Assembly: GCA_031119395.1 (NCBI GenBank)
Contig: JAVHYA010000001.1
Span: 62,001-126,000 of the forward strand
Direction of reading: 5' to 3'
From: Pseudomonadota bacterium
Lineage (GTDB): Bacteria > Pseudomonadota > Gammaproteobacteria > Burkholderiales > Burkholderiaceae_C
DNA: 64,000 bases
Numbering within the stretch: position 1 is the first letter of the stretch; every line of letters begins with the position of its first letter. Position numbers and translations under genes: made by a program. The notes beneath the pieces are model-generated. The model was not told the origin of the DNA and did no database searches. It saw only the letters and a program-made list of their open reading frames with translations. Positions 1 to 64,000 of the stretch are shown here, in pieces.

Positions 1-636
1 CAGCTGTACCGCGCGACGGTGGACGCAGCGCTGCGCCACAACCCGCCGCCCGCGGGCGAGTCGCTCGCCTGGCCGCCCGGCGACGACGCGCTGGCGGCAG
101 CCTTGCCGGTGGTGTACGAGCGCCTGCGCCATGCCGGCCAGCCGCACGGGCTCGGCGGCGGCTGGGCCATCCCGGTGATGGTCCGCACGCACTGGGGCGA
201 CGACGTGCTCACGCGCGCCCGCATCGCGCGCAACTTCATCGGCGCACTGGGCGTGGACGAAGCCATGTACCCGACGGCCGAGGTCGACGTGCAGGGCCGG
301 CCCCTGCACGGGTCGAAGGGCTACGAGCTGCGTTTTCCACCGGGCCTGGGGCCGCGGGTCGACGCCTTCTGGTCGCTCACCATGTACCGGCGCAGCGACT
401 GCCTGTTCGTCGCCAACCCGATCGACCGCTACTCGATCGGCGACCGCACGCCCGGCCTGCGCACCGAGCCCGACGGCAGCCTGGTGATCCGGCTGCAGGC
501 CGAGGACCCCGGGCCCGGCGTGAACTGGCTGCCCGCGCCGCCGGACGAGCTGTTCTACGTGGTGCTGCGGCTGTACCAGCCGCGCGCCGAGCACCTGGGG
601 CTGCGCTTCGACTACCCACCGATCCGCCCGATCTGA
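1..636 (+). CDS. DUF1254/DUF1214-family protein, C-terminal part (cut by window start)
   Basis: The frame is open from the first base and stops with TGA at 634-636, so the gene begins upstream of the window; a GTG at 19 is probably internal. The visible ~210 residues match the C-terminal DUF1214 half of DUF1254-type proteins: a FWSLTMYRR segment, then NPIDRYSIGDRTPGL, then an NWLPAP segment and a final YQPR-like strand. These are usually exported proteins of unknown function, and I cannot assign a reaction. A Bug receptor gene follows 32 bp downstream on the same strand, so co-transcription is possible. Family assignment is from motif recognition only. Confidence 0.75.
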   Translation, partial: QLYRATVDAALRHNPPPAGESLAWPPGDDALAAALPVVYERLRHAGQPHGLGGGWAIPVMVRTHWGDDVLTRARIARNFIGALGVDEAMYPTAEVDVQGRPLHGSKGYELRFPPGLGPRVDAFWSLTMYRRSDCLFVANPIDRYSIGDRTPGLRTEPDGSLVIRLQAEDPGPGVNWLPAPPDELFYVVLRLYQPRAEHLGLRFDYPPIRPI

Positions 637-668
637 CGCACGATTTCTACAAGACGGAGACAAGAGCC

Positions 669-1646
669 ATGCCCATGAACCGACGCCACCTCCTTGCCTC
701 GGCCGCCGCCGGGCTCGCCCTGCCCTGGAGCCTGCCAAGCGCTGCACAGGCCTGGCCCGCACGGCCGATCCGCCTGGTGTCGCCCTACGGCGCCGGCGGC
801 TCGAACGACATCCTCACGCGGGTGCTCGGCGATTTCCTCTCGCGCCGCCTGGGCCAGAGCGTGGTGGTGAAGAACAAGGCCGGCGCCGGCACCCGCATCG
901 CCAACGACTACGTGGCCAAGGCCGCGCCCGACGGCTACACGCTGCTGCACGCGGCCGCGCCCATCGCCATCGGCGAGGCGCTGTACAAGGACCTGCCCTA
1001 CGACGTGCACAAGAGCTTCGCGGCCATCGGCAGCACGGCCATCGCACCGCTGTTCCTGGTGGTCAATGCCCAGGCGCCCTACAAGACGCTGGCCGAGTTC
1101 ATCCAGTACGCCAAGGCGAGTCCCAAGGGCGCCACCTTCGGCTCGCCCGGCGCCGGCTCGGCACCGCACCTCACGGCCGAGCTGCTGCTGCGCGCCGCCG
1201 GGGCCAAGGGCATCGTGGTGCAGTACCGTGGCGACGCGCCGGCCTACACCGAATTGCTCGCGGGCCGCATCGACGCCACGCTGACCGCGATCTCCACCGC
1301 CGTGCCGCACATCCAGGCCGGCAAGCTGCGCGTGCTGGGCGTGGCGAACGAGGAGCGCACGCCGCTGTACCCCGACGCACCCACGCTGCGCGAACAGGGT
1401 CTGACCACGGTGGTCGGCTACGGCTGGTACGGCATGCTGGCGCCGGCGGGTACGCCTGCCGAGGTGGTGAGCCGCCTGCACACCGAACTGAAGGCCGCAC
1501 TGGCCGACGCCGAGGTGCGGCGCAAGGCCGAAGCCGCCGGCCTGCAGCTTCGCGGCGGAACGCCCGCCGAGTTCAGCGCCTTCATCTCCAGCGAGACGCG
1601 CAAGTGGGCGCAGATCATCCAGGCAGCGAACATCACGGCGGAATGA
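669..1646 (+). CDS. Bug-family periplasmic receptor of a tripartite tricarboxylate transporter
   Basis: Predicted periplasmic solute-binding protein of the Bug/TctC family (325 aa, usual length for the family), which binds carboxylates or related small acids for TTT-type uptake. The N-terminus is a signal peptide with an RR pair (MNRRHLL), a hydrophobic stretch and an AQA cleavage site near residue 27. The mature part starts with the family hallmark WPARPIRLVSPYGAGG, followed by the KAGAGT and APDGYTLL motifs. An AGGAGA-like site lies before the ATG at 669; a second ATG at 675 is possible. No TctA/TctB membrane genes are adjacent, which is normal for the many orphan Bug genes of Burkholderiales. 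The stop overlaps the next start in an ATGA, so it is probably co-transcribed with the esterase. The substrate is unknown. Confidence 0.9.
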   Translation: MPMNRRHLLASAAAGLALPWSLPSAAQAWPARPIRLVSPYGAGGSNDILTRVLGDFLSRRLGQSVVVKNKAGAGTRIANDYVAKAAPDGYTLLHAAAPIAIGEALYKDLPYDVHKSFAAIGSTAIAPLFLVVNAQAPYKTLAEFIQYAKASPKGATFGSPGAGSAPHLTAELLLRAAGAKGIVVQYRGDAPAYTELLAGRIDATLTAISTAVPHIQAGKLRVLGVANEERTPLYPDAPTLREQGLTTVVGYGWYGMLAPAGTPAEVVSRLHTELKAALADAEVRRKAEAAGLQLRGGTPAEFSAFISSETRKWAQIIQAANITAE

Positions 1647-3400
1647 TGGGCACGCTGCACCGCAGGGGCCGCGGCTGGCCCGCGCTTTCGGCGGCCCTGC
1701 TCGCGCTGTGTCTCTCGGGCTGCGCGGCGCCCGGCGCAGACGATGCCGCGATGCAGCGTCGGACCACCTGGGGCCCCGTGCTGGGCCACGACGACGCCGC
1801 CACCGGCACCTGGAGCTGGAAAGGGGTGCCCTACGCGCAGGCGCCGGTGGGCGAACTGCGCTGGCGCGCGCCGCGTGATCCGCAGCCCTGGACTGCGCCG
1901 CGCGCAGCCCGCGCCTTCGCGCCCGCCTGCGTGCAGACGCAGCGCCTCTACGGCCCGGGCCTGAACAACCGCTACGACGACACGGTGGGCAGCTCGCTGG
2001 GCCGCACCGTGGGCGACGAGGACTGCCTGTACCTCAACATCTGGACGCCCGCCTCGCGCCCCAGCGCGCCGCGCCCGGTGATCGTGTTCGTGCACGGCGG
2101 CAGCAACATCACGGGCTACACCGCCGACCCGGTGTACGACGGCGCGGCACTGGCGCGGCGCGAGGACGCGGTGGTGGTCACGGTGAACTACCGGCTCGGC
2201 ATCTTCGGCTTCCTCGACGCGAAGGCGCTCAAGACCGGCCAGCGCGAGGAGGACTCGGGCAACTTCGCGCTGCTGGACATCGTGAAGGCGCTGGAGTTCG
2301 TCGCTGCCAACGCGCCCGCCTTCGGCGGCGATCCGCAGCGGGTGACGCTGATGGGCCAGTCGGCCGGGGCCGTGAACGTCTACGCGCTGCTCACCTCGCC
2401 GATGCTGGTGGCGCGCGGCCGGCCGCTCTTCCACCGCCTCGCGGCACTCAGCGGCGGCCTGTCCACCGCGGCCTCGCTGCCGCCAGGCGGCATCCCGGCC
2501 GTGCTGCCCGCGCCGGTATGGGCGGCGCGCGGCGAGGCGCTGGTGCACGAATCGCTGGTCGCAGGCCGGCAGGCTGCCGACGCCCCGCAGGCCCGGGAAT
2601 GGGAAGCCGGCGCCGGGCCGCAGCGCACCGCGGCCTGGCTGCGAAGCCAGCCCGCCGACGCCCTGCTGCAGGTGGTGCGCACCCGGCTCGCGGCGCGCGG
2701 GATGGCGGCCAGCAACCCGATCCCCGACGGCTGGGTGCTGGCGCAGGACCCGATCGCCGCCGTGCGTGCCGGCCGCTACCTGCGCATGCCGGTGCTGGCC
2801 GGCCACACGCGCGACGAGACCAAGCTCTTCCCGCAGCTCTTCGCCCTCAGCCCGGCGCTGGGCGGCACCAGCGGCCGCCTGCTGGACGACGGCGCGGTGT
2901 TCTCGCTCGCCGCGCGCTACGACCCCGACGCGCCGCCGCAGACCACGCTCGCCCAATGGATCCCTCCGGCCTACCTGCCGGTCGACGCGCCCGGGACGGG
3001 CTTCGATGCGCGGGCCCGGCAACTCGACGCGCTGTGGTTCTCCGCCATCCGCGACGACATGCTCGACGCGCTGCGCACCCGGCAGGACGCCGTCTGGGCC
3101 TACGAGTTCGAATGGGACCGCCTGCCGCCGCCACTGGACCGCATCTTCGGCGCCGCCCACACCTTCGACCTGCCCTTCGTCTTCGGCAACTTCGGCCCCT
3201 CGCTGTATTCGCGCTTCATGGTCACGCGCGCCAACGCGCCCGGGCGGCTGGCGCTGTCCGAGGCCATGATGCGCAGCCTGGGCGCCTTCGCGCGGCGCGG
3301 CGACCCGAACGACGCCGCCCTGGGCACGGCCTGGCCCGCCTGGCCCACGCGGCTCGTCTTCGACGCCGGCCTGCAGCGCACGGCGATCGGCATGCGCTGA
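1643..3400 (+). CDS. Lipoprotein type-B carboxylesterase (para-nitrobenzyl esterase family)
   Basis: Alpha/beta-hydrolase of the carboxylesterase type B family, predicted to hydrolyse carboxylic esters at the cell envelope. Start chosen at 1643 because ATGA overlaps the Bug stop; the next codon is also ATG. The N-terminus has a lipoprotein signal (LALCLSGC, lipobox LSGC), so the protein is likely lipid-anchored. Visible catalytic parts are the nucleophile elbow GQSAGAV, the acid in the GHTRDETKLF segment and the His in AAHTFDLPFVF. The EDCLYLNIW and FVHGGSN family signatures are present. At 585 aa it is normal for the family. It may act on the same type of compound that the Bug receptor imports, but that is inference. 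Confidence 0.88.
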   Translation: MMGTLHRRGRGWPALSAALLALCLSGCAAPGADDAAMQRRTTWGPVLGHDDAATGTWSWKGVPYAQAPVGELRWRAPRDPQPWTAPRAARAFAPACVQTQRLYGPGLNNRYDDTVGSSLGRTVGDEDCLYLNIWTPASRPSAPRPVIVFVHGGSNITGYTADPVYDGAALARREDAVVVTVNYRLGIFGFLDAKALKTGQREEDSGNFALLDIVKALEFVAANAPAFGGDPQRVTLMGQSAGAVNVYALLTSPMLVARGRPLFHRLAALSGGLSTAASLPPGGIPAVLPAPVWAARGEALVHESLVAGRQAADAPQAREWEAGAGPQRTAAWLRSQPADALLQVVRTRLAARGMAASNPIPDGWVLAQDPIAAVRAGRYLRMPVLAGHTRDETKLFPQLFALSPALGGTSGRLLDDGAVFSLAARYDPDAPPQTTLAQWIPPAYLPVDAPGTGFDARARQLDALWFSAIRDDMLDALRTRQDAVWAYEFEWDRLPPPLDRIFGAAHTFDLPFVFGNFGPSLYSRFMVTRANAPGRLALSEAMMRSLGAFARRGDPNDAALGTAWPAWPTRLVFDAGLQRTAIGMR

Positions 3401-3411
3401 GGCGCCGACGC

Positions 3412-4332
3412 TCAGCCCGCGCGGCGCTGCGCGGCGAGGCGGGCCTCGAGCTCGGCGATCAGCGCCCTCGCCTCGTCGCCCTCGGGAATCGGGCGGCCGC
3501 TGTCGCGCCACTGCACCGCGCTCTTGAAGCCCTCGACCTCGGCGTGCCGGCGGAACCACAGGCCTTCGGGGTTGTGGCGGGTGATGCCGTCGAACACGGT
3601 GGCGAACATCTGCGTCTGTTCCAGGCCCATCGACAGCCACACCTGGTTGACCACCAGCTTGTGCATCGCGAGGTGGCTGCGCGGCACGCCGGCGATCCGC
3701 GCGGCCAGGCGCATCGTCTCGGCCTCCAGCGATTCGGCCGGCACGGCCGCATTGGCCAGGCCCCACTCGGCCGCCTGCCGCCCGTCGATCGTGTCGCCGG
3801 TGAACATGAGCTGCTTGGCACGCATCGCGCCCAGGCGATAGGTCCACATGGCCGTGGTCGGGCAGCCCCACACGCGCGTGGGCATGTAGCCGATGCGTGC
3901 GTCCTCGGCCATCACCAGCAGGTCGCAGCTCAGCGCGATGTCGCTGCCGCCGGCCACGGCGTAGCCGTGCACCTTGGCGATCGTCGGCTTGGGACAGCGC
4001 CACAGGGCCATGAAGTCCTCGGTGTTCTTCTTCATGGCGGCGTAGTCGAGCATCGGGTCCCAGGGCGTCTTCTCCTGCCGGCAGGGGTGCTCGCCGGCCT
4101 GGCCCTCGGCGTAGTCGGTCAGGTCGTAGCCGGCGCAGAAGGCGCGGCCGGCGCCCTCCACCACGATCACGTGCACCTCGTCCTCGGCCTGCGCCCATTC
4201 CACCGCGCGGCGGATCTCGCCGGGCGTCGATTCGGCGATCGCGTTCAGGCGCTCCGGGCGGTTGAGCACCAGGCGCGCGATGCGCGGCTGCGCCGGGTCC
4301 TGGGCGATGGTGACGGTGTCGAAGGCGGGCAT
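3412..4332 (-). CDS. Crotonase / enoyl-CoA hydratase family protein
   Basis: Member of the crotonase superfamily (306 aa), acting on acyl-CoA thioesters in the cytoplasm. The N-terminal [12 protein letters not shown] strand, the oxyanion-hole segment [10 protein letters not shown] and the second oxyanion strand [16 protein letters not shown] are all present. The ATG at 4332 is preceded by a GGAGA site. It converges on the esterase with an 11-bp gap. The position of the usual catalytic Glu is not clear by eye, so hydratase versus isomerase or hydrolase activity cannot be decided. The length is some 45 residues more than a minimal enoyl-CoA hydratase because of an internal loop after the first oxyanion segment ([15 protein letters not shown]). 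Confidence 0.85.
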
Positions 4333-4406
4333 GGGGGGTCTCCGGGTCTGTGGTGCGCGCCAGCATGGGGTGCAAGCGCAACCGCGACAACCCGGCGGAT
4401 CACCGA

Positions 4407-4470
4407 TTTGCTATCTTTTCGATAGCTGCCTGCGCCCGCCGCACGGGCGATACAGCCCGATTTCCTTCGA
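4407..4470 (+). repeat. Interspersed gatagc repeat, copy R1
   Basis: Copy 1 of eight. It begins with the small palindrome gctatcttttcgatagc (4410-4426), continues with a G+C-rich middle containing cgccgcacgggcg, and ends in ttccttcgaat. It fills the gap after the kinase gene; its last bases abut that gene's stop codon (4472-4474, minus strand). Orientation is defined with the palindromic end first. Confidence 0.8.
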
Positions 4471-4471
4471 A

Positions 4472-5908
4472 TCAGCGAGGCTGGCGCCGCAGCGCGTCCA
4501 ACAGCCGCGCCCGCTGCGCCGGGTCGTCGAGCTGCTGCGCCAGGAGCTCGTGCAGGTGCTGCGGCGAGCGCGCCTGGGCCAAGGCCTTCTTGAGCATGAT
4601 CCTGGCGATGGGGCCCAGCTCGCGCGACAGGGCCACGCGCGCATGCTCGACCACCTCCGCGCCGATGGGCGCCTGCACCGCCGCGCGGCCGACGGCTGCG
4701 CCGCCGGAGCCGAAGCCGGCGCTTCCGCCGGTGGGCGGCGCTGCGCTGCCGAAGCCGCTGCCGGCGGCGCCGATCAGGGTGATGAAGCGCGCCCGGTCGG
4801 CCGCGTCGGGGATGTGCTGGCTCAGCGCGTCCTGCAGCGCGCCCAGGTCGGTGGCGGTGCGTGCCGCCTCGCGCACCAGCACGCGGGCCATCGGGCCCAT
4901 GAACCGCGTGAGCGCCGCTTCCATCGGCGCGAGGCTGGCCGCGTCCCAGCGCGACGGAGCGGCCGAACCCGGACGGCTCGCGGCTCCCGAGGGCGGATGG
5001 CCGTCGGGCCGCCGCAGCGGCAGGTGCAGCGAGGCGACCACCGTCGCGTCGTCGGCCGCCGTGCCGACGTGCAATGCGCTGCGTTCGGCCAGCGCATCGC
5101 GGAACTCCTGCGCGCTGGCGAAGCGGGCCTGCGGCGCCTTGGCGAGCGCGCGCGCCACGATCGGATCGAAGGACGCGGGCACGGCCAGGCCCGGCAGCTG
5201 AGACGGTGGCTCGGGGTCCCTGTTGAGCACCCGGTACATCACGGCCTCCGCCGACTCGGCCGCGAAGGGCGAACGGCCGGTGAGCATGCGGTAGAGCAGC
5301 ACACCGGCCGCGAAGACGTCGACCCGGTGGTCGATGGCCTCGCCCAGGTACTGCTCCGGCGCCATGTAGCCCGGCGTGCCGATGGTGGCGGCCATCTGCG
5401 TGAGCGCAGCCGACTCGATGCGCGCGATGCCGAAATCCGTCACCTTGAGCAAGCCGTCGGTCGTCACGATGAGGTTGGCCGGCTTGATGTCGCGGTGCCA
5501 CACGCCGGCGCGGTGCGCGCAGCTCAGTGCGTCCAGCAGCTGCTGCATGAAGCGGATGACGGTGCCCTCGGGCAGGCGCGGCGTGGCACCCAGCACCTGC
5601 GCCAGGTCGCGCCCCTGCACGTACTCCATGGCGATGAAGGCGGTGGTGTCGTCCTCGCCGTACTCGTAGATGGCAACGATGCCCGGATGCGACAGCCGCC
5701 CCACCGCCTTGGCCTCGTTGCGAAAGCGCGCCGCCAGGTCGGTGCCGCCGTCGGGCTGCATCAGCGCCTTGCGGATGGTCTTGATCGCCACCGGCCGGTC
5801 GATGCCGGGATCGTGGCCCTTGTAGACCACGCCCATGGCGCCCTCGCCCAGCACCTGGACGATGTCGTACTTGCCGAGCCTCCGGGGGTGCTCCATGGGC
5901 AAGGCCAT
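4472..5908 (-). CDS. Soluble Hanks-type serine/threonine protein kinase with duplicated C-terminal domain
   Basis: Predicted cytoplasmic Ser/Thr protein kinase, 478 aa. The kinase domain (about 14-275) is complete: glycine loop LGEGAMGVVYKG, Lys43 in VAIKTI, HRDIKPANL (138-146), DFG (158-160) and APEQ (183-186). There is no transmembrane segment or PASTA domain. After a linker, the C-terminal part holds two related ~52-residue helical units (329-381 and 419-474), both with GPxARxxxxxA and a later RARxxxxL pattern. This domain recalls one found at the C-terminus of other beta-proteobacterial kinases. It lies downstream of the haem-sensor gene on the same strand, 179 bp away, so it may be the output partner of that sensor (inference). 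The start at 5908 is the first ATG and fits the beginning of the kinase fold. Confidence 0.92.
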   Translation of the reverse strand: MALPMEHPRRLGKYDIVQVLGEGAMGVVYKGHDPGIDRPVAIKTIRKALMQPDGGTDLAARFRNEAKAVGRLSHPGIVAIYEYGEDDTTAFIAMEYVQGRDLAQVLGATPRLPEGTVIRFMQQLLDALSCAHRAGVWHRDIKPANLIVTTDGLLKVTDFGIARIESAALTQMAATIGTPGYMAPEQYLGEAIDHRVDVFAAGVLLYRMLTGRSPFAAESAEAVMYRVLNRDPEPPSQLPGLAVPASFDPIVARALAKAPQARFASAQEFRDALAERSALHVGTAADDATVVASLHLPLRRPDGHPPSGAASRPGSAAPSRWDAASLAPMEAALTRFMGPMARVLVREAARTATDLGALQDALSQHIPDAADRARFITLIGAAGSGFGSAAPPTGGSAGFGSGGAAVGRAAVQAPIGAEVVEHARVALSRELGPIARIMLKKALAQARSPQHLHELLAQQLDDPAQRARLLDALRRQPR

Positions 5909-6025
5909 TTCGATCTAGGCCAAGGCCGGCGTATCGCCGGCGCTGCACGCATGCGCACGATGCCGACGGCCGCGGAGCAGGCCATCCGGGAACGTCCGCG
6001 GAACCGGCTCGGCCGGGCCGCTGGA

Positions 6026-6078
6026 TGTGCCCCCCTTCGCGCAGCGGAAGGGGGGAGCGGCGACGCCGCTTGGGGGGA
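6026..6078. repeat. Short G+C-rich inverted repeat (cccccc...gggggg type)
   Basis: Contains ccccccttcgcgcagcgg followed by aaggggggagcgg, then gcggcgacgccgcttgggggg. The outer C and G runs can pair around gcgcagc. Sequences of this shape are common between genes in Comamonadaceae (from memory). It may act as a terminator or stability element between the haem sensor and the kinase; there is no T-run. Confidence 0.5.
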
Positions 6079-6087
6079 TGCTCCGAA

Positions 6088-6960
6088 TCATGCGTCCAGG
6101 AGCTTCATGGCATGCACGAGGCTTTTGCGCATGCGCGCGAAGGAGTCCGACAGCACGCCGATCTCGTCCTTCGACCGGACGGAGAACTCCGGCGCGTCCA
6201 GCTCGCCCATGCTCACGCGGTCGGTCAGGGCCGACAGCCGCGTGACGGGCTGGATCACGAGCTTCCAGAGCATGAGGTTGAGCGTGAGGCCGATCAGCAC
6301 GAACACGCCCGCCAGCGAGGCCATCACCACGCCGAAGGCCTTGTCGGCCCGTTCGAAGGGCACCGACATGGGCACCGAGACCACCTGCGCGCCCAGCACC
6401 TCGTTGAGCTTCCAGCCGAAGCCGTTGGACGGGCCGTACTTCTCGATCATCGGTGCCGGCGCGGCGCCCGGCGTGCTGTGGCAGCTCAGGCAGACCGGGT
6501 TGCTGATGCGGATCGGGCGGGCGATGTACAGGGCCGGGCCCGACGCGGTGTCGCGCCGGCCGACGAATTCCGCCAGTTCCGACTGCTGGGCGAACCGGGC
6601 GATCACGTCCTCCTCCCAGTCCTGCGCGCGGTCGCGCGGGTTGGTGGGGTTGAGCATGGCCGGCTTGTACGAATACTCGGGATGCTTGCTGCGCAGCGCG
6701 TTGATCATCTCGGTGGACGAGTAGGCCGGCACCGACTGCGGCAGGAAGGTGTACTTCATCTGCGTCTGCAGCAGCGGCTGGATCTGCGTGGCCGTGTAGG
6801 TGCTGACGGCGGCGGCGCTCTCCATGAGCAGGCGGGCGCGGTCGAGCACCTCGTCGTGCGCACCCTGCTGCAGCATGTTGCGGGCGAGGTAGCCCGCGCC
6901 CGCCAGCCCCAGCGCGAAGACCAGCAGGAAGACCAGGTTGAACTTGAGCAGCAGCTTCAT
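6088..6960 (-). CDS. Membrane haem-c sensor: Tll0287-like (DUF3365) domain plus HAMP, no output domain
   Basis: 290-aa inner-membrane protein. Transmembrane segment 1 is at about 7-26, followed by a periplasmic Tll0287-like/DUF3365 domain with a covalent haem-binding motif CLSCH at 157-161. Transmembrane segment 2 is at about 208-231 and a HAMP linker at about 232-284, after which the protein ends. DUF3365 domains are thought to sense redox state or small ligands through haem. A HAMP with nothing after it must signal to another protein; the Ser/Thr kinase downstream is the obvious candidate. A FecR-domain gene lies 15 bp upstream, so the three genes probably form one unit. The start is an ATG at 6960. 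Confidence 0.88.
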   Translation of the reverse strand: MKLLLKFNLVFLLVFALGLAGAGYLARNMLQQGAHDEVLDRARLLMESAAAVSTYTATQIQPLLQTQMKYTFLPQSVPAYSSTEMINALRSKHPEYSYKPAMLNPTNPRDRAQDWEEDVIARFAQQSELAEFVGRRDTASGPALYIARPIRISNPVCLSCHSTPGAAPAPMIEKYGPSNGFGWKLNEVLGAQVVSVPMSVPFERADKAFGVVMASLAGVFVLIGLTLNLMLWKLVIQPVTRLSALTDRVSMGELDAPEFSVRSKDEIGVLSDSFARMRKSLVHAMKLLDA

Positions 6961-6975
6961 CGGGAGGGCTCGATC

Positions 6976-7902
6976 TCAGTAGGTGGACGTCGCCGGCCGA
7001 GGCGCGCCCGGGGTCGGGGGCGGCCGCCTGGGCAGGTACTTCTCGGGAAAGACGATGCGGTCCCACTCCGGATGGCTGCGCATGTGGGCCACCAGCCCGG
7101 CGCGGAAGTCCGGCCGGCGGGCGAGCGCACGCCATCGGGCGGCGAATTGGGTGCGCAGCGCGGGTTCGGCCGAGAGCCAGGCCGCCACGTCCTCGTACGC
7201 CAGGTCGGCCGTGCGCTTGGGCACCACCTGGCGGTCCTTGAAGAGCGCGGCGCGCGAGGGCAGCGGGTCGAGGAAGCTGCGCGGCACGGACTGAACGAAG
7301 GCCGGCGCGGGCCGCGGCTTCAGGGCGGCCTTCTCGCTGCCCAGGCGCGAGAAGTATTCGCCGGCCTTGATCCGGATCGGCTCGGCCGGCCTGGCGATGC
7401 GCTCCTGCAAGGTGGCCGCGCCGGCTTCGCAGAAGAGCTGCAGGCCCGCCGCTTCGGTCGACACGACCTGCTGGCCGGCGGCTTCCGACAGCGCATGGCC
7501 GGGAGTGAGCACCGTCGCCCCGGGGGCCGCCTTGCCGCCCGCCGGCGTGATCAGCTTGAACCAGCCCTGCAGCACGTAGAGGTGGGGCGCCTGGGCCGCA
7601 GCGCCCTTGCCCGTCGGTCGCGGCGCCACCAGGGCGCGGGTCGCGGGGCCGAGGTCGACGATGGTGCCGTCGGCAAACTCCAGGCGCAGCAGCCGGGCCT
7701 GGGCGCCGGTTTCCACGATGTCGCCGCTGTCGAGGCGCACGCCCTCGGCCACGGCGAAACGGCCGCTCTCGCGCAGCAGCGTGGCCTCGCCGTCCAGGAT
7801 GGACGCGAGCACGGGCACCTGCGCCGCATGGACGGCCAGGGCCCCGGCCAACCCGCACAGGGCGGCCAGGAACTGTGGGATGCACTTCACCGCCGGAAAC
7901 AC
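6976..7902 (-). CDS. Exported FecR-domain protein
   Basis: About 308 aa with an N-terminal signal peptide (hydrophobic FLAALCGLAGALAV, cleavage near AVHAAQ). It is followed by a FecR-type beta-rich domain: GEATLLRESGRFAV, LDSGDIVETG, then LRLEFADGTIVDLGP. The remaining two thirds have no domain I recognise, but show a W-rich region (AAWLSAEPALRTQFAARW) and a Pro-rich tail. Here the FecR domain is in an exported protein with no sigma factor nearby, so it is not a classical FecR anti-sigma factor. GTG at 7902 is the first start; GTG at 7890 is an alternative with a GGAG 11 bp before it. Probably co-transcribed with the haem sensor and kinase. Confidence 0.8.
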   Translation of the reverse strand: MFPAVKCIPQFLAALCGLAGALAVHAAQVPVLASILDGEATLLRESGRFAVAEGVRLDSGDIVETGAQARLLRLEFADGTIVDLGPATRALVAPRPTGKGAAAQAPHLYVLQGWFKLITPAGGKAAPGATVLTPGHALSEAAGQQVVSTEAAGLQLFCEAGAATLQERIARPAEPIRIKAGEYFSRLGSEKAALKPRPAPAFVQSVPRSFLDPLPSRAALFKDRQVVPKRTADLAYEDVAAWLSAEPALRTQFAARWRALARRPDFRAGLVAHMRSHPEWDRIVFPEKYLPRRPPPTPGAPRPATSTY

Positions 7903-8003
7903 TCCAGATCGCCAGACCCGGATCGTGCGCCGTAACGAAGTGTGATGGCATCGGCCTCACGGCCTATGCAACGCGGCCGAGCGGCCGCCGGACCGGCCGG
8001 AAC

Positions 8004-9311
8004 TCAGGCGTGCGCGGGACGCAGGCCGCCGGCGGCCGCGGCGGGCGCGCGGGCGTAGCGGTCCATCGCCAGGCCGTCGGTGCGGATCTCCGGGCGCTGG
8101 CCGGTGACCAGGTCCGACACCAGCTTGCCGCTGCCGCAGGCCATGGTCCAGCCCAGCGTGCCGTGGCCGGTGTTGAGGAACAGGTTGGCCAAGGGCGTCG
8201 CGCCGACGATGGGCGTGCTGTCCGGCGTCATGGGGCGCAGGCCGGTCCAGAAACTGGCGGCCGGCAGGTCGCCGCCCGGGAACAGCTCGCCCACCACCTT
8301 CTCCAGGGTGGCCCGGCGCGCCGGGTTCAGGCGCAGGTCGAAGCCGCCCAGTTCGGCCATGCCGCCGACGCGGATGCGGTCGTCGAATCGTGTGACAGCG
8401 ATCTTGTAGCTTTCGTCCAGCACGGTGGACTGCGGCGCCAGCGAGGCATCGACCAGCGGCACGGTGAGCGAGTAGCCCTTGACCGGGTACACCGGGATGT
8501 CGAGGCCGATGGCGGCCAGCGCCGCGCGCGAATAGCTGCCGAAGGCCATCACGTAGCGGTCGGCGGTGAGCACCTCGCCCACGCCGTCCTGGCTGACGTG
8601 CACGCCGCGCACGGCACCGCCTTCGGTGAGCAGCTCTTCCACGCGCACGCCGAAGCGGAACTGCACGCCCAGGCCCTGGGCCATCTCGGCCAGGCGACGG
8701 GTGAACAGGTGGCAGTCGCCCGTCTCGTCATTGGGCAGGCGCAGGCCGCCGACCAGCGCGCCGCCGGTGCGGGCCAGCGCGGGCTCGACGCGGGCCAGGC
8801 CATCGCGGTCGAGCAGTTCGAACGGGACGCCGCACTCCTGCAGCACCGCGATGTCGCGCTGCACCGCGTCGAGCTGCTGCGGCGTGCGGAAGACCTGCAG
8901 CGTGCCGCCGGTGCGCTGTTCGTAGTCCAGGCCCGTTTCGGCGCGCAGGGCGCGCAGGCAGTCGCGGCTGTATTCGGCCACGCGCATCATGCGTTCCTTG
9001 TTGACCGCATAGCGCTGCGGCGAGCAGTTGCGCAGCATCTGCGCCATCCAGCGCAGCTGGAACAGCGAGCCGTCGGCGCGGATGGCGAGCGGCGCGTGCT
9101 TCTGGAACATCCACTTCAGGGCCTTGAGCGGGATGCCGGGCGCGGCCCAGGGCGTGGAATAGCCGGGCGACACCTGGCCGGCATTGCCGAAGCTGGTTTC
9201 CTGCGCGGCGCCGTCCTGGCGGTCGAGCACGGTGACGCTCGCACCGGACTTGGCCAGGTACCAGGCCGTGGTGACACCGATGACGCCGCCGCCGAGAACG
9301 ATCACTTTCAT
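8004..9311 (-). CDS. dadA: D-amino acid dehydrogenase small subunit
   Basis: FAD-dependent membrane-associated dehydrogenase that oxidises D-amino acids (typically D-alanine) to 2-oxo acids and feeds electrons to the respiratory chain. Start set at ATG 9311 because [17 protein letters not shown] is the canonical N-terminus with the dinucleotide-binding motif GGGVIG; the open frame upstream is not conserved. The 435-aa length equals that of known DadA proteins. Other marks are [19 protein letters not shown] and, near the C-terminus, [16 protein letters not shown] and [11 protein letters not shown], which form the flavin end. It is transcribed divergently from an Lrp-type regulator gene, as in other dad loci. 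An alanine racemase gene (dadX) is not adjacent. Confidence 0.95.
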
Positions 9312-9359
9312 GGCCCATGCGCTCCAAGGAATGAATGGCAGGAATGTAGGGAGAGTCGG

Positions 9360-9412
9360 CCAGTAGATTTTTTGGTTCTTTTGGTGACTTGCAGCAAAAT
9401 CCACTGACCATT
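9360..9412. promoter_or_regulatory. A+T-rich stretch in dadA/lrp intergenic region, candidate regulator site
   Basis: The 153-bp divergent gap holds a run that is strikingly A+T-rich for this genome, including agattttttggttcttttgg and gcagcaaaatcc. Lrp/AsnC proteins prefer A+T-rich sites, and dad operons are commonly controlled by such a neighbour. Position and composition are the only support. Confidence 0.4.
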
Positions 9413-9464
9413 CCGGTGCAGGCGGGCATCCCGCCCGTCAAAACACCGCTTTCCAGGCCATGCC

Positions 9465-9944
9465 ATGACCGCTGCCAGCCTCGACCGCATCGACCGCCGG
9501 ATCCTCGACATCCTCCAGCGCGAGGGCCGCATCGCCATCACCGAACTCGCGCAGCGTGTGGGCCTGTCGACCTCGCCCTGCTCGGAGCGCGTGAAGCGGC
9601 TGGAGAAGACGGGCGTGATCACCGGCTACCACGCCCGCGTGTCGCCCGAGGCGGTGGGCAAGACGCTGCTGGTCTTCGTGGAGATCAAGCTGTCGGCCAA
9701 GTCGGGCGAGGTCTTCGACAAGGTGCGCAACGAGCTGCTGCACATGCCCGAGGTGCTCGAATGCCACCTCGTCTCGGGCGACTTCGACTACCTGGTCAAG
9801 GCCCGCCTGCGCGGCATGGGCGAATACCGCCACCTCCTGGGCAACATCCTTCAGAAGATGCCGGCCTCCGCCGCCGCCGATTCGCGCAGCTATGTCGTGA
9901 TGGAGGAGATCAAGGAGACGCTGGCGCTGCCGCTGGACCGCTGA
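9465..9944 (+). CDS. Lrp/AsnC-family transcriptional regulator
   Basis: 159-aa regulator of the leucine-responsive family. The N-terminal helix-turn-helix spans about 6-55 (LDRIDRRILDILQREGRIAI, then ELAQRVGLSTSPCSERVKRL). The C-terminal RAM/AsnC ligand-binding domain contains the CHLVSGDFDYLVK segment typical of Lrp proteins. It is divergent from dadA and probably controls it in response to alanine or another amino acid (inference from position). Length and domain layout are normal. An Lrp-type regulator with this context is often called DadR, but several Lrp paralogues are expected, so no symbol is given. Confidence 0.9.
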   Translation: MTAASLDRIDRRILDILQREGRIAITELAQRVGLSTSPCSERVKRLEKTGVITGYHARVSPEAVGKTLLVFVEIKLSAKSGEVFDKVRNELLHMPEVLECHLVSGDFDYLVKARLRGMGEYRHLLGNILQKMPASAAADSRSYVVMEEIKETLALPLDR

Positions 9945-9953
9945 GCGGCGTGC

Positions 9954-11363
9954 TCAGGCGGGCGCCAGCGGCAGGTGCAGGTCGAAGCGCGCGCCGCCGC
10001 CGGGCTCGTTGCCGGCCGTGAGGCTCGCCCCGTGCGCCTGCATGACGGCCTGCGCCAGCGACAGGCCCAGCCCCAGCCCCGACGCCGCCTCACGCGCACG
10101 CGCACCGCGGTAGAAGCGCTCGAACAGGTGCGGCAGCTCGCCCGCGTCGATGCCGGGGCCTGCGTCGGCCACGCGCACGATGGCCTGCTGCGCGGGCAGG
10201 TCGGCCAGGAGGTTCACCGACACGGCGCCGCCGGCGGGCGAGTACTTGATGGCGTTGTCCAGCAGGTTGGTCAATGCCAGTTGCACCGCGACGCGCGCCG
10301 ACACCGCGACCACGCCGCGATCGCCGGCCAGCGACAGGCTCACGCCGCGCTGCTGCGCCACGGGCTCCATGCGGCGCAGGATCTCCTCCACCAGCTGGCG
10401 AAGCGGCAGGCGCTCGAGCTCGCCGCGTTCCTGGCCCGCATCGAGGCGGGCGAGCACCAGCAGTTCCTCGACCAGCAGCGTCAGCGACCCGACCTCGTCG
10501 AGCGCGGAGCGCAGCGTGTCGACATACGCCGCCGCATCGCGGGGGCGGCGCAGCGCGATCTCGAGCTCGGCCCGCAGGCGCGACAGCGGCGAGCGCAGCT
10601 CGTGCGAGGCGTCGGCCGTGAAATTCCGCTGCGCCTCGATGCCGTGCTCCAGCCGGTCCAGCATGTCGTTGAGCGTGTCGACCAGCCGCCCGATCTCGTC
10701 CGGCGTGCCGGGGTGCGGCAGGCGCCCCGCCAGGTTGCGCTGGCCGATGCGCCGGGCCTCCTCGACGATGTCGTCGATGGCGCCGAACACACGGCGCGTC
10801 AGCAGTTCGCCGGCCACGCCCAGCGCCAGCATGAGCACCAGCGCGAGCAGCACCAGCATCACGCCGGCGCTGGTCACCGCATGGTTCACGTCGTCCAGCG
10901 ACGCGGCGACCTGTACGGCCAGCACGTCGGGGCGATTGGGCACCGACACCGACACCATGCGCGTGGGCTCGCCCGCATAGCGCTGCAGCAGCGTGAACAC
11001 GGCGCCCCCGCCGTCGAGCCGCTCGCGCAGGTCGGCCGGCACCGGCAGTGAGCCGGTGCCCAGGTTGGCGCTGCGCGCAGCCACCGCGCCGTCGCTGTCG
11101 ACGATCTGCACCAGCCGGTCGACCCGGGCGTAGGTCGGCGTGCGGGCGCGCGGCGTCTCGTGGACCACGAGGGCCGAACCGGGCTCCGACATGGCCAGCA
11201 GGCCGGCCTCGACCTCGGCCAGCGCCAGCAGCGCCTCGTCGAGTTCGCCGCGCAGGTTCTTCGAGAAGGCCCAGGTGCCCACCGCCACGGCCACGGCCAT
11301 CACCAGCGCGACGACCAGGAAGTGCACCAGCGCCAGCCGGCGCCGGAAGCTCAGCACCTTCAT
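9954..11363 (-). CDS. Membrane sensor histidine kinase (PmrB/QseC-like class)
   Basis: 469-aa inner-membrane histidine kinase. There is a first transmembrane segment near residues 12-30, a periplasmic sensor region of ~120 residues and a second transmembrane segment (VMLVLLALVLMLALGVAGE). A HAMP linker, H-box HELRSPLSRL, N-box NLLDNAIKYSP and G-boxes DAGPGID and GLGLGLSLA follow. The start at 11363 overlaps the response-regulator stop in an ATGA, so the two proteins are translationally coupled. It is divergent from the lipid-modification operon at 12204. Together with the CTTCAG triple repeat this suggests control of envelope lipid modification, as for PmrAB, but the sensor domain lacks an obvious PmrB ExxE metal motif that I can point to. 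Confidence 0.9.
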   Translation of the reverse strand: MKVLSFRRRLALVHFLVVALVMAVAVAVGTWAFSKNLRGELDEALLALAEVEAGLLAMSEPGSALVVHETPRARTPTYARVDRLVQIVDSDGAVAARSANLGTGSLPVPADLRERLDGGGAVFTLLQRYAGEPTRMVSVSVPNRPDVLAVQVAASLDDVNHAVTSAGVMLVLLALVLMLALGVAGELLTRRVFGAIDDIVEEARRIGQRNLAGRLPHPGTPDEIGRLVDTLNDMLDRLEHGIEAQRNFTADASHELRSPLSRLRAELEIALRRPRDAAAYVDTLRSALDEVGSLTLLVEELLVLARLDAGQERGELERLPLRQLVEEILRRMEPVAQQRGVSLSLAGDRGVVAVSARVAVQLALTNLLDNAIKYSPAGGAVSVNLLADLPAQQAIVRVADAGPGIDAGELPHLFERFYRGARAREAASGLGLGLSLAQAVMQAHGASLTAGNEPGGGARFDLHLPLAPA

Positions 11364-12037
11364 TCGGGCGTATCGGCAGACAGGCGGAAGCCCCGGCCGC
11401 GCACGGTCTGGATCCACGGCGGCGAGGCCGGGTCGATCTTGCGGCGCAGGTTGCCCATGTGCACGTCGATGAGGTTGTCGATCGCCAGCAGGTCGTCCTT
11501 CCAGATCTGCTCGGCGATGCGTGCACGGCTGACGACCTCGCCCGGATGGCGCATGAGGATGTGCAGCAGCGCGTACTCCTTCTGCGTGAGGTCGATCTTC
11601 ACGCCGCCCTGCGTCACCACGTGGCTCACCGGGTCGAGCGCCAGCGTGCCGACGCTCATCACCGTGGGACGCGCCAGGTCGGAGCGTCGCAGCAGCGCCC
11701 GCACGCGGGCGATGAGTTCGTCGAAGGCGAAGGGCTTGGTGAGGTAGTCGTCGGCACCGGTGTTCAGGCCCTCGACGCGGTCGCTGAGCGCATCGCGGGC
11801 GGTGAGCATGAGCACCGGCGTGGCGCAGCCGCGCGCGCGCAGCGCCCTGCACCAGCTCAGGCCGTCCATGCCGGGCAGCATGCGGTCGAGCAGGATCACG
11901 CCGTAGTCGTTGACGAAGGCCTCCTCGTCGCCCTCTTCCGCCGAGTGCGCCACGTCGACCACGAAGCCCTCCTCCTGCAGCCCGCGCGCCAGCACGCGCG
12001 CTGCCTTGCGGTCGTCGTCGATGAGAAGGATGCGCAT
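11360..12037 (-). CDS. OmpR-family response regulator, partner of the adjacent kinase
   Basis: 225 aa: receiver domain (1-~115) with acidic pocket IDDD, phospho-acceptor Asp51 in ILLDRMLPGMDG, Thr in LTARDALS and Lys in LTKPFAFDEL. A winged-helix OmpR/PhoB DNA-binding domain occupies about 128-222 and includes LTQKEYALLHILMRHPGEVV and TVRGRGFRL. It precedes its kinase gene with a 4-bp ATGA overlap. OmpR-family regulators bind direct repeats with 10-11 bp period; such a triple repeat lies 74-102 bp upstream of its own start, in the region shared with the lipid operon. It is probably autoregulated and controls that operon (inference). Confidence 0.92.
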   Translation of the reverse strand: MRILLIDDDRKAARVLARGLQEEGFVVDVAHSAEEGDEEAFVNDYGVILLDRMLPGMDGLSWCRALRARGCATPVLMLTARDALSDRVEGLNTGADDYLTKPFAFDELIARVRALLRRSDLARPTVMSVGTLALDPVSHVVTQGGVKIDLTQKEYALLHILMRHPGEVVSRARIAEQIWKDDLLAIDNLIDVHMGNLRRKIDPASPPWIQTVRGRGFRLSADTPE

Positions 12038-12110
12038 GGAAGGAGGCCACGAAGCGGGAGGACGGGGCGGAAAGTATGCCCGTTCGATGGCCGCGCCGGC
12101 CTGAAGAACT

Positions 12111-12139
12111 CTTCAGGATTTCTTGGGAGTTTCTTCAGG
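12111..12139 (+). promoter_or_regulatory. Triple 11-bp direct repeat, PmrA-box-like operator
   Basis: Half-sites cttcag (12111), cttggg (12122) and cttcag (12133) are separated by 5-bp T-rich spacers gattt and agttt, giving exact 11-bp periodicity. The known PmrA box is two CTTAAT-like hexamers with a 5-bp spacer. The array lies between the divergent response regulator (start 12037) and hydrolase (start 12204). A possible -10, gataag, is at 12148-12153 for rightward transcription. Binding by the adjacent regulator is inferred. Confidence 0.6.
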
Positions 12140-12203
12140 TGCGCGTGGATAAGGTGCGGGCTCCAACAGCTTCATCCCGACGGCGCGGCACCCCCTGGCC
12201 TCC

Positions 12204-13049
12204 ATGATCGAAACGCACTTTTCCGCCCCGGCCCGTCCTTCTCCCGCGGGTGCGGTCCTCCTGCTGCCGGGCCTGTGCAGCACCGCCGACGAACTGCTGC
12301 ACCTGCAATCCGCGCTGCGCCGCGCGGGCTGGGCCTTCAGCACGCCGCACATCGAGGGCTACTCCTTCGATGCCTCGCGCCAGCGCCAGGTCGCGGGCCG
12401 CTTCTGCGACTGGGTCGAGCGCGTCTGCGAGGAGTTCCTGGCCCTGCGGCGGCAATACGGCACCGTGCTGCTCGCGGGCATCTCGGCCGGGGCCTCGCTG
12501 GCGCTGGCTGCGGTGGCCCGGCTCGGCCTGAGCGCCGACGGCCTGGTGCTCATGTCGACCACGCTGCGCATGGACGGGTGGTCGGCGCGGCGCGGCGGCT
12601 GGCTGCTGCCGCTGGCGCTGTACACGCCGCTGGGCCGCCTGTGGCGCTATCGCGAACGCACCCCCTACGGCGTGAAGAACGAGCGCGTGCGCGCCTGGAT
12701 CGAGCAGGAACTGAAGCAGCGCCGCATCTCCCGTGCCGGCTGCGCCGCCATCGGCGTGGGGCACCTGCGCGAGTACGACCGGCTGCGCCGCGCGGTGCGG
12801 CGCAGCCTCTCGCAGATCCGCTGCCCGGTGCTGGCCCTGCACGCGCGCCACGACGAGGTCGCCAGCCTGTCGAACGTCGACCTGCTGGCCCGCGGCCTGA
12901 CGCAGGCGCCGCTGCACACCGTGGTGCTGGAAAACAGCTACCACATGATCTCGATCGACAACGACCGCCGGCAGGTGGCGCAGGAAACGATCGACTTCGC
13001 CCGCTCGGTGGCCGACGGCCATCGTCCTTCTTCTTCCGTCGAAAGCTGA
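12204..13049 (+). CDS. Alpha/beta-hydrolase, first gene of the lipid-modification operon
   Basis: 281-aa alpha/beta-hydrolase of the carboxylesterase/monoacylglycerol-lipase type, no signal peptide. It has the oxyanion/HG-like VLLLPGLCSTADE, the nucleophile elbow GISAGAS (Ser in the middle), the acid in LHARHDEVAS and the catalytic His in NSYHMISIDND. It could be a thioesterase, or could transfer acyl groups from the acyl carrier protein encoded 4 bp downstream. This placement before an ACP and a ketoacyl synthase argues for a role in making or releasing an acyl chain. It lies 64 bp after the PmrA-box-like repeats, so it is likely the first gene of the regulated operon. The exact substrate cannot be told. 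Confidence 0.85.
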   Translation: MIETHFSAPARPSPAGAVLLLPGLCSTADELLHLQSALRRAGWAFSTPHIEGYSFDASRQRQVAGRFCDWVERVCEEFLALRRQYGTVLLAGISAGASLALAAVARLGLSADGLVLMSTTLRMDGWSARRGGWLLPLALYTPLGRLWRYRERTPYGVKNERVRAWIEQELKQRRISRAGCAAIGVGHLREYDRLRRAVRRSLSQIRCPVLALHARHDEVASLSNVDLLARGLTQAPLHTVVLENSYHMISIDNDRRQVAQETIDFARSVADGHRPSSSVES

Positions 13050-13053
13050 GGCC

Positions 13054-13344
13054 ATGTCCACACCCACCTTCGCCACCATCTCCCGCATCGTGCAGGAAGA
13101 GCACGCCTGCGACCCGGCCCTGATCCGCCGCGACGTGCCCCTGGCCGACCTGGGCCTGGACTCGCTGGCCCTGATGGAATTCATCTTCTCGGTCGAGGAT
13201 GCCTTCCACCTCCGGCTCCCCGAGGACAAGCTCGATCCGCGCGAAGCCGGCATCACGCTGGGCGACCTGTGCGATGCGATCGACGCCCGCCTGGCCGAGG
13301 AGCAGGCCGAAGCCACTGCACGGCCGGCGCCCGCGCATGCCTGA
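13054..13344 (+). CDS. Acyl carrier protein
   Basis: 96-aa carrier protein with the phosphopantetheine attachment site DLGLDSLALMEF; the modified residue would be Ser37. Helix II is intact (LALMEFIFSVEDAF). The C-terminal ~20 residues form an Ala/Pro/Glu-rich tail absent from primary AcpP. It sits between the hydrolase and a ketoacyl synthase whose start overlaps its end by 8 bp. It is a specialised ACP serving this operon rather than AcpP of primary fatty acid synthesis, which normally lies between fabG and fabF. ATG at 13054 follows a GAGG-like site overlapping the previous stop. Confidence 0.92.
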   Translation: MSTPTFATISRIVQEEHACDPALIRRDVPLADLGLDSLALMEFIFSVEDAFHLRLPEDKLDPREAGITLGDLCDAIDARLAEEQAEATARPAPAHA

Positions 13345-14587
13345 GGGGCGGCCGACGAGCGCTGCCGCGCTGGCCATCACGGGCCTGGGCGCCGTCACGC
13401 CACTGGGCGCCAGCGTCCGGGCACTGCACGACACGCTGTCCGACAACCTGTGCGCCGTCGCGGCGCGCGAGGTGGTGATCGAGGGCGTGGAGCGCTTCAC
13501 CTTCGGCGCCGCCGCCTGCACCGGGTTCGAGGAACGGCAGGTCCGCGGGCCCTCGGGCGTGGCCCTCGACCGCGGCACCGCCCTGGCGCTGAGCGCCGCC
13601 CGCGAAGCGGCTGCGCAGGCCGGCCTGGCAGGCGGCGCGCGCCCGGTCGAAGCCGAGCGCCTGGGCGTGTACTGGGGCGCCGGCATGGGCGGCGCGTCCA
13701 GCTTCGACCAGAGCACCGAGCAGCTCTACGCGCGCCACCGGCGGCTGCGCCCCACCACCGTGCTGACCACGATGCCCAACGCGGCGGCGGCCGAACTGTC
13801 GATGGCCTTCGGCGCACGCGCCGCCTCGATGGGCTATGCCTGCGCCTGTGCCTCCTCGGCGGTGGCGATCGGCGAGGCGATGCGTGCGATCCGCGCGGGC
13901 TGGGTCGACATGGCCCTCGTCGGCGGCCACGAGGCCCTGCTGTCGCCGGGCGTGATCGCCAGCTGGCAGGCGATGAAGGTGCTGGCGCCCGTGAACGGCG
14001 ACGCGCGCGCGGTGTGCCGCCCCTTCGCCCATGACCGCGCCGGCTTCGCGCTCGGCGAGGGCGCGGCGGCACTGGTCATCGAATCGCTGGACTCTGCACG
14101 TCGTCGCGGCGCGCCGGTGCTGGCACTGCTCTCGGGCTACGGCACGAGTTGCGACGCGGCGCACATCAGCACGCCCGACAGCGCGGGACAGGTGCGCGCC
14201 ATGAAGGCGGCACTGGCGGATGCCGGCCTGGCGCCGGCCGATATCGGCCATGTCAACGCGCACGGCACGGGCACGCTCGCCGGCGACGTGGCCGAGGCCG
14301 CCTCGCTGGCCGAGGTCTTCGGCACCCGCGGCGTCCCCGTGAGCGCGACCAAGGCCCTGCACGGCCACCTGATGGGTGCCGGCGGCGCGGTGGAACTGGT
14401 CTGCGCGCTGCATGCGATGCAGACGGCGCGGCTGCCGGCCTGCGCGCGCGAACCGGCCGATGCCCTGGGCATCGACCTGGTGCACGGGCCCTCGCCGCGC
14501 GCGGTGCCGCCGCCCCGGCATGTGATGTCGAACTCCTTCGCCTTCGGTGGCACCAATGCCGTGCTCGTCGCGAGCCGACCCGGCTGA
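13337..14587 (+). CDS. Beta-ketoacyl-ACP synthase (KAS II-like)
   Basis: 416-aa condensing enzyme of the FabF class, expected to elongate an acyl chain on the neighbouring ACP by decarboxylative condensation. The Cys-His-His triad is present: Cys171 in ACASSAVAIG, His309 in NAHGTGT and His344 in HGHLMGAGG. The C-terminal SNSFAFGGTNAVLV signature is intact. The local sequence before the nucleophile (YACACASS) is unusual because of an extra Cys two residues earlier. Start 13337 overlaps the ACP stop, pointing to coupled translation. With no ketoreductase or dehydratase nearby, either it borrows primary Fab enzymes or only one condensation is made. Confidence 0.92.
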   Translation: MPEGRPTSAAALAITGLGAVTPLGASVRALHDTLSDNLCAVAAREVVIEGVERFTFGAAACTGFEERQVRGPSGVALDRGTALALSAAREAAAQAGLAGGARPVEAERLGVYWGAGMGGASSFDQSTEQLYARHRRLRPTTVLTTMPNAAAAELSMAFGARAASMGYACACASSAVAIGEAMRAIRAGWVDMALVGGHEALLSPGVIASWQAMKVLAPVNGDARAVCRPFAHDRAGFALGEGAAALVIESLDSARRRGAPVLALLSGYGTSCDAAHISTPDSAGQVRAMKAALADAGLAPADIGHVNAHGTGTLAGDVAEAASLAEVFGTRGVPVSATKALHGHLMGAGGAVELVCALHAMQTARLPACAREPADALGIDLVHGPSPRAVPPPRHVMSNSFAFGGTNAVLVASRPG

Positions 14588-14661
14588 TCCGCCGCCGGAC
14601 CTTGCCCGACCCTGAACGGCACAGTCAGTCGATGTTCACGCGTCGCGCCTAGCATCCCGCC

Positions 14662-15117
14662 ATGTCCACCGCGCGCCTGCGTCGCCTGCTGTCCACCCAG
14701 TGCCTGGCCTGGTGGATCGGCGCGCTGCTGCTGTCGGCGCTGCAGCCCTTCATCGCGGTGCATTTCCGCAGCGACGGCTGGGAAGACGAGCCGGGCTTCC
14801 GCATCCGGCCGATGAGCCAGACCACCCAGTTCGAGCAGGACGCGCGCATCGACCACGCCCGCGAGCACGAGACGACGCTGTTCGTGCCGCTGGGCGCCGG
14901 CACGCCGTCGACGCACGCGCTGGGCGATGCGCTCGGTGCCTTCGCCGCGCTGCTGGCACTGGCCCTGGCGCTGGTTGTGCGCAAGGCCGTGCCCGCCCTG
15001 CGCCCCACGACGCCCCCGCCACGCCCTCGACCCTGCACCCGCGGGGGCCCGCCCCCACCCTCGGCACCCTGGCGCTCGCGCCCACCCGCGCTCGCCCCTC
15101 CCCCGGTCTCCCGCTGA
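14662..15117 (+). CDS. Hypothetical small membrane protein
   Basis: 151 aa, not recognised. Two hydrophobic segments are visible (about 12-32 and 88-108) with a ~55-residue acidic, His-containing loop between them (DGWEDEPGF, DARIDHAREHE), and a Pro/Arg-rich tail of some 38 residues. The tail looks compositionally like non-coding G+C-rich DNA read as protein, so the true end may be earlier or a frameshift may exist near 15010. It lies within the lipid operon in the same direction. A possible -10 tagcat precedes the ATG closely and no good ribosome-binding site is seen. Confidence 0.45.
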   Translation: MSTARLRRLLSTQCLAWWIGALLLSALQPFIAVHFRSDGWEDEPGFRIRPMSQTTQFEQDARIDHAREHETTLFVPLGAGTPSTHALGDALGAFAALLALALALVVRKAVPALRPTTPPPRPRPCTRGGPPPPSAPWRSRPPALAPPPVSR

Positions 15118-15188
15118 ACGCGGCGCCTCGCGCCGCCGGCCCCGTCGCGCCCTGCCGCGATGGACGATCGTTTCTGCCGGAGCCGCCC

Positions 15189-15254
15189 ATGAACCCACTT
15201 TCCCCTTCCGACCGACGGGTGCGACGCGAGCGCCTTGCGCGAGGCCGCGCATGA
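15189..15254 (+). CDS. Possible 21-residue peptide upstream of PAP2 gene
   Basis: ATG at 15189 is preceded by GGAG with a 6-bp spacer, and the frame ends in a TGA that overlaps the PAP2 start as ATGA (15251-15254). The predicted peptide is very Arg-rich (8 Arg in 21 residues). It may serve translational coupling rather than make a functional protein. There is no homology support, so confidence is low. Confidence 0.25.
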   Translation: MNPLSPSDRRVRRERLARGRA

Positions 15255-15832
15255 CGCACCCCGACACCGCCCTGTTCCTCCTGATGACCGCCGGCCCCTC
15301 TCCCTCGTCCTGGCTGTTGCCCTTCGCCTGCGCGATCGCCGAGGGCGGCGCCTGGCTGTGCGCCGCCCTGATGGGCTGGGCCGCCTGGCGCCAGCCGCGC
15401 GAGCGCAGCTACCTGCTGGCGGCCCTGGCGATGGCCGGCGCCGCTTCCTTCCTGGCGCACGGGCTTGCGGACGGCATCGGCCTGCCGCGGCCCTTCGTGC
15501 TGGGCCTGGCGCCCGCCCACATCGCCCACGGCCCCAGCCCCGCGATGCCCAGCACCCATGCCACGGTGATGTTCTTCGTCGCGCTCGCCCTCGCGGCCCG
15601 GCCAGGCCTTCGCCGATGGGCGCCGGCAGCGGCCTTGCTCGCGCTCGCCACCGGCTGGGCGCGGGTGTACGTGGGGGTGCATTTCCCCTCGGACATCGCC
15701 GCGGGCCTGGTGCTCGCGCTGGCGCTGCAGGGCCTGTTCATGGCGCTGCAGTGGCTCGCCACGCGGCGTGTGGCGCCCGCCTTCGCGCGCCTGCAGCAAG
15801 GCGCCGAGCCGACGCATCGGCGGGCGCCATGA
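15251..15832 (+). CDS. PAP2-family membrane phosphatase
   Basis: 193-aa integral membrane phosphatase of the type-2 phosphatidic acid phosphatase family. All three active-site motifs are present: GLPRPF (motif 1), PSTHATV (motif 2, Thr in place of the usual Gly) and RVYVGVHFPSD (motif 3 with Arg, His and Asp). Five or six hydrophobic segments are visible. Such enzymes dephosphorylate undecaprenyl pyrophosphate, phosphatidylglycerophosphate or lipid A phosphates (LpxE/LpxF). In an operon with ArnC- and ArnT-like enzymes, removal of a lipid phosphate, or recycling of the lipid carrier, is the likely job. The stop overlaps the next start (ATGA). Confidence 0.88.
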   Translation: MTHPDTALFLLMTAGPSPSSWLLPFACAIAEGGAWLCAALMGWAAWRQPRERSYLLAALAMAGAASFLAHGLADGIGLPRPFVLGLAPAHIAHGPSPAMPSTHATVMFFVALALAARPGLRRWAPAAALLALATGWARVYVGVHFPSDIAAGLVLALALQGLFMALQWLATRRVAPAFARLQQGAEPTHRRAP

Positions 15833-16899
15833 ACGGTGCGTACCGCGATGCCCTGCGCGAGCGGCCGTCGTCCATGAGCGCCCTGCCCACGCCCCCGCCG
15901 CGCCTGGCGGCCGTTGCCGCCGATCCCGTGCCGCAGACCGCACGCGCCGCCGAGGCCCCGAGCCTGTCCTGCGTGGTGCCCTGCTTCAACGAGGCGGCCA
16001 ACCTGCGCCACCTCCTGCCGCTGCTGGAGCGCACGCTTCAACAGAGCGGCCTGCGCTGGGAGGTGATCGTGGTCGACGACGGCAGCACCGACGCCACCGC
16101 CAAGGTGGCGAACGAGTGGTGCCAGCTCGTGGGCTTCCGCTGCCTGAGCCTGTCGCGCAACTTCGGCAAGGAGGCGGCGCTGAGCGCGGGCCTGGCGGCC
16201 GCGCGCGGCGATGCCGTCGTGCTGCTCGACGGCGACCTCCAGCATGCACCGCAGCTGATCCTGTCGATGGTGGGCCACTGGCGCGCGGGCGCCGAGGTGG
16301 TGTATGCCGTGCGCGAGAGCCGCGCCGACGAAGCCGCGTTCAAGCGCTGGGGCAGCCACCTCTTCTACCGGCTCGTGAACGCCGCGAGCCGCGTGCCGCT
16401 GCCCGAGGACGCGGGCGACTTTCGCCTGATGGACCGCAAGGTGGTCGACGCGCTGCTGTCGCTGCCCGAGCGCAGCCGCTTCATGAAGGGCCTGTATGCC
16501 TGGGTGGGCTTTCGCGCCGTCGCCCTGCCCTACACACCCGCACCGCGTGCGCAGGGCCGCAGCCGCTTCGGGGCGCTGCGCCTGTTGCACCTGGCGCTCG
16601 ACGGGCTGACCTCCTTCACCACCTGGCCCTTGCGGCTGATCAGCATCCTGGGCCTGGTGTTGGCGCTGCCGGCCCTGGGCTACGGCAGCTACCTGGTGCT
16701 GGATCACCTGGTGTCGGGCAACCCGGTGCCGGGCTGGACCACCATCGTCGTCAGCCTCATGTTCTTCATCGGCATCCAGATGCTGTCGCTGGGCGTGGTG
16801 GGCGAGTACGTCGGCCGGATCTTCGAGGAGGTCAAGGGCCGGCCGCTCTTCGTGGTGCGCGAACAAAGCGGCGTGGGGCTCGAGGAGACGGCGCCATGA
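15829..16899 (+). CDS. GT2 polyprenyl-phosphate glycosyltransferase (ArnC/GtrB/dolichol-P-mannose synthase-like)
   Basis: 356-aa membrane glycosyltransferase that loads a sugar from a nucleotide donor onto polyprenyl phosphate. The GT2 domain shows VVPCFNEAAN, DDGSTD (83-88) and the DxD-type motif DGDLQ (134-138). Two C-terminal transmembrane helices (about 255-320) are typical of GtrB/ArnC. A ~40-residue Pro/Ala-rich N-terminal extension precedes the catalytic domain, and internal Met16 is an alternative start. Translation is coupled to both neighbours by ATGA overlaps (15829, 16896). It presumably makes the lipid-linked donor used by the ArnT-like enzyme encoded next. Confidence 0.93.
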   Translation: MNGAYRDALRERPSSMSALPTPPPRLAAVAADPVPQTARAAEAPSLSCVVPCFNEAANLRHLLPLLERTLQQSGLRWEVIVVDDGSTDATAKVANEWCQLVGFRCLSLSRNFGKEAALSAGLAAARGDAVVLLDGDLQHAPQLILSMVGHWRAGAEVVYAVRESRADEAAFKRWGSHLFYRLVNAASRVPLPEDAGDFRLMDRKVVDALLSLPERSRFMKGLYAWVGFRAVALPYTPAPRAQGRSRFGALRLLHLALDGLTSFTTWPLRLISILGLVLALPALGYGSYLVLDHLVSGNPVPGWTTIVVSLMFFIGIQMLSLGVVGEYVGRIFEEVKGRPLFVVREQSGVGLEETAP

Positions 16900-18494
16900 C
16901 CGCCGCGCCCGTGCGCCCGCGCGGCGCGCGCGGCGATGCGGCCTTCCTGCTCCTGGCGGCGCTGTGGCTGGCCGTGAGCATCGGCTGGCGCCCGCTGACG
17001 TCGCCCGACGAGGGCCGCTACGCGGGCGTGGCCTACGCGATGCTGCAGTCGGGCGACTGGCTGGTGCCGCGCCTGAACGGGCTGCCCTTCTTCCACAAGC
17101 CGCCGCTCTTCTACTGGATCGGTGCCGCGGCCATGGCGGTGGCGGGTCCGCACCCCTGGGCCGCGCGCCTGCCTTCGCTGCTGGGCGCCTGGCTGGCCGC
17201 AGGCGCGCTGTTCGGGTTCCTGCGCCGCCACGCCTCGCGCGCGCAAGCCCGCCTGGCGACCGCGGTGCTGTGCAGCGCGCCCTTCTTCTATGTGGGCGCG
17301 CAGTTCGCCAACCTCGACATGCTGGTGGCCGGCTGCATTGGCGCCTGCGTGCTGGCGGCCGCGGACGCCGCCCTGGCCTGGGAAAGCGGCCGGCCCTGGC
17401 GCGGCGCGCTGGCGCTCGCCTTCGCGTGCGCCGCGCTTGGGCTGCTGGCCAAGGGCCTGATCGGCGTCGTTCTGCCGGCGGGCGTGTTGGTGCTGTGGGC
17501 AATCGCCAGCCGGCGGCCGCGCGTGCTGCGCCTGGCCGCGTGGTGGCCGGGCTGGCTGCTGCTGCTCGCCGTCGCCGGGCCGTGGTTCGTGGCGATGCAG
17601 CGGCGCTTTCCCGACTTCTTCGACTACTTCGTCGTCACGCAGCATTTCCGGCGCTTCGCGGCCGGCGGCTTCAACAACCAGCATCCCTTCTGGTTCTACC
17701 TGCCGGTGCTGCTCGGCCTGTGCCTGCCGTGGTCGGCGTGGCTGCTGGCCGCCAGGCGCCGGCCAGCGGGCGCGCCGGAGCCGGCGCGACGCCGGCTCGA
17801 CGACGTCGACCTGCTCATGCTGGCCTGGGGCGTGGTGGTCGTGCTGTTCTTCTCGCTGCCCCGCTCCAAGCTCATCGGCTACGTGCTGCCCGCGCTGCCG
17901 CCGCTGGCGACCGGCATCGCGCGGCTCGCCGCACGTGCCGCGACCGGACCGGCCGGCCGCCGCCTGCTCGGCGCGACGGCCGGTGCGGCCACGCTGGCCT
18001 GCCTGGGCAGCGTGGTGCTGGCCGCTCGCCTGGGCACGCCGCCCGATGCCAGCCTTCGCCTGCCCGCCGACCAGGCCGTGGCGCCGGGCGACCGGGTGGT
18101 GATGCTGGACCAATACTTCTACGAGCTGCCCTTCTACTGGCGCATGCCGGCGCCGGTGGTGGTGGCGGCCGACTGGCGGCCCGCGGTGGCGCAGGCCAGC
18201 GACAACTGGCGCAAGGAACTGGCCGACGCTGCCCGCTTCGACCCCGAGGCCGCGGCGCGGCTGCTGCAGCCGATCGAGGCGCAGCCGGCCGCCCTGTGCG
18301 CCGCGGGGCGCAGCTGGGTCGTGGGGCCGTCGAACGCCCAGCTCTTCGCGCCGTGGGTGCTGGGCATGACGCTGGTCACCTTCAACGCCCACATGGCCGT
18401 GTGGCGCCACGACGGCCGGCCCGGCGAGGGTGCGGACTGCCTGTCGCACAGCGGCGCCGCCGGCGCCATCCCGCGGGTGGGGGCGCCCGCGTGA
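16896..18494 (+). CDS. ArnT-like GT-C glycosyltransferase (family 39/83, lipid A-type)
   Basis: 532-aa polytopic inner-membrane glycosyltransferase. The N-terminal motif TSPDEGRYA, with the Asp-Glu pair in the first periplasmic loop, is the GT-C catalytic signature of ArnT. It is followed by LPFFHKPPLFYW and some 10-12 hydrophobic segments, then a C-terminal periplasmic part. ArnT transfers aminoarabinose from undecaprenyl phosphate to lipid A; here no arnA/B/D genes are present, so a different sugar is likely. It is embedded in a tightly overlapping operon with an ArnC-like enzyme before it and a deacetylase after it (GTGA overlap at 18491). Substrate assignment is inference. Confidence 0.9.
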   Translation: MTAAPVRPRGARGDAAFLLLAALWLAVSIGWRPLTSPDEGRYAGVAYAMLQSGDWLVPRLNGLPFFHKPPLFYWIGAAAMAVAGPHPWAARLPSLLGAWLAAGALFGFLRRHASRAQARLATAVLCSAPFFYVGAQFANLDMLVAGCIGACVLAAADAALAWESGRPWRGALALAFACAALGLLAKGLIGVVLPAGVLVLWAIASRRPRVLRLAAWWPGWLLLLAVAGPWFVAMQRRFPDFFDYFVVTQHFRRFAAGGFNNQHPFWFYLPVLLGLCLPWSAWLLAARRRPAGAPEPARRRLDDVDLLMLAWGVVVVLFFSLPRSKLIGYVLPALPPLATGIARLAARAATGPAGRRLLGATAGAATLACLGSVVLAARLGTPPDASLRLPADQAVAPGDRVVMLDQYFYELPFYWRMPAPVVVAADWRPAVAQASDNWRKELADAARFDPEAAARLLQPIEAQPAALCAAGRSWVVGPSNAQLFAPWVLGMTLVTFNAHMAVWRHDGRPGEGADCLSHSGAAGAIPRVGAPA

Positions 18495-19369
18495 GGCCGA
18501 CCGCCCGAGAGGGGTTCGGCGAAGCCCGCAGCCTGTGCATCTGCGCCGACGACTTCGGCCTCTCGGAGGGCATCAACCAGGCGGTGCTGGCGCTCCTCGA
18601 GCGCGGCGTGGTCACGGCCACCAGCTGCATGGTGCTGCGTTCGGCCTGGCTGCCGGGGGCACGGCGCCTGCGCGTGCTGCCGCCGCAGCAGGCCGACGTG
18701 GGTCTGCACCTGGACCTCACGGCGGTGGACCCCTCGCCCGCGGAGGCGCCGCTGCGCGGCCTGGTCCTGCGCAGCCTGGCGCGCCAGCTCGACCTCACAG
18801 CCGTGCGCGCCGCCATCGACGCACAGCTCGACCTCTTCGAGCAGGCCATGGGCCGCGCGCCCGCCCACGTCGACGGCCATCGCCACGTGCACCAGCTGCC
18901 GGGCGTGCGTGAGCAGCTCGTGGAGGCGCTGTCGACCCGCTACCCGGCCGCGCCGCCATGGCTGCGCAGCACGCGGCCCGCAGCTGCGTCGGCCACGGTG
19001 CCGGCCAAGCAGCGCCTGATCCATGCGCTGGGCGGCCGCGGGCTGGAGGCGCTGGCGCGCCGCCGCGGCCTGCCCATGAGCCGCCACCTGCTCGGCGTGT
19101 ACGGCTTCGACGGCGGACCCGAGGCCTACCGGCAGCGCCTGCAGGCCTGGCTGGCGCAGGCCGGCGACGGCGACGTGCTCATGTGCCACCCGTCGGTGCG
19201 GGCCGTCGATGGCGACGCGGTGGGCGAGGCGCGGGTGCAGGAGCTGTCGGCGCTGGCACTGCTCGGGCCCACGCTGCAGGCGGCCGGCAGTCGGGTTCAA
19301 CTGCGTCCGCTGTCGCGGACGCCGTTCGGCCAGGGTACCGGGCGCGGCGAGGCCGTGGCAGCCGGCTAG
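18491..19369 (+). CDS. ChbG/YdjC/HpnK-like carbohydrate deacetylase
   Basis: About 292 aa with GTG start overlapping the previous stop. The metal-binding motif [11 protein letters not shown] (Asp20-Asp21) and the [13 protein letters not shown] motif identify the YdjC/ChbG/HpnK family, which removes acetyl groups from N-acetyl sugars such as chitobiose or hopanoid-linked glucosamine. LMCHPS near the C-terminus is also typical. In an operon with ArnC/ArnT-like enzymes it could deacetylate the transferred sugar, exposing a free amine that would lower surface charge, analogous in purpose to ArnD (inference). Its TAG stop overlaps the convergent MOSC gene's stop in the palindrome ctag. Confidence 0.88.
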
Positions 19370-19884
19370 TCCCGCGGCTCGCAGCGCACCGCATCCCCCA
19401 CGCGCAGCACGCCGCCGGCGAGGACGCGGGCCGTCATGCCGCCATGGCCGCGCAGCGCGTTGTAGCCGCCCGGCCCGAGCAGCTCCTCCATGCGCGAACA
19501 GGGCTCGCAGGGGCCGCTGAGTTCCAGCACCACCGCATCGCCGATGCGCAGCACCATCGGCTGGTCGCGAAACAGCGCACGGGCGGCGATCAGGTTCAGG
19601 CCCGACACCACGAGGTTGCGCCGCAGGTCCGCGGCCTGCACGCGCGGGCGCGCGGCCAGGGCGGCGATCACGGGCAGGTGCTCGGCCTGCAGCAGGGTGA
19701 CCTGGCGCTTGCCGCCCACCGCGGCAGCCCGGGCACTGCGGTCGCCGTCCAAGCCGCGGCCGGCGATGGCGCAGGCTTCGTGCACGGCCTGCACCGGCGC
19801 CCGCCGCGCGGGACGCAGGTGGATCGCGTCGAGCCGGCCCGGCTGGGCGAAGCGTCGTGTCAGCGTGCGCAGGTCGAGGTCCAT
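19366..19884 (-). CDS. MOSC-domain protein
   Basis: 172 aa, start taken at ATG 19884 ([12 protein letters not shown]); the longer frame would run through the neighbouring repeat. MOSC (molybdenum cofactor sulfurase C-terminal) domains bind or deliver molybdenum cofactor or act on sulfur-containing compounds. Visible marks are the short GRGLDGDR motif, the NLVVSGLNL segment and the CEPC motif in [11 protein letters not shown], with the conserved Cys. [11 protein letters not shown] closes the fold. This is the stand-alone YiiM-like class; the substrate is unknown. It converges with the deacetylase gene (4-bp shared ctag) and is divergent from the extensin-like gene. Confidence 0.88.
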
Positions 19885-19920
19885 GCGGCATTGTGGTGGA
19901 CCCGGAGACCCGAAGTGGAT

Positions 19921-19984
19921 GCTTCTCTTTTGATAGCATGCCGCGCACGCCCGACGGGCGCTCCAGCCACTTTTCCTTCGAATC
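19921..19984 (+). repeat. Interspersed gatagc repeat, copy R2
   Basis: Begins gcttctcttttgatagc (19921-19937), has cgcccgacgggcg in the middle and ends ttccttcgaat, closely matching R1. It occupies most of the 101-bp gap between the MOSC start and the extensin-like gene, whose ATG lies 2 bp beyond the repeat. Confidence 0.8.
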
Positions 19985-19985
19985 C

Positions 19986-20753
19986 ATGTCCGCCGATCCC
20001 AGTCCGCCACGCCCTCGCCGCCGCTGGCCCCGGGTGCTGGCGATGGCGGCCTCGGCGGCCGTCGCCGTGTGGGGTCTGCATGCAGCGGGCCTGCTCACCC
20101 TGCCGCCGCGCCACGATCCCTTCGCGCCGCTCGACGTGGCCGAGGCGCCGAACTGGCTCACGCCCCTGAAGCTCAGGCGCACGCGCGCCGACCCGCCTGC
20201 CTGCCTGGCGGCGCTGCAGGCTGCGGGCCTGCGCTTCGAACCGGTGCCCGACCGTCCGCTGCAGGACGGCTGCGGACTCGAGAACGCGGTGCGCCTGCGC
20301 GCCGGCCGCGAGGTGGCGCTCGGCACCCCCACGCTGCTCAGTTGCCCGGCCGCCCTGTCCTTCGCGCTGTGGGAGCGGCATGTGCTGCAGCCGCTGTCGC
20401 GCCAGCATTTCGGGCGGCCGGCCACCTCGGTGCAGCACCTGGGCAGCTACGCCTGCCGCGACGTCAACCGGGGCGACGGCCGCGCGACCGGGCGTCGCAG
20501 CCGCCACGCCACCGCCGATGCGCTCGACGTCGCAGGCGTCACGCTCGAAGGCGGCCGCACGCTGGTCCTGCGGCGCGACGCCGCACGGCCCTGGTCCGAC
20601 GGGCGCGCTGCCACCGACCCCGCGCAGGCCTTCCTGTTCGACCTGCATGCCGGCGCCTGCCGCAGCTTCGACGGCGTCCTGGGGCCCGGCTACAACGCGG
20701 TGCATGCCGACCACTTCCACCTGGAGGTCGGCGGCTGGCCGATGTGCCGCTGA
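19986..20753 (+). CDS. Extensin-like C-terminal domain protein, membrane-anchored
   Basis: 255 aa: short cytoplasmic N-terminus rich in Pro/Arg, one transmembrane segment (about 17-34) and a periplasmic extensin-like C-terminal domain. The domain contains paired Cys residues ([29 protein letters not shown]), the [13 protein letters not shown] motif and the terminal [10 protein letters not shown]. The arrangement of His and Asp resembles LAS-type peptidases acting on peptidoglycan, so a cell-wall function is plausible, but it is not proved for this family. The start is chosen at 19986, after repeat R2, because the upstream frame would translate the repeat. No ribosome-binding site is visible there. 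Confidence 0.82.
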
Positions 20754-20814
20754 GCAGCCGGCTCCCGGGCGGACCGCGTAGCATGCAGGCCCCGCCCCCT
20801 CCTCGCGATCCGCC

Positions 20815-22446
20815 TTGCGCTCCCCCCACGACTTCTCCCTGCACCACCCGCTGGCCTTCTGGGCCGGCTGCCTCGCCATCATCGGCGGCGTGCTGGCGCA
20901 TGCGCCCATGTTCCTCATGGGCCGCCACACCGGCTACGAGATGGTGGGCATGGAGATGGACACGCCCATGCTCGTGGGCATGGCCATGATCCCGCTGGGC
21001 GTTCTGCTGGCGGCCTACGGGCTGATGCCCCGCATCGCGCAACTTCGCGCGCGCCTGCATCCCGGGCAGCCCCTGCAGTTCCACCTGGCCGACGGGGTGC
21101 CGCTCAACGCCGAGCACTGGAAGCTCGTTGTGGTGCTGGTCGTGGCGCTGGCGGTGGACGTGCTCAAGCCGGCGACGCTGGGCTTCGTCATGCCGGGCAT
21201 GACGCGCGAATACGCCATCAGCAAGGAGACGGCCGGCATCCTCGCGCTGGTGGCACTCACCGGCACCACCGTCGGCTCGGTGCTCTGGGGCCGGCTGGCC
21301 GACGTGTTCGGGCGCCGCTCGGCGATCCTGCTGTCGGCACTGATGTTCATCGGCACGGCCATCTGCGGCGCGATGCCCAGCTTCGGCTGGAACCTGGCGA
21401 TGTGCTTCCTCATGGGCGCCTCGGCCGGCGGGCTGCTGCCGATCACCTTCACGCTGATGGCCGAGACGGTGCCGGCCGCGCACCGCGGCTGGCTGCTGGT
21501 GGCGCTGGGCGGCATCGGCACGTCGGCGGGCTACCTGCTGGCCGCGGGGTCCGCCGACCTGCTGGTGCCCCTGTTCAGCTGGCGCGCGCTGTGGCTGCTG
21601 GGCCTGCCCACGGGGCTGCTGATCATCTTCCTGGGGCGCTACATCCCCGAGTCGCCGCGCTTCCTGGCCAATGCGGGGCTTCCCGAGGCGGCGCGTGCCG
21701 TGCTGGCGCGCTTCTCGGGCGCGGCGGCGGCGGCGTCCCCGGCCGACGCCGCCGTCGTGGTGGAGCCCGAGCCACCGGCCGGCGGCGTGCGGGCGCTGCT
21801 GCGCGGCCCGCATGCGCGCATCACCTGGGGGCTGATCGTCTGCGGGCTGGCCTGGGGCCTGGCGAACTTCGGCTTCCTGCTGTGGCTGCCGACCAACCTC
21901 GGCGCGATGGGCATGGACCCGGGTGCGGCCAACGCCCTGCTGGCGCGCTCGGCGCTGCTGGCCCTGCCCGGCACGGCGCTCGTGATCTGGCTCTACCACC
22001 GCTGGAGCAGCGTGAAGGCGCTGGTGCTCTTCATCGCACTGACGGCCCTCGCGCTGGCGCTGTTCGGCACGCTGGCCGTGCTGCGGGTGCAGTCGCCGGC
22101 CGCGATGGTGGCGGCCACGGCGCTGCTGCTGCTCAGCGCCAGCGGCGTGATCGCGATGCTGATCCCCTACGCCGCCGAGATCTACCCGGTGCACCTGCGC
22201 GGCACGGGATCGGGGCTGATCGCGGCAAGCTCCAAGGCCGGCGGCATCCTCGGCGCGGGCTTCGGCGTGCTGGGCGTCTTCGGCCACCTCGCGGTGTCGG
22301 CCGCGCTCATCGCCGTGCCCATGGCCGCGGCGGCGCTGCTGCTGGGCCTCGCCGGGGTCGAGACGCGGGGGCGCCGGCTGGAGGAGATCCAGGCCGACCT
22401 CTCGGCCGGCGCGGGCACGCCTGCAGGACGGACGGGCACTTCCTAG
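20815..22446 (+). CDS. MFS transporter with N-terminal two-helix extension
   Basis: About 543 aa, larger than the usual 400-450-residue MFS carrier. The core from ~residue 100 has twelve hydrophobic helices and the MFS signature GRLADVFGRRSA between helices 2 and 3, plus PESPRFL after helix 6 as in sugar/organic-acid porters. The first ~95 residues carry two extra hydrophobic segments and a Met/His-rich loop (MGRHTGYEMVGMEMD). The start is uncertain: TTG at 20815 is the earliest in frame, the first ATG is at 20908, and no ribosome-binding site is seen. The substrate is unknown. The stop TAG (22444-22446) lies inside a tagaat -10-like hexamer. Confidence 0.82.
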   Translation: MRSPHDFSLHHPLAFWAGCLAIIGGVLAHAPMFLMGRHTGYEMVGMEMDTPMLVGMAMIPLGVLLAAYGLMPRIAQLRARLHPGQPLQFHLADGVPLNAEHWKLVVVLVVALAVDVLKPATLGFVMPGMTREYAISKETAGILALVALTGTTVGSVLWGRLADVFGRRSAILLSALMFIGTAICGAMPSFGWNLAMCFLMGASAGGLLPITFTLMAETVPAAHRGWLLVALGGIGTSAGYLLAAGSADLLVPLFSWRALWLLGLPTGLLIIFLGRYIPESPRFLANAGLPEAARAVLARFSGAAAAASPADAAVVVEPEPPAGGVRALLRGPHARITWGLIVCGLAWGLANFGFLLWLPTNLGAMGMDPGAANALLARSALLALPGTALVIWLYHRWSSVKALVLFIALTALALALFGTLAVLRVQSPAAMVAATALLLLSASGVIAMLIPYAAEIYPVHLRGTGSGLIAASSKAGGILGAGFGVLGVFGHLAVSAALIAVPMAAAALLLGLAGVETRGRRLEEIQADLSAGAGTPAGRTGTS

Positions 22447-22510
22447 AATTGCGGGTTCGCGCCCCCGCCGCCCTTATCCGGCAAGCGGCGTCCAAGGGCC
22501 TGCAAGCCGC

Positions 22511-22590
22511 ATGGATGCTGGTGCATATGCTTATCCGCATAAGGCGCGAACCAGAAAATCGTTTGCTTTCATAAGCGCTGCCTCTAGAGT
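22511..22590 (+). promoter_or_regulatory. Conserved sulfur-regulon promoter box upstream of cysI
   Basis: About 80 bp nearly identical to the box before cysH at 25203-25281. Shared cores are gcttatccgcataa, gcgcgaac and atcgtttgctttcataag. The segment contains the dyad ttat-ccgc-ataa. Conservation between two otherwise unlike intergenic regions, both in front of sulfate-assimilation genes, marks it as an activator site plus promoter, probably for CysB/Cbl (inference). A possible -10, tctaga, is at 22583-22588. Confidence 0.75.
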
Positions 22591-22662
22591 TCCGCCTTCC
22601 TCCGAAGGCTGGCGCCTGCGGCCGCGCCGCCACCTCCCGACGGGCCTTCCGACCGCCACACG

Positions 22663-24444
22663 ATGTACCAGTACACAGATTTCGACCGCCAGTTCGTGCG
22701 CCTGCGCGCTGCGCAATTCCGCGACCAGCTCGAGCGCTGGCAAGCGGGCAAGCTGCCCGAAGACGAGTTCCGCCCGCTGCGCCTGCAGAACGGCTGGTAC
22801 GTGCAACGCTACGCGCCGATGCTGCGCGTGGCCGTGCCCTACGGCGAACTCAGCAGCCGCCAGCTGCGTGTGCTGGCGAAGATCGCGCGCGAGTACGACG
22901 AGCCCGAGGCCGAGGTCTACAAGACCGCCATCGAGACCCAGGGCAAGCTCGGCTCGCACAAGCTGCCCACGCACTACGCCCACTTCACCACGCGGCAGAA
23001 CGTCCAGTACAACTGGATCCCGCTGGCCAAGTCGGCGGACGTGATGGACCTGCTGGCCTCGGTCGACATGCACGGCATCCAGACCAGCGGCAACTGCATC
23101 CGCAACATCACCAGCGACGAGCGCGCCGGCGTGGCGGTCGACGAGGTGGTCGATCCCCGCCCCTACGCCGAGATCATGCGGCAGTGGAGCACGCTGCACC
23201 CCGAGTTCGCCTTCCTGCCGCGCAAGTTCAAGATCGCGATCACCGGCGCCGCCGAGGACCGCGCCGCCACCGGCTGGCACGACGTCGGCCTGAAGCTGCT
23301 GAAGAACGAGGCCGGCGAGATCGGCTTTCGCGTCCAGGTGGGCGGCGGCATGGGCCGCACGCCGATCGTGGGCACGGTGCTGCGCGAGTTCCTGCCCTGG
23401 CAGCAGATCATGAACTACCTCGAGGCCGTGATCCGCGTCTACAACCGCTACGGCCGCCGCGACAACATCTACAAGGCCCGCATCAAGATCCTGGTGAAGG
23501 CCGAGGGCCAGCGCTACATCGACGACGTCGAGGCCGAGTACAAGCAGATCCTCGAGCACGACGGCGCGCCGCACACCATCACGCAGGCCGAGTTCGACCG
23601 CGTGGCCGCGTCCTTCGTGCCGCCGGCGCTGTCCCAGCGCGTGTACCGGAGCGCCGAGGCGACCGACGCCGCGCTGCGCGAGCAGGCGGCCGACGACGTG
23701 CAGTTCGCCCGCTGGCTGCAGCGCAACGTGGCGCCGCACAAGAACCCCGCCCTGCGCGCCGTCACGCTGTCCTTCAAGCGGCTGGGCCAGGCGCCGGGCG
23801 ACGCGAACGCGGACCAGCTCGACACCGTGGCCGCGCTGGCCGACCGCTTCTCGGCCGGCGAAGTGCGCGTGACGCACGACCAGAACGTGCTCCTGCCCTG
23901 GGTGCATGCCGAAGACCTGCACGCGCTGTGGCTCGCCGCCCGCGCCGCGGGCTTCGCCAGCGCCAACGTGCACCTGCTGACCGACATGATCGCCTGCCCC
24001 GGCGGCGACTTCTGCGCGCTGGCCAATGCGCGCTCGATTCCCGTGGCCGAGGCCATCACCGAGCGCTACCAGGACCTCGACGAGCTCGACGACCTGGGCG
24101 AGATCGACCTGCACATCAGCGGCTGCATCAACAGCTGCGGCCACCACCACAGCGGCCACATCGGCATCCTCGGCGTCGACAAGGACGGCAAGGAGTGGTA
24201 CCAGGTCACGCTGGCCGGCTCCGACGGCTCCGACCTGAGCGGCCCCGCGCAGGCCGGCAAGGTGGTCGGCCCCTCGTTCTCGGCGGCCGAGGTGCCGGAC
24301 GTGATCGAAGCGGTGCTCAACACCTACCGCGACACCCGCAATGCGGGCGAGACCTTCATCGACACGCTGCGCCGCGTCGGCCACGATCCCTTCAAGGCGG
24401 CCGCCAACGGTGCGCGCTTCAAGGTCGAGGAGGCCGCAGCATGA
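22663..24444 (+). CDS. cysI: Sulfite reductase, haemoprotein (nitrite/sulfite reductase family)
   Basis: 593-aa sirohaem/[4Fe-4S] enzyme that reduces sulfite to sulfide in assimilation. Cluster ligands are CPGGDFC and SGCINSCGHHH in the C-terminal part, spaced as in other sulfite reductases. The two ferredoxin-like half domains are recognisable (THYAHFTTRQNVQYNW and GEVRVTHDQNVLLPW). The position next to DUF934 and cysH/D/N, under the sulfur promoter box, supports sulfite rather than nitrite as substrate. No CysJ flavoprotein lies in the window, so electrons may come from ferredoxin; fdxA and a ferredoxin reductase follow the cluster. The ATG at 22663 fits the family N-terminus. Confidence 0.93.
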   Translation: MYQYTDFDRQFVRLRAAQFRDQLERWQAGKLPEDEFRPLRLQNGWYVQRYAPMLRVAVPYGELSSRQLRVLAKIAREYDEPEAEVYKTAIETQGKLGSHKLPTHYAHFTTRQNVQYNWIPLAKSADVMDLLASVDMHGIQTSGNCIRNITSDERAGVAVDEVVDPRPYAEIMRQWSTLHPEFAFLPRKFKIAITGAAEDRAATGWHDVGLKLLKNEAGEIGFRVQVGGGMGRTPIVGTVLREFLPWQQIMNYLEAVIRVYNRYGRRDNIYKARIKILVKAEGQRYIDDVEAEYKQILEHDGAPHTITQAEFDRVAASFVPPALSQRVYRSAEATDAALREQAADDVQFARWLQRNVAPHKNPALRAVTLSFKRLGQAPGDANADQLDTVAALADRFSAGEVRVTHDQNVLLPWVHAEDLHALWLAARAAGFASANVHLLTDMIACPGGDFCALANARSIPVAEAITERYQDLDELDDLGEIDLHISGCINSCGHHHSGHIGILGVDKDGKEWYQVTLAGSDGSDLSGPAQAGKVVGPSFSAAEVPDVIEAVLNTYRDTRNAGETFIDTLRRVGHDPFKAAANGARFKVEEAAA

Positions 24445-24833
24445 ACCGGACCCTCAAGATCCTCGCGGCCGAGGAACACGTCGACGACGGCGACCCGAAG
24501 GTGCTGCAGCTCGCCAACGACGCCGATCCGCTCGCGATCGAGAACTGCCTGCAGGACGTCGAGCGCATCGACCTCGTGTTCCCCAAGTTCACCGACGGCC
24601 GCGCCTACAGCCAGGCCTTCCTGCTGCGCCGTCGCCTGGGCTTCACCGGCGACATCCGCGCCACCGGCGACGTGCTGATCGACCAGCTGGTGCAGATGCA
24701 GCGCACCGGCTTCTCGAGCGCGGTGCTCAAGGAAGGCGTCGACGCCTCGGCCGCGCAACGGCAGTTCGACCGCTTCGCCGCCTACTACCAGGGCGACGCG
24801 CAGGAGCCCGAGCCGCTGTTCGCACGCGACTGA
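24441..24833 (+). CDS. DUF934 protein of the sulfite reductase operon
   Basis: 130 aa, overlapping cysI by ATGA, so translationally coupled. It matches the DUF934 family by its LVFPKFTDGRAYSQAFLLR segment and the following RATGDVLIDQL. Genes of this family almost always follow cysI-type sulfite reductases in proteobacteria, but the biochemical role is not settled; an accessory or electron-transfer role has been supposed. There are no Cys residues that could bind a cluster apart from a single one near position 34. Not secreted. Confidence 0.88.
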   Translation: MNRTLKILAAEEHVDDGDPKVLQLANDADPLAIENCLQDVERIDLVFPKFTDGRAYSQAFLLRRRLGFTGDIRATGDVLIDQLVQMQRTGFSSAVLKEGVDASAAQRQFDRFAAYYQGDAQEPEPLFARD

Positions 24834-24860
24834 GCCGCCCCGGAAACCTGAAGTGCAATC

Positions 24861-24894
24861 GGCCGCCAGCGCCCGCCAGACGGGCCTGGCGGCC
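24861..24894 (+). terminator. Strong hairpin after cysI-DUF934
   Basis: GGCCGCCAG pairs with CTGGCGGCC, and the inner GCCCG pairs with CGGGC around a five-base loop. It starts 28 bp after the DUF934 stop. No T-run follows (gaattcgtcacgttcgtgacg comes next and is itself a small hairpin), so termination or 3'-end protection is likely but not certain. Confidence 0.55.
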
Positions 24895-24950
24895 GAATTC
24901 GTCACGTTCGTGACGATCGGCAGCTGATACCGCGTCGCGATGAACCAATA

Positions 24951-25038
24951 GCCGTTCGGACTGAGCTTGGCCTGTCCTGAGCCTGTCGAAGGGTCGAAGT
25001 CCTGCGCAGCGCTTCGACGAGCTCATCGTGAACGGGCT
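24951..25038. repeat. Inverted repeat with gagcctgtcgaag core, copy G1
   Basis: Ends are imperfect inverted copies (gttcggactgagc and gctcatcgtgaac), with inner ctgagcctgtcgaaggg facing gcgcttcgacgagctc. A second copy with the same core is at 54227-54311. The region 24834-25340 (507 bp) contains only hairpins, this repeat and the cysH promoter box; I see no gene in it. Confidence 0.7.
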
Positions 25039-25202
25039 GGTGTCTTGAGCGCCATCCAGCATCCGAGCCTGCCTGCGTGGACGTTGGTCATCGGATCGCC
25101 TTTTGCATCGACAGCTGAACACTGCGACGCGGCCGCCTGCGCCAGTTGCGCCAGCGCTTCATGCCTTATCCGGATTCGCGCCCCGATCCCGCCGAAACCC
25201 GC

Positions 25203-25281
25203 ATGAACACTGGCGCATTTGCTTATCCGCATAAAGCGCGAACTAAAAGATCGTTTGCTTTCATAAGGGTGCTCCCTAAAG
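25203..25281 (+). promoter_or_regulatory. Conserved sulfur-regulon promoter box upstream of cysH
   Basis: Second copy of the box at 22511-22590, matching at most positions, including gcttatccgcataa and atcgtttgctttcataag. It lies about 60 bp before the cysH ATG. Likely CysB-type activator binding site and promoter; a possible -10, cctaaa, is near its end. Confidence 0.75.
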
Positions 25282-25340
25282 TGCGGGCCTCGGGTGCCGG
25301 CGCCACGCACGGCGACCTGCTCCAACGGATTACTCGCCCC

Positions 25341-25961
25341 ATGAGCATCGACCTCGCAGACATCAACGACCGCCTCGGCCGCCATGCCGAAGGCCTGGTC
25401 GACTGGGCCATCGGCCTGGGCCAGCCGGCCATCGTCACCACCAACTTCCGGCCCTTCGAGGCGGTGATCCTGCACCTCGTCACGCGGGTGCAGCCCGACG
25501 TGCCGGTGGTCTGGATGGACAACGGCTACAACACCGAGGCCACCTACCGCTTCGCCGACGAAGTGACGAAGCAGCTGAAGCTGAACCTCAGGATCTACCT
25601 GCCGCGGCGCTCGCGCGCGCATCGCGAGGCCGTGGACGGCCCGACGCCCGCGCTGGACGACCCGCGTCACGCGGCCTTCACCGAGGAGGTGAAGCTCGAG
25701 CCCTTCGCCCGCGCCCTGCGCGAAACGGCGCCGAAGGTCTGGTTCACCGCCCTGCGCGCCACCGACACCGCCGTGCGCGCCCAGATGGACCCGGTGAGCA
25801 TCAACCCCGATGGCCTCATCAAGGTCGCGCCGCTGCTGCACTGGTCGTCCAAGGACCTGTACGAATACTGCGAGAAGCACGGCCTGCCCAACAACTTCGA
25901 CTACGTGGACCCGACCAAGGGCGAAGACAACCGCGAGTGCGGTCTGCATCTGAGCCATTGA
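25341..25961 (+). CDS. cysH: Phosphoadenylyl-sulfate reductase family protein
   Basis: 206-aa PAPS/APS reductase-fold protein that makes sulfite from activated sulfate with thioredoxin. Visible are PVVWMDNGYNTEATYRF (nucleotide-binding region), LRIYLPRRSRAH, FTALRATDTAVRA and the C-terminal active Cys in RECGLH. It lacks the CC...CxxC pairs that ligate the [4Fe-4S] cluster of APS reductases, so by sequence it belongs to the PAPS type. It is ~40 residues shorter than E. coli CysH, lacking the segment before RECGLH. No APS kinase is encoded nearby. The ATG at 25341 is chosen because the upstream frame would translate the promoter box. Confidence 0.88.
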   Translation: MSIDLADINDRLGRHAEGLVDWAIGLGQPAIVTTNFRPFEAVILHLVTRVQPDVPVVWMDNGYNTEATYRFADEVTKQLKLNLRIYLPRRSRAHREAVDGPTPALDDPRHAAFTEEVKLEPFARALRETAPKVWFTALRATDTAVRAQMDPVSINPDGLIKVAPLLHWSSKDLYEYCEKHGLPNNFDYVDPTKGEDNRECGLHLSH

Positions 25962-25973
25962 AGTCGGACCTCC

Positions 25974-26065
25974 CTACGCGAAGGTCGCGAAGGTTTCGCA
26001 AAACACGCGAAAGAACCTCCAAGTATTTTTCTGCGTCCTTCGCGTGACCTTCGCGCCCTTCGCGC
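25974..26065. repeat. Inverted repeat rich in cgcgaagg/ccttcgcg, copy F1
   Basis: Left arm cgcgaaggtcgcgaagg faces right arm ccttcgcgtgaccttcgcg across an A+T-richer centre (aagaacctccaagtattttt). It fills the gap between cysH and cysD and ends 4 bp before the cysD ATG. A second copy lies between ilvB and ilvH (54939-55040). Confidence 0.75.
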
Positions 26066-26069
26066 ACGG

Positions 26070-27053
26070 ATGTCCGCTCCCGACCCCGACCCCATGAACG
26101 CCCGCACCGAACCCGACCTGCTGCAAGCCGCCACGACGATGCATTCGCCTGCCCGCCTGTCCAACACGCACCTCGACGCGCTCGAGGAAGAAGCGATCTT
26201 CATCCTGCGCGAAGTCGCCGCCGCCTTCGAGCGCCCGACGCTGCTGTTCTCGGGCGGCAAGGACTCGCTGGTGCTGCTCAAGTGCGCCGAGAAGGCCTTC
26301 GGCAGCGGCCGCCTGCCCTACCCGCTGCTGATGATCGACACCGGCCACAACTTCCCCGAGGTGACGGCCTTCCGCGACCAGCGCGCGAAGGAGCTGGGCG
26401 CCGAGCTGATCGTGCGCAGCGTGGAAGACTCGATGGCGCGCGGCACCGTGCGCCTGGCGCATCCCGGCGAGTCGCGCAACGTGCACCAGTCGGTCACGCT
26501 GCTCGAAGCCATCGAGGAATTCCGCTTCGACGCGCTGATCGGCGGCGCGCGCCGCGACGAGGAGAAGGCCCGCGCCAAGGAGCGCATCTTTTCCCACCGC
26601 GACGCCTTCGGCCAGTGGCAACCCAAGGACCAGCGCCCCGAGCTGTGGACGCTGTTCAACACGCGACTCGCGCCGGGCGAGCACTTCCGCGTCTTCCCGA
26701 TCAGCAACTGGACCGAGCTGGACGTGTGGCAGTACATCGAGCGCGAGGCGATCGAGCTGCCCTCGATCTACTACACGCACCAGCGCGAGGTGGTCGAGCG
26801 CAAGGGCCTGCTGATGCCGGTGACCGAACTCACGCCGCCGCGCGAGGGCGAGAAGGTGGAAGTTCGCAACGTGCGCTTCCGCACCGTGGGTGACATCACC
26901 TGCACCGCGCCGGTCGAGAGCCTGGCCGCCGATGCGGGCGACGTGGTGATCGAGACGCTGGCCGCCGAAGTGAGCGAGCGCGGCGCCACGCGCATGGACG
27001 ACAAGACATCCGAGGCTTCCATGGAGAAGCGCAAGAAGGACGGGTATTTCTGA
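26070..27053 (+). CDS. cysD: Sulfate adenylyltransferase subunit 2
   Basis: Catalytic subunit of ATP sulfurylase, which makes adenylyl sulfate from sulfate and ATP with CysN. The PP-loop LFSGGKDSLVLL, the MIDTGHNFPEV segment and the GGARRDEEKARAKERIFSHR motif are all present; the C-terminus ends MEKRKKDGYF as in other CysD. At 327 aa it has a ~25-residue N-terminal excess over E. coli CysD; ATGs at 26094 and 26139 are alternative starts, the last closest to the conserved beginning. No clear ribosome-binding site precedes any of them. It overlaps cysN by one base (TGATG). Confidence 0.94.
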   Translation: MSAPDPDPMNARTEPDLLQAATTMHSPARLSNTHLDALEEEAIFILREVAAAFERPTLLFSGGKDSLVLLKCAEKAFGSGRLPYPLLMIDTGHNFPEVTAFRDQRAKELGAELIVRSVEDSMARGTVRLAHPGESRNVHQSVTLLEAIEEFRFDALIGGARRDEEKARAKERIFSHRDAFGQWQPKDQRPELWTLFNTRLAPGEHFRVFPISNWTELDVWQYIEREAIELPSIYYTHQREVVERKGLLMPVTELTPPREGEKVEVRNVRFRTVGDITCTAPVESLAADAGDVVIETLAAEVSERGATRMDDKTSEASMEKRKKDGYF

Positions 27054-28453
27054 TGACCACCGCTACGAATTCGATAGCTGCTCCCGCAGGCGCCGCGGGC
27101 GCTGCAGGCACTTTGGGCTCTGAATCTACCGCCCGGGGCGACACCGGCACCGCGCTGCGCTTCATCACCTGCGGCAGCGTGGACGACGGCAAGAGCACGC
27201 TCATCGGCCGTCTGCTGGTGGACAGCAAGACGGTGCTGCAGGATCAGCTCGCCGGCGTGCAGCGCAACGGCGAGACCGACCTGGCCCTCCTGACCGACGG
27301 CCTCTCGGCCGAGCGCGAACAGGGCATCACGATCGACGTCGCGTACCGCTACTTCTCGACCGCCAAGCGCAAGTTCATCATCGGCGACGCACCGGGCCAC
27401 GAGCAGTACACCCGCAACATGGTGACGGCCGCCTCGAGCGCCGATGCCGCGGTGGTGCTGGTCGACGCGACCAAGCTCAAGTGGGCGGCCGAGGTTGGGG
27501 ATGGCGAGGTCGTCGTGCGCGACCTGCTGCCGCAGACCCGCCGCCACACGCTGCTGGCGCACCTGCTGCGCGTGCAGTCGATCGTGGTGGCCGTGAACAA
27601 GCTCGACGCCATCGACGACGCGGAGCTCGCCTTCGAACGCATCAGCGCGGCACTCGACGCTTTCGCCGAGCAGGCGGGCGTGCAGTTCACGGCCATCGTG
27701 CCCGTGTCGGCCCTCAAGGGCTGGAACGTGACCTCGCGCCACAGCGAGGGCAGCACCGGCTGGGCCGGCTACCAGGGCCCGAGCCTGCTCGAGCTGCTCG
27801 AGGGCCTGCCGGTGACGGCACAGGACGACGCCGTGCCCTTCGCGTTCCCGGTGCAGTGGGTCGAGAAGTTCTCGGGATCGTCCGACACCAGCCAGGGCCG
27901 CCGCATCTTCTGGGGCCGCGTGGCCAGCGGCCAGGTCGTGCCGGGCCAGCGCATCGCCATCCTGCCCAGCGGCCAGCACGCCACCGTGGCGCGCGTGCTC
28001 ACCCACACGCGCCAGGAGCGCGGCGTGCACGCCGGCCACAGCGCCGGCATCGTGCTCGACCGCGAGGTGGACGTGTCGCGCGGCGACTGGCTGCTCGAGC
28101 CCGAGGCCTTCCAGCCCGTGCGCGAGATCACCGCCACCGTGGCCTGGCTCGACGACGAGCCGCTGGTGCCGGGCCGCGTGTACTGGGCGCTGCAGGGGCA
28201 CCGCTGGGTCAAGGCCAAGGTCGCGCGCATCGCCCATCGGCTGAACGTCAACACGCTGGAGGCGGAAGACGCGACCCAACTGGAGCCCAACGCCATCGGC
28301 GAAGTGGTGCTCGCGCTGCAGCAGCCGCTGGCCGTGCTGCCCTTCACGCAGTCGCGCGCGCTGGGGTCGATGGTGCTGGTCGACACGGCCTCGCACCGCA
28401 CCTCGGCGGCCGTGCTTGTCCGCGCGCCGGCACAGCCGGCGCCGAGCCCTTAA
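27053..28453 (+). CDS. cysN: Sulfate adenylyltransferase subunit 1 (GTPase)
   Basis: 466-aa GTPase subunit of ATP sulfurylase; GTP hydrolysis drives adenylyl sulfate formation by CysD. G1 GSVDDGKST (41-49), the switch region EREQGITIDVAYRYF, G3 DAPGHEQY and G4 NKLD are intact. There is no C-terminal APS-kinase domain. The first ~30 residues are odd: residues 4-25 (Ala/Gly/Ser-rich) are encoded by interspersed repeat R3, so the true conserved protein starts near ALRFITCGSVD. The TAA stop lies within a taaaat -10-like hexamer for fdxA. It shares one base with the cysD stop. Confidence 0.94.
   Translation: MTTATNSIAAPAGAAGAAGTLGSESTARGDTGTALRFITCGSVDDGKSTLIGRLLVDSKTVLQDQLAGVQRNGETDLALLTDGLSAEREQGITIDVAYRYFSTAKRKFIIGDAPGHEQYTRNMVTAASSADAAVVLVDATKLKWAAEVGDGEVVVRDLLPQTRRHTLLAHLLRVQSIVVAVNKLDAIDDAELAFERISAALDAFAEQAGVQFTAIVPVSALKGWNVTSRHSEGSTGWAGYQGPSLLELLEGLPVTAQDDAVPFAFPVQWVEKFSGSSDTSQGRRIFWGRVASGQVVPGQRIAILPSGQHATVARVLTHTRQERGVHAGHSAGIVLDREVDVSRGDWLLEPEAFQPVREITATVAWLDDEPLVPGRVYWALQGHRWVKAKVARIAHRLNVNTLEAEDATQLEPNAIGEVVLALQQPLAVLPFTQSRALGSMVLVDTASHRTSAAVLVRAPAQPAPSP
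27062..27126 (+). repeat. Interspersed gatagc repeat, copy R3, inside cysN
   Basis: Begins gctacgaattcgatagc (27062-27078), middle gccgcgggcgctgcaggc, end gctctgaatc. It is fully within the first 25 codons of cysN and read in the frame GCT-ACG-AAT-TCG-ATA-GCT. Confidence 0.78.
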
Positions 28454-28495
28454 AATGCCGGGTTTTCCCCGACCCGCCTCACCAGCCATAGCGCC

Positions 28496-28825
28496 ATGAC
28501 CCACGTCGTCTCCGAGAACTGCATCCGCTGCAAATACACCGATTGCGTCGACGTGTGTCCGGTGGACTGCTTCCGCGAGGGGCCGAACATGCTGGTGATC
28601 GATCCGGACGAGTGCATCGACTGCGCCGTCTGCATCCCCGAATGCCCGGTCAACGCCATCTACGCCGAAGAAGACCTGCCGGCCGACCAGCTGGCCTTCA
28701 TCAAGCTCAATGCCGAACTGGCCGTCGCCGACGGCTGGAAGAGCATCACCAAGCGCAAGCCCGCGCTGCCCGACGCCGAGGAGTGGAAGGACAAGACGGG
28801 CAAGATCGCCGAGCTGATCAAGTAA
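28496..28825 (+). CDS. fdxA: 7Fe ferredoxin ([3Fe-4S][4Fe-4S])
   Basis: 109-aa ferredoxin of the Azotobacter FdI type. Cys9, 17 and 50 would ligate the 3Fe cluster, and Cys21, 40, 43 and 46 the 4Fe cluster, with Cys12 and Cys25 also conserved. The C-terminal helical extension (from residue ~58) is as in FdxA proteins. It follows cysN and precedes a ferredoxin reductase gene by 10 bp, so electron delivery from NADPH to ferredoxin, perhaps on to sulfite reductase, is a reasonable reading. A -10-like taaaat sits at 28451-28456. Confidence 0.95.
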
Positions 28826-28835
28826 GCCGGCCCCG

Positions 28836-29864
28836 GTGAGCGGCACCCCGACCCCGATCGAGACCGACGCGCTGATCGTCGGCGCGGGTCCGGTGGGGCT
28901 GTTCCAGGCCTTCCAGCTGGGCCTGCTCGAAATCGCCTGCCACCTCGTCGACGCCCTGCCCCACGCGGGCGGCCAATGCGTCGAGCTGTACGGCGACAAG
29001 CCCATCTACGACATTCCCGGCACGCCGGCCACCACGGGCCGCGGGCTGGCCGAGTCGCTGCTGGCGCAAGTCGCGCCCTTCAAGGTGCCGCTGCATCTGG
29101 GCGAGCAGGTCTCGACCCTCGCGCGCGAGCCCGACGGCCGCTGGCGCGCCGGCACCACCGGCGGCAAGACCTTCCTGGCCAGGACCGTCTTCCTCGCGGC
29201 CGGCGTGGGTGCCTTCGTGCCCAAGAAGCTCGGCGTCGACGGGGCCGAGGCCTACGAGGGCCGCCAGCTGTTCTACCACCCGTCCGACTTCGGCCGCTTC
29301 GCCGGCCAGTCGGTGGTCGTGCACGGTGGCGAGGAGGCGGCGGTCGATGCCGCCCTGGCGCTGGTGGGCGTGGCGCGCGAGGTCATGCTCCTGCACCGTC
29401 GCGACGCCTTCCGGGGGGACGAGGCCGCGGTGGCGCGGCTGCGCGCCCGCATCGACGCCGGCGACATCCGCCTCGTGATCGGCCAGCCGGGTGCCTTCGA
29501 CGGCCGGCAGCTCGTCATCGCCACGCCCGAGGGGCAGACCGTCGTGCTGCGACTCGATGCACTGGTGGTCTGCCAGGGCATCTCGCCGCGCCTGGGCCCG
29601 ATCGCCGACTGGGGTCTCGAACTCGAGCGCAAGCAGGTGCCGGTCGACACCACGCGCTACGAGACGCGCGAGCGCGGCCTCTTCGCCGTGGGCGACATCA
29701 ACACCTACCCCGGCAAGCGCAAGCTCATCGTCTGCGGCTTCCACGAGGCCACGCTGGCCGCCTGGGCCGCGGCCGAGATCGTGTTCGACGGCAAGGTTCC
29801 GCCGCTGCAGTACACGACGACCAGCACGCGGCTGCACGAACTGCTCGGCGTGCCGCACCGCTGA
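28836..29864 (+). CDS. Ferredoxin/flavodoxin-NADP+ reductase of the thioredoxin-reductase-like type
   Basis: 342 aa with GTG start. FAD-binding GAGPVGLFQAF near the N-terminus and GGQCVELYGDKPIYDIPG (the YumC-type signature, without the redox CxxC of thioredoxin reductase) are present. The NAD(P)-binding VVVHGGEEAAVDAAL and the C-terminal AVGDINTYPGKRKLIVCGFHEA flavin segment follow. It belongs to the plant-unrelated ferredoxin-NADP+ reductases of Bacillus/Chlorobium type. Its neighbour fdxA is the probable partner. The second glycine motif is GGEEAA rather than GxGxxA, which is common in this group. Confidence 0.9.
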   Translation: MSGTPTPIETDALIVGAGPVGLFQAFQLGLLEIACHLVDALPHAGGQCVELYGDKPIYDIPGTPATTGRGLAESLLAQVAPFKVPLHLGEQVSTLAREPDGRWRAGTTGGKTFLARTVFLAAGVGAFVPKKLGVDGAEAYEGRQLFYHPSDFGRFAGQSVVVHGGEEAAVDAALALVGVAREVMLLHRRDAFRGDEAAVARLRARIDAGDIRLVIGQPGAFDGRQLVIATPEGQTVVLRLDALVVCQGISPRLGPIADWGLELERKQVPVDTTRYETRERGLFAVGDINTYPGKRKLIVCGFHEATLAAWAAAEIVFDGKVPPLQYTTTSTRLHELLGVPHR

Positions 29865-29984
29865 GGCGCGCCGCACGCGCCCTGGGCTTGGCGGTCACGC
29901 GCGATCCGCACGACGCCCGGCTCACCCCACTGCGCGAGGCCCTGGACACGGACGCCTAGAATGCGCCTTGCCCCGCGGTCGCGG

Positions 29985-30078
29985 GGCGTTCGCTGGGGGT
30001 GTTGGCCCTGCCGCTGCAGGCGCCGACTGAGAGAGTCCCTTTGAACCTGACTGAGGTAATCCTCGCGCAGGGAAGCCG
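29985..30078 (+). promoter_or_regulatory. TPP riboswitch upstream of cytX
   Basis: The thi-box core is clear: gctgggggtgt at 29992, ctgagagag (30027-30035), ctttgaacctgactgaggt and gcgcagggaagc. These are the conserved thiamine-pyrophosphate aptamer elements. A possible -10, tagaat, is at 29957-29962. A ctgccg/cggcag hairpin (30085-30101) follows and could belong to the expression platform; cytX starts at 30171. Upstream, 29865-29984 holds no clear gene. By analogy, bound TPP should lower cytX expression. Confidence 0.93.
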
Positions 30079-30170
30079 ATCCGGCTGCCGACCTCCGGCA
30101 GGGACCCGTCCGCATCGATGGGCCGTTCCGGAAACCGCCCACCTGCCATGACTTTGCACGGAGCAAATCG

Positions 30171-31505
30171 ATGGCACTCCCGACCGACCCGGCCGCCGCG
30201 CCGGCCTTCAACGAGGCGCTGACGCCACTGGCCGATGCGCAGCGCGTCTTCCGCTGGCACGACCATGCGTCGCTGTGGTTCAGCCTCGGCGTCGGGCTGC
30301 TGGTCATGCAGATCGGCGCCTACCTGGTGCCCGCGGTGGGAACGCGCGACGCCGCGCTCGCGATCGTGCTGGGCTCGGCCATCGGCGCCGGGCTGCTGGC
30401 CTGGACCGCGCGCCTGGGCTGCCAGAGCGGGCTGGCCAGCGCCGGCCTGATGCATGCGACCTACGGCAGCGCCTTCGCACGCCTGCCGGTGCTGCTGAAC
30501 ATCGCGCAGCTCATCGGCTGGACGACCTTCGAACTGGTGGTGATGCGCGAGGGCACGCAGGCCATCGCGTCGCGGGCCGCCGGCTGGAGCGCCACCGGCT
30601 GGCTGGGCACCCTGCTGCCGACCCTGTTGTGGGGCGCCGTGCTGCTGGCCCTGCTGGGCGGCTCGATGGTGACGCTGGTGCGGCGTTTCGTGAGCCGCTT
30701 CGGCCTGCCGCTGGTGGTGCTGTCGCTGCTGTGGCTGAGCTGGCAGTTCGCGACCCGGCTGCATGCCCAGGGCTGGGCGGCCTTCTGGTCGCGGCCCGGC
30801 GACGGCAGCATGGGGCTGTTCGGCGCGATGGACCTGGTGATCGCGATGCCCGTGTCCTGGCTGCCGCTGGTGGCCGACTACGCACGCCACGGCCGGCGCG
30901 CAGCGCGTGGCCTCGGGGGTGCCTTCGGCGGCACCTGGCTGGGCTATGCGGTGGCCAACATCTGGTGCTATGCGCTGGGCGTGATGGTGGTCAGCGTGGC
31001 CGAGCCGGGCACCGGGCTGGTGACCGCGCTGCTGCTGGCGCAGGGCGGCCTGGTCGCGCTGGGGCTGATCCTCGTCGACGAGCTGGACAACGCGTACGGC
31101 GACGTCTATTCGGGCGCCGTGTCGGCCCACAGCCTGCGTCCGCGCTGGAGCGTGCGGCGCTGGGGCCTGGGCCTGGCGCTGCTGTGCACCGCACTGGCGC
31201 TGGTGCTGCCCATGCACTCGCTGGAGCCCTTCCTGCTCATGCTGAGCTCGGTGTTCGTGCCGCTGTACGGCGTGATCCTCGGGCGGCTGGGCGGCGGCGA
31301 CGGCGTCCCGGCCGCACGTCGCGTGGCGCCGACCGCGGCGGCCCTGTGGATCGGCGGCATCGCCCTGTACCACGGCCTCGCGGCCTGGGCCCCGCAGGCC
31401 GGGTCGGCACTGCCCACGCTGGCCGCGACCTTCGTGCTGGCGCGCCTTACGCGCGCGCGTCCAGTGGCACCCGCAGCGCTGGCAGCGGCGCGAAGCCATG
31501 GTTGA
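30171..31505 (+). CDS. cytX: CytX-type hydroxymethylpyrimidine permease (NCS1 family)
   Basis: 444-aa inner-membrane transporter with about 12 hydrophobic segments, related to cytosine permease CodB. The start of the core (HDHASLWFSLGVGLLVMQIGAY), the PVSWLPLVADYARH segment and DELDNAYGDVYSGAVSAHSL match CytX, a thiamine-regulated NCS1 member thought to import the pyrimidine precursor of thiamine. The TPP riboswitch directly upstream strongly supports this. The C-terminal 59 bp overlap the convergent thiD gene. ATG at 30171 has GGAG 8 bp upstream. Confidence 0.9.
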   Translation: MALPTDPAAAPAFNEALTPLADAQRVFRWHDHASLWFSLGVGLLVMQIGAYLVPAVGTRDAALAIVLGSAIGAGLLAWTARLGCQSGLASAGLMHATYGSAFARLPVLLNIAQLIGWTTFELVVMREGTQAIASRAAGWSATGWLGTLLPTLLWGAVLLALLGGSMVTLVRRFVSRFGLPLVVLSLLWLSWQFATRLHAQGWAAFWSRPGDGSMGLFGAMDLVIAMPVSWLPLVADYARHGRRAARGLGGAFGGTWLGYAVANIWCYALGVMVVSVAEPGTGLVTALLLAQGGLVALGLILVDELDNAYGDVYSGAVSAHSLRPRWSVRRWGLGLALLCTALALVLPMHSLEPFLLMLSSVFVPLYGVILGRLGGGDGVPAARRVAPTAAALWIGGIALYHGLAAWAPQAGSALPTLAATFVLARLTRARPVAPAALAAARSHG

Positions 31506-32331
31506 GCGGGCCGTGCCCGTGCCCGGTGGCGACCTGCGCGCCCGCGCGCATGGCCGACTGCACGTAGGCGTGCGCGGCAGCCACGGCCTGCGGCAGGTCG
31601 TCGCCACGCGCCAGTCCGCAGGCGATGGCCGAGGACAGCGTGCAGCCGGTGCCGTGCAGGTTGCGGCTCGCGATGCGCGGTGCATGCCAGCGCAGCGGGG
31701 GCGCGTCCGTGCGAGCGAGCAGATCCACCACCTCGTCGCCGGGCAGGTGGCCGCCCTTGAGCAGCACGGCCCGGGCCCCCAGAGAAAGCAGTTCCTCGGC
31801 AGCCGCCTGCATGTCGCCGGCACCGGCAATGCCATGGCCCACCAGCAGCGCCGCCTCGTCGAGATTGGGCGTGATGACGCTCGCGCGCGGGAACAGCTCG
31901 CGCACCATGACCTGCACCGTCTCCTGCGCGATCAGCCGGTCGCCGCTGGTGGCGACCATCACCGGGTCGAGCACCACGCGCTGCAGCCCGTAGTGGTCGA
32001 TGGCCCAGGCCACCACCTCCACCACCTCGGGCGCGTGCAGCATGCCGAGCTTGACGGCATCGACGCCGATGTCCTCGATCACCGCCTGCAGCTGCGCCTT
32101 CAGGAAGGCGGGCGGCACGGCGTGGATGCCGCTCACCCCGCGCGTGTTCTGCGCCGTGAGCGCGGTGATGGCCGTCATGCCGTAGCAGCCCAGCGCGGCG
32201 AAGGTCTTGAGGTCGGCCTGGATGCCGGCGCCACCGCCGCTGTCGGAGCCGGCGATGGACAGGACGCGGACGTAGCGCGACGCCGGTGCAGGGAACGTGG
32301 AAGGTGTGCTCACCGAAAAATTATCGGCCAC
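31447..32331 (-). CDS. thiD: Hydroxymethylpyrimidine/phosphomethylpyrimidine kinase
   Basis: 294-aa bifunctional kinase that phosphorylates HMP and HMP-P for thiamine synthesis. LSIAGSDSGGGAGIQADLKTF, TAITALTAQNT, KLGMLHAPEVV, LDPVMVATSG and the anion hole SRNLHGTGCTLSSAIA are all present. The start is GTG at 32331, with a second GTG at 32313; both precede the conserved core by ~20 residues. It is divergent from thiO (17-bp gap) and its 3' end overlaps cytX by 59 bp in antisense. It has no riboswitch of its own that I can see. Confidence 0.94.
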   Translation of the reverse strand: MADNFSVSTPSTFPAPASRYVRVLSIAGSDSGGGAGIQADLKTFAALGCYGMTAITALTAQNTRGVSGIHAVPPAFLKAQLQAVIEDIGVDAVKLGMLHAPEVVEVVAWAIDHYGLQRVVLDPVMVATSGDRLIAQETVQVMVRELFPRASVITPNLDEAALLVGHGIAGAGDMQAAAEELLSLGARAVLLKGGHLPGDEVVDLLARTDAPPLRWHAPRIASRNLHGTGCTLSSAIACGLARGDDLPQAVAAAHAYVQSAMRAGAQVATGHGHGPLNHGFAPLPALRVPLDARA

Positions 32332-32348
32332 GGCCGCCGGGGGCTTGC

Positions 32349-33470
32349 ATGAACGGCACGCAGCTGCCCTTTCGCCATGCCCACGTGCTCGGCGCCGGCC
32401 TCATGGGCCGGCTCGTGGCGCTGGCGCTGGCGCGTGCCGGCTGCGAGGTGTCGGTGCACGAGGCGGGCGGCCCCGAGGCCGACCAGGCCGCCGCGCGCGT
32501 GGCGGCCGCCATGCTGGCGCCGCTGGCCGAATCGGCCATCGCGCCACCGGCGCTGGTGCGCATGGGCCTGCACAGTCTGGCGCGCTGGCCGCAACTTCTG
32601 GGCACGCTGCCCCAGCCGGTGTTCTTCCAGCAGGCGGGCACCCTGATCGTCTGGCACCGGCAGGACGCCGCCGAGGCCGAGCGCCTGGCGGGCACGCTGC
32701 GCCGCACGCAGGACACCGTGCGCGGCCTGCCGCCGATGCAGGCGCTCGACGCGCCGGCGCTCGCGGCCCTGGAGCCCGCGCTGGCCGGGCGCTTCGCGCG
32801 CGGCTGGTGGCTGCCGGGCGAAGGCCAGCTGGACAACCGCGGCCTGCTCGAGGCATTGGGCAGGGCCCTGGACGCCGACGCCGGGGTCACGCTGCACTGG
32901 CACAGCCCCCGCTCCCCCGACGACTTCGCGCCCGGGCCCGACGCCCGCGTGATCGACTGCCGAGGCCTGGGCGCCCGCGCCCAGTGGCCGCAGCTGCGCG
33001 GCGTGCGGGGCGAGGTGATCCGCGTCCATGCGCCCGACGTCGACCTGCGCCGCCCGACGCGCCTGGTGCATCCGCGCTACCCGCTCTACATCGCGCCCAA
33101 GCCGGACCACCTGTTCGTGATCGGCGCGACCGAGATCGAATCGCAGGACCTGTCGCCCGCCAGCGTCCGCTCGACGATGGAGCTGCTGAGCGCCGCCTAT
33201 GCGGTCCACCCGGGCTTCGGCGAAGCGCGCATCGTGGAGATCGCCACGCAGTGCCGCCCCACCCTGCCCGACAACCGGCCGGCGCTGCGCTGGCATGGCC
33301 CGCGCGTGCTGCAGGTCAACGGCCTGTACCGCCACGGGTTCATGATCGCGCCAGCCCTGCTCGACGCCGCCTGGCAATGCCTGGCCGGCGAGGCGCCGAC
33401 GCTGGCGCGCGAATTCGAGATCGACATCGAGACCGACGGTCGCTGCGGCGACGAGGAGACTGTGACGTGA
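32349..33470 (+). CDS. thiO: Glycine oxidase-like FAD-dependent enzyme of thiazole synthesis
   Basis: 373-aa FAD oxidoreductase of the DAO family. The N-terminal VLGAGLMGRLVALALARAG dinucleotide site is present; RGEVIRV, YIAPKPDHLFVIGATEIES and the C-terminal CRPTLPDNRPAL and LYRHGFMIAP motifs identify ThiO. ThiO oxidises glycine to the imine used by ThiG. The gene context (thiO-thiS-thiG-thiE) confirms it. Its TGA stop overlaps the thiS GTG start. ATG at 32349 is 17 bp from the divergent thiD start, so the two promoters must overlap. Confidence 0.93.
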   Translation: MNGTQLPFRHAHVLGAGLMGRLVALALARAGCEVSVHEAGGPEADQAAARVAAAMLAPLAESAIAPPALVRMGLHSLARWPQLLGTLPQPVFFQQAGTLIVWHRQDAAEAERLAGTLRRTQDTVRGLPPMQALDAPALAALEPALAGRFARGWWLPGEGQLDNRGLLEALGRALDADAGVTLHWHSPRSPDDFAPGPDARVIDCRGLGARAQWPQLRGVRGEVIRVHAPDVDLRRPTRLVHPRYPLYIAPKPDHLFVIGATEIESQDLSPASVRSTMELLSAAYAVHPGFGEARIVEIATQCRPTLPDNRPALRWHGPRVLQVNGLYRHGFMIAPALLDAAWQCLAGEAPTLAREFEIDIETDGRCGDEETVT

Positions 33471-33664
33471 ACATCCTGCTCAACGGCGAGCCGCGCGAAC
33501 TCGACGCGCCCGCCACCCTGGCCGAAGCGATCGCGCTGCTGGCGCCGCAGCCGCCGTTCGCGGCGGCCGTCAACCGCGAGTTCGTGCCGCGCTCGGCCTA
33601 CGCACAGCGGCGCCTGAGCGATGGCGACGACGTCGAAGTCATCCGACCCGTGACGGGAGGCTGA
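33467..33664 (+). CDS. thiS: Sulfur carrier protein ThiS
   Basis: 65-aa ubiquitin-fold sulfur carrier starting with GTG that overlaps the thiO stop (GTGA). It has ILLNGEPREL at the N-terminus, the FAAAVNREFVPRS segment, the SDGDDVEVIRPV strand and the essential C-terminal Gly-Gly, which becomes a thiocarboxylate. It is 3 bp from thiG. No thiF adenylyltransferase is adjacent; MoeB elsewhere could serve. The gene is short but every family feature is present. Confidence 0.93.
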   Translation: MNILLNGEPRELDAPATLAEAIALLAPQPPFAAAVNREFVPRSAYAQRRLSDGDDVEVIRPVTGG

Positions 33665-33667
33665 GCG

Positions 33668-34486
33668 ATGGCCACCGACGACACGACGAACGACGACGCC
33701 CTGGTGCTCTACGGCCAGCGCTTCGACAGCCGGCTGCTGCTGGGCACGGCCCGCTACCCCTCGCCCGACGTGCTGGAGGCCGCGGTGCAGCGCGCCCGGC
33801 CGGCCATGCTCACCGCCTCGCTGCGTCGCCAGGGCGCCGCCGCGGAAGGCGCTGCCGCGGGCGGCGACTTCTGGGGCCTGCTCAGGCGCCTGGGCGTGCC
33901 GGTGCTGCCCAACACCGCGGGCTGCCACACGATCCAGGAGGTGGTCGCCACCGCGCAGATGGCGCGCGAGGTGTTCGAGACCCCGTGGCTCAAGCTCGAG
34001 CTGATCGGCGACGACTACACCCTGCAGCCCGACACCCTCAACCTGGTCGAAGCGGCACGGCTGCTCATCGCCGACGGCTTCCAGGTGCTGCCCTACTGCA
34101 CCGAGGACCTGGTGCTGTGCCAGCGCCTGGTCGACGTCGGCTGCCAGGCCGTGATGCCCTGGGCCGCGCCCATCGGCACCGGTCGCGGGCCGGTCAACCC
34201 CTACGCACTGCAGATGTTGCGCCAGCGCCTGGACGTGCCGATGCTGGTGGACGCCGGCCTCGGCCTGCCCTCGCACGCCTGCCAGGTGATGGAATGGGGC
34301 TACGACGGCGTGCTGCTCAACACCGCGGTCGCACTCGCGCAGGACCCGGTCGCGATGGCCGGCGCCTTTGCCGATGCGGTGCAGGCCGGCCGCGCGGCGC
34401 GCCGGGCCGGGGCCATGGCCGCCGCCGACAATGCCCAGCCCAGCACACCCGTGCTGGGCACCCCGTTCTGGCACCACCACGGATGA
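33668..34486 (+). CDS. thiG: Thiazole synthase
   Basis: 272-aa TIM-barrel enzyme that makes the thiazole phosphate of thiamine from deoxyxylulose phosphate, dehydroglycine and ThiS thiocarboxylate. Markers: [24 protein letters not shown], the Schiff-base Lys in [41 protein letters not shown] and [20 protein letters not shown]. The final GTPFWHHHG is somewhat unusual. The stop overlaps a possible thiE start in ATGA. The gene is intact. Confidence 0.95.
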
Positions 34487-35427
34487 CACGCATGAACACC
34501 CAAGACGCCAACAGCATGGCGATGGCCATCCTCACGGCCCACCTGCCGCGCTTCGGCGCGCACCCGCCGGTCGTGCCGCAGCACTACGCCTCGGACGACC
34601 CGATCTACCGCGGCGTGCGCCAGGCCGCGGCGCTGATGGGCTTCATCGAGGCCGACGCCGAGTGCCTGGCCCGTGCCTGGCAGGCGCAGAGCCGGCGCCT
34701 GGGCCTGTTCGAGGCGCAGCGCTGGCCGGCCACGCCGGTGGACTTCGACCTGCGCGAGTTCCCGCCGCAGGCGCGCGACGACGCCTTCGCGCCCTGCCCC
34801 GAGCAGCTGGGCCTGTATGCCGTGCTGCCCGACGCCGCGTGGGTCGGCCGCATGGCGCGCGCCGGCGTGCCGACCGTGCAGTTGCGCTTCAAGTCCGGCG
34901 ATGCGCGGGCCGTGCAGGCCGAGGTGCGCGCCGCCGTCGCCGCCGTGCAGGGCACGCCGGCCCTGCTCTTCATCAACGACCACTGGCAGGCCGCCATCGA
35001 GGCCGGCGCCTACGGCGTGCACCTGGGCCAGGAAGACCTGGACGCACTGACCGAGGCCGACGTCGACGCCATCCGCAGCGCGGGCCTGCGCCTGGGCGTG
35101 AGCACCCATGGCTATGCCGAGATGCAGCGCGCCGACGCCGTCAGCCCGAGCTACCTCGCGCTGGGCGCCGTGTTCCCCACCACGCTCAAGCAGATGGCGA
35201 CGGCGCCGCAGGGGCTCACGCGCCTGAAGTGCTATGCCCAGCTGATGCACGGCTACCCGCTGGTCGCCATCGGCGGCTTCGACGTGTCGCGCGTGCCCGC
35301 CGCCATGGCCGCCGGCGTGGGCTCGGTGGCCGTGGTGCGTGCCATCGTCGGCGCGGACGCTCCCGAAGCCGCGGCACGCGCGCTGATGGACGCCATCGCG
35401 CAGCACCCGCCGGCTGCGGGCCGCTAA
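34483..35427 (+). CDS. thiE: Thiamine phosphate synthase with ~105-residue N-terminal extension
   Basis: 314 aa. The C-terminal ~205 residues are a normal Thi[65 protein letters not shown] and [28 protein letters not shown]. It condenses HMP-PP with thiazole phosphate. The first ~105 residues are extra; they contain a helical, Ala-rich stretch ([20 protein letters not shown]) that I do not recognise. ATG 34483 overlaps the thiG stop; ATG 34492 is an alternative. The stop TAA lies in a taaact -10-like hexamer 5' of the second TPP riboswitch. Confidence 0.9.
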
Positions 35428-35465
35428 ACTCCGCCCACCCCGGCGCAGCGCCTGTCGCCGCGCCG

Positions 35466-35549
35466 GGGCCGCTAGGGGTGTTCACCGCGAGGTGGACTGA
35501 GAGAGTCCCTTTGAACCTGATTGAGGTAATCCTCGCGCAGGGAAGCAGA
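35466..35549 (+). promoter_or_regulatory. TPP riboswitch upstream of TonB-dependent receptor
   Basis: Contains ctaggggtgttcaccg, gactgagagag, ccctttgaacctgattgag and cctcgcgcagggaagc, virtually identical in the core to the cytX riboswitch. It begins 40 bp after the thiE stop and precedes a TonB-dependent receptor gene by about 85 bp. It should reduce receptor expression when TPP is plentiful. Confidence 0.93.
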
Positions 35550-35632
35550 TCCGTCGGCCGCACAGCATCTCTCGGCCTGTGCCTCGAGGCCCACGCATCC
35601 CGCCCCCCTGCCATCGCGTCTTCGAGCACGTC

Positions 35633-37819
35633 ATGGCGATTCCGCACCGTCCCCTTCCGAAATTCAAGCCGAAAAGGCCTGTAGCGCCCGCCCCGCTTGC
35701 GCTGGCAGCTATGGTTTTGATAGCAAACGCCGCTCATGCCCAAGCGCCTGCGGCCGACACCCTGCCTGCCGTCACCATCGACGAGCGCGGCACGCCGCCT
35801 TCTGCCGACGTGAGCGGCTTCGGCGACCTGCCGCTGAAGGACGTGCCGATCTCGGCCACGGTGATCGACAGCGCGCAGCTGCAGTCCAGCGGCGCGCGGC
35901 GCCTGGCGGACCTCACGCAGTTCGACGCCTCGGTCACCGACGCCTACAACTCCGCCGGCTACTGGGACTTCCTGAGCGTGCGCGGCTTCGTGCTGGACAA
36001 CCGCTTCAACTACCGGCGAGAGGGCCTGCCGATCAGCGCCGAGACGGCCATCCCGCTGGACAACAAGGAACGCGTCGAGATCCTGCGCGGCACCAGCGGC
36101 ATCCAGGCCGGCACCAGCGCGCCCGGCGGGCTGGTCAACTACGTCGTGAAGCGCCCCACCGAGCAGGACCTGCGCGAGGTGCGCACCGAGGTCTCGGGCC
36201 GCGGCAGCCTGCTGGGCGCCGTCGACCTGGGCGGGCGTTTCGGCGCGGACCGGCAGTTCGGCTATCGGCTCAACGTGGTGAGCGAACGGCTGAAGCCGCG
36301 CACCTTCGACCTGGACGGCAACCGGCACATGCTCTCGCTCGCGGCCGACTGGCGCCTCACGCGCGATTCGCTGCTGGAGGCCGAGTTCGAATCCAGCCAC
36401 AAGGCCCAGCCGAGCCAGAACGGCTTCAGCCTGCTGGGCAACCTGCTGCCGCGTGCGGGCGACCCGCGGCTGAACCTCAACAACCAGGCCTGGTCGCAGC
36501 CTTCGGTCTTCGATGCCTTCACCGGCACCGTGCGCTTCACGCAGGCGCTCAACGCCGACTGGCGCTGGAGCGCCCAGATCGGCCAGCAGCGACTCAAGAG
36601 CGACGACCGGCTGGCCTACGCCTTCGGCTGCGGCATGGAAGCGCGCTACGACCGCTACTGCTCGGACGGCAGCTTCGACTTCTACGACTTCCGCAGCGAG
36701 AACGAGCGCCGCCGCCAGACCGCGGGCAACCTGGCCCTGAAGGGCCGCTTCGCCACCGGCGCCGTGCAGCACGATGTGAGCGTGGGCCTGCTGGCCAGCC
36801 GCGTGCGCAACCGCTTCCAGGACCAGGCCTACAACTACGTGGGCAGCGGCAACGTGTGGGGCACGGCGATCGTCCCGGCCGACCCGACGCTCACCTCGCC
36901 CAACACCGACCGCGACGAGCGATCCACCGAGCTGTCGGTGCAGGACGCGATCCGCTGGACCGACCGCCTGACCACCTGGGTGGGCGTGCGCCACACGCAG
37001 TTCGCGCGCGACAGCGTGCGCACCGACGGCACGCGGCCGACGGGCTACAAGGACGGCGTGACCACGCCCTGGGTCGCGCTCAGCTACGCCTTCCAGCCGG
37101 AGCTGATGGCCTATGCGAGCTGGGGCAAGGGCGTGGAATCGCAGCTGGTGCCCGGCAAGCCGCAGCAGTACACCAACGCCGGCGAGGCACTGCCGCCGCT
37201 GGCCTCGCGCCAGTGGGAGCTCGGGCTCAAGGGCGGCAGCGGCAGCCCGGCCCAGGGCCTGAACTGGCAGCTGGCGTACTTCAATATCGTGCGGCCGATG
37301 ACCAACATCGACGCCTGCGAGAACACGGGCGCCGAGTGCACCGGCCGCTACGACGGCACGGCACGCCACCGCGGCCTGGAGGCCAACGTGCAGTGGGCCA
37401 GCGGCCCCTGGCGGCTGGCCGGCGGCGCCACCTTCATCGACGCCAAGCGCCGCGGCAGCAGCTTCTCGCCGGAGATCAACGGCCAGCGCCCGGTCAACGT
37501 GCCGGACCAGGTCTGGCGCCTGCGCGCCGCCTACCGCGTGGCCGCGGTGCCGGGCCTGGAGCTGCAAGCCCTGCTCTCGCGCGAGGGCCGGCGCAACGTC
37601 CTGGCCGACGGCAGCCTGCGCCTGCCGGCCTGGACCCGGGTGGACACCGCCCTGCGCTACGACACGAAGATCGGCCGCACCGCGACCACCTGGACGCTGG
37701 GCGTGGAGAACCTCTTCGATCGCCGCTACTGGAAGGAGTCCCCCAACCAGTACGGCCACGTGTACCTGTTCCCCGGCGCGCCGCGGACCTTGCGGCTGGG
37801 CCTGACGGCGTCGCTTTGA
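35633..37819 (+). CDS. TonB-dependent outer-membrane receptor, TPP-regulated (thiamine or precursor uptake)
   Basis: 728-aa siderophore-type receptor. The signal peptide runs over residues 1-36 (cleavage after AHA), a TonB-box-like LPAVTID is at the mature start, then a plug domain (DVPISATVIDSAQL, VEILRGTSGIQAGTSAPGGLVNYVVKRP) and a beta-barrel ending in an aromatic-poor TASL. LFDRRYW near the end is typical. The TPP riboswitch upstream points to thiamine, HMP or thiazole uptake across the outer membrane rather than iron. ATG at 35633 is chosen for the signal peptide. Notably, residues 9-31, including most of the hydrophobic core, are encoded by interspersed repeat R4. Confidence 0.92.
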   Translation: MAIPHRPLPKFKPKRPVAPAPLALAAMVLIANAAHAQAPAADTLPAVTIDERGTPPSADVSGFGDLPLKDVPISATVIDSAQLQSSGARRLADLTQFDASVTDAYNSAGYWDFLSVRGFVLDNRFNYRREGLPISAETAIPLDNKERVEILRGTSGIQAGTSAPGGLVNYVVKRPTEQDLREVRTEVSGRGSLLGAVDLGGRFGADRQFGYRLNVVSERLKPRTFDLDGNRHMLSLAADWRLTRDSLLEAEFESSHKAQPSQNGFSLLGNLLPRAGDPRLNLNNQAWSQPSVFDAFTGTVRFTQALNADWRWSAQIGQQRLKSDDRLAYAFGCGMEARYDRYCSDGSFDFYDFRSENERRRQTAGNLALKGRFATGAVQHDVSVGLLASRVRNRFQDQAYNYVGSGNVWGTAIVPADPTLTSPNTDRDERSTELSVQDAIRWTDRLTTWVGVRHTQFARDSVRTDGTRPTGYKDGVTTPWVALSYAFQPELMAYASWGKGVESQLVPGKPQQYTNAGEALPPLASRQWELGLKGGSGSPAQGLNWQLAYFNIVRPMTNIDACENTGAECTGRYDGTARHRGLEANVQWASGPWRLAGGATFIDAKRRGSSFSPEINGQRPVNVPDQVWRLRAAYRVAAVPGLELQALLSREGRRNVLADGSLRLPAWTRVDTALRYDTKIGRTATTWTLGVENLFDRRYWKESPNQYGHVYLFPGAPRTLRLGLTASL
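35659..35724 (-). repeat. Interspersed gatagc repeat, copy R4, inside receptor signal peptide
   Basis: Reverse orientation: aattcaagccgaaaaggcc at the far end, cgcccgccccgc in the middle and the palindromic end gctatggttttgatagc at 35708-35724. It codes for residues 9-31 of the receptor precursor, read GCT-ATG-GTT-TTG-ATA-GCA. Confidence 0.8.
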
Positions 37820-37829
37820 GCCCAGGGGC

Positions 37830-37860
37830 GCGCGAGGGCGTGGTGCCCGCGCCCTCGCGC
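37830..37860 (+). terminator. G+C hairpin after TonB receptor
   Basis: GCGCGAGGGCG (37830-37840) pairs with CGCCCTCGCGC (37850-37860) around a 9-base loop, 11 bp after the stop. There is no T-run, so it may act with Rho or as a 3' stabiliser. Confidence 0.5.
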
Positions 37861-37975
37861 TGACGTCCGCCTGACAGCAGGTGCCTCGCACAGCGCCGTT
37901 GCTCAAGCGGGAAAAAGTCCCGCTTTGGCCGACTTCGGATGGCCGTCGCCGGCCGCTCGCGCAATACTCCGCCCC

Positions 37976-38203
37976 ATGCCCATCGAACTGCTGCACCGCC
38001 TCGCACGCGAACGACTGCCCATCGCCGTGACCGACGGCGACGACGTCGACTCGGTCCGCATGCTCATCCTGGCCGGCCATGTGCGGGCCGAGATCCCGCG
38101 GCCCGTCCGCACCCTCTCCGGCCATCACCAGCCGCCCGCGATGGTGACCGCGATCACCTCGCTGGGCCGCCAGATGCTCGAGCGCTTCCCGCGCGCCGCC
38201 TGA
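37976..38203 (+). CDS. Small hypothetical protein
   Basis: 75 aa starting MPIELLHRLARERL; the frame is open 51 bp further upstream but the ATG at 37976 gives the best beginning. It is not recognised. It has no signal peptide or membrane helix; composition is mixed with an Asp cluster (TDGDDVDS) and a basic-hydrophobic C-terminal helix (ITSLGRQMLERFP). The presence of an aatact -10-like sequence at 37963-37968 and a strong terminator right after the stop support a real, single-gene transcript. Confidence 0.6.
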   Translation: MPIELLHRLARERLPIAVTDGDDVDSVRMLILAGHVRAEIPRPVRTLSGHHQPPAMVTAITSLGRQMLERFPRAA

Positions 38204-38223
38204 CCCCGGGCGCTCCCGCACCG

Positions 38224-38259
38224 CCGGCAGCCGCGAGCGATCGCGCTGCCGGTTTTTCT
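38224..38259 (+). terminator. Rho-independent terminator
   Basis: CCGGCAG (38224-38230) pairs with CTGCCGG (38246-38252), with additional pairing of GCGA/TCGC inside the loop, followed by ttttt. It lies 20 bp after the small hypothetical gene. Confidence 0.85.
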
Positions 38260-38382
38260 TCGTCCGCCCGCCGCACGCGCGAGGCTTCGCCCCGCGGCGC
38301 CACGGGTTTAAGGCATGCCTAAGCGCTGCGCCCGACATTCCTTCGCATCGTGTTCCACACCCACACCGCGAAAGGAAACTCC

Positions 38383-39846
38383 ATGAAGACGATCAACACC
38401 CCGCAGCGCCTGGTCCTCGCGCTCGCGGCGGCGGGCGTGCTCGGCGCCGCCGGCGCCGGGGCCTACACCAGCGCACGCGCGAGCGGCCAGCCCGCGCCCG
38501 TGACCACGCCGATGGTGGCGCCCATCGCGGCGCCCGACTTCTCCACCATCACCGCGCGCAACGGCCCGGCGGTGGTGAACATCAGCGTCACCGGCGTCAC
38601 CAAGACGGCGTCGGCCGACGGCGCCGCCGGCATCGCCGGGATGGACCCCAACGATCCGTTCTACGAGTTCTTCCAGCAGTTCCGCGGCCCCAACATGCCG
38701 AAGGCGCCGCAACGCGAAGTGCCCACGCGCGGCCAGGGCTCGGGCTTCATCATCAGCCCCGACGGCACCATCCTGACCAATGCCCACGTCGTGAAGGACG
38801 CCAAGGAGGTCACCGTCAAGCTGACCGATCGCCGCGAGTTCCGCGCCAAGGTGCTCGGCTCCGATCCGAAGACCGACATCGCCGTGCTGAAGATCGACGC
38901 CAAGAACCTGCCCACCGTGCCGATCGGCAACGTCAAGGACCTGAAGGTCGGCGAATGGGTGCTGGCCATCGGCTCGCCCTTCGGCTTCGAGAACACCGTG
39001 ACGGCCGGCGTCGTGAGCGCCAAGGGCCGCTCGCTGCCCGACGACAGCTACACGCCCTTCATCCAGACCGACGTGCCGATCAATCCCGGCAACTCGGGCG
39101 GCCCGCTGTTCAATGCGCGCGGCGAAGTCGTGGGCATCAACTCGCAGATCTACAGCCGCAGCGGTGGCTACCAGGGCGTGTCGTTCGCGATCCCGATCGA
39201 CATCGCCACCAAGGTGAAGGACCAGATCGTGGCCACCGGCAAGGCCAGCCATGCCAAGCTGGGCGTCGCGGTGCAGGAGGTGAACCAGACCTTCGCCGAC
39301 TCCTTCAAGCTCGACAAGCCCGAAGGCGCGCTGGTCTCCAACGTCGAGAAGGGCAGCGCCGCCGAGAAGGCCGGGCTGCAGAGCGGGGACGTGATCCTGA
39401 AGGTCGACGGCCAGCCCATCGTCAGCTCGGGCGACCTGCCGGCCATCATCGGCCAGATGGCGCCGGGCCAGAAGGTGGCGCTCGAGGTGTGGCGCAAGGG
39501 CGCGCCCGAAACGCTGAGCGCGAAGCTGGCCGATGCGAGCGACAAGGTGCAGACCGCGAAGGCCGACGACGCTGCGGGCCAGGGCAAGCTCGGCCTCGCG
39601 CTGCGACCGCTGCAACCCCAGGAAAAGCGCGAGTCCTCGCTGGACAACGGGCTGGTCGTCGAAGACGCGCGGGGTCCCTCGGCCCTGGCCGGCGTCCAGG
39701 CCGGCGACGTGCTGCTCGCGATCAACGGCACCCCGGCCAAGAGCGTCGAACAGGTGCGCCAGGCGGTGGCCAAGGCCGACAAGTCGGTCGCGCTGCTGAT
39801 CCAGCGCGGCGACGACCGCATCTTCGTGCCGGTGCGCATCGGCTGA
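38383..39846 (+). CDS. DegP/HtrA-type periplasmic serine protease (Do family)
   Basis: 487-aa periplasmic protease/chaperone for misfolded envelope proteins. Signal peptide 1-~34 (cleavage near ARA). The trypsin-like domain has His135 in LTNAHVV, Asp165 in KTDIAVLK and Ser238 in NPGNSGGPLF, all intact. Two PDZ domains follow (about 275-370 and 390-485; GLQSGDVILKVDGQPI and GVQAGDVLLAINGTPA). Start taken at ATG 38383 with an AAAGGAAA ribosome-binding site; the upstream Met adds a non-signal-like tail. A second regulator-type promoter was not identified. Single gene, followed by tRNA-Asn. Confidence 0.95.
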   Translation: MKTINTPQRLVLALAAAGVLGAAGAGAYTSARASGQPAPVTTPMVAPIAAPDFSTITARNGPAVVNISVTGVTKTASADGAAGIAGMDPNDPFYEFFQQFRGPNMPKAPQREVPTRGQGSGFIISPDGTILTNAHVVKDAKEVTVKLTDRREFRAKVLGSDPKTDIAVLKIDAKNLPTVPIGNVKDLKVGEWVLAIGSPFGFENTVTAGVVSAKGRSLPDDSYTPFIQTDVPINPGNSGGPLFNARGEVVGINSQIYSRSGGYQGVSFAIPIDIATKVKDQIVATGKASHAKLGVAVQEVNQTFADSFKLDKPEGALVSNVEKGSAAEKAGLQSGDVILKVDGQPIVSSGDLPAIIGQMAPGQKVALEVWRKGAPETLSAKLADASDKVQTAKADDAAGQGKLGLALRPLQPQEKRESSLDNGLVVEDARGPSALAGVQAGDVLLAINGTPAKSVEQVRQAVAKADKSVALLIQRGDDRIFVPVRIG

Positions 39847-39951
39847 CGTCGATACCTCGCCATCGATCCACGGACCTGAACCCATCTTTTTTCGCGAATC
39901 GATGGGCCGCTTTCGGAACCGGCATTTTTGACGCTATACTAGCGGGCTCAT

Positions 39952-40027
39952 TCCCCGATAGCTCAGTCGGTAGAGCGCCGGACTGTTAATCCGTAGGTCC
40001 CTGGTTCGAGCCCAGGTCGGGGAGCCA
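39952..40027 (+). tRNA. tRNA-Asn (anticodon GTT)
   Basis: 76 nt including encoded CCA. The acceptor stem tccccga pairs with tcgggga. The D-loop (agctcagtcggtagagc), anticodon arm with loop ctgttaa (anticodon gtt), 5-nt variable region and T-arm (ctggttcgagcccag) are all canonical. A -10-like tatact lies at 39935-39940 and a terminator follows. Confidence 0.98.
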
Positions 40028-40050
40028 AACAAAAGCCTTCGGGCTTCTTG

Positions 40051-40085
40051 AAGCCCACCATCTCGCGATGGTGGGCTTTTTCTTT
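40051..40085 (+). terminator. Rho-independent terminator after tRNA-Asn
   Basis: AAGCCCACCAT pairs with ATGGTGGGCTT around ctcgcg, followed by ttttctttgg. A perfect 11-bp stem, 23 bp after the tRNA. Confidence 0.92.
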
Positions 40086-40120
40086 GGCCGCACGACGCGC
40101 GCAGCGCATCCTGTGCCAGC

Positions 40121-40408
40121 ATGGCGTGCATGCGCGAAGGCGAGCCGGCAACACCGAAGTCCCCTGCGGGCCGATCGCGGCCAGGCTGGCAGCCGGCGAT
40201 CGATCCCGAACGATGCACCGGCTGCGGCTGGTGCGTGGCCTCGTGCGAGCCGCATGTGCTGGCACTGGAAGCCGTCGAATGGCGCAAGCGCTCGGTGCTT
40301 CAGGACGCGCTGCGCTGTACCGGCTGCAGCGACTGCGCCGTCACCTGCCCCTTCCACGCGATCACGATGGTCCGTGCATCGCGCACGAAATTCACGCCGC
40401 GCGATTGA
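40121..40408 (+). CDS. Small 2x[4Fe-4S] ferredoxin
   Basis: 95-aa ferredoxin-like protein with two CxxCxxCxxxC motifs: Cys32, 35, 38, 42 (CTGCGWCVASC) and Cys66, 69, 72, 76 (CTGCSDCAVTC). The second is followed by P and the first by E. The spacing between motifs (34 residues) is larger than in 2[4Fe-4S] clostridial ferredoxins because of the AVEWRKRSVLQDALR insertion. A ~25-residue basic N-terminal tail precedes. ATG 40121 or 40130 could be used. The partner is unknown. It is a lone gene after tRNA-Asn; its 3' end overlaps the convergent histidine kinase gene by 17 bp. Confidence 0.88.
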   Translation: MACMREGEPATPKSPAGRSRPGWQPAIDPERCTGCGWCVASCEPHVLALEAVEWRKRSVLQDALRCTGCSDCAVTCPFHAITMVRASRTKFTPRD

Positions 40409-41762
40409 GCGGCGCAGGAAAGAGCACGACCGCGCGCAGGCCGCCCAGGCGCGACGACGCCTCGAGCCGCACGGTGGCGCCGTGCAGCTGCGCCACCGAG
40501 CGCACGATGGCCAGGCCCAGGCCGCTTCCGGGCGCCTGCGGCTCGCCGGATCGGTAGAAGCGGTCCAGCACGCGCTCGCGCTCGCCCTCCGGCAGGCCGG
40601 GTCCGCTGTCTTCCACGTGCAGCTCGATGCCCGCCGGCGTGGCCTCGATCTCCACATCGACCCGGCCGCCCTCCGGCGTGTACTTGACGGCGTTGTCGGC
40701 CAGGTTGCGCACCATCATGCGCAGGGCCTCGGGATGGCCCTGCACGGTCGCCGTGTCGGCGCGGCCCAGGCCCACGTCGATGCGTCGTGCCTGCGCTGCG
40801 GGCACCACGTCGCCGATGGCGAGCCGCGCGATCTGCACCAGGTCGACCGGCTCGCCAGGCGCACCGGCCGCCGCGCTGGCCTCCTGCCGCGCCAGCGCGA
40901 GCAGTTGCTCGACCAGCCGGGTCGCCCGGTCGATGCCGGCCGACAGGCGCTGCACCGCAAGCTCGCGAGCGCCGTCGTCCTGCGCGCGCTGCAGGCCCTG
41001 CACCTGCAGCTTGAGCGCCGCGAGGGGCGAACGCAGTTCGTGGGCCGCATCGGCCACGAAGTGCTTCTGCACCTCGAAGGCATGGCGCACGCGGTCGAAG
41101 AGCAGGTTGAGCTCGTGCACCAGCGGGCGCACCTCCTCGGGCAGGCCGTCCTCGCTCACGGGCGACAGGTCGTCGGCCTGCCGCGTCGCCACCTGCCGCC
41201 GCACACGCGCCACCGGCGCCAGCGAGCCGCTCACCACCCACCACACCACGAGCATGAGCAGGGGCGCCATCAGCACCACGGGGCCCACGGTGCGCAGGGC
41301 GAGCGTGCCGGCCATCTGGCGGCGCGCGGCCATGTCCTGCGCCACCTGGATCACCAGGCCTCGCGCCTGCAGGGAGAAGACGCGGTACGTGGTCCCGCGC
41401 GCGTTGACGTCCGAGAAGCCGAGCACCGCACGCTGGGGCAGCGCGGCCTCTTCGGCCGACTCGAAGATGCGCTCGCCGTCCACGGTCCACACCTGCACGA
41501 CGAACTCGAAGTTCTGCTCGCCGCCGCCGAGGCCGCTCACGGCGGCGCTGGGCGGCAGCCCGGAGCGCAAGGAGAGCGCCATCTGCTGCATGTGGTAGTC
41601 GAAGATCTCGTCGGCCTCGCGCAGCACCGTGCGGTACGTCACGAAAGCCTGCACGGCACCCGCCAGCACGATGGCCGCCAACAGGAACCACAGCAGCCGG
41701 GCGCGCAGCGACCCCGCGCGGCGCGGCGCCGGCGCCGCGTCGGTGGACGCCGGCGCGCTCAT
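40392..41762 (-). CDS. Sensor histidine kinase (QseC/TctE-like)
   Basis: 456-aa membrane kinase: transmembrane segment near 24-42, a periplasmic domain ~43-155, a second transmembrane segment (VVLMAPLLMLVVWWVVSGSL), HAMP, H-box HELRSPLAAL, N-box NLADNAVKYTP, and G-boxes SGPGLPEGE and GSGLGLAIV. The N-terminal MSAPASTDAAPAPRR tail is disordered. Translation is coupled to the response regulator by ATGA at 41759-41762. The periplasmic segment before HAMP resembles the QseC/TctE sensor domain family. The signal is unknown; no transporter or obvious target operon is adjacent. Confidence 0.92.
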   Translation of the reverse strand: MSAPASTDAAPAPRRAGSLRARLLWFLLAAIVLAGAVQAFVTYRTVLREADEIFDYHMQQMALSLRSGLPPSAAVSGLGGGEQNFEFVVQVWTVDGERIFESAEEAALPQRAVLGFSDVNARGTTYRVFSLQARGLVIQVAQDMAARRQMAGTLALRTVGPVVLMAPLLMLVVWWVVSGSLAPVARVRRQVATRQADDLSPVSEDGLPEEVRPLVHELNLLFDRVRHAFEVQKHFVADAAHELRSPLAALKLQVQGLQRAQDDGARELAVQRLSAGIDRATRLVEQLLALARQEASAAAGAPGEPVDLVQIARLAIGDVVPAAQARRIDVGLGRADTATVQGHPEALRMMVRNLADNAVKYTPEGGRVDVEIEATPAGIELHVEDSGPGLPEGERERVLDRFYRSGEPQAPGSGLGLAIVRSVAQLHGATVRLEASSRLGGLRAVVLFPAPLNRAA

Positions 41763-42418
41763 TCCTTGGGCACCATGTAGCCCACGCCGCGCACGTTGCG
41801 GATCAGGTCGGCACCGAGCTTCTTGCGCAGACCGTGGATGTAGACCTCGACCGCGTTGCTGCTGATCTCGTCCTTCCAGCTGTAGAGCTTCTCCTCGAGC
41901 TGCTGGCGCGACAGCAGCATGCCGGGGCGGGCGATCAGGGGCTCCAGCACGGCCCACTCGCGGGCCGAGAGCACGACGGACCGGCCCTCGACCGTCACTT
42001 CGCGCGTGCTGGGGTTGATCGCCACGCCCATGTGCTCGTACACCGGTTCGGCGCGGCCGGAGGCGCGCCTCAGCAACGCGCGGATGCGGGCCAGCAACTC
42101 GTCGAGGTCGTAAGGCTTGAGCACGTAGTCGTCGGCGCCGGCATCGAGCCCCTCGATGCGCTGCTGGACCGAGTCGCGTGCCGTCGCGATCAGCACCGGC
42201 ATGCGCTGCTTGCGCGCCCGCAGCCCGCGCAGCACCTCCAGGCCGTCCTTGCGGGGCAGGCCCAGATCGAGCAGCACCAGGTCGTACTGCTGCGTGCGCA
42301 ACGCGGATTCGGCGGTCTCGCCATCCTTGACCCAGTCGACGGCGTATTGCTCGGCCCGCAGCAGATCGAGCACGGCCTCGCCGATCATCACGTCGTCTTC
42401 GAGCAGCAGCAGGCGCAT
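41759..42418 (-). CDS. OmpR-family response regulator (QseB/TctD-like)
   Basis: 219 aa. Receiver with acidic residues LEDDV, phospho-acceptor Asp51 (LVLLDLGLPRKDG), Thr in ATARDSV and Lys in YVLKPYDLDEL; then an OmpR winged helix with LSAREWAVLEPLIARPGM and NVRGVGYM. First gene of the pair; the kinase follows with a 4-bp overlap. The gap to the divergently oriented upstream neighbourhood is 64 bp and shows no obvious direct-repeat box. Confidence 0.93.
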   Translation of the reverse strand: MRLLLLEDDVMIGEAVLDLLRAEQYAVDWVKDGETAESALRTQQYDLVLLDLGLPRKDGLEVLRGLRARKQRMPVLIATARDSVQQRIEGLDAGADDYVLKPYDLDELLARIRALLRRASGRAEPVYEHMGVAINPSTREVTVEGRSVVLSAREWAVLEPLIARPGMLLSRQQLEEKLYSWKDEISSNAVEVYIHGLRKKLGADLIRNVRGVGYMVPKE

Positions 42419-42482
42419 GGCAGGTTTCCTTTGAACGCGGGAAGGTTCGAGCGCGTCGCAACGGCCAAAGTTCTGGCGAAGG

Positions 42483-43253
42483 TCAAAGTATGGCGCGCAC
42501 CTCGCGCGCGGCCTCGAAGAGCAGCGGCAGCAGCTCGCGCTGCAGTGCCTCCTCCGAATGCCGCACGCCGGACAGGACCACGTTGAGCGCCGCCACGGTG
42601 CGCCCGCGCATGTCGCGCAGCGGCACGGCCAGGGCCTGAACCCCCAGTTCGTGCTCCTCGCTGGCGAAGCAGTAGTCCTGCCTGCGCACGCGCGCGAGGG
42701 TCTGGCGCAGCAGCCGGGCCTGCGTGATCGTGTGCGGCGTGAGCCGCGCGAGCGTCCGGCCCTTGAGCCAGTGCGCGAGCTGCGGCGCCGTCAGCGCCGC
42801 CAGCAGCACATGGCCGGTGGAGGTGGCGTGTGCCGGCAGCCGCGCGCCCAGGTGCAGGCCGTAGGCCAGCACGCGGTTGGGCGCACCGTAGGCGCCGCTG
42901 CGCGCCACGATGACGACCTCCTCCCCGTCCAGCACGACCGCCGAGAAGGATTCACCGGTCTGCGCAGCGAGCCGGTTGAGCGTGGGCTGCAGGGCCCGCG
43001 GCAACCGCGACGAGGAGAGATAGCTGCCCGAGAAGCGCAGCACCTTGGGCGCCATCCAGAAGTAGCTGCCGTCGGTCTCGAGGTAGCCCAGGTGGGCGAG
43101 CGTGAGCAGGTGCCGCCGGGCCGCGGCGCGGGTGATGCCGGCGCGCTCGGCCGCCAGGGTGGCGTTGAGGCGCTGGCGCTCGGTGTCGAAGCTTTCCAAC
43201 ACGGCCATGCCCTTGGCGATGCCTTCGATGAAATCGGCCTTGGCGATGGTCAT
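42483..43253 (-). CDS. IclR-family regulator, PobR-like
   Basis: 256-aa regulator. The N-terminal winged helix (IAKGMAVLESFD, then RAAARRHLLTLAHLGYL) and the C-terminal IclR effector domain are complete, including the HATSTGHVLLA motif and EEHELGVQALAVPLRD. ATG at 43253 is chosen to fit MTIAKADFIEGIAKGM; the frame upstream is not conserved. It is divergent from pobA, the usual place for PobR, which activates pobA in response to 4-hydroxybenzoate. That role is inferred from position and family. Confidence 0.9.
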   Translation of the reverse strand: MTIAKADFIEGIAKGMAVLESFDTERQRLNATLAAERAGITRAAARRHLLTLAHLGYLETDGSYFWMAPKVLRFSGSYLSSSRLPRALQPTLNRLAAQTGESFSAVVLDGEEVVIVARSGAYGAPNRVLAYGLHLGARLPAHATSTGHVLLAALTAPQLAHWLKGRTLARLTPHTITQARLLRQTLARVRRQDYCFASEEHELGVQALAVPLRDMRGRTVAALNVVLSGVRHSEEALQRELLPLLFEAAREVRAIL

Positions 43254-43295
43254 GGAAGCGGCAATCGGAAGTCGGTGAACGGCAGCGGCTGCGCG

Positions 43296-44583
<1,288 letters not shown>

Positions 44584-44604
44584 CCCGCGAGCGGGGCTGC
44601 AAGA

Positions 44605-44666
44605 TCTGGAAGAAATCGGCCTCCAGCGCCCGTCCAGCCTGCGCGGGCAGCTATCGTTCCGATAGC
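44605..44666 (-). repeat. Interspersed gatagc repeat, copy R5
   Basis: Reverse orientation: tctggaagaaatcggcctcc, then agcgcccgtccagcc, and the perfect palindromic end gctatcgttccgatagc at 44650-44666. It lies in the 168-bp gap between pobA and aat. Confidence 0.82.
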
Positions 44667-44751
44667 AGGCAATCCCAGGGAATTGCGCGCCGGCGGGCGG
44701 CGGGGACACGGCGCTCGGTGAGAATCGGGCGCTCCGACCTCGTCCCCTGCA

Positions 44752-45516
44752 TTGACCGCCCGTTCCCGCCCCCTGCCCTGGCTCGAGCCCGGCCAGCCCT
44801 TCCCGCCGGTGGACAGCGCCTGGACGCAGGACGATCCGGTGCCCGGCCTGCTGGCCGGCGGCGGCGCACTGGACGTGGCCACGCTCCTGGACAGCTACAG
44901 CCACGGCATCTTCCCGTGGTTCAGCGACGACCAGCCGATCCTCTGGTGGAGCCCGGACCCGCGCATGGTGTTGCCGACGGCCGAGTTCCGGCTGCACCGA
45001 TCGCTGCGCAAGACGCTGCAGGCCTTCCGTGCCGATGCCACCCGCTGCGAGATCCGCATCGACCATGCCTTCGAGCGCGTGATCACCGCCTGCGCGCAGG
45101 CGCCGCGCGAGGGGCAGGCCGGCACCTGGATCGTCGCGCAGATGGTCGAGGCGTACATCCGCCTGCACCGCGCCGGCCATGCCCACAGCGTCGAGACCTG
45201 GGTCGATGGCGAGTTGGTGGGCGGCCTGTACGGCGTGGCGATCGGGCGGGCGATGTTCGGCGAGTCGATGTTCGCGCACCGCACCGACGCCTCGAAGATC
45301 GCCCTGGCCGCGCTGGTGTGCTTCTGCCGCCGCCACGGCATCGGCCTGATCGACTGCCAGCAGAACACGCGCCACCTCGCCAGCCTGGGGGCGCGCGAGT
45401 GGCCGCGCAGCCGCTTCCTGGCCCACGTGGACGCCGCACGGGTGCTGCCGTCCCCTGCGGCGTGGCGTTTCGAGCCCGTATACTGGAACGAACTCCTGCC
45501 GCCTCCACCCGAGTGA
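44752..45516 (+). CDS. aat: Leucyl/phenylalanyl-tRNA--protein transferase
   Basis: About 254 aa, TTG start at 44752. It transfers Leu or Phe to N-terminal Arg/Lys of proteins in the N-end rule pathway. Motifs: [69 protein letters not shown] and [15 protein letters not shown], then [14 protein letters not shown]. It is followed 28 bp later by bpt, the usual partner. The exact start is unsure because the codons before LPWLEPG vary among relatives, but the length is normal. Confidence 0.95.
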
Positions 45517-45544
45517 TCCCGCGCGACGCCTTCCCGGTTTCCCC

Positions 45545-46294
45545 GTGACGCACCTCAAGGACCTTCCGCTCCAGACGCTGCAGTTCTACGCGACGGCGCC
45601 GTATCCGTGCAGCTACCTGCCGGACCGCCAGGCCCGCTCGCAGGTGGCCACGCCCAGCCACCTCATCAACAACGACGCCTATTCGGACCTGGTGCTCGGC
45701 GGCTTCCGTCGCAGCGGCATGTTCACCTACCGGCCGTACTGCGACGGCTGCCGGGCCTGCGTGCCGCTGCGGGTGCTCGTCGATCGCTTCCGGCCCACGC
45801 GCAGCCAGCGCCGCGCCGCGAAGCAGCACGCCAGCCTCCAAGCCCGCGTGCTCAAGCTGTGCTTCGTGCCGGAGCACTACCAGCTGTACCTGCGCTACCA
45901 GAACGGCCGCCACGCGGGCGGCGGCATGGACCACGACAGCATCGACCAGTACACCCAGTTCCTGCTGCAAAGCCGCGTCAATTCGCGGCTGGTCGAGTTC
46001 CGCGAGACGCTGGCCGATGGCAGCGCCGGTGCGCTGAAGATGGTGTCGATCCTCGATGTGCTGAACGACGGCATCTCGGCGGTCTACACCTTCTACGAAC
46101 CCGAGAGCAGCGCCGCCTACGGCACCTACGGCGTGCTGTGGCAGATCGCGCAGGCGCGGCAACTCGGCCTGGCGCACGTCTACCTCGGCTACTGGATCGG
46201 CGACAGCGCCAAGATGGACTACAAGGCGCGCTTCGTGCCGCACGAACTGCTGCTCGATGGCCAGTGGCAAGCGCCAGAAAATTTCACGAGGTAA
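45545..46294 (+). CDS. bpt: Aspartate/glutamate leucyltransferase (arginyltransferase-like)
   Basis: 249 aa with GTG start. Bpt transfers leucine to N-terminal Asp/Glu and completes the bacterial N-end rule set with aat. Characteristic: [19 protein letters not shown], the [23 protein letters not shown] segment, [12 protein letters not shown], the [12 protein letters not shown] motif and [18 protein letters not shown]. Operon with aat. Its TAA stop is the first part of a taaaat -10-like hexamer preceding the next regulator gene. Confidence 0.95.
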
Positions 46295-46324
46295 AATGGC
46301 GCGTGTCTCATCCCGCGCCATCCC

Positions 46325-47164
46325 ATGAGAAAAGCCAACGCTGACGTCCCTGCCACCCCTGTCATCCAGGTGATCGAGCGGATGTTCGCCCTGATCGATG
46401 TGCTGGCCTCGCGCGAAGAGGCGATCTCCCTGAAGGAGATCAGCGAGAAGACCGGCCTTCACCCTTCCACCACGCACCGCATCCTCAACGACCTGGCCGT
46501 CGGCCGGTTCGTCGACCGGCCCGAAGCGGGCAGCTACCGGCTGGGCATGCGGCTGCTGGAGCTGGGCAACCTGGTGAAGGCGCGACTGAACGTGCGCGAC
46601 GCGGCGCTGTCGCCGATGCGCGAGTTGCACAAGCTGACGCAGCAGCCGGTCAACCTCAGCATGCGCCAGGGCGACGAGATCGTGTACATCGAACGCGCCT
46701 ACAGCGAGCGTTCCGGCATGCAGGTGGTGCGCGCCATCGGCGGCCGGGCACCGCTGCACCTCACGTCCACCGGGAAGCTCTTTCTGGCGGCCGACGACCC
46801 GCAGCGCGTGCGCAGCTATGCCACCCGCACCGGCCTGGCCGGCCACACGCGCAACAGCATCACGCAGCTGCCGATCCTGGAGCGCGAACTCTCCAAGGCG
46901 CGCCAGTACGGCATCGCGCGCGACAACGAGGAACTGGAACTGGGCGTGCGCTGCATGGCCGCCGGCATCTACGACGACCAGGGCAAGCTGGTGGCCGGTC
47001 TGTCGATCTCCGCGCCCGCCGACCGCCTGGACGACGGCTGGCTGCCCAAGCTGCAGGCCACCGCCAACGAGATTTCAGGTGCCCTGGGCCATGTGGGCGG
47101 CCCCGGCACGGCCGCGCCGGCGGCCGGTCACTCCTCGGATGCGGAGGCGTCGCGCGCAGCCTGA
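46325..47164 (+). CDS. IclR-family transcriptional regulator
   Basis: 279 aa. Winged helix at about 15-75 (IQVIERMFALIDVLASREEA, LKEISEKTGLHPSTTHRIL) and the IclR effector-binding domain (PLHLTSTGKLFLA, ARDNEELELGVRCMAAGIYDDQGKLVAGLSIS). The C-terminal ~25 residues form a Gly/Ala-rich tail. A taaaat at 46292-46297 may be its -10; ATG at 46325. It is a single gene closed by a strong terminator. Targets and effector are unknown; there is no divergent catabolic gene. Confidence 0.9.
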   Translation: MRKANADVPATPVIQVIERMFALIDVLASREEAISLKEISEKTGLHPSTTHRILNDLAVGRFVDRPEAGSYRLGMRLLELGNLVKARLNVRDAALSPMRELHKLTQQPVNLSMRQGDEIVYIERAYSERSGMQVVRAIGGRAPLHLTSTGKLFLAADDPQRVRSYATRTGLAGHTRNSITQLPILERELSKARQYGIARDNEELELGVRCMAAGIYDDQGKLVAGLSISAPADRLDDGWLPKLQATANEISGALGHVGGPGTAAPAAGHSSDAEASRAA

Positions 47165-47195
47165 AAGCGGCGCTGCGGCATCCGATTGCGCAATG

Positions 47196-47226
47196 AAAAA
47201 GGGGGCCCGGGGCCCCTTTTTCTGCG
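47196..47226. terminator. Bidirectional Rho-independent terminator
   Basis: aaaaaggggg-cccg-ggcccctttttc: the AAAAAGGGG/CCCCTTTTT stem carries A and T runs on both sides, so it can end transcripts from both the IclR gene (plus) and the D-Ala-D-Ala endopeptidase gene (minus). Confidence 0.9.
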
Positions 47227-47241
47227 GCAGGCGGTGCGAAC

Positions 47242-48438
47242 TCAATCGCCCGCGATCTGCGCGCTCGCCGTGTGCATCATGTGGCCGTTCTCGACCCAGC
47301 GGCGCACGCGCTCGGCGTCGGCGATGCGGCTGAACTTGCCGGCCGAATCGAGGAACACCATGATCAGCTTGCGGCCCGCCACCTTCGCCTGCATCACCAG
47401 GCACTGGCCGGCCTCCGAGATGTAGCCGGTCTTCTGCAGGCCGATGTCCCACTCCGGGCTGCGCACCAGGCGGTTGGTGGTGTTGTACTGCAGGACGCGG
47501 TTGCCCACCTCGACCTGATGCTCCGGCGAAGTGGAGAGCTGGCGCACCAGCGAATCGGCCGAAGCGGCGCTCACCAGCACGGCCAGGTCCTGCGCGGTCG
47601 ACTGGTTATGGAAGGACAGGCCGGTCGGCTCGACGTAGCGCGTATCGCGCATGCCCAGCATCTTGGCCTTGGCGTTCATGACGCTGACGAAGGTCGACAG
47701 GCCGCCGGGGTAGGTGCGGCCGAGCGCATGGGCGGCCCGGTTCTCGCTCGACATCAGGGCCAGGTGCAGCAGCTCGCCCCGCGAGAGCGTGGTACCGACG
47801 GTCAGGCGCGAGCGGCTGCCCTTCTCGGTGTCGACGTCGTCCTGCGTGATCGTGATCAGCTCGTCCATCGGCAGCTGCGCTTCGCTGATCAGGAGGCCCG
47901 TCATCAGCTTGGTGAGCGACGCGATGGGCAGCACGGCATGGTCGTTCTTGCTGAACAGCACCTCGCGCGTGTCCTGGTCGATCACCAGGGCGGCGCTGGA
48001 TTTCAGGTCGAGGGCGTCTTCGGTCGTGTGGAGGCCGGCCATCTGGCCGAAGGACAGGCGCGGCGAGGGCTCGGCCACCCGCACCACCGAGCGGCGCTGC
48101 ACGGCGACCACGGTCTTGCCGTTCTTCTTGTGGATGGAGGCGACGACGTTGCGGCCGCCGCGGACGACGCGCTCGGCGGGTTCTGCCTTGGTCGAGCGCT
48201 TGGACGATGCGACCTTGCCGCTGCTCTTCGCCTCGGCCTTGGCAGCGCGCGCCGGCTTGCCGGCCCGCTTGCCCTCGCTGGCCGCAGCGACCGCCTTCTT
48301 GCCGGCGGGCACCGCCTTCTTGGCCGCGGCATGTGCGCCGGGCAGCAAAAACGCCGTGGCGCACAGCGCGACGGCGATCAATTTGAGGGGGGTATGGAAA
48401 CGCCGGGAGGAAGCGGATTGCACAGGGGCTTCGGGCAT
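47242..48438 (-). CDS. D-alanyl-D-alanine endopeptidase (PBP7/PbpG-like, S11 family)
   Basis: 398-aa periplasmic penicillin-binding protein that cleaves peptidoglycan cross-links. Start at ATG 48438. Signal peptide to ~38 (AHAAA), then an ~85-residue Lys/Ala-rich linker (SEGKRAGKPARAAKAEAKSS) before the catalytic domain at ~145. Active-site motifs: S174-LTK (IASLTKLMTG), S231-EN (SSENRAAH) and KTG (LQKTGYISEAG). The linker is much longer than in E. coli PbpG and could bind wall or nucleic-acid polyanions. Shares the bidirectional terminator with the IclR gene. Confidence 0.93.
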   Translation of the reverse strand: MPEAPVQSASSRRFHTPLKLIAVALCATAFLLPGAHAAAKKAVPAGKKAVAAASEGKRAGKPARAAKAEAKSSGKVASSKRSTKAEPAERVVRGGRNVVASIHKKNGKTVVAVQRRSVVRVAEPSPRLSFGQMAGLHTTEDALDLKSSAALVIDQDTREVLFSKNDHAVLPIASLTKLMTGLLISEAQLPMDELITITQDDVDTEKGSRSRLTVGTTLSRGELLHLALMSSENRAAHALGRTYPGGLSTFVSVMNAKAKMLGMRDTRYVEPTGLSFHNQSTAQDLAVLVSAASADSLVRQLSTSPEHQVEVGNRVLQYNTTNRLVRSPEWDIGLQKTGYISEAGQCLVMQAKVAGRKLIMVFLDSAGKFSRIADAERVRRWVENGHMMHTASAQIAGD

Positions 48439-48554
48439 CAAAAATCTCCAGCGGCGATGACGTGAGGGCCGCAGTCTATCGAAATCAAAAAAGACGCGCA
48501 ATATCAGTTACTTGCGTCCTTTTCTTCAATCGAAAGACAAGGACCTCACGAAAC

Positions 48555-50093
48555 TCACCCCTGCGCTGCCACTCTCTCAGCTTGGCTCTGTAACTTGTTG
48601 AGGGCACTGAGATAAGCCTTGGCCGAGGCGACCACGATGTCCGGGTCGGCACCCACGCCATTGACCACACGGCCCGCATTCTGCAGCCGCACGGTCACCT
48701 CTCCCTGGCTTTCGGTCGAGCCGCTGATCGCGTTGACCGAATACAGCACCATTTCGGCGCCGCTCTTCACGTGCGACTCGATCGCCTTCAAAGAAGCATC
48801 GACCGGGCCATTGCCGTCCGACTCGCCGGTCACTTCCTTGCCCTGGACGGTGAAGATCACCCGGGCATGAGGCCGCTCGCCGGTTTCGCTGTGCTGCGAG
48901 AGCGACACGAAGCCAAACTGCTCACCAACGTTCGAGCCCTCTTCCGCGCTGACGAGCGCGAGGATGTCCTCGTCGAAAATCTCGGCCTTGCGGTCGGCCA
49001 GTTCCTTGAAGCGCAGGAAGGCCGCGTTGATGTCGGCCTCGCTCTCCATGCTCACGCCGAGTTCCTGCAGGCGCTGCTTGAAAGCGTTGCGGCCCGAGAG
49101 CTTCCCCAGCACGATCTTGTTGGCCGTCCAGCCCACGTCCTCGGCGCGCATGATCTCGTAGGTGTCGCGCGCCTTGAGCACGCCGTCCTGGTGGATGCCC
49201 GAGGCATGGGCGAAGGCATTGGCGCCCACCACGGCCTTGTTGGGCTGCACGACGAAGCCGGTGGTCTGGCTGACCATGCGGCTGGCCGCCACGATGTGCT
49301 GGGTGTCGATGTTGAGATCCAGGCCGAAGTAGTCCTTGCGGGTCTTCACCGCCATCACGATTTCTTCGAGCGAGCAATTGCCCGCCCGCTCGCCCAGGCC
49401 GTTGATCGTGCACTCCACCTGGCGTGCACCGCCGATCTTCACGCCGGCCAGCGAGTTGGCCACCGCCATGCCCAGGTCGTTGTGGCAATGGACTGACCAG
49501 ACCGCCTTGTCGCTGTTCGGGATGCGCTCGCGCAGCGTCTTGATGAAGTTGCCGTAGAGCTCGGGGATGGCGTAGCCCACGGTGTCGGGCACGTTGATCG
49601 TGGTGGCGCCCTCGGAGATGACCGTCTCGAGCACGCGGCAGAGGAAGTCGACGTCGCTGCGGTAGCCGTCTTCGGGGCTGAACTCCACGTCGGCCACCTT
49701 GTTGCGCGCGAAACGCACCGCCAGCTTGGCCTGCTCGTGCACCTCGTCGGGCGTCATCCGCAGCTTCTTTTCCATGTGCAGCGGCGAGGTGGCGATGAAG
49801 GTATGGATGCGACCACGCGCCGCGCCCTTGAGTGCCTCGGCGGCGCGGGCGATGTCGCGGTCGTTCGCACGCGAGAGCCCGCAGACCGTGGACTCCTTGA
49901 TGGCGTTCGCGATCGCCTGCACGGCCTCGAAGTCGCCGTTCGAGCTGGCGGGAAACCCCGCCTCGATGACGTCGACCTTCAGCCGCTCCAGTTGCTTGGC
50001 GATGCGCATCTTCTCGTCGCGCGTCATCGAAGCGCCGGGCGACTGCTCGCCGTCGCGCAGGGTGGTGTCGAAAATGATCAGCTTGTCGGTCAT
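48555..50093 (-). CDS. leuA: 2-Isopropylmalate synthase, short (E. coli LeuA-like) form
   Basis: 512 aa. First enzyme of leucine synthesis, condensing acetyl-CoA with 2-oxoisovalerate. Start [20 protein letters not shown] fixes ATG 50093. Metal/substrate motifs: [27 protein letters not shown] and [13 protein letters not shown]. The C-terminal regulatory LeuA dimer domain (from ~390) ends [13 protein letters not shown]-like, here [14 protein letters not shown]. It is the second of two tandem isopropylmalate synthase genes of different subfamily, both behind the leucine attenuator. Confidence 0.94.
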
Positions 50094-50133
50094 CGTGTTC
50101 TCCTGGATTTCGTGCACCACCCTGAGTCGCAGC

Positions 50134-51849
50134 TCAGACGGTCGCCACCTCGGATTGTGCCGTGGGCGAGCGGTGCGCTTGGCCCTGCCCCAGGGCACGT
50201 TCCACGCCCGAGACGATGGCACGCAATGACGCCGCCGTCGTGTCGGCATCGATGCCCACGCCGAACAGCGTTTGCGAGTCGTCCACGCGCAGTTCGAGGT
50301 ACGCCACCGAGCGCGCGTCCGCACCGGCGCCGATGGCGTGCTGGTGGTAGTCGATCACGCGGATCGCATGGCCGGTGGCTTCGGCCATCGCACGGCTGAA
50401 GGCGTCGATCGGTCCGTTGCCGCGACCCTCGATGTGGCGAACCTCGCCATCCCACTGCAGGTCGCCGCGCAGGTGCACAAGCGCAGCCGCGCCCTCGCCT
50501 TCGGCTTGCATCACGCGGTGCTGGAGCCCCTGGGCCGACTCCAGCCTGTATTCGTCGCGGAAGATCTGCCAGAGATTGGCCGCGGAGAGCTCCTTGCCCT
50601 CGACGTCCATCACGCGCTGCACGGCCTGGCTGAACTCGATCTGCAGGCGGCGCGGCAGTTCGAGGCCGTATTCGCTCTCGAGCAGGTACGAGATGCCACC
50701 CTTGCCCGACTGGCTGTTGACGCGGATGACCGCCTCGTAGCTGCGTCCCACGTCCTTCGGGTCGATGGGCAGGTAGGGAACGTCCCAGAGTTCACCCTCG
50801 CGCCGCGCCGAGAACGCCTTCTTGATCGCGTCCTGGTGCGAGCCGGAGAACGAGGTGTAGACGAGGTCGCCCACGTACGGGTGGCGCGGATGCACCGGGA
50901 TCTGGTTGCAGTGCTCCACCGTGGCGCGGATCTCGTCGATGTTCGAGAAATCGAGCCCGGGCGACACGCCCTGCGTGTACAGGTTGAGCGCGACGTTCAC
51001 GAGATCGAGGTTGCCGGTGCGCTCGCCGTTGCCGAAGAGGCAGCCCTCCAGGCGGTCGGCACCCGCCATCACGGCGAACTCGGCGGCCGCCGTGCCGGTG
51101 CCGCGGTCATTGTGCGGATGGACCGACAGCACGATCGCATCGCGCCGCGCCAGGTGCCGGTGCATCCACTCGATCATGTCCGCGAAGATGTTGGGCGTGG
51201 AGTGCTCGACGGTCGATGGCAGGTTCACGATGCACTTGTGCGCGGGCGTCGGCGCCCAGACCTCGGTGACCGCATCGACCACGCGCTTGGAGAACGCGAG
51301 GTCGGTGCCGGAGAACATCTCCGGCGAGTACTGGAAGGTCCACTGCGTGTGCGGCTGGCGGGCCGCGCATTCCTTGAACTGGCGCGCATGGCTGGCTGCC
51401 AGTTCGACGATGCCGTCCTCGTCCATGCCGAGCACGACGCGCCGCATGATGGGCGCCACGGCGTTGTAGAGGTGCACGATGGCACGCGGGGCGCCCTGCA
51501 GCGCTTCGAAGGTGCGCTCGATGAGGTGGTCGCGGGCCTGCGTCAGCACCTGGATCGTCACGTCGTCGGGGATGCGGCCCTCCTCGATGAGGCGCCGCAC
51601 GAAATCGAATTCGACCTGCGAGGCGGAGGGAAAGCCGACCTCGATCTCCTTGAAGCCGATCTTCACGAGCATCTCGAACATGCGCATCTTGCGCTCGATG
51701 TCCATGGGCTCGACCAGGGCCTGGTTCCCATCGCGCAGGTCGGTCGACAGCCAGATCGGGGCCTTCGTCAGCACGGCATCGGGCCAGGTGCGGTCCGTGA
51801 GGCCGATCGGTGCGAAGGCGCGGTACTTGGTCTGTGGTTGCTTCAACAT
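50134..51849 (-). CDS. leuA: 2-Isopropylmalate synthase, long (actinobacterial/alpha-IPMS) form
   Basis: 571 aa. It belongs to the longer LeuA subfamily: start [16 protein letters not shown], catalytic [18 protein letters not shown], then [17 protein letters not shown] and [16 protein letters not shown]. The C-terminal regulatory domain has [15 protein letters not shown] and AYLELRVDD. Functionally the same reaction as the neighbour, possibly with different feedback control. ATG at 51849 is 101 bp downstream (on the minus strand) of the leader peptide stop, with the attenuator hairpin between them. 40 bp separate it from the short leuA. Confidence 0.94.
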
Positions 51850-51889
51850 GTCGATTTCTCTGTGATGGGTTGGAATCGACCAGCAACCC

Positions 51890-51929
51890 CAAAAGCAGAA
51901 CGGCCCGTTGCTGGTGCGAACGGGCCGTG
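51890..51929 (-). terminator. Leucine operon attenuator terminator
   Basis: On the minus strand ACGGCCCGTT pairs with AACGGGCCGT around a 9-base loop (plus 51900-51928), followed by tctgctttt. It lies between the leader peptide stop and the leuA start, the position of an attenuator that forms when leucyl-tRNA is plentiful. Part of the leader RNA (gcgcgcgcatcccatcacc) could pair alternatively, but I have not been able to draw a clear antiterminator by eye. Confidence 0.8.
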
Positions 51930-51950
51930 GTGATGGGATGCGCGCGCGCT

Positions 51951-52004
51951 CTACCGTCTCCGCCCGTGGGGGATGAGTAGTAGGGCCAGCGCAATCTGCT
52001 TCAT
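51951..52004 (-). CDS. leuL: Leucine leader peptide
   Basis: 17-residue open frame, [17 protein letters not shown], ending TAG. It carries four Leu codons within five positions, two of them the codon CTA, which is rare in this G+C-rich genome (ctg-gcc-cta-cta-ctc). A terminator hairpin and leuA follow. This is the arrangement of a translation-coupled attenuator. No Shine-Dalgarno is visible before the ATG (ccgcggctcc precedes it), so the transcript may begin close to the ATG. pssA ends 29 bp upstream. Confidence 0.82.
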
Positions 52005-52033
52005 GGAGCCGCGGACTTTAACACAGGGCCCGC

Positions 52034-52858
52034 TCAGTTGTGCAAGCCCCGCTCGTCGGGCTCGTCGGTCGACACGCTGATCACGCTCACCGGCTGCCCC
52101 TTGGCCTTGCGCCAGGCGTAGATCACGTAGCCGCTGAAGCCATAGGCCACGAAGAGGCCGAACAGCACGGTGGGCGGATGGATGTTGATCACGGCGATGC
52201 CCAGCGCGATGAGCACGATGGTCGCGAAGGGCACGCTCTTCTTCACCTGCATGTCCTTGAAGCTGTAGAAGGGTGCATTGGTCACCATCGTCAGGCCCGC
52301 GTACAGCGTGAAGAAGAAGGTGATCCAGGTGATCTGCTGCCACGAGAGGTACCAGACGTCGCTGCCGCGCTTGCCCCACTCCGTCATGAGCCAGATGAAG
52401 CCGGCCACCAGCGCCGCCGCCGCGGGCGACGGCAGGCCCTGGAACCAGCGCTTGTCGACGACGCCCGTGTTGACGTTGAAGCGCGCGAGCCGCAGGGCCG
52501 CGCAGGCGCAGTACACGAAGGCCGCGATCCAGCCCCAACGGCCCAGGCCCTTGAGCGACCATTCGTAGGCGATGAGCGCCGGCGCGGCGCCGAAGGACAC
52601 CATGTCGGACAGCGAATCCATCTGCTCGCCGAACGCACTCTGCGTGTTGGTCATGCGCGCCACGCGGCCGTCCAGGCTGTCGAGGATCATCGCGGAGAAC
52701 ACGCCGATGGTGGCCAGGTCGAAGCGCGCGTTCATCGCCATCACGATGGCGTAGAAGCCGCCGAACAGCGCGGCCAGCGTGAACAGGTTCGGCAGGATGT
52801 AGATGCCCTTGCGGCGCTTGCGCGGCAGGGGCTCGCCCAGCGGCGTGTCGTCATGCAT
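52034..52858 (-). CDS. pssA: CDP-diacylglycerol--serine O-phosphatidyltransferase
   Basis: 274-aa membrane enzyme making phosphatidylserine, the precursor of phosphatidylethanolamine. The CDP-alcohol phosphatidyltransferase motif is present in ILDSLDGRVARMTNTQSAFG followed by MDSLSDMVSFGAAPALI (DG-x2-AR-x8-G-x3-D-x3-D). About eight hydrophobic helices; basic N-terminus PRKRRKGIY. ATG at 52858 (a second at 52854 is out of frame). Its GGAGG ribosome-binding site is provided by the adjacent interspersed repeat R6. Between ilvC and leuA, as in other Burkholderiales; the psd gene often found here is absent. Confidence 0.95.
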   Translation of the reverse strand: MHDDTPLGEPLPRKRRKGIYILPNLFTLAALFGGFYAIVMAMNARFDLATIGVFSAMILDSLDGRVARMTNTQSAFGEQMDSLSDMVSFGAAPALIAYEWSLKGLGRWGWIAAFVYCACAALRLARFNVNTGVVDKRWFQGLPSPAAAALVAGFIWLMTEWGKRGSDVWYLSWQQITWITFFFTLYAGLTMVTNAPFYSFKDMQVKKSVPFATIVLIALGIAVINIHPPTVLFGLFVAYGFSGYVIYAWRKAKGQPVSVISVSTDEPDERGLHN

Positions 52859-52913
52859 CAAATTGGCCTCCAGCGCCCGTGGATCGTGCGGGAGCAGCTA
52901 TCGATTTCATAGC
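52859..52913 (-). repeat. Interspersed gatagc repeat, copy R6, abutting pssA start
   Basis: Reverse orientation: aattggcctccagcgcccg, then gatcgtgcggg, palindromic end gctatcgatttcatagc at 52897-52913. The repeat touches the pssA ATG, and its minus-strand ggaggcc is at Shine-Dalgarno distance. Confidence 0.78.
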
Positions 52914-52954
52914 GCCGCGAGGGGCTCGCGGCGAAACGGGCAGTGTAGTCAATG

Positions 52955-52985
52955 ACAAAGGGCCATCGCCTGCGCGATGGCCCTC
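52955..52985 (-). terminator. Hairpin terminator downstream of ilvC
   Basis: AGGGCCATCGC (52959-52969) pairs with GCGATGGCCCT (52974-52984), a perfect 11-bp stem with a 4-base loop. On the minus strand it is followed by ttgtcatt, a weak T-run, which suits termination of the ilvBHC transcript before pssA. Confidence 0.75.
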
Positions 52986-52999
52986 TTCGTCGGGGTGAA

Positions 53000-53165
53000 T
53001 CGGCCGATGCGGCTGCCGCCGGGCCGCCCCAAGGCGGCCGCGCCCGGTGCTCGCAGCCAGAGGCTGCGGCCCTTCGCGCTGTCCAAGCCTGCACTGGCAG
53101 GCTTGGAGCCGCAGCTCTCAGCCCCTCGGGGGGTGGAGTTGCACGCCGCAGGCGTGAAAAGCCGG
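53000..53165. repeat. Structured G+C-rich intergenic element between pssA and ilvC
   Basis: Series of short inverted repeats: gccgccgggc/gccccaaggcggc, cgcagcc/ggctgcgg and the perfect ccaagcctgc-actg-gcaggcttgg (53084-53107), then cagcccctcggggggtgg. No open frame with coding character. The sequence resembles repetitive intergenic DNA seen in Variovorax-like genomes (memory). The whole 313-bp gap holds R6, the terminator and this element. Confidence 0.55.
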
Positions 53166-53171
53166 GAGGCC

Positions 53172-54335
<1,164 letters not shown>

Positions 54336-54827
54336 TCAGACGCGAAGGATGCGCTCGCCCCGGCCGATGCCGCTCGGCCCCGTGCGCACGGTCTCGAGAA
54401 TGGCCGCGCGGTCGATGGCGTCGAGGAAGGCGTCGTTCTTGCCGTGGTCGCCGGTGAGCTCGATGGTGTAGCTCTTGTCCGTCACGTCGATGATGCGGCC
54501 GCGGAAGATGTCGGCCATGCGCTTCATCTCCTCCCGCTCCTTGCCGACGGCGCGCACCTTCACCATCATGAGCTCGCGCTCGGTGTAGGCGCCCTCGGTG
54601 AGGTCGACCACCTTCACGACCTCGATGAGGCGGTTCAGGTGCTTGGTGATCTGCTCGATCACGTCGTCCGAGCCGGCGGTCTGGATCGTCATGCGCGACA
54701 GGCTCGGGTCCTCGGTCGGCGCGACGGTCAGCGATTCGATGTTGTAGCCACGGGCCGAGAACAGGCCCACCACGCGGGACAGTGCGCCGGGTTCGTTCTC
54801 CAGCAGCACGGCGATGATGTGTTTCAT
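54336..54827 (-). CDS. ilvH: Acetolactate synthase small (regulatory) subunit
   Basis: 163-aa regulatory subunit of acetolactate synthase, giving valine feedback control. The N-terminal ACT domain starts MKHIIAVLLENEPGALSRV and continues FSARGYNIESLTVAPTEDP; the C-terminal domain has ELTGDHGKNDAFLDAI. Start ATG 54827; the longer frame is not conserved. It is downstream of ilvB with 222 bp between, filled in part by the F2 inverted repeat, which is unusual because ilvB and ilvH are normally close. Confidence 0.96.
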   Translation of the reverse strand: MKHIIAVLLENEPGALSRVVGLFSARGYNIESLTVAPTEDPSLSRMTIQTAGSDDVIEQITKHLNRLIEVVKVVDLTEGAYTERELMMVKVRAVGKEREEMKRMADIFRGRIIDVTDKSYTIELTGDHGKNDAFLDAIDRAAILETVRTGPSGIGRGERILRV

Positions 54828-54938
54828 GTCTTGACTGCGACTCCTCTTCTCGCCGCCCTCCCCCGCGCACGGCAATGTGCGGGCTTGGCGGGCAATAGAT
54901 TCGTCGACGCTTAGGTTGTTGAAATCGAAATCGGGCAG

Positions 54939-55040
54939 CCGGACGCGAAGGGCGCGAAAGCTACGCGAAGGCCGCGAAAGAGAAGTTCAAAGAGGTTTTC
55001 TTTCGCGTCCTTCGCGGAACCTTTGCGTTCTTCGCGTCCG
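54939..55040. repeat. Long inverted repeat rich in cgcgaagg/ccttcgcg, copy F2
   Basis: Ends are perfect inverted copies (ccggacgcgaag and cttcgcgtccgg), with inner gcgaaggccgcgaaag facing tttcgcgtccttcgcgg around a purine-rich centre. Same family as F1 (25974-26065). It sits between ilvB and ilvH, where RNA read through would fold into a long hairpin. Confidence 0.8.
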
Positions 55041-55049
55041 GTATCCGTA

Positions 55050-56825
55050 TCAGAGGTCTTCCGAGCCCAGCAGCATCTCCGTGATGCCCTTGCCGGCCTG
55101 CACCATCGGGAACACGTTCTCGGTGGGGTCGGTGCGGAAGTCCATGAACACGGTGCGGTCCTTGAGCTTGCGCGCCTCGCGCAGCGCGGGCTCCACGTCC
55201 TGAGGCCGCTCGATCAGCATGCCGACATGGCCGTACGCCTCGGCCAGCTTCACGAAGTTGGGCAGCGCATCCATGTAGCTGTGGCTGTAGCGGCCGGAGT
55301 ACTCGATCTCCTGCCACTGGCGCACCATGCCCAGGTAGCGGTTGTTGAGCGAGCAGATCTTGATCGGCGTGTTGTACTGCAGGCAGGTCGACAGCTCCTG
55401 GATGCACATCTGCACGGATCCCTCGCCGGTGATGGTGAACACCTCGGCGTCGGGCTTGGCGAGCTTGATGCCCATCGCGTAGGGAATGCCCACGCCCATG
55501 GTGCCCAGGCCGCCGGAGTTGATCCAACGGCGCGGCTCGTCGAAGCGGTAGTACTGCGCCGCCCACATCTGGTGCTGACCGACGTCGGAGGTGATGTAGG
55601 TCTCCGTGTCCTTGGTCATGTTCCAGAGCGTCTCGACCACGTATTGCGGCTTGATCACCTCGGTGTTGCCGCGGTCGTACTTCAGGCAGTCGCGGCTGCG
55701 CCAAGCTTCGATGGTCTTCCACCAGTCGGCCAATGCGCCGGCGTCGGCGCGGGTGCTGCTCTCGCGGATCATCGAGATCAGTTCGGTCAGCACGTCCTTC
55801 ACGTCGCCCACGATCGGGATGTCGACCTTCACGCGCTTGGAGATGCTCGACGGGTCGATGTCGATGTGGATGATCTTGCGTTCGTTCTGCGCGAAATGCT
55901 TCGGGTTGCCGATCACGCGGTCGTCGAAGCGCGCGCCCACCGCGAGCAGCACGTCGCAGTTCTGCATCGCGTTGTTGGCCTCGATGGTGCCGTGCATGCC
56001 CAGCATGCCCAGGAACTTGCGGTCGCTCGCCGGGTAGGCGCCCAGGCCCATCAGGGTGTTGGTGACCGGGTAGCCCAACATGTCGACCAGGGTGCGAAGC
56101 TCGTTGGTCGCATTGCCCAGCAGCACGCCGCCGCCGGTGTAGATGTAGGGGCGCTTGGCGGTGAGCAGCAACTGCAGCGCCTTGCGGATCTGGCCGCCAT
56201 GGCCCTTCTTCACCGGGTTGTACGAGCGCATCTCGACCTTGTCGGGATAGCCTGCGTACGGCACCTTCTTGAAGGAGACGTCCTTCGGAATATCCACCAC
56301 CACGGGGCCGGGGCGGCCGCTGCGGGCGATGTGGAAGGCCTTCTTCATCGTCAGCGCGATGTCCTTCGGGTCCTTGACGAGGAAGTTGTGCTTGACGATG
56401 GGGCGGGTGATGCCGACCGTGTCGCATTCCTGGAAGGCATCCAGGCCGATGGCGGGCGTGGGCACCTGGCCGGAGATGATCACCATCGGGATCGAATCCA
56501 TGTAGGCCGTCGCGATGCCGGTGACCGCGTTCGTCAGGCCGGGGCCGGAGGTGACCAGCGCCACGCCCACGTCGCCGGTGGCGCGCGCATAGCCGTCGGC
56601 CGCGTGCACCGCGGCCTGCTCGTGGCGCACCAGCACGTGCTGGATGGTGTCCTGCTTGTAGAACGCGTCGTAGATGTAGAGAACCGCACCGCCCGGGTAG
56701 CCCCAGATGTACTTGACACCTTCGGCCTGCAGTGCCTTGACCAGCACTTCGGCGCCCATGAGTTCTTGAGATTGGCTGCCGGTGACGGCGGCTGCACTGG
56801 CGATTTCCGCCTTGGAGATTTCCAT
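55050..56825 (-). CDS. ilvB: Acetolactate synthase large (catalytic) subunit
   Basis: 591-aa ThDP/FAD-dependent enzyme that makes acetolactate and acetohydroxybutyrate for branched-chain amino acids. Marks: WGYPGGAVLYIYDAF, the catalytic Glu in VRHEQAAVHAADGYARATG, TSGPGLTNAVTGIATAYMDS, the FAD-region segment GARFDDRVIGNP, and a ThDP motif beginning GEGSVQMCIQEL and ending NNRYLGMVRQWQ. The Gly-Asp-Gly of typical ThDP sites reads GEG here (ITGEGS), as in several betaproteobacteria. ATG at 56825. First gene of ilvBHC, divergent from the ECF sigma gene. Confidence 0.96.
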   Translation of the reverse strand: MEISKAEIASAAAVTGSQSQELMGAEVLVKALQAEGVKYIWGYPGGAVLYIYDAFYKQDTIQHVLVRHEQAAVHAADGYARATGDVGVALVTSGPGLTNAVTGIATAYMDSIPMVIISGQVPTPAIGLDAFQECDTVGITRPIVKHNFLVKDPKDIALTMKKAFHIARSGRPGPVVVDIPKDVSFKKVPYAGYPDKVEMRSYNPVKKGHGGQIRKALQLLLTAKRPYIYTGGGVLLGNATNELRTLVDMLGYPVTNTLMGLGAYPASDRKFLGMLGMHGTIEANNAMQNCDVLLAVGARFDDRVIGNPKHFAQNERKIIHIDIDPSSISKRVKVDIPIVGDVKDVLTELISMIRESSTRADAGALADWWKTIEAWRSRDCLKYDRGNTEVIKPQYVVETLWNMTKDTETYITSDVGQHQMWAAQYYRFDEPRRWINSGGLGTMGVGIPYAMGIKLAKPDAEVFTITGEGSVQMCIQELSTCLQYNTPIKICSLNNRYLGMVRQWQEIEYSGRYSHSYMDALPNFVKLAEAYGHVGMLIERPQDVEPALREARKLKDRTVFMDFRTDPTENVFPMVQAGKGITEMLLGSEDL

Positions 56826-56978
56826 TTTGAGTTGAACCTTTCGAGTTTTCGGGAACGAAAAACCTTGGGTGCCCCTTGCCAGCCCTTGTGAGACCGCGTC
56901 GGGACTTAGGACCAAAACCATGGGCGGACGAGGATGTTCCGCCGGGCAGTGACCCGTTTGCCGTTTGACTTGCAGCCC

Positions 56979-57048
56979 GCGATTATGGCACTGCAGCACG
57001 CCCCGAAGTCGCCCCGGCGCACGAAAAAGGGGCCGATGCCATAATCGC
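56979..57048. promoter_or_regulatory. Divergent promoter region with 12-bp inverted repeat (ilvB / sigma factor)
   Basis: gcgattatggca (56979-56990) and tgccataatcgc (57037-57048) are perfect inverted copies. Each contains cataat in the outward direction, so they look like paired -10 elements of the divergent ilvB and sigma factor promoters. I do not see good -35 hexamers. The ~290-bp gap otherwise holds no gene; the ilvB leader would be about 150 nt. Confidence 0.55.
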
Positions 57049-57114
57049 CGCCGCCCAAAACAAGGCATCCTGCCGCCCCACCCCCACCACGCGCCTTTCC
57101 GCGCGGCCTCTCGC

Positions 57115-57684
57115 TTGGCATCCGAACAAGAACTCTCCGATTTCCTCAAGAGCGTCGAGAAACGGGCCTTCAAGCGCTCGATCTACCACGTGCGCGACGA
57201 GGAAGCCGCCCTGGACATCGTGCAGGACAGCATGATGAAGCTCGCGGAGCACTACGGGGACAAGCCGGCCAACGAGCTGCCGATGCTGTTCCAGCGCATC
57301 CTGTCGAACTGCACGCTGGACTGGTTTCGCCGCCAGAAGACGCGCCGGGCGTTGTTTTCCAACCTCAGCGACTTCGAGAGCGCCGATGACGAGGGCGGCG
57401 ATTTCGACCTGCTGGAGAACCTCGCCTCCGATCCCGACACGCGCGAAACCGAGAGCGCCGAAGACACCACCCGCCGGGCACAGATCTTCCATGAGATCGA
57501 GGAGCAGATCGCGGCCCTCCCGGCCCGTCAACGCGAGGCTTTTCTGATGCGTTACTGGGAAGAAATGGACGTTTCCGAGACGGCTGCCGCCATGGGGTGT
57601 TCCGAAGGCAGCGTCAAGACGCACTGTTCGCGGGCCGTCCACGCCTTGAGCAAAGCCCTCAAGGCCAGGGGAATCCAGCTATGA
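57115..57684 (+). CDS. ECF-family RNA polymerase sigma factor
   Basis: 189 aa from the TTG at 57115 (LASEQELSDFLKSVEKRAFK). Region sigma-2 contains YHVRDEEAALDIVQDSMMKLAE and the -10 recognition segment; a long acidic linker (SADDEGGDFDLLENLASDPD) follows; region sigma-4 has LPARQREAFLMRYWEEMDV and a helix-turn-helix (SETAAAMGCSEGSVKTH). No ATG with a ribosome site fits better. It is coupled by ATGA to a single-pass membrane protein gene (DUF3619) that could be its anti-sigma factor. The regulon is unknown. Confidence 0.9.
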   Translation: MASEQELSDFLKSVEKRAFKRSIYHVRDEEAALDIVQDSMMKLAEHYGDKPANELPMLFQRILSNCTLDWFRRQKTRRALFSNLSDFESADDEGGDFDLLENLASDPDTRETESAEDTTRRAQIFHEIEEQIAALPARQREAFLMRYWEEMDVSETAAAMGCSEGSVKTHCSRAVHALSKALKARGIQL

Positions 57685-58118
57685 CCACGACTTCGAACGC
57701 CACCGCCCACGCTCAGCAGGAGCGCTTCGGCCGCGCCGTGGCCGCCCGCCTGTCGGCCGGCAGCCACGACCTGCCACACGACATCACCGAACGGCTGCGC
57801 GCCGGGCGCATGCAGGCGCTCGCACGCCGCAAGGTGGTGCAGGTCCGCACGGCGCCCGCGGGCGGGGTGATCGGCATGTCCGGGGGCGCTGCCCTGCTCG
57901 GGGGCGGCGATGGCGGCTGGTGGACCCGGGTGGCCAGCGTGCTGCCGCTGTTGGCGCTGGTCGCCGGCCTCGTCACCATCTCCGTCTGGCAGGAAGAAGA
58001 CCGCACGGCCGAAGTCGCCGACGTCGATGCCGCCCTGCTCACCGACGAGTTGCCGCCCGCCGCCTACACCGACCCCGGCTTCGCCCAGTTCCTCAAGCGC
58101 GAAGCCTCGCCCCGCTGA
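57681..58118 (+). CDS. DUF3619 single-pass membrane protein, candidate anti-sigma factor
   Basis: 145 aa: cytoplasmic N-terminal region (1-~80) with a helical segment ERFGRAVAARLSAG and HDITERLRAGRMQALA, one transmembrane helix at ~83-102, and a short periplasmic tail ending FAQFLKREA. It matches DUF3619, a family found after this sigma factor in Burkholderiales. The layout (soluble domain, one helix, small exterior tail) and overlap with the sigma gene (ATGA) are those of an anti-sigma factor. That role is inference; no zinc-binding HxxxCxxC motif is present. Confidence 0.8.
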   Translation: MTTTSNATAHAQQERFGRAVAARLSAGSHDLPHDITERLRAGRMQALARRKVVQVRTAPAGGVIGMSGGAALLGGGDGGWWTRVASVLPLLALVAGLVTISVWQEEDRTAEVADVDAALLTDELPPAAYTDPGFAQFLKREASPR

Positions 58119-58151
58119 CGCGCCGTCGCAACACCTGCTCCTCCCGCCTTC

Positions 58152-58985
58152 ATGCCCTTGCCGTCCGCCATCTCCCGTGAGCCACGCCCCACCGGGGGGC
58201 TGCTCGCCATCACGGTGCGCGCGGCCGGGGCGCTCGGCGCGGTGGCGCTGGCGATCGGCGGATGGATCACGCTCGACGCCCAGGCCCAGGCCCAGCCGCC
58301 GCAGCCGACGCCTGCGGCGGATGCCCGCGCTCCGGTCAATGGCGCCACGGGCGCGACGAAGGCAGCCGCGCCCAGCCCCAAATCGCGCCCGACGCCAGCC
58401 AAGCCGCTCTGGACCGACCTGACCGCCGCGCAGCAGGCCGCCCTCCGACCGCTCGCGCAGCACTGGAACGGCCTGAGCGAAGCGCACAAGCGCAAGTGGC
58501 TGGCGCTTTCGCGCAACTACAACAAGCTCAGCGCCGAAGAGCAGTCCACGCTGCATGGGCGCATGGCCGATTGGGCTGCCCTCAGCGCACGCGACCGGGC
58601 CCAGGCGCGTCTCAATTTCGCCGAGGTCAAGCGCCTCGCCCCCGCCGACGAGCGCAAGGCCAAGTGGGAGGCCTACCAGGCCCTCAGCGAGGAGGAACGC
58701 CGCCAGCTCGCCGCCAGCGCGGCGGCGGTGCCGACCACGGCGGCGCTGCCCCTGCGCCCGGTGCCGGAGCGCAAGCTGGCCCCCATTCCCGACAGCGCAC
58801 TCAGCCAGGGCCACGGCGGCCCGCGCATCCAGATTGCGCCGCCACGCGCCCAGGCGCCGCTGCTGGCACCCGTGCCCCCCTCGGCCGAGGCCATGTACCC
58901 GGAGCCCGCGGCGACCCCCGCCGCGACCGCGCCCGCCACCGCGGCCCCGACGGCGGCGTCCGACCCCGCGCCTGCGGCGCAGTGA
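58152..58985 (+). CDS. DUF3106 protein, exported or membrane-anchored
   Basis: 277 aa. An N-terminal hydrophobic stretch (LGAVALAIGGWITLDAQAQA) acts as signal or anchor, followed by a Pro/Ala linker. The DUF3106 repeat region at about 85-185 is rich in Trp and Leu (LAQHWNGLSEAHKRKWLALS, RMADWAALSARDRAQARLNF), recurring with a period near 20 residues and helical. The C-terminal ~90 residues are Pro/Ala-rich low complexity. The function is unknown. It belongs to the sigma factor operon and may be a target or modulator of the envelope response. ATG 58152 lies 33 bp after DUF3619. Confidence 0.8.
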   Translation: MPLPSAISREPRPTGGLLAITVRAAGALGAVALAIGGWITLDAQAQAQPPQPTPAADARAPVNGATGATKAAAPSPKSRPTPAKPLWTDLTAAQQAALRPLAQHWNGLSEAHKRKWLALSRNYNKLSAEEQSTLHGRMADWAALSARDRAQARLNFAEVKRLAPADERKAKWEAYQALSEEERRQLAASAAAVPTTAALPLRPVPERKLAPIPDSALSQGHGGPRIQIAPPRAQAPLLAPVPPSAEAMYPEPAATPAATAPATAAPTAASDPAPAAQ

Positions 58986-59011
58986 CCATTCCGGTGCGGG
59001 ACAATGCGGGC

Positions 59012-59587
59012 ATGCCCCCGCAGTCGACCTCGCCTCCGTCTCCCATGCCAAATACGGCTGCAGCCCCCGCCGACAGGGCGCCGGCAGCTCCTGAATTGAT
59101 AGCACCCGGCCTCTGGCGGCGCATGGCCTGCTGGCTGTACGAGGGCATGCTCATGTTCGCCGTGGTGTTCGTGGCCGGCTGGCTGTTCAGCACGCTGGGC
59201 CAGATGCGCGACGCGATGGACGCGCGCCGCCACCTGCTCCAGGCCTTCCTGTTCGTGGTCTTCGGCATCTACTTCACCTGGTTCTGGTCGCGCGGCCAGA
59301 CGCTCGCCATGAAAACCTGGGGTCTGCGTGTGGTCGACCGCCACGGCGCGCCCGTCACGCAGTTGCGCGCGCTCGGCCGCTACCTGCTCAGCTGGATCTG
59401 GTTTTTGCCCCCGCTGGCCGCGCTGTCGCTGCTGCCCTTCAGGATTTCGGGCGGCGAGTCGGTGGTCCTGATCGCCGGCTGGGTCATCGTCTGGGCGCTG
59501 CTGGCCCGCTTCCACCCGCAACGCCAGTTCTGGCACGACGCCTGGGCCGGCACGCGCCTCGTCGCGTCCAAGCCCCTGAGCCGATGA
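59012..59587 (+). CDS. RDD-family membrane protein
   Basis: 191-aa membrane protein. The RDD domain (about 35-180) has three to four hydrophobic helices, with LYEGMLMFAVVFVAGWLF, the FWSRGQTLAMKTWGLRVVD motif after helix 2 and QFWHDAWAGTRLV at the end. RDD proteins are of uncertain function (some transport roles known). The first ~35 residues are Pro/Ala-rich and residues 13-31 are encoded by interspersed repeat R7. ATG 59012 or 59045 may start. The stop overlaps dgkA (ATGA). Confidence 0.85.
   Translation: MPPQSTSPPSPMPNTAAAPADRAPAAPELIAPGLWRRMACWLYEGMLMFAVVFVAGWLFSTLGQMRDAMDARRHLLQAFLFVVFGIYFTWFWSRGQTLAMKTWGLRVVDRHGAPVTQLRALGRYLLSWIWFLPPLAALSLLPFRISGGESVVLIAGWVIVWALLARFHPQRQFWHDAWAGTRLVASKPLSR
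59049..59103 (-). repeat. Interspersed gatagc repeat, copy R7, inside RDD gene
   Basis: Reverse orientation: aaatacggctgcagccccc, gccgacagggcgccgg, and end gctcctgaattgatagc (59087-59103). It is more diverged than the others but keeps the end and spacing. It codes for residues 13-31 of the RDD protein. Confidence 0.65.
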
Positions 59588-59991
59588 GCACCACCCCCAC
59601 CGATCCCGCCCTCGTCAACCCGCAGAAGGCGCGCAAGGGCCTGAACCGCCTGTGGCATGCCGCCGGCTATTCGCTCAATGGCCTGCGCGCCGGCTGGGGC
59701 GAGGCGGCCTTCCGCATGGAAGCGACGATGGCCGTCGTGATGGTGCCGCTGGCCTTCTGGCTCGGCCGCAATTGGGTCGAGGTCGCGTTGCTGGCGGGCA
59801 GCGTGGTGATCGTGATGATCGTGGAACTGCTCAACACCGCCGTCGAGGCGGCCATCGACCGCATCGGCCCCGAATGGCACGACCTGTCCAAGCGCGCCAA
59901 GGACATGGGCAGCGCCGCCGTGCTGCTGGCGAGCCTGCTCGCCGGCGGCATCTGGCTGGCCGCGCTCTGGCAACGCTTGTTCGTCGCCTGA
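59584..59991 (+). CDS. dgkA: Diacylglycerol kinase
   Basis: 135-aa three-helix membrane enzyme that phosphorylates diacylglycerol, recycling lipid released from envelope glycan synthesis. The N-terminal amphipathic part (KARKGLNRLWHAAGYSLNGL) is followed by EAAFRMEA and the catalytic signature VELLNTAVEAAIDRIG, then the SKRAKDMGSAAV segment. Length is slightly more than E. coli DgkA (121 aa). Coupled to the RDD gene by ATGA. Likely a member of the sigma factor operon. Confidence 0.94.
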   Translation: MSTTPTDPALVNPQKARKGLNRLWHAAGYSLNGLRAGWGEAAFRMEATMAVVMVPLAFWLGRNWVEVALLAGSVVIVMIVELLNTAVEAAIDRIGPEWHDLSKRAKDMGSAAVLLASLLAGGIWLAALWQRLFVA

Positions 59992-60022
59992 CCGTCACGG
60001 CCGGGCGGCATCCTTTTCTCGC

Positions 60023-60622
60023 ATGACGACTTCCTCTCACTCCTTTTCCCTCTGCGTCTACTGCGGCTCGCGCCCCGGCGAAGGCGCCGCGTATCTCGAT
60101 GCCGCCCAGGCCGTCGGCCAGTGGATCGGCCAGCAGGGCGGCCAACTGGTCTATGGCGGCGGCCGCACCGGCCTGATGGGCACGGTGGCGGAGGCCACGC
60201 GCCTGGCCGGCGGCCGGGTGGTCGGCATCATCCCCAAGGCACTGGTCGACAAGGAACTGGCCAATACCCTGTGCGACGAGCTGCACGTCGTCGACACCAT
60301 GCACGAGCGCAAGGCCATGATGGGCGCGCGTGCCGACGCCTTCGTGGCACTGGCCGGCGGCATCGGCACCTTCGAGGAACTGTTCGAGATCTGGACCTGG
60401 CGCCAGCTGGGCTACCACGACAAGCCCACCGGCATCCTCAACACCGCCGGCTACTACGACGGGCTGCTGCACTTCCTCGGCCACAGCGTGCGCGCGGGCT
60501 TCATGGGCGACTGGCAGATGAACCTGGTGCGCACCGGCACCGAGCCGGTGGGCCTGCTGCAGGCGTTGCGCGACGAGGCGCTGCGCCACCCGGGCGGCGA
60601 CCGCCTGGCGCAGGTGGTGTGA
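60023..60622 (+). CDS. LOG-family protein (TIGR00730; nucleoside monophosphate phosphoribohydrolase)
   Basis: 199 aa. Rossmann-fold LOG/lysine decarboxylase-like family, which hydrolyses cytokinin riboside monophosphates or AMP-type nucleotides. Motifs: VYCGSRPGEG, VYGGGRTGLMG, the MHERKAMM segment and ALAGGIGTFEELFE; the usual PGGxGTxxE has Ala for Pro here. PGGxGT residues are otherwise intact. It is 31 bp after dgkA on the same strand. The physiological substrate in this bacterium is not known. Confidence 0.92.
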   Translation: MTTSSHSFSLCVYCGSRPGEGAAYLDAAQAVGQWIGQQGGQLVYGGGRTGLMGTVAEATRLAGGRVVGIIPKALVDKELANTLCDELHVVDTMHERKAMMGARADAFVALAGGIGTFEELFEIWTWRQLGYHDKPTGILNTAGYYDGLLHFLGHSVRAGFMGDWQMNLVRTGTEPVGLLQALRDEALRHPGGDRLAQVV

Positions 60623-60667
60623 AGGTGTCGTGAATCCGGCCCGCTCAGCGCGGGCGGGCGCAGCGCG

Positions 60668-61096
<429 letters not shown>

Positions 61097-61167
61097 CTAT
61101 CGCGCCACGGCCGCCGCATGACCGCCGCCGCACGCGGGCGCGGCGCCGCTGGTACGCTCGGCGGCTC

Positions 61168-62124
61168 ATGCGATCCCCTTCCCCGGCCGCCCCGCGGTCG
61201 CCCCTGCTGGCGCTCTACCGCTGGTTCAACGGCCAGGCCTGGCTGCTGCTGGTCTTCACCACCCTGATCTGGGGCTGCAACGCGGTCGCCGCGCGGCTGG
61301 CGGTGGGCGAGATCTCGCCCATGATGCTGACCACGGCGCGCTGGTCGATCTGCTGCGTGGCGCTGTTCCTGTCGGCGCGCCACCAGGTCGCCGCCCACTG
61401 GCGCGCCCTGCGCCCGCACTGGCGCTACCTCGCCGTCATGGGCACGGCCGGCTTCACCGCCTTCAACGCGCTCTTCTACGCCGCCGCGCACCACACCACG
61501 GCCATCAACATCGCGATCATCCAGGGCACGATCCCCGTGCTGGTGCTGCTGGGCGGCGTCCTGTTCCTGCGGCTGCGCGTGACGCCACTGCAGATGCTGG
61601 GCGTGGCCGTCACGCTGGCGGGCATCGTCGTCGTCGCCTCGCGCGGGCAGCTGGCGGTGCTCACCGGGCTGGCCTTCAACGAGGGCGACGTGTGGATGGT
61701 GGTCGCCTCGGCGCTCTATGCCGGCTACATGCTCGGACTGCGCCGCCGGCCCCCGGTGCCGCCCATCGTCTTCTTCGCCGCCGTGGCGGCCGTGGCGGCG
61801 CTCACCTCGCTGCCGCTGCTGGCCGCCGAAATCGCGACCGGCCATTTCGTCGTGCCCACGCCCAAGGGGTGGCTGCTGATGCTCTTCGTCGGGCTGCTGC
61901 CTTCCTTCGTCTCGCAGATCACCTTCATCCAGGCGGTGGCGCTGATCGGCCCGGCACGCGCGGGGGTGTTCCTCAATCTCACGCCGGTGTTCGGGCCGCT
62001 GCTGGCGGTGCTGGTCCTGGGAGAGCCGCTGGCCCCCTTCCATGCCGTCGCCCTGGCGCTGGTGCTCGGCGGCATCTGGATCGCCGAGCAGCTGGGGGCA
62101 CCCAAGGCGGTGAAGCCTTCATGA
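61168..62124 (+). CDS. DMT-superfamily (EamA) transporter
   Basis: 318-aa inner-membrane protein with ten hydrophobic helices in two EamA repeats (about 30-160 and 175-310). Features are TTLIWGCNAVAARLAVGEISP in helix 1, MLTTARWSICC in helix 2 and the second repeat's LNLTPVFGPLLAVLVLGEPL. Family members export amino acids or other metabolites; the substrate is unknown. Stop overlaps the start of the FemAB-like gene (ATGA), so co-translated. No ribosome-binding site stands out before ATG 61168. Confidence 0.9.
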   Translation: MRSPSPAAPRSPLLALYRWFNGQAWLLLVFTTLIWGCNAVAARLAVGEISPMMLTTARWSICCVALFLSARHQVAAHWRALRPHWRYLAVMGTAGFTAFNALFYAAAHHTTAINIAIIQGTIPVLVLLGGVLFLRLRVTPLQMLGVAVTLAGIVVVASRGQLAVLTGLAFNEGDVWMVVASALYAGYMLGLRRRPPVPPIVFFAAVAAVAALTSLPLLAAEIATGHFVVPTPKGWLLMLFVGLLPSFVSQITFIQAVALIGPARAGVFLNLTPVFGPLLAVLVLGEPLAPFHAVALALVLGGIWIAEQLGAPKAVKPS

Positions 62125-63332
62125 GCCGCGAGCCCGTGCTGCGGGTCCACACCGACCCGTCGGAGATCGACGCCGCCGCCTGGGACGCGCTGCTGGACGC
62201 CCAGGCCGAGCCCAGCCCCTTCATGCGGCATGCCTACCTGGCCGCCCTGCACGCCAGCGGCAGCGCCACGCCCGAGACCGGCTGGGCGCCTGCCTTCGCG
62301 ACGCTGTGGCGCGGCAAGGTGCTGAAGGCGGCCTGCCCGCTGTACGCCAAGGACCACTCGTACGGCGAATACGTCTTCGACTGGGCCTGGGCCAACGCCT
62401 ACGAGCAGCATGGCCTGGCCTACTACCCCAAGGCCGTGTGCGCGGTGCCCTTCACGCCCGTGCCCGGGGCGCGGCTGCTGGCCGTCGACGCCGACCACCG
62501 CGCGCTGCTGGTGCAGGGCCTGGTGCAGTGGTGCAAGCAGATGGAGCTGTCGTCGCTGCACCTGCTCTTCGGCGCCGAGGACGACATCGCCGCCTGCGAG
62601 GCCGCCGGCCTCATGCTGCGCCACACGGTCCAGTTCCACTGGAAGAACGAGTCGCCTGGCGACCCGTCTGCGCGCTACGCCGACATCGACGCCTTCCTCG
62701 CCAGCCTCTCGCAGGACAAGCGCAAGAAGATCCGCCAGGAGCGCCGCAAGGTGCGCGACGCCGGCGTGAGCTTCCGCTGGGCGCGCGGCACCGACATCAC
62801 CGAGGCGGACTGGGACTTCTTCTACCGCTGCTATGCCCGCACGTACCGCGAGCACGGCAACCCGCCCTACCTCACGCGCGATTTCTTCCGCCGCCAGGCG
62901 CAGACCATGCCGCAGGCGTGGCTGCTCTTCACCGCCGAACGCGAAGGCAAGCCGATTGCTACAAGTTTGATAGCGCTTCGCGCAGACGGGGCGGGCGTTC
63001 CAGGCCGATCTGATTCCAAAAGTGAGTCTGTCGCGTACGGCCGCTACTGGGGCGCACTGGAGCGGGTGGACTGCCTGCATTTCGAGGCCTGCTACTACCA
63101 GCCCATCGAATGGTGCATCGCGCACGGCGTGGCGCGCTTCGAGGGCGGCGCCCAGGGCGAGCACAAGATGGCCCGCGCCCTGATGCCGGTCAAGACGACC
63201 AGCGCCCACTGGCTGGCGCACCCGTCCTTCGCCGATGCGGTGGAGCGCTTCCTCGAGCGCGAAGGCGCCGGGATCGAGAACTACATGGAGCACCTGGAGG
63301 CGCGCAGCCCCTTCCGCGCGCCGACGACCTGA
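62121..63332 (+). CDS. FemAB/GNAT-like acyltransferase (COG3146, 'peptidogalycan' type) with repeat-derived insertion
   Basis: 403 aa. Matches the widespread proteobacterial family of double-GNAT FemAB-like proteins: SPFMRHAYLAALHASGS near the N-terminus, CPLYAKDHSYGEYVFDWAWA, the basic SQDKRKKIRQERRKV helix, and in the C-terminal half YGRYWGALERVDCLHFEACYYQ, EGGAQGEHKMARALMP. Relatives read straight from the IALxL strand into LYGRYWG; here residues 280-301 (including RADGAGVPGRSDSKS) are encoded by repeat R8, giving a ~15-residue extra loop. The function is unknown; acyl or aminoacyl transfer is inferred from the fold. Confidence 0.88.
   Translation: MSREPVLRVHTDPSEIDAAAWDALLDAQAEPSPFMRHAYLAALHASGSATPETGWAPAFATLWRGKVLKAACPLYAKDHSYGEYVFDWAWANAYEQHGLAYYPKAVCAVPFTPVPGARLLAVDADHRALLVQGLVQWCKQMELSSLHLLFGAEDDIAACEAAGLMLRHTVQFHWKNESPGDPSARYADIDAFLASLSQDKRKKIRQERRKVRDAGVSFRWARGTDITEADWDFFYRCYARTYREHGNPPYLTRDFFRRQAQTMPQAWLLFTAEREGKPIATSLIALRADGAGVPGRSDSKSESVAYGRYWGALERVDCLHFEACYYQPIEWCIAHGVARFEGGAQGEHKMARALMPVKTTSAHWLAHPSFADAVERFLEREGAGIENYMEHLEARSPFRAPTT
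62958..63021 (+). repeat. Interspersed gatagc repeat, copy R8, inside FemAB-like gene
   Basis: gctacaagtttgatagc (62958-62974), then gcttcgcgcagacgggg, gcgggcgttccaggccg and end tgattccaaaa. It retains the full element and is read in the register GCT-ACA-AGT-TTG-ATA-GCG, adding residues 280-301 without a frameshift. Confidence 0.8.
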
Positions 63333-63368
63333 AACGCCCGGCGGCCGCGCGCCGCGGCCGGCCGGCGC

Positions 63369-64000
63369 CTAGACGGAGGACTCCAGCCTCGCCACGAGCC
63401 CGCTGCGGTCCACGCGGTTGCGCAGGACCAGGCGCAGGCCGCACCGCCGTGCCGCGGCCTGTGCGATCGGCAACCCCAGGCCGCTGCCGTCCGCGGGGCT
63501 TCCCGGCACCCGGAAGAAGCGGTCGAACACCCGGGACAGGTGCTCGGGCGGGATGCCCGGCCCCATGTCGACGACCTCGACCACGACGCGCCCGTCCTCC
63601 CTGCGGAGGTGGACATCGACCACGCCCCCCTCGGGCGTGTAGCGCACCGCGTTCTCGATGAGGTTGTCCAGCGCGCTGCGCAGGTCGGCCGCCGTGCAGT
63701 GCAGCGTGGGCAGGGCCCCGTCTTGCGCGACGAGGCCGAGGTCGACCTGGCGGCGATCCGCCAGCGCGAGCAGCCCGTGAATGCTGTCGCGCACCTGCGC
63801 CTCTACGTCCACGGCGCCCGCAGGCTCGGTGGCGGCAGCCTCCTGGCGCGACATGCGCAGCAACTGGTCGACCAGGCGCTGCGCGCGCTGCAGGCCGGCC
63901 TCGAGCTGCGCCAGCTGCCGGTTGCCGGCGCTGCCGGCCAGTTCGTCGCGCAGGTTCTCCAGCTGCACGCGCACGGCCGCGATCGGCGTGCGCAGTTCAT
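63369..64000 (-). CDS. Sensor histidine kinase, catalytic C-terminal part (cut by window end)
   Basis: Only the last ~210 residues are inside the window; the frame is open to base 64000, where the H-box ELRTPIAAVRVQ begins, its His codon lying just across the window edge. Then follow a dimerisation helix (LENLRDELAG, QRLVDQLLRMSRQE), N-box NLIENAVRYTPEG, G1 DMGPGIPPEH, F-box RVFDRFFRVPG and G2 GSGLGLPIA. Stop TAG at 63369-63371. It converges with the FemAB-like gene (36-bp gap). Partner regulator and sensor domain lie outside the window. Confidence 0.93.
   Translation of the reverse strand, partial: ELRTPIAAVRVQLENLRDELAGSAGNRQLAQLEAGLQRAQRLVDQLLRMSRQEAAATEPAGAVDVEAQVRDSIHGLLALADRRQVDLGLVAQDGALPTLHCTAADLRSALDNLIENAVRYTPEGGVVDVHLRREDGRVVVEVVDMGPGIPPEHLSRVFDRFFRVPGSPADGSGLGLPIAQAAARRCGLRLVLRNRVDRSGLVARLESSV

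Follow-up and report, generated by a model that had tools for sequence, protein, structure and literature searches.

In-frame repeats and signal peptides

Fusions of short repeats into bacterial reading frames are known (PMC10969869, PMC2759123). Rickettsia palindromic elements (RPEs), of approximately 150 bp, lie in frame in assorted genes (PMC10969869, PMC2229807). In Yersinia, the RU-2 repeat is located in frame at the N-terminus of YPO1552, where it forms part of a signal peptide predicted by SignalP with a score of 0.994; the passages concerned also give a prediction of 0.722 for YPO2495, name YE2643 with RU-1f, and state that the signal peptides of related proteins show no relationship to it (PMC2759123). 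Two motif pairs, GCTTAT(N)5AAGCG with 114 copies in Acidovorax ebreus and ATAGCT(N)22CAAAAG with 125 in Polaromonas naphthalenivorans, are presented in the relevant passages as potential novel motifs, mostly intergenic and near genes (PMC5217627). For signal-peptide gain and loss in Enterobacterales, the part of the study that describes an ISEScan search reports no transposable elements near N-termini (PMC5952966). The origin and replacement of signal peptides are poorly understood. In the open-licence literature searched, we found no paper linking the repeat described here to signal peptides, nor one on an intergenic repeat in Comamonadaceae.

A repeat copy in the leader of a TonB-dependent receptor

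The window analysed here is a 64,000-nt stretch of genome G000, a 5.14 Mb genome near Xenophilus in the Comamonadaceae; coordinates are window positions unless a contig is named. Positions 35633..37819 (+ strand) encode a 728-aa TonB-dependent siderophore-receptor-type protein, with Plug and barrel domains and a TIGR01783 score of 272.4 bits, above the curated cut-off of 223.5. Its identity is 94-95% to three Xenophilus records and 96-97% to two further bacterial records. A TPP riboswitch aptamer (35464..35560, + strand; Rfam RF00059, 61.1 bits, gathering 54.3) is located 5' of the gene and, on this side of the receptor gene, thiG lies farther 5' than the riboswitch; no match for thiE was found after thiG in the stretch searched. 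Based on the riboswitch and this neighbourhood, we infer that the receptor is thiamine-related. Elsewhere in the window, positions 30025-30090 are 94% identical to the riboswitch core at 35495-35560 and fall below the Rfam gathering threshold for reporting.

An earlier note on this DNA had placed a repeat element within the receptor leader at 35659-35724. The element is there, as indicated both by a direct repeat match (78% identity over 54 nt between 35671-35724 and the copy at 44613) and by a column profile of 137 aligned G000 copies, which defines a conserved span of 65 nt and moves the borders by two to three bases, to 35662..35726 on the + strand. This copy, R4, is the fourth along the window. 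Scored with a profile that leaves it out and uses the remaining 136 copies, at least six of which are other leader copies, R4 reaches 84.4 bits, above their median of 76.0; once the four forward copies are set aside, no + strand 65-mer of the window exceeds -11.3 bits.

With ATG 35633 as the start, R4 encodes residues 11-31 of the precursor in frame (FKPKRPVAPAPLALAAMVLIA), together with one base of each adjoining codon, the last of codon 10 and the first of codon 32. The note had given residues 9-31, of which the end is right and the start moves to residue 11. It had also attributed the Lys/Arg-rich n-region and most of the hydrophobic core to the element; KPKR, a part of the n-region, and most of the core do lie within residues 11-31. 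The putative signal peptide, MAIPHRPLPKFKPKRPVAPAPLALAAMVLIANAAHA (35633..35740, + strand), would by our own reading be cleaved between AHA and QA. Under an ad hoc rule it has the features of a Sec signal peptide, with a positive n-region (net charge of +5 before the core), a hydrophobic core (best 11-aa mean hydropathy of 2.51) and small residues at -3/-1. The loop GGTTTTG (MVLI), found in both R4 and the BamB copy described below, accounts for the hydrophobicity of these two cores.

The repeat contains two hairpins, AGCGCCC...GGGCGC or similar and GCTAT-N7-ATAGC, with variants AGCGCTTAT...AAGCGC in other genera. A 42-nt pattern allowing up to three mismatches had 249 matches on each strand of G000 (498 in total) and the same pattern reversed, as a control, had none; a looser core had at least one match in 54 of 200 family genomes. 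Besides R4, the window contains forward copies at 44613..44666, 52860..52913 and 59050..59103, the last at an ORF start where it yields a non-signal N-terminus (MPNTAAAPADRAPAAPELIAP...), and - strand copies at 4410..4473, 19928..19984 (diverged), 27061..27109 and 62958..63021 (diverged). The copy at 27061..27109 follows ATG 27053 on the + strand and forms an ORF N-terminus, MTTATNSIAAPAGAAGAAGTLGSE; that N-terminus, within 27053-27130, is Ala-rich and is not a signal peptide, and the ORF resembles CysN, the large subunit of ATP sulfurylase. Start codons are in some cases adjacent to a copy or provided by it. In L029 (G000:C141), an ORF that presumably resembles RuvC, the repeat core ends directly before the ATG, and in L208 (G000:C62), which we assume to be PrmC-like, MADPQD is followed by 22 residues that the element encodes in a different frame, so that the N-terminus carries an insertion that does not look like a signal.

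In a sample of 100 zero-mismatch copies, not strictly random and classified by a heuristic rule, 75 fell outside the coding classes, 7 were intragenic, 14 lay at other N-termini and 4 were called as leaders, one of which (L029) was dubious and was dropped. From this tally, leaders make up a few percent of copies. In being a short, high-copy palindrome that is mainly extragenic by this heuristic sample, the repeat resembles REPs, the palindromes mobilised by RAYT transposases. Terminal inverted repeats of ~15-30 bp, as in a MITE, are absent from a span that by eye runs from ~TTTCRAGCC to ~ATAGCAA. G000 contains one PF01797 match (L325:1462-2218, G000:C15) with a diverged repeat copy (13.9 bits) directly 3' of the gene, and this Y1/RAYT-type transposase is a candidate mobiliser, to be taken as a lead only.

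Leaders built from the repeat in other genes

The earlier note regarded the receptor as a rare case, which it is not: reading copies in context identified nine genes in G000 with element leaders, in two orientations. Four use the forward frame, namely the receptor, a BamB-like lipoprotein (L024, MNFKRFSAPAPVLRAGAAMVLIAVAASIAACSG), TctC (L209) and a protein resembling amidohydrolases (L215; 26.3 bits against a Pfam cut-off of 26.4). Five use the reverse frame: a 150-aa protein with no Pfam match (L277), a Chalcone_3 protein (L285, whose start we read as a GTG next to the repeat), SIMPL (L296), a solute-binding protein (L301) and DctP (L380, with the Pfam name taken from its G207 orthologue L289). 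Relatives contain orthologues of several of these genes, as well as L155 in G200 (13.4 bits), which by eye looks like a TctC-type protein. A TctC-like leader with a near-consensus element (77.5 bits) was also seen at L142 (G211:C1:774678-774758); the short pattern detected no dispersed copies in that genome, and gene transfer from a repeat-rich relative is possible.

For five non-receptor families we called the element where a leader scored above 0 bits and at most 1 of 300 permutations scored as high. The orthologues that passed were 5 of 18 for BamB (G000, G200, Variovorax G122, and Ramlibacter G164 and G047), 5 of 10 for the 150-aa protein, 5 of 20 for SIMPL (four near relatives and G162), 5 of 11 for the solute-binding protein, and 7 of 14 for DctP (G207, G071, G000, G164, G047 and two in G012). 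Four loci scored above 0 bits yet were matched by permutations: L356 (15/300), L282 (16/300), L370 (2/300) and L371 (43/300).

Orthologues that lack the element have, by eye, ordinary-looking leaders of their own. In the 150-aa family, the MNRC before and the QTQNE after the core are conserved; five genomes have the element between them, G202, G211, G201 and G177 have other sequence there, and G122 is a doubtful case (matched by 13/300 permutations). Because the flanks are conserved while the core varies, the core in this family was replaced and not added. Since element-free orthologues have leaders of their own, the element, as judged from these alignments, did not create export. The earlier note's proposal of a functional export signal is supported to the extent that the element forms part of the leader, with function suggested by conservation; the idea that export was newly given does not stand, as a leader of an existing kind appears to have been rewritten.

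Codon changes within the 21 element codons differ among families. SIMPL has a synonymous to non-synonymous ratio of 11:0 between G000 and G200, 4:1 and 4:3 against two other relatives, and 7:1 between two Ramlibacter genomes, and BamB has 7:1 between G000 and G200. As these changes are mostly synonymous, the peptide has been kept in both families. In G200 the DNA of both copies has eroded (66.0 to 33.1 bits for BamB, 57.5 to 15.0 for SIMPL) with the peptides retained. Outside SIMPL and BamB both types of change occur together or non-synonymous ones prevail, most of them exchanging one hydrophobic or small residue for another: 5 synonymous and 9 non-synonymous for the receptor against L065, and 5 and 10 for the 150-aa protein between G000 and G200. 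When the receptor was compared with three near relatives, each pair differed by 1 synonymous and 4 non-synonymous changes, and thus showed no excess of synonymous changes in the element region.

Four of the six frames of the repeat are as a rule open. Two frames, +1 and -2, have moderate hydrophobicity and read ~FxPNRPAAPxxxAxAAIxxIA forward and ~AIxxIAAxAxxAGAAGxFGL in reverse. The ad hoc signal rule was passed by 8 of 822 copy frames versus 167 of 18,000 random ones; unselected copies thus pass about as rarely as random sequence, which rules out the repeat as a ready-made signal peptide. Recruited copies therefore appear to have been tuned. One frame per strand is usually open and moderately hydrophobic, which would make copies tunable into leaders: a copy landing in a leader, or replacing one, could become a working leader through changes in its variable loops. 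The swap itself may have occurred by insertion plus deletion or by conversion.

Age of the receptor element and rival explanations

Taken together, we consider it very likely that R4 belongs to a palindromic, high-copy repeat family and that, after an ancient in-frame placement at the start of the receptor gene, it is now part of the signal peptide; in all, nine such genes were found in G000. Under this model, a copy of a mostly intergenic Comamonadaceae repeat would have come to lie in frame behind the TPP riboswitch. The charged region and core would now direct the nascent receptor to Sec, as in any Sec signal peptide, and leader peptidase would cut, probably after AHA.

We compared the receptor leaders with two nulls. 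In the first, 68 named rows received 300 synonymous recodings each; L102, L128, L129 and L130 of the 72 loci were dropped as partial or distant, and L063 and L064 represent one strain. Ten of these rows exceeded -5 bits; their z values were 5.2-11.1, and in each case 0 of 300 recodings scored as high: L061-L065 (Xenophilus or near relatives), L100 (Ramlibacter MAG), L069 (Variovorax MAG), L109, L131 and L118. The other Variovorax rows had z of -2.2 to 2.7, with the exception of L125 at 3.8. The stricter null permuted each leader's own synonymous codons (300 permutations each) and took 96 of 97 rows, some genomes being present twice; L099 was too short, and L102, L121, L128, L129 and L130 of 102 loci were left out. 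Here 23 of 96 rows scored above 0, and for 22 of the 23 no more than 1 of 300 permutations did as well. Across all families, rows that failed this null include L050 (46/300) and L290 (79/300) besides L282, L356 and L371 listed above.

After identical proteins and those shorter than 400 aa were removed, the element was called in 16 of 81 non-redundant rows, with 2 borderline and 63 uncalled. The called rows cover ten genus codes and the Variovorax MAG, or approximately 11 genera; uncalled rows include all Variovorax rows but one and four named Pseudorhodoferax rows. Among the orthologues examined, we did not see the same signal peptide without element DNA, which the earlier note had named as a result that would count against it; element-free N-termini differ, and the nearest look-alike leaders (many of them Variovorax, WPLSPVSRALAVVLF...) look either eroded or unrelated. 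Element DNA at the same receptor codons in approximately 11 genera supports an old placement. The suggestion that the repeat has otherwise been lost from genomes with a receptor copy is true only in part. The short pattern, which may count one palindromic site twice because both strands are searched, gave 19 matches in G047 (control 1), 27 in G164 (control 0), 4 in G042 (1), 3 in G054 (1), 4 in G134 (2), 5 in G169 (0) and none in G152.

The alternative that survives best is repeated arrival at the same receptor site, by re-insertion or gene conversion in separate lineages, to which we give roughly a one-in-four standing. It would explain why element-positive receptors are scattered, with 10 label changes on a quick tree, at least 8 of which its starred branches make unavoidable, and why R4 scores above the median copy despite its old-looking placement. 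Yet those 10 changes compare with a mean of 14.7 in 500 shuffles, none of which was as low, although near-copies contribute to this clustering and gains and losses are not distinguished by the count. A WSL motif with no counterpart in the repeat consensus is common to five rows, three called (L045, L048, L059), one borderline (L060) and one uncalled (L046), and sister rows pair a retained with an uncalled copy (L036/L034, L048/L046 and L052/L054). Because of the clustered label, the shared WSL and these sister pairs, we favour one old origin followed by many erasures, and frame and distance to the AQ site also agree, by eye, in the rows inspected.

It is improbable that the repeat acts here through hairpins in DNA or RNA, for instance by affecting how the mRNA folds between riboswitch and gene, with an incidental coding role. 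The presence of a TPP riboswitch fits such a role, as do two nearly invariant hairpins (98.5% of cells paired in 22 aligned copies, R4 included), but no compensatory changes were seen in these copies, whose pairs barely vary. Against a hairpin role, leader copies occur in both orientations and in unrelated genes, and in the G200 BamB and SIMPL copies it is the peptide that stays while the DNA erodes. Chance or convergence is still harder to credit. Signal peptides are Ala-rich, part of the repeat translates as Ala and Ile, and Ala-/Ile-rich leaders with AT-rich early codons could mimic it, a description that low-scoring rows could fit; called receptor rows nevertheless reach 1.5 to 84 bits, far above the best unrelated + strand 65-mer in 64 kb (-11.3), permutations of their own codons fall short of them, and uncalled leaders of the same families mostly have z of -2 to 3. 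Least credible is a true start at Met27 (MVLIANAAHAQ), the downstream start that the note had raised as an objection and that would leave the element mostly untranslated: there is an in-frame ATG at codon 27, but starting there leaves no charged n-region, and ATG 35633, upstream of the element, is supported by the recurrence of its GTC ATG GC context in four orthologues from other genera (L035, L037, L038, L045).

Comparison with known systems

Because one repeat marks the leaders of unrelated genes across genera, leaving comparable traces in each, leader replacement, tuning and erosion become traceable within a single family, and either strand of the palindrome can yield a leader. More tentatively, and with less than even confidence, the Comamonadaceae repeat may be a standing reservoir of signal-peptide modules, by which leaders are overwritten in either orientation and then tuned. 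If so, one intergenic repeat would drive a substantial share of the turnover of leaders in Comamonadaceae.

The enterobacterial RU-2 and RU-1f repeats resemble R4 in being short, in frame and part of a predicted leader, although the passages cited concern a few putative Yersinia proteins, whereas the present repeat is found in nine genes that include known families, in two orientations and several genera, and has been compared with two nulls (PMC2759123). As with RPEs, as described in the passages cited above, a palindromic repeat is translated in frame in unrelated genes. It is set apart from RPEs by description, as its conserved span of 65 nt is well short of ~150 bp; RPEs are described in assorted genes, and the recruited role here is that of a predicted export leader. 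The Acidovorax pair GCTTAT(N)5AAGCG fits hairpin 1 of the AAGCGC variants and ATAGCT is common to the second pair, so both probably belong to the same repeat family; the passages describing them are silent on signal peptides (PMC5217627). The Enterobacterales survey, in the part cited, asked the same question, whether transposable elements cause gain or loss of whole leaders (PMC5952966), and a 65-nt repeat would probably escape an IS finder. What is new relative to these systems is the recurrence in unrelated genes, the use of both orientations, the depth across genera and the comparison with explicit nulls.
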